DNA from: Candidatus Acetothermia bacterium
GTDB taxonomy: Bacteria > Bipolaricaulota > Bipolaricaulia > Bipolaricaulales > Bipolaricaulaceae
Reading direction: 5' to 3'
DNA: 16,827 nucleotides
Assembly: GCA_003551325.1 (NCBI GenBank)
Contig: PUMK01000021.1
Span: 1-16,827 of the forward strand
The notes beneath the pieces are model-generated. The model was not told where the DNA came from, did not search any database, and saw only the letters and a list, made by a program, of their open reading frames with translations. The first letter of the stretch is position 1. Every line of letters begins with the position of its first letter. Made by a program: the position numbers and the translations under genes. Below, in pieces: positions 1 through 16,827 of this stretch.

Positions 1-754
1 GATCTTCGCGACCGCTCTGCTGCTTCCCGTTGCGCTGGTCCGTCGCCGTGGCCTCACGCGCCGGGGCGTAGTGTTGGCAACGGGCGCCGGGCTTCTTCTG
101 GCGGTGCACTTCGCCACATGGATCGAGTCGGTTGGGCTGACCACGGTGGCGAGTTCCACGGTGTTCGTCAACACTCATCCCATCTTCGTGGGGCTGTTGG
201 TGTGGCTGTTGGGAGAACCCGGGGACCGTGCTCTGTGGCAGGGCATCGTGTTGGCAATCGCTGGGGGCGTGCTCATCTCCTGGGGTGACCTAGGCCTGGG
301 CGGAAGCGCTCTTCTGGGGAATACGCTCGCGTTGGTAGGTGGTATCGCGGCATCGGGTTACCTGGTCGTTGGGGCACGGATGCGCCAGCATGGCGAGCTC
401 CTCCCGTACGTGACGCTGGCCTATGGCGTTGCGGCCGTCGTGCTGCTCGCGGTCTCCGCAGGGCTAGGCGCTCCCTTGCGACCGCTGGGGGCAGATTGGT
501 TGTGGATAGCCCTCCTGGCCGTGGGGCCGCAGCTGATCGGTCACACAAGTGTCAACTGGGCGCTGCGCAGGGTCGCCGCTCCGGCGGTTGCCGTAGCGGT
601 GCTTGGGGAACCCGTATTCGCGACCTTGTGGGCGTTTCTGCTGTTCCAAGAATCGGTGGGGATCGTGCAGGGCGTGGGGATGATCCTCATCATGGCTGGC
701 ATTCTCAGGGCGCTGTTGCGGCAGCCGCAGGCGTCCACAGGAGGTAAGGCATGA
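1..754 (+). CDS. EamA/DMT-family transporter, 5' truncated
   Basis: This is the C-terminal part of a drug/metabolite-transporter (EamA, DMT superfamily) permease of the inner membrane. The frame is open to the left edge (codons from base 2 read IFATALLLPVALVRRRG), so the true start lies outside the window and the GTG at 71 is internal. About 250 residues remain. They form successive hydrophobic helices, with the internal-repeat signature of the family visible near the C-terminus (AVAVAVLGEPVFATLWAF, then a last helix and a short polar tail). A matching VFVNTHPIFVGLLVWLLGEP segment lies about 140 residues earlier, as expected for the duplicated EamA fold. The stop codon overlaps the ATG of the following hydrolase gene (ATGA, 751-754), so the two are probably co-translated. 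The substrate cannot be read from the sequence. Export of a product of the neighbouring methyl-cycle enzyme is possible but purely inferred. Confidence 0.88.
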   Translation, partial: IFATALLLPVALVRRRGLTRRGVVLATGAGLLLAVHFATWIESVGLTTVASSTVFVNTHPIFVGLLVWLLGEPGDRALWQGIVLAIAGGVLISWGDLGLGGSALLGNTLALVGGIAASGYLVVGARMRQHGELLPYVTLAYGVAAVVLLAVSAGLGAPLRPLGADWLWIALLAVGPQLIGHTSVNWALRRVAAPAVAVAVLGEPVFATLWAFLLFQESVGIVQGVGMILIMAGILRALLRQPQASTGGKA

Positions 755-1980
755 ACGAGAACATGTGCGTGACGGGGATGCAGAAGATCGCGTGGGCGAG
801 GGAGCATATGCCCGTCCTTGCTACCGTGGAGGAGGAGCTTGCCGCGTCGGGTGTGCTACGCGGGTTGCGGGTGGCCGTAAGCGTCCATCTGGAGGCGAAG
901 ACAGCGCGTCTGGCCCTGGCGCTCAAAGCCGCTGGCGCAGAGGTTGCTGTCACAGGCTCGAACCCTCTGTCAACGCAGGATGATGTGGCCGCCGCCCTGT
1001 CCGCCTCGGGGCCGGCCGTCTACGCGCAGCGTGGTGTGGACGCCGCAGGTTATGAGGCGCATCTCCTGCAGGTGCTCAGGCACCGTCCTCACCTTGTGTT
1101 GGACGATGGAGGGGACCTCACCGCGCTGCTCCACGGGAGCGCGGCCGAACTGGGCCGTGACGTTCGCGGGATCTGTGAGGAGACGACCACAGGCGTTCTG
1201 AGGCTGCGGGCCTTGGCCGCGCAGGGGAAGCTCCGCTATCCGGCAGTTGCGGTCAATGACGCACGGATGAAACACCTGTTCGACAACCGCTACGGAACGG
1301 GCCAGTCCACGTGGGACGCGATCATGCGTACGACGAACCTGAACGTGGCAGGTAAGGTCGTGCTGGTGGCGGGCTACGGATGGTGCGGAAGGGGCATCGC
1401 GCTCCGCGCCCACGGACTGGGAGCCCGGGTGCTTGTCGCGGAGGCCGATCCGGTACGAGCGGCGGAGGCGTTGATGGACGGTTTCGAGGCTGTTTCCGTA
1501 GCCGAGGGTATCAAGAGGGCCGAATTCGTGGTCACGGCGACAGGCTGTTGTGATGTTGTCACCTACGCCGACCTTGTGCAGGCCAACGAAGGGGTCGTGT
1601 TGGCGAATGCCGGCCACTTCGATGTGGAGATCGATGTGGCTGGACTGCGGGAGAGAGCCACCCCACGACCCGTTCGGGAGCATGTGGTAGGGTACGCATT
1701 GCCCGAAGGCCCAACGGTCTATCTCCTTGCCGAGGGACGACTGGTCAACCTCGTTGCAGGTGACGGGCATCCAGTCGAGATCATGGACCTCTCCTTCTCA
1801 CTCCAGGCGTTGTGCCTGGCCTGGTTGGCGGAGCGGTCGGCGGGGCTGGCCGCCGAGGTGCATGCGGTGCCCTCGGAACTCGACGAACGTGTGGCGCGCC
1901 TATTCCTGAGCGCTCGGGGCGGCGCCGTTGAGGATCTCACGGAGAAACAGCGCGCGTACCTTTCGGGGATGGGAACCTGA
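751..1980 (+). CDS. ahcY: Adenosylhomocysteinase-family hydrolase (short Thermotoga/archaeal type)
   Basis: NAD-dependent cytoplasmic hydrolase of the activated methyl cycle, splitting S-adenosylhomocysteine (or a close analogue) into homocysteine and nucleoside. The protein has 409 residues, the short form without the insertion and the long C-terminal tail of the eukaryotic-type enzyme. Visible motifs in order: VHLEAKTA (45-52), TGSNPLSTQDDV (68-79), DDGGD (118-122), EETTTG (143-148), NDARMKHLFDN (169-179, catalytic K174 and D178), the NAD-binding loop GYGWCGRG (198-205), NAGHF with H279, and a terminal LTEKQRAYL. An AGGAGG site at 739-744 lies 6 bases before the ATG, which overlaps the transporter stop. 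The adenine-contacting Thr and Glu of the human enzyme (LHMTVETA) are Glu48 and Lys50 here, as in the Thermotoga-like group, so S-inosylhomocysteine is a possible substrate. The last 44 bases overlap the convergent VWA gene. Confidence 0.93.
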   Translation: MNENMCVTGMQKIAWAREHMPVLATVEEELAASGVLRGLRVAVSVHLEAKTARLALALKAAGAEVAVTGSNPLSTQDDVAAALSASGPAVYAQRGVDAAGYEAHLLQVLRHRPHLVLDDGGDLTALLHGSAAELGRDVRGICEETTTGVLRLRALAAQGKLRYPAVAVNDARMKHLFDNRYGTGQSTWDAIMRTTNLNVAGKVVLVAGYGWCGRGIALRAHGLGARVLVAEADPVRAAEALMDGFEAVSVAEGIKRAEFVVTATGCCDVVTYADLVQANEGVVLANAGHFDVEIDVAGLRERATPRPVREHVVGYALPEGPTVYLLAEGRLVNLVAGDGHPVEIMDLSFSLQALCLAWLAERSAGLAAEVHAVPSELDERVARLFLSARGGAVEDLTEKQRAYLSGMGT

Positions 1981-4402
1981 TCTTACGCAGCGCCAGGTCC
2001 GCGAGGAACGCTGCCGCTGCCGCCCAGAGGAACGATCGCTCCACGGGGAACCACGAACGCCCGGTTCCTGTGGCTGGGGGCAGTTCGTCGCCAAGGACCG
2101 TCCCTCCCGTGAACTCGGCAAGACCGTACAGAGTCTCGAGGTCAACGCCCAGCGACGCGAGCTCCTGGGGATAGGGAAGGGCAAGGCCGATCGTGGTTCC
2201 GTAGAGCCCTTGGTCGTCCCAGAGGCTCAGCACGTGGGGACCGGGCGTGCTGTGAGGAAGTCGCGCTTCATAGCGGCCGGGCGCGGATGGGCGGAACGCC
2301 AGATCAACCTGTGTCCCGGGACCCGTTAGCTCTCCGCGGATCTGGAGCCCGCTGACCCAGCGACCTTCGGCCTCGATATCGAGCGTTACCAGCACGTCAG
2401 CTCCATCAAGGCTCCAGTCTACCTCCACATCGCCTCTGGGTGACCACAGCCAACCGGTGAGCGCTCCCCAGAGCTTCCCCAGAGACGGTGCGTCCATCCA
2501 TCGCGTTGTCCAGCCGCTGCTGAGATCGGTATTGAGCACAGCAACGCGGCCCAGGCCGAGTTGCCAGCCAGCCACAAGCGGATCTCCGTCGGGGGCGATG
2601 AGACCCACTTCCGCTGTGCTCTTGGGAAATGTGAGCAGGTAGCCATCCACTGGAGGCATGTCCAGCCCGGCGATCCCCAGTGACGCGGCACCGGGTCCGG
2701 TAGAGACTGGGAACTCCCCTTCTCGGTAACGGGGTCTCAGTGCCCGCTCCGCCTCACCAATGAAGATGCGGCGAAGGTCACGCGCATCACTAACCACGAT
2801 GAGCTCGCCCCGGCCCGCCTGGGCGAGCGCGCCGAGTGTCACGGGGTCGGCCCCTCGACCTAGGGCGATCGCCGTCACTCCAACGCCTGCTGCGGCCACC
2901 TCTTCGTACAGGTCCTCGAGGTCGGGTCGGGGCAGTGTCTTCCCGTCCGAAAGGAGGACAAGATGACGGATTCGGGCATCGATGCCCTCGAGAGCAGCCA
3001 AGGCCTCGCGCGTTGCCGGAACGAGATCCGTTCCCCCACCGGGCGTCAGCGCACGGAGGGCGGTGTAGAAGTCCTCGGCGATCTCGGCCGCGGGACCGGG
3101 ACGCACCATCCAGTAGGGGTGGCGGTCGAAGGCAAGGGCGCCCACGATGTCCTCCTCATGCATTGTCTCCACCGCTGAAGCGGTGGCTTCCTTCAAGAGA
3201 TCGATGTGCGCCGCACCAGCCGTTGTGGCGGCCATCGAGGCCGAACGGTCGAGCACGAACACAATGGCTGTTGTCGCCTCCTGCAGCCGTCCAGGTACCC
3301 TATAGGTCACCGGAAGCAACGTCTCCACTGCGCCTGCGTAGCCCTCCACGGCATGCCGTCCCTGGACGACAAGCATGTTTCCGCCTCCCGTCACGTAGCC
3401 GCGCAGTGCCGCGATGTCCGTCCGGCTGAGTCCGGCAAGAGGCCAGTTGTCGAACACAAGGACTTCCACACCGGAGAGTTCAGTCGGGGAGAACGTGCGA
3501 ACGACGCGGGTCTCGAGTCCTGCCTCCGCGAGGAGTCGGGCCGCGGCGCCGTCGCCCCCGACCACGAGGGCTGCGGTCGGTTCACCGGCCATCACCACCC
3601 AGTCCAGCCGGTTGTTCTCGGGTACAGGATCATCATCAACGGAGACCTCGAGGGAGAACGTGTGAGGTCCTTGGCGATCGAGTTCCGATGTGAAGGTGAC
3701 CCTGTGCATGCCGGGGGTCAACGTCGTGCCCTCGCGGAGGCGTAGCTCCCCGTTCGCCCACCAGCGCAGCTCCGCCTCACGTTCGGCCGACGCTTCGATG
3801 TGTCCCTCGAGCACGACGGACCCCAGCGGAGCCTGCAGAGGACCCTCCAGCGCGGCAACACGCACGGGATCGTTGATACCTACGGGCAAGACGGAGACAG
3901 GTACGCCACCTTGGCGAGCCCGCACGGCAGCGGCCCACAGGTCCCCCGAGGTTACCTGACCATCCGAAACGAGGACGAGGTGCGCGGGCGTCCCTTCCGC
4001 AACCCCCAAGGCGAGGTCGATGGCCGCAGCGATGTTCGTCTCCAGGGTCTCGGCGACCGGAGGGCCGGGTCCCAGGTCGGGGAGGCCAGGTCCGGGCGCT
4101 CGGGCAAGCGTTGCGCGGGTTGCGAACTCCACAAGCCCTGTCGGCCCGGTGTGTCCGCTCAGGATCTCCGACAGTGCATCGTAGCCCTCTTCGACTGCGG
4201 CGCTCACGCTGCGCGAGCGGTCCACAAGGACGAAGACGCTGGGCTCGACATCCCGCCTGAGGACGTGCGGCTGTGCAAGCGCGAACGTCAGGAGCGCCAT
4301 CGTCAAGGCGCGTCCCCACAACTCCTTGCGACGTGTGATCACAAGGAGCCCCAGAGGTATGAGGAGCGCCGTCAAGGTCCACGGTGACAGGAATCGGATC
4401 AC
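1937..4402 (-). CDS. Large membrane-anchored protein with two VWA domains and a GATase-like region
   Basis: Predicted envelope protein of 821 residues starting at GTG 4402. A longer frame to 4474 exists, but GTG 4402 has GGAGGAG at 4409-4415 (6-base spacing), forms a GTGA overlap with the upstream stop, and begins directly with a hydrophobic segment. Order of parts: two N-terminal helices (about 3-24 and 29-48); VWA domain 1 with MIDAS DRSRS (61-65) and LVSDGQ; an Ig/CARDB-like beta region ending PENNRLDWVV; a glutamine-amidotransferase-like segment (LVVGGDGAA, VEVLVFDNWP, GYVTGGGNMLVVQG; no catalytic Cys apparent); VWA domain 2 with MIDAS DRSAS (385-389), GGGTDL and LLSDGK; a beta-rich part; and a C-terminal helix (RSFLWAAAAAFLADLAL). 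It is the last gene of the MoxR/VWA operon. VWA-GATase fusions of this kind are common in Bat-like loci but lack a defined biochemical role. The 3' end overlaps ahcY by 44 bp. Confidence 0.88.
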   Translation of the reverse strand: MIRFLSPWTLTALLIPLGLLVITRRKELWGRALTMALLTFALAQPHVLRRDVEPSVFVLVDRSRSVSAAVEEGYDALSEILSGHTGPTGLVEFATRATLARAPGPGLPDLGPGPPVAETLETNIAAAIDLALGVAEGTPAHLVLVSDGQVTSGDLWAAAVRARQGGVPVSVLPVGINDPVRVAALEGPLQAPLGSVVLEGHIEASAEREAELRWWANGELRLREGTTLTPGMHRVTFTSELDRQGPHTFSLEVSVDDDPVPENNRLDWVVMAGEPTAALVVGGDGAAARLLAEAGLETRVVRTFSPTELSGVEVLVFDNWPLAGLSRTDIAALRGYVTGGGNMLVVQGRHAVEGYAGAVETLLPVTYRVPGRLQEATTAIVFVLDRSASMAATTAGAAHIDLLKEATASAVETMHEEDIVGALAFDRHPYWMVRPGPAAEIAEDFYTALRALTPGGGTDLVPATREALAALEGIDARIRHLVLLSDGKTLPRPDLEDLYEEVAAAGVGVTAIALGRGADPVTLGALAQAGRGELIVVSDARDLRRIFIGEAERALRPRYREGEFPVSTGPGAASLGIAGLDMPPVDGYLLTFPKSTAEVGLIAPDGDPLVAGWQLGLGRVAVLNTDLSSGWTTRWMDAPSLGKLWGALTGWLWSPRGDVEVDWSLDGADVLVTLDIEAEGRWVSGLQIRGELTGPGTQVDLAFRPSAPGRYEARLPHSTPGPHVLSLWDDQGLYGTTIGLALPYPQELASLGVDLETLYGLAEFTGGTVLGDELPPATGTGRSWFPVERSFLWAAAAAFLADLALRKIRFPSPKGTRAVSP

Positions 4403-6063
4403 GCCCCTCTCCTCCGAGCCAGCAGCCACTCGGTGCCCATGAGCGCCAGCACGGCGGCGCTCAACCAAGGCCACATCGGAGCTTCATGCTCTGTTGGATC
4501 CTGGCTATGGACAGGCACCGCCGTTGGCGCCGCATTGAGAGGTACCTGGGGAAGGTTCGCCGCCACATACCGCTCCCGTCCGCCCTGTTGCAGCGCAAAC
4601 AGGCCTGGCTTGTCGGGCACCCAAACAGTCTCCGCAAGGCCCTCATCCGTGCGTACAGTCGCGCCTGGGGGGAGCATGACGGCACGGCCCACGGTCACCG
4701 CGGTGCTGGGCGGCCCCGGGATCAGCCAAGCAAGGGCGTTGCGCAGCAGAATGGGGTACCCCAACGAAAGGGGCAGATTCGAGCGGGCCAGATGGACGCT
4801 GAGCGAGACCCGCGGTCCGTTCACGTCTCGCCACCGTGCAACCGCGGGGACAGCACCCGACCAGAGCGCCACGTTCGCCCCTTCGGGAAGCGAAAGCTCG
4901 TGAAGGGCGTTCGTGGACCACGATCCTGTGTCCACATGCGTGAGCAGGTGATCGTCCGTGGCGCGCCACGGGCCGGCGGGGGTCAGGGGGCCGCGTGGCG
5001 CCTCAGGGAGGCCTGCCTCGACAAGGATGCAAGGACCATCAGGCGTCCACTCCAGATCCGTGCGCACGACGACGGTGAGGTCCCAGGGTGGGTCGTCTGT
5101 GCGTTCCACCGACGCTGCGGCAGTGAGTGCGGCCCACAGGTAACGGTCCTCTTCACCCTTCCAGCGAATCCGCAACGAAGGTGGGCGGTCGACGGCGTGG
5201 TAGCGCGTGTTGTCGTAGGGAAAGCCGTCGCTGGGGCTCAGCGACGCAACATATGCCGGCCCAACGAAGCCCCACAGGGGAAAGACGAACGTGTCCGCAG
5301 CACCTGGTTCCAACAGCCTTGCCTGCTGGAACGATCGACCTCCGGTCACATCGCGGACGGTGACCACTGTGTCACGGAAGCGCTCCGTGTCGTTACGGAC
5401 GGTGACGAGCGCCTGGTGTCCTGAGCCGTCCGGTTGACCTCGAACCGCAAATGCCTCGATCCCCAGGTTCTCCACCGGAGGCAGAAGCGCCACCTCCACC
5501 TCGGAGTCTTCCGGGGGAGCACCGCTGACCACCACCACACGTTCCAATCCTGGGGGCAGGAGGGCGAGGGCGTGCGACAACGGGGGGCGCTCAGAGAGGT
5601 TGTAGGCCAATCGGCTGATGCCGGCCAGCACCTCCTCTTCCCGTTCAGTGGGGCCGACCAGGAGTTGTGGGGGATCGGTCCAGCCGATGAGGGCCCACGG
5701 CCCCCCGGCATCACGCACCAAAGCCCGGGCACGCTCCTGGGCCTCCTGGAGCCGTCCGTGTGGTGCTGTGGACAACGAGGTGTCGACGATGATGGCGGTG
5801 GCCCCTGCCGGCCTGGTGGTCGAGATGACCGGCGAGGCGAGTGTCAAGGCCATCAGCAGCACAACAAGGACTTGCATGAGCAGCAGCACGTCCGTACGGG
5901 GCAACCACCGTGCGATCGTGCTCAGTGCGTCAGGTTCAACGCGCTCCCACAAGAACAGCGCAGAGACGGGCATATGACGCTCTTGGCGGCGAAGGAGGTA
6001 GAGCGCGATCACCGCAGAAGCGGAGGCGATCCAGGCTAGTGCTCCGGGGACGAGGAGGCTCAT
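4399..6063 (-). CDS. BatA-like VWA membrane protein
   Basis: This 554-residue protein matches the BatA/aerotolerance-regulator N-terminal pattern: a first membrane helix (about 5-25) followed by LYLLRRQERHMPVSALFLWER, a second helix (about 58-78), then a VWA domain with MIDAS motif DTSLS (94-98). The middle region looks beta-rich and extracytoplasmic (for example VTVRNDTERFRDTVVTV, an Ig-like CARDB type stretch). The C-terminus has a helix (MWPWLSAAVLALMGTEWLL) and a basic cytoplasmic end (ARRRGA). The start ATG overlaps the DUF58 stop (ATGA, 6060-6063), and its own stop overlaps the start of the double-VWA gene. In related loci such proteins sit in the membrane and are thought to be remodelled by MoxR ATPases. 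Ligand and exact role are unknown. Confidence 0.88.
   Translation of the reverse strand: MSLLVPGALAWIASASAVIALYLLRRQERHMPVSALFLWERVEPDALSTIARWLPRTDVLLLMQVLVVLLMALTLASPVISTTRPAGATAIIVDTSLSTAPHGRLQEAQERARALVRDAGGPWALIGWTDPPQLLVGPTEREEEVLAGISRLAYNLSERPPLSHALALLPPGLERVVVVSGAPPEDSEVEVALLPPVENLGIEAFAVRGQPDGSGHQALVTVRNDTERFRDTVVTVRDVTGGRSFQQARLLEPGAADTFVFPLWGFVGPAYVASLSPSDGFPYDNTRYHAVDRPPSLRIRWKGEEDRYLWAALTAAASVERTDDPPWDLTVVVRTDLEWTPDGPCILVEAGLPEAPRGPLTPAGPWRATDDHLLTHVDTGSWSTNALHELSLPEGANVALWSGAVPAVARWRDVNGPRVSLSVHLARSNLPLSLGYPILLRNALAWLIPGPPSTAVTVGRAVMLPPGATVRTDEGLAETVWVPDKPGLFALQQGGRERYVAANLPQVPLNAAPTAVPVHSQDPTEHEAPMWPWLSAAVLALMGTEWLLARRRGA
4409..4415 (-). promoter_or_regulatory. Ribosome binding site deciding the start of the double-VWA gene
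   Basis: GGAGGAG on the minus strand lies 6 bases upstream of GTG 4402. It supports this start over the longer in-frame extension to 4474, whose extra residues are arginine-rich and unlike a protein N-terminus. Confidence 0.75.
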
Positions 6064-6932
6064 GGCGGTGTCCGCGCGAGCACCGTCAGGGCAGCCTCCA
6101 CGGTGGGGATTCCGGCGGAGAACAGGAAACGGTCAATGCCAAGCTCATGGCAGACTTCCGTGAGCTCCTGGTTCCACGTCCGAAGGGCTTCCTGGTACGC
6201 TTGCCAGGCAGCTCTGCCCAGCACCAGAGGCCGGTGGTGGTGCGTCTCCACATCAAGCAGCCGGACCTCGCCCAGCCGGGGTGGATCGAGGTCGACGTCG
6301 GCCAGTACCTGGACTGCCGACAGCCGGTGACGCCCATGAAGCACCGCGCTGAGCCCCGTTCTGTAGCCATCGGCGTTGAGGAAGTCGGAGATCACGGCAC
6401 ACGAACCTGCCGGACGGGGGATGCGTGCCCACCGGGCCAACACCTCGTTCAGCCGTTCCCCACCTTGAGGAGTCACCTGTTGCAACCTGCGGAATGTGTC
6501 GACGAGAGCGCCCTTCCCGCGTTGCGGCAGGCGATGGTCGTCCTCGGGTTGCCCCAGACAGTGAACGGCGAATCGATCCTGGTGGCGGTGGGCGAGGAAC
6601 GCCAGCGCAGCTGCGATCTTGCATGCAGCACGCATCTTTGTGGGGGCTCCCTGCGCCATCGAGGCGCTTGTGTCAAGGAGCACGTAAGCCGGGGCCTCCG
6701 CCTCACGGGTGAACACCTTTGTCGCCAAACGCCTTAGGCGCGCGTACACCGTCCAGTCGATCAGGCGGTAGTCGTCACCAGGTTGATAGGGGCGATGATC
6801 GGCGAATTCGAGTGACAGACCCGACCACGGCGACCGGTGCAGCCCCGGTCCAGCACTCCTTACGCGTCGCAGCCACACCGGTGCGCGGGCCAGGGCGCGG
6901 AGCTCGTTGTCCGTCAGTAGGAAGGTGTTCAT
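6060..6932 (-). CDS. DUF58 domain protein (VWA-like)
   Basis: DUF58-family protein of 290 residues, normally encoded beside a MoxR ATPase. Signature: GLSLEF (38-43), RPYQPGDDYRLIDW (47-60), and TKVFTREAEAPAYVLLDTSASM with a complete MIDAS DTSAS (87-91), then a VWA-like fold. ATG 6932 was chosen because it forms an ATGA overlap with the MoxR stop (6929-6932). The longer frame to 7184 is only an antisense-like extension inside moxR, rich in Arg, Cys and His. No good Shine-Dalgarno precedes the ATG, so translation is probably coupled to moxR. There are no obvious membrane helices, so it is probably cytoplasmic or peripheral. DUF58 has no settled biochemical function; partnership with MoxR is inferred from context. 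Confidence 0.92.
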   Translation of the reverse strand: MNTFLLTDNELRALARAPVWLRRVRSAGPGLHRSPWSGLSLEFADHRPYQPGDDYRLIDWTVYARLRRLATKVFTREAEAPAYVLLDTSASMAQGAPTKMRAACKIAAALAFLAHRHQDRFAVHCLGQPEDDHRLPQRGKGALVDTFRRLQQVTPQGGERLNEVLARWARIPRPAGSCAVISDFLNADGYRTGLSAVLHGRHRLSAVQVLADVDLDPPRLGEVRLLDVETHHHRPLVLGRAAWQAYQEALRTWNQELTEVCHELGIDRFLFSAGIPTVEAALTVLARTPP

Positions 6933-7900
6933 GGCGCACGCACGGAATCCGTTACGGTCGTCAGCACATCCCCGGGGGTCACCCCCTCCGCTTCTCCACG
7001 GAAGTTCATGAGCACGCGGTGGACGAGCGCTGGTCGGATGGTCGCACGGATGTCGTCGACCTCGATGTGATACCGGCCGTCTAAGAAGGCGCGCGCCCTG
7101 GCTCCCCAGAGGAGCGCCAGCACACCGCGTGGACTGGACCCGTACTGCACAAATGTGCTGACCACCTCCGGGGCACCAGCGCATCCAGGGTGTGTTGCCA
7201 GCACCAGCCGGACGGCATAGTCGACGAGCGGCTCCGCGACGGCGTAGGTGGCAACGAGCTCTTGGGCTGCGATGACCTCGTCACGGCTCATGACGGACGC
7301 GACACCGGTTGCCTGCAAGGTCGTGTTGCGGCGCGCAATCTCCAGAAGGTCGTCCAGTCCAGGCATCGACACCTCGGCTTTGAACAGGAAACGGTCAACC
7401 TGGGCCTCGGGCAATGGATAGGTCCCTTCCATCTCAATGGGGTTCTGGGTGGCGAAGACGATGAACGGTCGTTCCAGGCGATGCGTTGTGCCGGCCACGG
7501 TCACCTGTTGTTCCTGCATCGCCTCCAGCAGGGCAGCCTGGGTCTTTGGTGTAGCGCGGTTCACCTCGTCGGCGAGCAAGACATGGGCAAACAACGGTCC
7601 GGGCAAGAATCGGAAGGCGCCTTCCTCGGGAAGGAACACGTTCGTCCCCACGATGTCGGCTGGCATGAGATCCGGTGTGCACTGCACCCTCCCGTGATGG
7701 AGCCCCAATGCTGCACTCATCGTGCGAACAAGGAGGGTCTTTCCCAGCCCGGGAACGCCCTCGATCAGCACATGACCACCGCAGAGAACGCCCCACAGAG
7801 CGACCTCGATGAGGTGCTCCTGCCCCACGATCACATGGGCGATCGCTGTCCGAAGGGATGCAACGCTCTCCTGAACAGTCGCCACGGCTTCGTGGTCCAT
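6929..7900 (-). CDS. MoxR-family AAA+ ATPase
   Basis: Cytoplasmic AAA+ ATPase of 323 residues, MoxR type, a presumed chaperone that remodels or matures partner VWA proteins. Walker A is GVPGLGKT (48-55), Walker B LLADEVNRA (108-116), and sensor 1 FATQNP (149-154). The family-specific stretches GRVQCTPDLMPADIVG and EGTYPLPEAQVDRF and a C-terminal sensor-2 region GSSPRGVLAL are all present. The length is typical of the family and no key residue is missing. The ATG at 7900 directly abuts the stop of the upstream gene (TAG then ATG), with GGAGGTG at 7909-7915, 8 bases upstream. The 3' end overlaps DUF58 by 4 bp. The two VWA genes and DUF58 that follow are the expected clients. Confidence 0.95.
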   Translation of the reverse strand: MDHEAVATVQESVASLRTAIAHVIVGQEHLIEVALWGVLCGGHVLIEGVPGLGKTLLVRTMSAALGLHHGRVQCTPDLMPADIVGTNVFLPEEGAFRFLPGPLFAHVLLADEVNRATPKTQAALLEAMQEQQVTVAGTTHRLERPFIVFATQNPIEMEGTYPLPEAQVDRFLFKAEVSMPGLDDLLEIARRNTTLQATGVASVMSRDEVIAAQELVATYAVAEPLVDYAVRLVLATHPGCAGAPEVVSTFVQYGSSPRGVLALLWGARARAFLDGRYHIEVDDIRATIRPALVHRVLMNFRGEAEGVTPGDVLTTVTDSVRAP

Positions 7901-9331
7901 CTAGTGTACACCTCCCGCCTCACGGGTGACGTTCTCGAAGTAGCGCCGGACAACATCGCGCAGTTCCGGGGGTATGGAGCGCGCACGAAGGAGGAGATCG
8001 ACCTCGTGCGGCGTCAGCTCGATGGCTCCTTCGCGCTCGCCTGGGGACTCGGTCGGGACGTCCACCACGAGGTACGTGCGCCAAGCGCCATCATCACTCC
8101 GCACGGCAACCCTCGTCAGATCCCCATCAACCTCCAGCTCGCCGAGGGCGTGGCCGTTCGGAGTGGAAGGGTCGACGTGACCCCTACCGGGCGGGCCGCC
8201 GGCTTCCGGCGCTGCCTTATCGGGCAGGGTTCCAGCTGTCCCCGGGAGCCCGTCGGCCAGCCCGTCACCATTGGAGATCTCTTCGACTCCTTCGGGTAGG
8301 TCCGTCATCCCGACGTGTCGGGACGCGGCGTCCTTGGGCTCGCCGTCTCCCTCACCACTGGGGCGCTGCTCAGCCAAGGTGTCGCTCGGGGCCGCGAGCG
8401 GCGTCCCCGGGTCCTCTTGACGTTCGTCGGGTTGTGGTGCATCCCCGTCGTGCAGGGGTCTTCCCTCCAACACGGCATCGACGGCCTGCTGTGCGGTGGC
8501 CCACGTGTCTGCGTGCTCGCTGCTTGCCGCGCGCCGCACGATCTCGCGGAGATCGTCGCGTGACACCTGATCGGCCAAGGAGGTGATCGCTGCTGCCGGG
8601 ATGCCGTCGATGTCCGGTGAGGCAAGCTCCGAAAGACGCTCGGAAAGCTCCCTCAGCAGCCCTTCCTGTTGTGCGAGGGTTGCGGCCAGCGCCTCGGGGT
8701 CCCCCCACAGCTCGCCGGCTGCCTCAAGGCCGAGGACCGCAGCCAGAAGGTCAGTGTATGGTGAGTAGCCGGTTGTGTGTTCCTGGGAATCGGTGACACG
8801 TGGCACGACCGCGTCCACAGGTGCTGCCGGAACCCCCTCCTCTTCATCAGGAGCCGACACCGCCTGCGCCGAGGGCGGTGGTTCCCCTTCCAGGGCAGGT
8901 GTCCCTTCTCCAAAGGGGAGCCACGTTGCTCCGAGGACGACGATGCCTGCGACCAGCGTGGCAACCTCCCAGCGACCCGTTGCCAGGCGCCACAGTGCCC
9001 AGGGACGCTGAGCGACGTCGGCGGCCAGGAGTCCTGCGAGTCCGGGTGTTCCTTGCTCGACCTGGGCCTCGAGGGCTGCAAGTCGTTCGCCGAGCTGGAG
9101 AGAGCGGCCCAGCGATAGGAGGGCCCTGTGTCGTTGCGTTGGCCAGAGCCAACCCAGGATCCCCCCCAGGGCCACGGCCGACCACACTGCGGGGTGCAAC
9201 TGGAGGCCCATGGGCCCCATGGCCACGGTGACCGCGCCGCACGCCAGAGCCGTCGCTAGCGCTCCTCGGACGGACCGCCGAAGTCCGCTCCAACGGCGCG
9301 CTCTCCGGACGATCTGCTGTGCGCCTTCCAT
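7901..9331 (-). CDS. Membrane-anchored protein with acidic linker and conserved C-terminal motif
   Basis: I do not recognise a named family for this 476-residue protein. The N-terminus is basic (VRRARRWSGLRRSVRG), followed by two close helices (about 22-42 and 49-64), an amphipathic stretch, and a third helix (about 123-140). Residues from about 143 to 430 are rich in Pro, Glu, Asp, Gly and Ala with short helical islands, probably disordered. The C-terminus is more ordered: a short beta-like stretch (LTRVAVRSDDGAWRTYLVVDVP) and then IPPELRDVVRRYFENV near 452-467. From general knowledge, a similar 'IPPEYRdlVrrYF' ending occurs in uncharacterised proteins encoded next to MoxR/DUF58 genes; I cannot check this here. 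ATG 9331 has only a weak GGGTGATGGG upstream and overlaps the preceding gene by 76 bp, so a later start is possible. The stop abuts moxR. Confidence 0.8.
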   Translation of the reverse strand: MEGAQQIVRRARRWSGLRRSVRGALATALACGAVTVAMGPMGLQLHPAVWSAVALGGILGWLWPTQRHRALLSLGRSLQLGERLAALEAQVEQGTPGLAGLLAADVAQRPWALWRLATGRWEVATLVAGIVVLGATWLPFGEGTPALEGEPPPSAQAVSAPDEEEGVPAAPVDAVVPRVTDSQEHTTGYSPYTDLLAAVLGLEAAGELWGDPEALAATLAQQEGLLRELSERLSELASPDIDGIPAAAITSLADQVSRDDLREIVRRAASSEHADTWATAQQAVDAVLEGRPLHDGDAPQPDERQEDPGTPLAAPSDTLAEQRPSGEGDGEPKDAASRHVGMTDLPEGVEEISNGDGLADGLPGTAGTLPDKAAPEAGGPPGRGHVDPSTPNGHALGELEVDGDLTRVAVRSDDGAWRTYLVVDVPTESPGEREGAIELTPHEVDLLLRARSIPPELRDVVRRYFENVTREAGGVH

Positions 9332-9936
9332 CCCATCACCCCCAGGCTCAGGAGGGCCGTCGCCACCGGGATCACCAGTCCTGTGGCTGCCGCGACGAGG
9401 TGCCCTCTCCAGATTTCAGGCACCGCAACCAGTGGACTCAACGTGAGCGGCGAGGGAAGCGGTCCGGCCATGATCATGGCGAGAACAAGGTACTTGGTCA
9501 CGAACCGTCGTTCGTCCAATACTATCACAGTTTCGAGGAGGGCCCCAAGCAGCGCGCAACTCACGAACACGACGCCTGCGTAGGCAAGTACGAGTCCGCT
9601 GTTTGCCCAGGCTGCGCCGGTCCAGCGGGCCGAAGCGGCGACGAACGGTGTGACGAGCGCCCACCCAAGGAGCATCAGCCCGGCCAGTCGCCCCGGCCGT
9701 AGCGCGGCGAGCCTGTCGGCCACCTCGAGGCCAAGCACTGCGAAGAGGGGGCTCAGGGCCCAGAGGAACAGCCTTCCCCGATGAAGAGCCTCCAGGCTAT
9801 CGCTGTAGTCGCCGACCGTAACCGGTGTCAAGGTGCCCACCGCGAACAGTACCCCTGCCAAGAGGAAGAAGCGTTGGAACGAGGGCACCAGCGATTCGGG
9901 AAGCAGTCGTTCAGGGAGTGGTTGACCAATGAACAT
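9256..9936 (-). CDS. Multi-pass membrane protein, unknown function
   Basis: Unrecognised integral membrane protein of 226 residues with about six hydrophobic segments, for example FFLLAGVLFAVGTL, LFLWALSPLFAVLGL, LAGLMLLGWALVTPFVAA, GLVLAYAGVVFVSCALL, YLVLAMIMAGPLP and HLVAAATGLVIPVATALL. The C-terminal 25 residues are polar and lie in the overlap with the next gene. The ATG at 9936 is well supported by GGAGGTG at 9944-9950, 7 bases upstream. The start overlaps the upstream gene by 26 bp. Topology resembles small ABC-2-type permease halves or the membrane partner found in some MoxR/VWA loci, but no signature residue supports a transport assignment. It probably scaffolds or anchors the operon's complex; this is inference from position only. 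Confidence 0.82.
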   Translation of the reverse strand: MFIGQPLPERLLPESLVPSFQRFFLLAGVLFAVGTLTPVTVGDYSDSLEALHRGRLFLWALSPLFAVLGLEVADRLAALRPGRLAGLMLLGWALVTPFVAASARWTGAAWANSGLVLAYAGVVFVSCALLGALLETVIVLDERRFVTKYLVLAMIMAGPLPSPLTLSPLVAVPEIWRGHLVAAATGLVIPVATALLSLGVMGWKAHSRSSGERAVGADFGGPSEER

Positions 9937-11128
9937 GGTGTTCCACCTCCTTCATCCCCTCGCCGGAGACGGTGCGCAGAAAGAAGCCGGCCTCAGCCGC
10001 CGGACCTGGGCGAGCCTCGAGCCAGGCCCACGCTGGGCTTACGGTTGAGGTCTCCCAGCCCGCTGCGGTCTGCGGGGGCACCTTCGCGCCGATCGTCCAC
10101 AGCGTGCGGACCTCACCGCCCACCAGCGAGGCACGGGTTTCCCATCCCTCCTGACCCCATGTCCAGGTGAGGTGGCGGTCGGCCAGCACCTCGTCCGCGG
10201 CGAGCAGATCGACCCACAGCCCCTGAAGCCACACCTCTCGGTCCTGTCGAGAGAACAGACCGCACCATTCCACACAAAACCTATGTGCTGTATCATGTGT
10301 AAAAGACCACTTATGCGTTTTCATACGTAGAGGGGTTTCGTACAAAACCGAAGCAGACAAGACAATACCGAGGAGCGCGCCGAGCGCCACGCCAGGCCAC
10401 CGCGCAACGCCCTGGGCCCAGCGGCGCAAGAGCCACATGCCGCTCAGCAGAAAGCCAGCGGTCCCGATCAGGAAAGCCCACCAGCGACCGCTCTCCAAGG
10501 AAGCGTCGGCCAGGACCTCGCGGAGTTCTTCGCTGGACGGGTGTGGCACAGACGTTGGCCCGCCTTGCTCGCCGGCTAGGAGCACCTCCCAGCCATCAAG
10601 GACGGCCTGGACGTTCGCCGGCAACCGCAGCGTCGGGTCCACCGTGACCGCCGCAATGCCGCTGTACACCGCAAGCTCAAGCGGCAACGCTCCCGGGTCC
10701 CGAACAACAGTTCCGGGGGCCGCCTCTCCCGTCAGCCGTCCCACATGAAGCTCCAGCGGTTGCGTTGCAAGGTGGAAGGGGATTTCGTACCTTGCCAACA
10801 CCTCATCGGCAGCTTCGTAGGTCACGGTCAGTGTTGTACCCCCCGGTCCCAGGTGCCAGGGGAGCACCCAGCGGGCCTCGCTTCCTGGCGCAAGCGGTGC
10901 TGGCAAACGCATCAAGCGGTCCGCCTCGCCTCTCCAGGCGGAGCCGATGCGTTGCTGGACAATGAGTTGGCCGTTGATCGTTGCAGAGCCTTCGTTGCGG
11001 GCTTGCACCCACAGAGGGTTGATCTCGGTGGAGACGGCGCGATCGTCCCAGCCCAGCTCACCCGTGAGGAACACCTGTCCGGAACCTGCGCTGGCGAGTA
11101 AGGCAAGCAGGAGGAAGAACGCGATCAT
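9911..11128 (-). CDS. Secreted/membrane protein with signal peptide and two central helices
   Basis: Unrecognised protein of 405 residues beginning MIAFFLLLALLASAGSGQ, a signal peptide with likely cleavage near residue 17. Residues about 20-200 look like an extracytoplasmic beta-rich region. This includes a segment (ALPLELAVYSGIAAVTVDP, then QAVLDGWEVLLAGEQGG) resembling a degenerate glutamine-amidotransferase-like fold seen in Bat-type proteins; that resemblance is tentative. Two helices follow (about 216-234 and 245-262), then a Trp-rich C-terminal domain of about 140 residues. ATG 11128 overlaps the recombinase stop by 4 bp (ATGA, 11125-11128). The longer frame to 11284 lies inside the recombinase and reads as an arginine-rich shadow. 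Codons for residues 260-289 are unusually AT-rich compared with the rest of the gene. Confidence 0.82.
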   Translation of the reverse strand: MIAFFLLLALLASAGSGQVFLTGELGWDDRAVSTEINPLWVQARNEGSATINGQLIVQQRIGSAWRGEADRLMRLPAPLAPGSEARWVLPWHLGPGGTTLTVTYEAADEVLARYEIPFHLATQPLELHVGRLTGEAAPGTVVRDPGALPLELAVYSGIAAVTVDPTLRLPANVQAVLDGWEVLLAGEQGGPTSVPHPSSEELREVLADASLESGRWWAFLIGTAGFLLSGMWLLRRWAQGVARWPGVALGALLGIVLSASVLYETPLRMKTHKWSFTHDTAHRFCVEWCGLFSRQDREVWLQGLWVDLLAADEVLADRHLTWTWGQEGWETRASLVGGEVRTLWTIGAKVPPQTAAGWETSTVSPAWAWLEARPGPAAEAGFFLRTVSGEGMKEVEHHVHWSTTP

Positions 11129-11742
11129 TGGGGCAGCCCGTTGACCGCATCCAGAGCGTCCTGGGAAAGGACATCGGCGTAAACCTGAGTCGTTCGTATG
11201 GATGCGTGTCCGAGCTGTCGTTGTACCAGACGAAGGTTGAACCGGGATGCGCGATACAGCATCGAAGCGTAGGTATGACGGCACGAGTGGATCGAGAACC
11301 GCTCCGGGATCTCAGCCGCGCGTGCCATCCGCTTGAACATCAGGTACACGGCCTGGCGGCTGAGCGGGCCGCCGCGAGGTGACGGGAACAGCAGTGCGTC
11401 AGGCCCCGTGGACTCGCCCAGGGAGTCCTTCCAGGCAAGGTAGTCCGTCAAGTGCTCCCGAAGCGCAGCGCCCACATCCACACCGCGCTCCTTCCCGCCC
11501 TTCCCCTGACGGACGATGAGTGCAGCATGACCCGGATCCAGAAGGACGTCGCGTACCTTGAGGGCGGTGATCTCCGAAACTCGGAGCCCCGCATCCAGCG
11601 CGATATGCAGGATCGCCCACTCGCGGACGGGGCCGACCCGGCCCGCCTTCCGTGCCTCCAGGGCCTCCTTACGGGCGAACGCCTTGATCCGGCGTACCTG
11701 TTCGGGCGTCATGAAGTCTTCTCGAGTGAGTTCGAGCGGCAT
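11125..11742 (-). CDS. Tyrosine recombinase, catalytic domain only (XerC/D-integrase superfamily)
   Basis: Site-specific recombinase of 205 residues from ATG 11742. All catalytic positions of the tyrosine recombinase family are present: Arg54 in AGLRVSEITAL, a lysine in QGKGGKER (K81 or K84), His152-x-x-Arg155 in HSCRHTYAS, His179 in LGHAS, and the nucleophile Tyr188 in TQVYADV. The N-terminal SAM-like core-binding domain of normal Xer proteins (about 300 residues in total) is missing; only about 40 residues precede the catalytic fold. ATG 11742 has a G-rich Shine-Dalgarno-like AGGGGGGG just upstream; GTG 11778 is an alternative that adds 12 residues. Its stop overlaps the start of the next operon gene by 4 bp, so it is translationally tied to the MoxR/VWA operon. 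The dif-like inverted repeat upstream is a candidate substrate or operator. Confidence 0.93.
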   Translation of the reverse strand: MPLELTREDFMTPEQVRRIKAFARKEALEARKAGRVGPVREWAILHIALDAGLRVSEITALKVRDVLLDPGHAALIVRQGKGGKERGVDVGAALREHLTDYLAWKDSLGESTGPDALLFPSPRGGPLSRQAVYLMFKRMARAAEIPERFSIHSCRHTYASMLYRASRFNLRLVQRQLGHASIRTTQVYADVLSQDALDAVNGLPQ

Positions 11743-11758
11743 CAACCCCCCCTGGAAC

Positions 11759-11790
11759 AGTTTACCAATGGTGCCCACGAGTTTACGAAA
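11759..11790 (+). repeat. Two direct half-site repeats of the dif-like arm
   Basis: AGTTTACCAAT at 11759-11769 and AGTTTACGAAA at 11780-11790 are direct copies (9 and 10 of 11 matches) of the arm AGTTTACAAAA found in the inverted repeat at 11838-11873. They start 21 bases apart, two helical turns, and 62 bases from the intact left arm, close to six turns. They cover the predicted transcription start and leader of the recombinase gene, so they look like operator half-sites. This could be autoregulation by the recombinase or binding by another protein; no binding evidence exists. Confidence 0.6.
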
Positions 11791-11792
11791 GA

Positions 11793-11821
11793 ACTATCGC
11801 CGTGCAAAAGGCCATTGTGAA
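11793..11821 (-). promoter_or_regulatory. Predicted sigma70-type promoter of the recombinase-MoxR-VWA operon
   Basis: On the minus strand, TTCACA (11816-11821, 5 of 6 to the -35 consensus) is separated by exactly 17 bases from GATAGT (11793-11798, 4 of 6 to the -10). Transcription would begin near 11786, about 44 bases before ATG 11742, inside the half-site at 11780-11790. It is the only good promoter candidate I see upstream of the eight-gene unit. Confidence 0.5.
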
Positions 11822-11837
11822 GGGCGTTCTGGGGAAC

Positions 11838-11873
11838 GCCGAGTTTACAAAAGGACCCTTTTGTAAACTCGGC
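11838..11873. repeat. 36-bp inverted repeat with dif/Xer-like architecture
   Basis: Two perfect 17-base arms (11838-11854 and 11857-11873) flank a 2-base centre AC. The core at 11842-11869 is 28 bp: arm AGTTTACAAAA, centre GGACCC, arm TTTTGTAAACT. This is the 11-6-11 layout of chromosomal dif sites, and TTTTGTAAACT resembles the conserved dif right arm (general form TTATGTAAACT in Bacillus). It begins 8 bases after the HD-gene stop and 95 bases upstream of the recombinase ATG. It could instead serve as a transcription terminator for the HD gene, but there is no T-tract after either arm and the loop is very small. An operator for a dimeric regulator is the third reading. Confidence 0.7.
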
Positions 11874-11880
11874 CCTCGGA

Positions 11881-12663
11881 TCAGCCGATCGCGTACTTCT
11901 CGATGATCTTGGTCTCCTCACCTTCGATCTCCGCAGAAACATCGATGTACGGGCGGAGCCCTGAACGGCCGAGCTTCTCCTTGAACAGCGTGTCGAGCTG
12001 GAAGATGCCAGCGGAGTTCGACATGCGCACATGGATATGCACCGGTTTCTCGTCTCCGCGGGTTACTTTGACCTTCTCGATCGCCAGCGCAGACACCGAG
12101 TGAATCGTTGGTTCTCCCACGCGGAAGGGTATCCGGGCACGGCCCTTCTCCATATCCAGGGCATCGGCGACTTTGATGATCCCGGCCTCTACGGTGAGCG
12201 GTTCGGCCTCGCGCCGGTGGGCGAACACGGCGTGCATGGTGTCCATGGTCACAGCGGTGAGCATGGGCTCCTCGTACACCCCTTGCAAAAGGTCATCGAG
12301 AAGCCATGGGGCGAGGATGACGGACAGGAGTTCGTGGTCGGTTCGATGGACGGCGTGTCCCACATCGTGCAGCGCCGATGCAAGGAGCACGACAACCTCC
12401 GCATCCTCGATGGTGCCGTTGTGATCAGCGATACCCAATCGCACGCCTGCCTCGTGAAGATACGACAGAATCTTGAGCGCCAACCGGGTGACGATGCGCA
12501 CGTGAACAGGGCCATGGTCATTGACGCGCATGCGGTTGATCGCCGTGATGTTGGACGTTGTCCACAGCGCCTGCATCCGTTGGGATTCGGCGAGGCGCTG
12601 TTTCACCAGGTCGAGCTTGCGCTTGCCCATGGAGGCATGATGCCCTAACACCAGCGATCCCAC
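11881..12663 (-). CDS. HD-domain metal-dependent phosphohydrolase
   Basis: Protein of 260 residues (249 if ATG 12630 is the start) with an HD fold: NDHGPVHVRIVTRLA supplies the first His, SALHDVGHAVHR the HD pair, and KVADALDMEKGRARIPF the distal Asp. A C-terminal alpha/beta part (HSVSALAIEKVKV, VRMSNSAGIFQLDTLF) follows. The same layout, including the 'NSAGIFQ.D' stretch, is familiar from uncharacterised HD proteins of archaea and thermophilic bacteria; the substrate is unknown, with phosphodiester or nucleotide hydrolysis likely. GTG 12663 has AGGAG 5 bases upstream and overlaps the preceding gene by 19 bp. ATG 12630 lacks a Shine-Dalgarno site but gives a more usual-looking N-terminus (MGKRKLDLVKQRL). 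It is probably co-transcribed with the MerR-like gene. The inverted repeat at 11838-11873 begins just after its stop. Confidence 0.85.
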   Translation of the reverse strand: MGSLVLGHHASMGKRKLDLVKQRLAESQRMQALWTTSNITAINRMRVNDHGPVHVRIVTRLALKILSYLHEAGVRLGIADHNGTIEDAEVVVLLASALHDVGHAVHRTDHELLSVILAPWLLDDLLQGVYEEPMLTAVTMDTMHAVFAHRREAEPLTVEAGIIKVADALDMEKGRARIPFRVGEPTIHSVSALAIEKVKVTRGDEKPVHIHVRMSNSAGIFQLDTLFKEKLGRSGLRPYIDVSAEIEGEETKIIEKYAIG

Positions 12664-13067
12664 CAGGGCTCCTGTCCCCTGGTGTCCTCGATCTTGGCCT
12701 CGAGCGCGCGGACCCGTGCTTCGAGGTGCCGGACCTGTTCGGCGAGGTGTTGGATGAAGGCGGGCCAGGCTTGGTCGGGGATTTCCTGGTTTGGTCTTGT
12801 TTGCTCTTCACGCGTACGAAACTCTGGTGCGATTTGTTCAGACTGATAGCGTACGAGTGCAGACGCCTCTTTAAGGGTATGCCCTGTTTCGCACAAAGCT
12901 TGGAGGGCTTGGAGGTACTCCAGGCCACTTTCGGTGACGAGGAGTTGGTTGTTGGGGCCCCGACGAAGGTGCCCTACAAGCAGGTCCCGCAGGGCCTCGA
13001 TGCGATTGCGAACTTGGTGCTCGGTCTCCAGGTTGAGTGTGTCCACGAGTTGGGGGACGGTGTACAC
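12645..13067 (-). CDS. MerR-like helix-turn-helix regulator with C-terminal coiled coil
   Basis: Small protein of 140 residues beginning at GTG 13067 (YTVPQLVDTLNLETEHQVRNRIEALRD). Residues about 3-70 look like a MerR-type winged helix: a recognition-helix-like start, a turn with RRGPNNQLLVTESGL, and a following helix LQALQALCETGHTLKEAS. The C-terminal part has a polar linker and a heptad-like segment (LAEQVRHLEARVRALEAKI) expected to form a dimeric coiled coil, and ends EPWWDRWC. The start has AGGAGG at 13075-13080, 7 bases upstream; the longer frame to 13127 has no support. No metal or drug-binding cysteine cluster is seen, so the inducer is unknown. It heads the pair with the HD gene and may regulate its own promoter, the HD gene or the recombinase control region; these targets are inference. 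Confidence 0.78.
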   Translation of the reverse strand: MYTVPQLVDTLNLETEHQVRNRIEALRDLLVGHLRRGPNNQLLVTESGLEYLQALQALCETGHTLKEASALVRYQSEQIAPEFRTREEQTRPNQEIPDQAWPAFIQHLAEQVRHLEARVRALEAKIEDTRGQEPWWDRWC

Positions 13068-13098
13068 GGTTGCGCCTCCTTTTGTCCGGTTTTGCTCT

Positions 13099-13127
13099 AG
13101 CCTAGCGCCTCCGTGGACCGGGGGCAA
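13099..13127 (-). promoter_or_regulatory. Predicted promoter of the MerR-like/HD gene pair
   Basis: Minus strand TTGCCC (13122-13127, 4 of 6) lies 17 bases from TAGGCT (13099-13104, which keeps the T, A and final T of the -10). Transcription would start near 13092, giving a leader of about 25 bases that contains the AGGAGG site before GTG 13067. Confidence 0.38.
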
Positions 13128-13151
13128 GTGGCACCCCAGCCGAGGGGACGC

Positions 13152-13157
13152 TAGCCT
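13152..13157 (+). promoter_or_regulatory. Candidate -10 element of mutL (leaderless layout)
   Basis: TAGCCT keeps the three most conserved -10 positions (TANNNT) and is followed by exactly 6 bases before ATG 13164, placing the transcription start at the A of ATG. No Shine-Dalgarno site precedes this ATG. No -35 match is seen at 17 bases. The same geometry is found at the two divergent genes near 15.7-15.8 kb. Confidence 0.42.
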
Positions 13158-13163
13158 TGGGAC

Positions 13164-14819
13164 ATGCCGATTCGACGACTTGAGGAGAAGGTCGTGCGGC
13201 AGATCGCTGCCGGGGAGGTGGTTGACCGTCCGGCTTCAGCGTTGAAGGAGCTGGTGGAGAACGCGCTTGACGCGGGTGCTCGCGCTATACAGGTGGAACT
13301 CTCCGGCGGTGGTGCCGACCGCATCCAGGTAAGCGACGATGGGATGGGCATGACGCCCGCTGACATGCGCCTTGCGATCGAGCGGCACACCACGAGCAAG
13401 CTCGCCCGCGAGGAGGATCTGCAGCACGTCCGGACGCTCGGTTTTCGGGGTGAGGCACTCGCCGCGATCTGTGCCGTCTCCCGTGCGCAGTTCGTCTCGC
13501 GGCCGGCCGGGGGTGAGGCCGGGCACCGGTTGGCCGTTGAGGGGGGGTGCGTCATCTCGGACGAACCGGCAGCCCGGGCCGTGGGCACCACGGTCGAACT
13601 CAAGGAGCTGTTCTTCAACGTACCCGCGCGCCGCAAGTTCCTGCAGGCCCCTGTCTCTGAGGCACGGCATGCCCTCGGTGCCCTCCGTCGTCTGGTCCTG
13701 GCCCGCCCGGATGTGCACTACACGGTCTCCTCCGAGGGGCGCCGGGTTCTGGCCGCTCCGCCCGCTCGTGACCCCGGAGGACGGGTTGGCCAGCTCTATG
13801 GGTCGGAGTTTTCCGAGCAGCTTCTCCAGGTGGAGCTCGAGGAGGAAGGGCTTGCGCTCACTGCGCTCCTGGGCCCTCCGGAGTTGGTGCGAGGTACCCG
13901 TACCGATCAGCACCTCCTCCTCTCCGGACGCCCGGTGCGTCCCGGCGCGCTGGGTGCTGCGGTGTACAACGCTTATCGACCGTATCTTGCTCGAGGGCGG
14001 CATCCCGTGTTCTTCCTGTACATCGAGGTGGATCCCGAGCTTGTGGATGTCAATGTGCATCCCCGTAAGGAAGAGGTTCGGTTTCGCGCGGAAAGAGCAG
14101 TGAGCGATCTCGTACGGCGGGCTGCTGTGCGTGCTTTGGGTGGCGCACCCTCAGTTCGCCACCCCGTTCACACGGGCGACCGTTGGCAAGTGGCCGATGC
14201 GGTCCGGGCCTCGGCGCCGACGCCCCAAGCATCGCTCGTTGCCGACGAAAGGCAGTCCGAGGAATGGCGACTGCTGGGACAGATCAAGAAGGGCTATCTC
14301 GTGGTGGAGACGTCGGAAGGACTGGAAGTGGTTGACCAGCATGCTGCCCATGAACGGGTGCTATACGAAGCGTTCGATGAGGGCGAAGAGGTCGTCGCGC
14401 AGGCGTTCCTCGTTCCCGTTCAGATCGATGTGCCCTTCGACCAGGTAGAAGCGCTTGAGCAGGCGATCCCCGATCTGGCACGCCTTGGTGTGGTGTTGGA
14501 GCCCTTCGGCATGGGTGCGTTGCTTCTGCGTGCTTGGCCCGCAGCGCTCGCCGAGCGGCAGGCGGCGCTGGGCTTCCGCGACCCACTGCTGGCGGCAGCC
14601 GAACTGTACCGTTCTCGGGGGGAGCGCCCGCTCCGTGAGCTTTGGCGGCGTGTCGCCTGCGGTGCAGCTGTGAAGGCAGGCGAAGTGCTGACGGCGGCGG
14701 AGCAGGCAGCGCTCGTCCGCCGGTGGAAGGCGGCGAGAGAACCGGCGCGCTGTCCCCACGGAAGGCCTGTGGCCGTCACACTCACGTGGCGCGATCTTGA
14801 TCGTGCCGTCGGTCGCTGA
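13164..14819 (+). CDS. mutL: DNA mismatch repair protein MutL, endonuclease type
   Basis: GHKL-ATPase matchmaker of mismatch repair, acting with MutS; 551 residues, slightly short because the linker is short. The N-terminal ATPase shows ELVENALDAGA (29-39), DDGMGM (58-63), HTTSKL (75-80) and GFRGEAL (93-99), followed by the VPARRKFL and VNVHPRKEEVRF signatures. The C-terminal dimerisation domain opens with LGQIKKGYLVVE and contains a complete metal-binding nuclease motif DQHA-x2-E-x4-E from residue 391. ACGAAVKAGE and CPHGRP (530-535) are also present, so this is the nicking MutL found in organisms without MutH. ATG 13164 aligns with the family start. No Shine-Dalgarno site is seen; the candidate -10 sits 6 bases upstream. 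mutS is not in the window. The gene ends 10 bases from the convergent lipid-kinase stop. Confidence 0.97.
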   Translation: MPIRRLEEKVVRQIAAGEVVDRPASALKELVENALDAGARAIQVELSGGGADRIQVSDDGMGMTPADMRLAIERHTTSKLAREEDLQHVRTLGFRGEALAAICAVSRAQFVSRPAGGEAGHRLAVEGGCVISDEPAARAVGTTVELKELFFNVPARRKFLQAPVSEARHALGALRRLVLARPDVHYTVSSEGRRVLAAPPARDPGGRVGQLYGSEFSEQLLQVELEEEGLALTALLGPPELVRGTRTDQHLLLSGRPVRPGALGAAVYNAYRPYLARGRHPVFFLYIEVDPELVDVNVHPRKEEVRFRAERAVSDLVRRAAVRALGGAPSVRHPVHTGDRWQVADAVRASAPTPQASLVADERQSEEWRLLGQIKKGYLVVETSEGLEVVDQHAAHERVLYEAFDEGEEVVAQAFLVPVQIDVPFDQVEALEQAIPDLARLGVVLEPFGMGALLLRAWPAALAERQAALGFRDPLLAAAELYRSRGERPLRELWRRVACGAAVKAGEVLTAAEQAALVRRWKAAREPARCPHGRPVAVTLTWRDLDRAVGR

Positions 14820-14829
14820 GCGCTGTCGT

Positions 14830-15705
14830 CTAGGCGATGACCGACAGACCCATTGGGATTAAGGTAATCGAGAGTTTTCGCATGGGGTGCGTCAACACTT
14901 CGCCGTCCATGTGCACCGGAACAGCGCGGTCCGCGTGGATGGTGAGGGCGCGCGCGCATTCCCGGCGCATCCGTGGGCGTTCGAGATAGCTTCCGTTGCG
15001 GGTCTTGGGGAGGACCCACAGCCGCATGGGGCGACTGTAGTCGCCGGCCATCGTAACGTCGAGCTGGCCGTCGTCGATGGCTGCGCCGGGTGCGAGGTGA
15101 AAGCCCCCTCCCGCATAAGGGCCGTTCATCACCGAGATGGCCAGGTGCTGTCCCCTGTGCGCCCACCCTTCGGCTTCGACCTCCGCGTCGAACGCGCGGA
15201 AACGGAGCATCTGGTACACAGCGGCGATGTAGTAGCCGGGCGCCCCTTTGAGCCACCAGTGGCGCTTGTAGTCCCACGCGATCTGACCATCGATCCCCAT
15301 CCCTAGCGAGTTGAGGTAACAGCGATCGCCCACGGAGCCGATATCCACCTTCCGGGTGCGTGTTCGCGTCAGTATCGCGGTCGCACCGGGGAGGTTCGAC
15401 GGGATCCCCAGGACGCGCACGTAGTCGTTCCCCGATCCGAGGGGGAGCATCCCCAAGGGGACATTGGTGTCCACAAGCCCTTGGGCGACCTCGTTGATCG
15501 TGCCGTCGCCTCCGGCGGCCACCACGAACGGCGCCCCTGCTCGTACTGCCGCACGGGCGAGCGCTGTCCCATGACCGGGTTTGAGCGTGCGCTGAACCAC
15601 AGGCTTCATGCCAGCATGGCGAAGCGCTTCGCGAACTTCCCGTTCACGCTCACCGGCTTGGCCCCGGCCGGCGGCTGGGTTCAGGATGACGTAGGCATCG
15701 ATCAT
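14830..15705 (-). CDS. Diacylglycerol/sphingosine kinase-family lipid kinase
   Basis: Protein of 291 residues of the DagK/YegS/LCB5 lipid kinase family, phosphorylating diacylglycerol or a related lipid with ATP at the inner face of the membrane. Visible motifs: VILNPAAGRG near the N-terminus (nucleotide loop), GGDGTINEVAQGL (65-77, catalytic DAGK motif), PLGSGNDYVR (88-97), and a C-terminal beta-sandwich part with GPYAGGGFHLAPGAAIDDGQLDVT, the usual substrate-side segment. Length is normal. ATG 15705 begins MIDAYVILNP, matching family N-termini; an extension to 15777 would run into the divergent promoter. No Shine-Dalgarno site precedes it, but TACAAT lies exactly 6 bases upstream, suggesting a leaderless message. 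The exact lipid substrate cannot be told from the sequence. Confidence 0.93.
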   Translation of the reverse strand: MIDAYVILNPAAGRGQAGEREREVREALRHAGMKPVVQRTLKPGHGTALARAAVRAGAPFVVAAGGDGTINEVAQGLVDTNVPLGMLPLGSGNDYVRVLGIPSNLPGATAILTRTRTRKVDIGSVGDRCYLNSLGMGIDGQIAWDYKRHWWLKGAPGYYIAAVYQMLRFRAFDAEVEAEGWAHRGQHLAISVMNGPYAGGGFHLAPGAAIDDGQLDVTMAGDYSRPMRLWVLPKTRNGSYLERPRMRRECARALTIHADRAVPVHMDGEVLTHPMRKLSITLIPMGLSVIA

Positions 15706-15711
15706 GTCGGC

Positions 15712-15717
15712 ATTGTA
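15712..15717 (-). promoter_or_regulatory. -10 element of the lipid kinase gene (leaderless)
   Basis: TACAAT (5 of 6 to consensus) on the minus strand with 6 bases to ATG 15705, so the predicted transcription start is the A of ATG. There is no convincing -35 hexamer at 16-18 bases and no ribosome binding site. Confidence 0.55.
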
Positions 15718-15781
15718 CTCGTGTTGTGCGCGCTGAGGCCAGCTTATGCAGATCTCAAGCGGGGAGCCCCCGGTCAAGCCC

Positions 15782-15787
15782 TATAAT
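15782..15787 (+). promoter_or_regulatory. -10 element of the DUF72 gene (leaderless)
   Basis: A perfect TATAAT followed by GGGGCT and then ATG 15794, placing the predicted start of transcription at the A of ATG. There is no -35 match at 17 bases. The hexamer TCAAGC occurs twice upstream in the same orientation (15755-15760 and 15774-15779) and could be an activator site. Confidence 0.6.
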
Positions 15788-15793
15788 GGGGCT

Positions 15794-16636
15794 ATGGTGG
15801 ATGAGATTCTGGTCGGCACCTCCGGCTACAGCTTTCCCGACTGGATCGGTCCCGTCTACCCAACGGGGTTGTCCCGGAGTCGATGGCTTCCGTTCTATGC
15901 GGAGGCGTTTAGCACGGTGGAGATCAATGCCACCTACTACCGCGTGCCGACGGAGGCCATGCTGCGGGGACTGCTAGGGAAGGTCGATCCAACAAGCTTT
16001 GTGTTCACCGTCAAGACACCCTCCCAGCTGACCCACAACAGGGCTGACTTCGACCACGCGGCGGAACCGTTCGTGGAGGCCTTGGCACCTCTCCGGCAGA
16101 CAAGTACGTTGGGTGCGGTTCTAGCACAGTTCCCGTACTCCTTCCGGCGGCCGGAGGCTGACCGTGCGCACCTTCAGCGCCTAAGGGACGTCATCCCCGT
16201 GGACATCCCCGTGCACGTGGAGTTCCGGCACGAGATCTGGTATACGCCTGAGACGCTCGCGTTTCTCGAAGATCAGGGACTCGGGGTTGTCAACGTGGAT
16301 CTCCCGCCACTTCGCGGTCTGCCGCGCGACGTCACCGACTACGTGACGAACGGGATTGGCTACTTCAGGTTCCACGGTCGCAACACGGCCAACTGGTGGC
16401 GTTCCGGTGCTGGGGGCGCTCGGTACGATTACCTGTACACCCAGGAGGAACTGGAGACATGGGTTCCGGCAATCCTGAAGGCTGCCCGTCGCAGCGAGCG
16501 CACCTTCCTGTTTCTCAACAACTGCCATCGGGGGAAATCGGCGGTAAATGCCGTTCAGCTTGAACGGAGACTGGGACTCCGGGCGCCTGAAGACCGGGCA
16601 CCCTGGGAGAAGCTTGAACGACGGCTGTTGGGGTAG
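15794..16636 (+). CDS. DUF72 (YecE-like) family protein
   Basis: Protein of 280 residues of the DUF72/YecE family, a TIM-barrel-like fold of unknown reaction. Characteristic stretches: ILVGTSGYSFPDWIGPVYP near the N-terminus, then STVEINATYYRVP, FVFTVKTPSQLTH, LAQFPYSFRR, VHVEFRHEIWY, YFRFHGRNTANWW and a late FLFLNNCHRGKSAVNA, where many members have FNN.H.G.A..NA. Length is normal. ATG 15794 was chosen over the in-frame ATG 15746 because the family starts just before ILVGTSG and a perfect TATAAT lies 6 bases before 15794. It is transcribed divergently from the lipid kinase. The following gene begins 6 bases after the stop and is likely in the same transcript. Confidence 0.93.
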   Translation: MVDEILVGTSGYSFPDWIGPVYPTGLSRSRWLPFYAEAFSTVEINATYYRVPTEAMLRGLLGKVDPTSFVFTVKTPSQLTHNRADFDHAAEPFVEALAPLRQTSTLGAVLAQFPYSFRRPEADRAHLQRLRDVIPVDIPVHVEFRHEIWYTPETLAFLEDQGLGVVNVDLPPLRGLPRDVTDYVTNGIGYFRFHGRNTANWWRSGAGGARYDYLYTQEELETWVPAILKAARRSERTFLFLNNCHRGKSAVNAVQLERRLGLRAPEDRAPWEKLERRLLG

Positions 16637-16642
16637 GCGACC

Positions 16643-16827
16643 GTGAGGCTGACTGCCTTGGATGCGCGGAACGTTGAGCGTGCCCTGGGTGTCTGGCGGG
16701 CCGGGTTTCCGCGCCCCCTTGTTGACCTTGCTTGCCTGCAGTCGTTCGATCCGTTCGGTGTGTTGCTCATGCTGTTGGAGGGCCGGCGGTGCGCTGAGGC
16801 TGGAGGGAAGCTACGCGTTCTTCTTCC
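16643..16827 (+). CDS. Start of a STAS-like protein, truncated by the window end
   Basis: An open frame from GTG 16643 continues to the end with no stop (61 codons and two bases). The text RPLVDLACLQSFDPFGVLLMLLEGRRCAEAG.KLRVLLP resembles a STAS domain: a beta-strand of type VDLS, the Phe-Asp-Pro-Phe-Gly loop, a helix, then a strand ending LLP. STAS domains occur in anti-sigma antagonists and as N-terminal parts of histidine-kinase-like ATPase proteins. The start 6 bases after the DUF72 stop, with no strong Shine-Dalgarno site, suggests coupling to that gene. Only the first domain is visible, so the family call is tentative. Confidence 0.5.
   Translation, partial: MRLTALDARNVERALGVWRAGFPRPLVDLACLQSFDPFGVLLMLLEGRRCAEAGGKLRVLL

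Follow-up and report, generated by a model that had tools for sequence, protein, structure and literature searches.

Several described recombination systems have features in common with the locus reported here. The XerC/XerD/dif/FtsK system contains a 28-bp site at the terminus, in which arms of 11 bp flank a 6-bp centre (11-6-11), and the same type of Xer-like catalytic domain. The DNA invertases FimB and FimE, which are devoid of a core-binding domain, are recombinases of about 200 aa according to the length of the NCBIfam models. Sites of the dif type are predicted in 16 phyla in the work reported as PMC3025954. Among the systems with a single recombinase, archaeal XerA/dif is described as FtsK-independent, with an 11-6-11 site at the terminus which is sometimes located beside the gene (PMC5357621, PMC2958812), and XerH/difH and XerS/difSL are described as single recombinases which adjoin their sites (PMC5357621). 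According to PMC8138268, the characterised simple tyrosine recombinases possess a core-binding domain, and the group named 'Cand' in that work contains Xer-related recombinases of candidate phyla. Our literature search found no paper joining Bipolaricaulota with Xer, nor a dimer-resolution system for this candidate phylum, and recombinase, Xer and FtsK go unmentioned in the main text of PMC6092417, the paper on the closed genome.

The window, which is the whole stretch of 16,827 nucleotides analysed here, comes from Candidatus Bipolaricaulota and shows a perfect inverted repeat at 11838..11873 (no strand assigned), with 17-nt arms and the centre AC. The longest perfect arm found in 40 dinucleotide-preserving shuffles of the window, with a loop of up to 10 nt, was 12 nt. 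The repeat is located between the stop codon of a gene encoding an HD-domain protein (11881..12663, minus strand), which ends 7 nt from it, and a tyrosine recombinase gene (11125..11742, minus strand), beside which the first-pass annotation had placed it. Its 28-bp core at 11842..11869 (no strand assigned), the proposed dif, reads AGTTTACAAAA GGACCC TTTTGTAAACT and has two 11-bp arms and a 6-bp centre, which is the layout of dif and the geometry claimed for it beforehand; the central hexamer is GGACCC on the plus strand and GGGTCC in the orientation of the gene. The arm TTTTGTAAACT presumably resembles the right arm of Bacillus subtilis dif. The search of the whole genome suggested in the first-pass annotation gave a single copy of the site at three or fewer mismatches over 24 fixed bases, in a draft of 1.83 Mb, 367 contigs and 58% completeness. 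At 11822-11840, overlapping one edge of the palindrome, the minus strand shows another short inverted repeat, GGCGTTC CCCA GAACGCC, which folds into a hairpin of its own.

The recombinase gene encodes a protein with the catalytic domain only (PF00589, E 1.5e-33). Since M1, at the ATG of 11742, is common to all 19 aligned orthologues, the protein is most likely of 205 aa, and not of 217 aa as the longest frame would give; the C-terminal LPQ is likewise common to the 19. Residues R54, K81, H152, R155, H179 and Y188 are invariant in 19 of 19 orthologues and, by analogy, would form the catalytic set (RKHRH and the tyrosine). The start of the protein coincides with the point where Xer catalytic domains begin, and its AlphaFold2 model (mean pLDDT 79, pTM 0.80, from 19 sequences) also begins at the catalytic domain, with XerA as the top and XerH as the second fold match in the PDB. 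Among the NCBIfam models, XerD and XerC score highest, with 118 bits each (cut-offs of 330 and 335), and the scores are also below the cut-offs of XerA (112 of 220 bits) and XerS (87 of 267 bits). The core-binding domain of Xer-type simple tyrosine recombinases is absent from the 205-aa protein. A split protein, with the core-binding part encoded separately, was rejected, since PF02899 is found nowhere in the two closed genomes of relatives, G003 and G014.

Orthologues of the recombinase were found in 25 relatives, with 58-81% identity. Named genome records contain 48 orthologue loci, 31 of which (L033-L063) span the whole protein: most are labelled as Candidatus Bipolaricaulota or Acetothermia MAGs, one as Thermotoga and three as uncultured bacterium. 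The protein record of Candidatus Bipolaricaulis anaerobius is named 'conserved protein of unknown function'. The orthologues cluster together in a tree which carries long-branch warnings and was used for their grouping only.

Compared with archaeal XerA/dif, the present system is bacterial, scores below the XerA cut-off, lacks the N-terminal core-binding domain and shows a near-perfect palindromic site with additional half-sites at the promoter. XerH and XerS have about 360 aa, against 205 aa here, and XerS is described as FtsK-dependent (PMC2958812), whereas no FtsK over the cut-off was found in the genomes examined here. The differences from XerC/XerD/FtsK are the single recombinase, the lack of a detected FtsK and of a core-binding domain, and scores of about one third of the cut-offs, and those from FimB/FimE are the single site, the lack of an invertible segment and scores far below the cut-off. 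The unusual traits of the locus are a recombinase made of the catalytic domain only, a proposed dif which is nearly palindromic and two half-sites at the recombinase promoter.

The palindrome is most probably the chromosomal dif of a single-recombinase Xer system for dimer resolution, a function deduced from the site itself, its conservation, its copy number, its co-occurrence with the gene, its place in two closed relatives and the finding of no other tyrosine recombinase there, all of which are observed in the sequences. Points against this reading are the missing core-binding domain, the class genomes devoid of the gene and a full-length Xer-like recombinase in the window's own genome. Among the options offered by the first-pass annotation, a dimer-resolution site next to the gene of its own single Xer-type recombinase is the one which fits best.

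Conservation was read in 39 orthologue loci: 31 from the named records, seven others and the window. All 39 show an 11-6-11 site before the start codon, with its centre 72-265 nt ahead. Six inner offsets never vary on either side, among them the G and C which border the four central bases. The outer arms change from lineage to lineage, for the most part symmetrically: the window has AGTTTAC, and other loci have ACTTGAC, TCGCAAC or TTTTAAC. Between 7 and 11 of the 11 arm pairs are formed across the loci and, since pairing is imperfect in some of them, what is conserved is the half-site rather than a hairpin. The core with the AGTTTAC arms, used as a probe in 40 genomes, matched only its own genome because the outer arms differ between genera, and the shared inner core was used instead. 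In the f2-type loci L019, L056, L058, L060, L061, L062 and L026, a GACANNTGTC-like box, recognised by eye, is located directly after the right arm and is possibly a site for another protein.

Among 100 genomes of the class, the gene is present in 61 (E up to 1e-40). The exact inner core is found in 54 of these 61 and in none of the 39 genomes without the gene; the reversed pattern, used as a control, matched in three of the 100. All 54 core-bearing genomes contain one copy just upstream of the gene, on the same contig, and the other seven gene-bearing genomes show cores with one mismatch (G055 was matched to locus L054 by coordinates). The exact core is single in 53 of the 54, and G011 has two, the second on a phage contig; neither in these 53 genomes nor in the window's own genome, with its one copy, does the site form a family repeated behind unrelated genes, which the first-pass annotation had named as an outcome contrary to its proposal. 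A second copy in G005 lies on a diverged contig, together with the last part of the HD gene and the first part of the recombinase gene, and is most simply explained by a related strain in the bin. Gene and site are widespread in the class and not universal: the 39 genomes without the gene include nearly complete ones, which means that the group can do without the system, and G009 (96% complete) and G031 (90%) show no PF00589 match at all.

The window's own genome contains further tyrosine recombinases on contigs C223 (full-length), C100 and C139, none of which reaches the cut-off of XerC, XerD or XerA; a standard XerC/XerD pair, which would have spoken against the proposal, was therefore not found among them. 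The C223 recombinase, which adjoins a tRNA-Pro gene, is the nearest of the three, with 217 bits for XerC (cut-off 335) and 195 for XerA (cut-off 220). A cut-off tyrosine recombinase on C76 adjoins a tRNA-Gly gene. Thirteen loci of other tyrosine recombinases in the same genomes were examined from -500 to +400, and none showed a palindrome in which 10 or more of the 11 arm positions pair. A different short tyrosine recombinase, of 183-213 aa and with a VEPIRDP-like or QPIRDP-like start, is present in G012, G019, G022 (genus g13), G028 and on C139 of the own genome, in genomes mostly devoid of the present gene; no such palindrome was found near the copies of G012, G019, G022 and G028.

The closed genomes G003 and G014 belong to one genus and are thus not fully independent. 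Each contains one PF00589 gene, which is this recombinase, and a single site at three or fewer mismatches, located at 0.47 (G003) and 0.54 (G014) of the circle from dnaA. The skew was sampled in 40 stretches of 20 kb per genome, with GC3 corrected for gene direction. The corrected skew of G003 shows its best break at 880-922 kb, with the site at 887.7 kb. The corrected cumulative curve of G014 peaks at 822 kb and stays high until 888 kb, with the site at 895.0 kb, and the corrected two-break fit stops 40-73 kb before the site, at 822-855 kb. The uncorrected skew disagrees with this placement, its switch being at 965-1007 kb in G003 and at 1119-1152 kb in G014; it was set aside as noisy and partly off the site. 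These positions support a location near the terminus, so that the coincidence with a skew switch anticipated for a dif is clear in G003 and moderate in G014. In G075, a single scaffold with N gaps, the distance between the site and a partial dnaA is 0.38 of the circle, and the skew is uninformative.

None of 40 genomes contained an FtsK (PF01580) over the cut-off, and G009 gave one match below the threshold; as only 8 of 14 control genomes were over the cut-off, a divergent motor could escape this detection. Since no FtsK was detected, the sites would pair and the recombinase become active independently of this motor, in the manner reported for XerA of archaea.

The centres were compared in 58 oriented sites, three gene-bearing genomes being left out, and 19 of them are distinct. 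None is palindromic (0 of 58 oriented, 0 of 19 distinct), with about three expected from the column make-up, and the same absence arose in 96 of 5000 column shuffles; relatedness was uncontrolled in both comparisons. The 19 distinct centres include five reverse-complement pairs, and at least five such pairs arose by chance in 0 of 5000 column shuffles and in 62 of 5000 simulations with independent columns (relatedness again uncontrolled). The sister loci L003 and L050 are 94.8% identical over 3.3 kb, and their 28-mers differ only by GT to AC, an exact reversal of the two central bases. Reversed centres of this kind hint at occasional antiparallel exchange. With arms so nearly alike, the site would owe its direction mainly to the centre, which is not palindromic.

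Between the site and the start codon, the window shows two direct half-sites on the minus strand: H1, CTTTCGTAAACT, at 11780..11791, with 11 of 12 positions matching the dif arm, and H2, CATTGGTAAACT, at 11759..11770, with 10 of 12. They start 49 nt (H1) and 28 nt (H2) ahead of the ATG, are spaced 21 bp apart and share the AAACT ending of the dif arms of the window. All 22 f1 loci contain two direct half-sites 21 bp apart, beginning 63-65 nt downstream of the site centre. When the letters of this stretch were shuffled, the observed score was matched in 0 of 500 shuffles in 19 loci and in 3-6 of 500 in three. The half-sites fit the arms of their own locus more closely than they fit shuffled arms (a score of 178, compared with 162 on average and reached in 0 of 5000), with relatedness uncontrolled. 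By eye, H1 overlaps a -10 element (TTGACA, 17 nt and TAAAGT in L006). The simplest reading of the half-sites is autoregulation by the recombinase, which would thereby bind its own promoter.

An unlikely alternative is that the palindrome is only an operator, bound by the recombinase or by a different regulator to control the recombinase gene, recombination taking place elsewhere or never. The site is always near the gene promoter, related half-sites stand at the promoter in 22 of 22 f1 loci, and co-occurrence and adjacency alone would fit an operator equally well. Points against an operator are the terminus position in the two closed genomes, the 11-6-11 layout with a centre which is never palindromic, and the copy on a phage contig; moreover, the gene has invariant catalytic residues and is the only tyrosine recombinase of the two closed genomes, and the f1 site lies about 64 nt upstream of half-sites which, by eye, overlap the likely -10.

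The phage copies also bear on a second alternative, held to be very unlikely, in which the palindrome is mainly an attB integration site and the adjacent gene is the integrase of the element. The recombinase belongs to the integrase superfamily, and similar sites are found on a phage contig of G011 and on two IMG/VR contigs. Contig C8 of G011 (L240, 17617 bases) contains terminase, portal, head and tail genes and a dif-like site centred at 417, just before the terminase gene; read in reverse, this site has GACC and the whole right arm in common with the host site of G011. Against an attB, C8 itself, which may be incomplete, shows no PF00589 match. The neighbourhood of the chromosomal site is stable as well: of 38 other loci, 35 have an HD homologue on the upstream side of the site and 35 have a homologue of the next gene (12645..13127, minus strand), with no phage genes between, and the orthologues group in the tree, with its long-branch warnings. 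Of the HD exceptions, L057 is cut off by the end of its contig, and in L025 and L026 the 1.5 kb examined contains no HD homologue. Integration, the other use proposed in the first-pass annotation, is thus possible as a second role of the site, given the phage contig of G011, of which no integrated copy was seen, and is not the best fit as its main one. Phages which exploit the host XerCD at dif are already reported, and the dimer-resolution system described for the Legionellales, which belong to a different phylum, was likewise revealed by mobile elements integrating there (PMC9765430).

In IMG/VR, a 22-base f2 pattern matched two contigs, L247 (centre at 8322) and L248 (centre at 6531), and its reversed control none. 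Both contain terminase genes and the core CGCAACAAAAG-N4-CTTTTGTTGCG, and L248 additionally bears two tyrosine recombinases. Among 120 listed relatives (of 7997) of the L247 terminase, the two named by organism are Eisenbacteria and Methanosarcina, so that these two contigs carry little weight as evidence. No IMG/VR viral contig matched the stricter patterns of f1 and f5, and an 18-base pattern, which matched six contigs of 25-38% GC, was left out of the evidence.

The gene at 12645..13127 is MerR-like by eye and has no Pfam, NCBIfam or PHROG match. On the other side of the recombinase, the window shows a long run of minus-strand genes (1937-11284) around a MoxR-type AAA ATPase gene at 6929-7900, whose neighbours are Bat-like or VWA-like by eye.

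It is highly improbable that the palindrome acts as an RNA hairpin which terminates transcription of the HD gene: it directly follows the HD stop codon and the RNA folds well (z -4.3), but there is no T run, the terminator scan does not contain it, Rfam gives no match, the relatives pair imperfectly while the inner half-site letters are kept, and there is one copy per genome. One end of an invertible segment, as in a FimB/FimE-like switch, is scarcely credible, for although the protein has the size of an invertase and weakly matches the two models of tyrosine-type DNA invertases in NCBIfam (40 bits for a cut-off of 221, and 37 for one of 222), no second copy exists in the own draft genome, G003 or G014, and this single copy disfavours the inversion site offered in the first-pass annotation.

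For the dimer-resolution system, the mechanism proposed is that four 205-aa subunits would bind two dif sites, one on each 11-bp arm, cleave them and exchange strands across the 6-bp centre, so that a circular chromosome dimer would give two monomers after replication; the two promoter half-sites probably let the recombinase limit its own expression. Binding, cleavage, dimer resolution and autoregulation are all predicted here from sequence comparison. A more specific proposal is put forward tentatively: a minimal homotetrameric Xer made of the catalytic domain, working without FtsK on an essentially palindromic dif which is polarised by its four central bases, sometimes recombines in antiparallel, leaving reversed centres, and is self-limiting through the half-sites.

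If this reading is correct, the locus would provide a dimer-resolution system for a candidate phylum in which the literature search found none. It would also be a natural minimal Xer, an example of a housekeeping-type Xer reaction from which both the N-terminal domain that grips the DNA and FtsK are missing. A recombinase of 205 aa and a short symmetric site would make an easy subject in vitro, and the variable centres would offer a direct route to the question of how direction is maintained, or lost, at a site of such symmetry.
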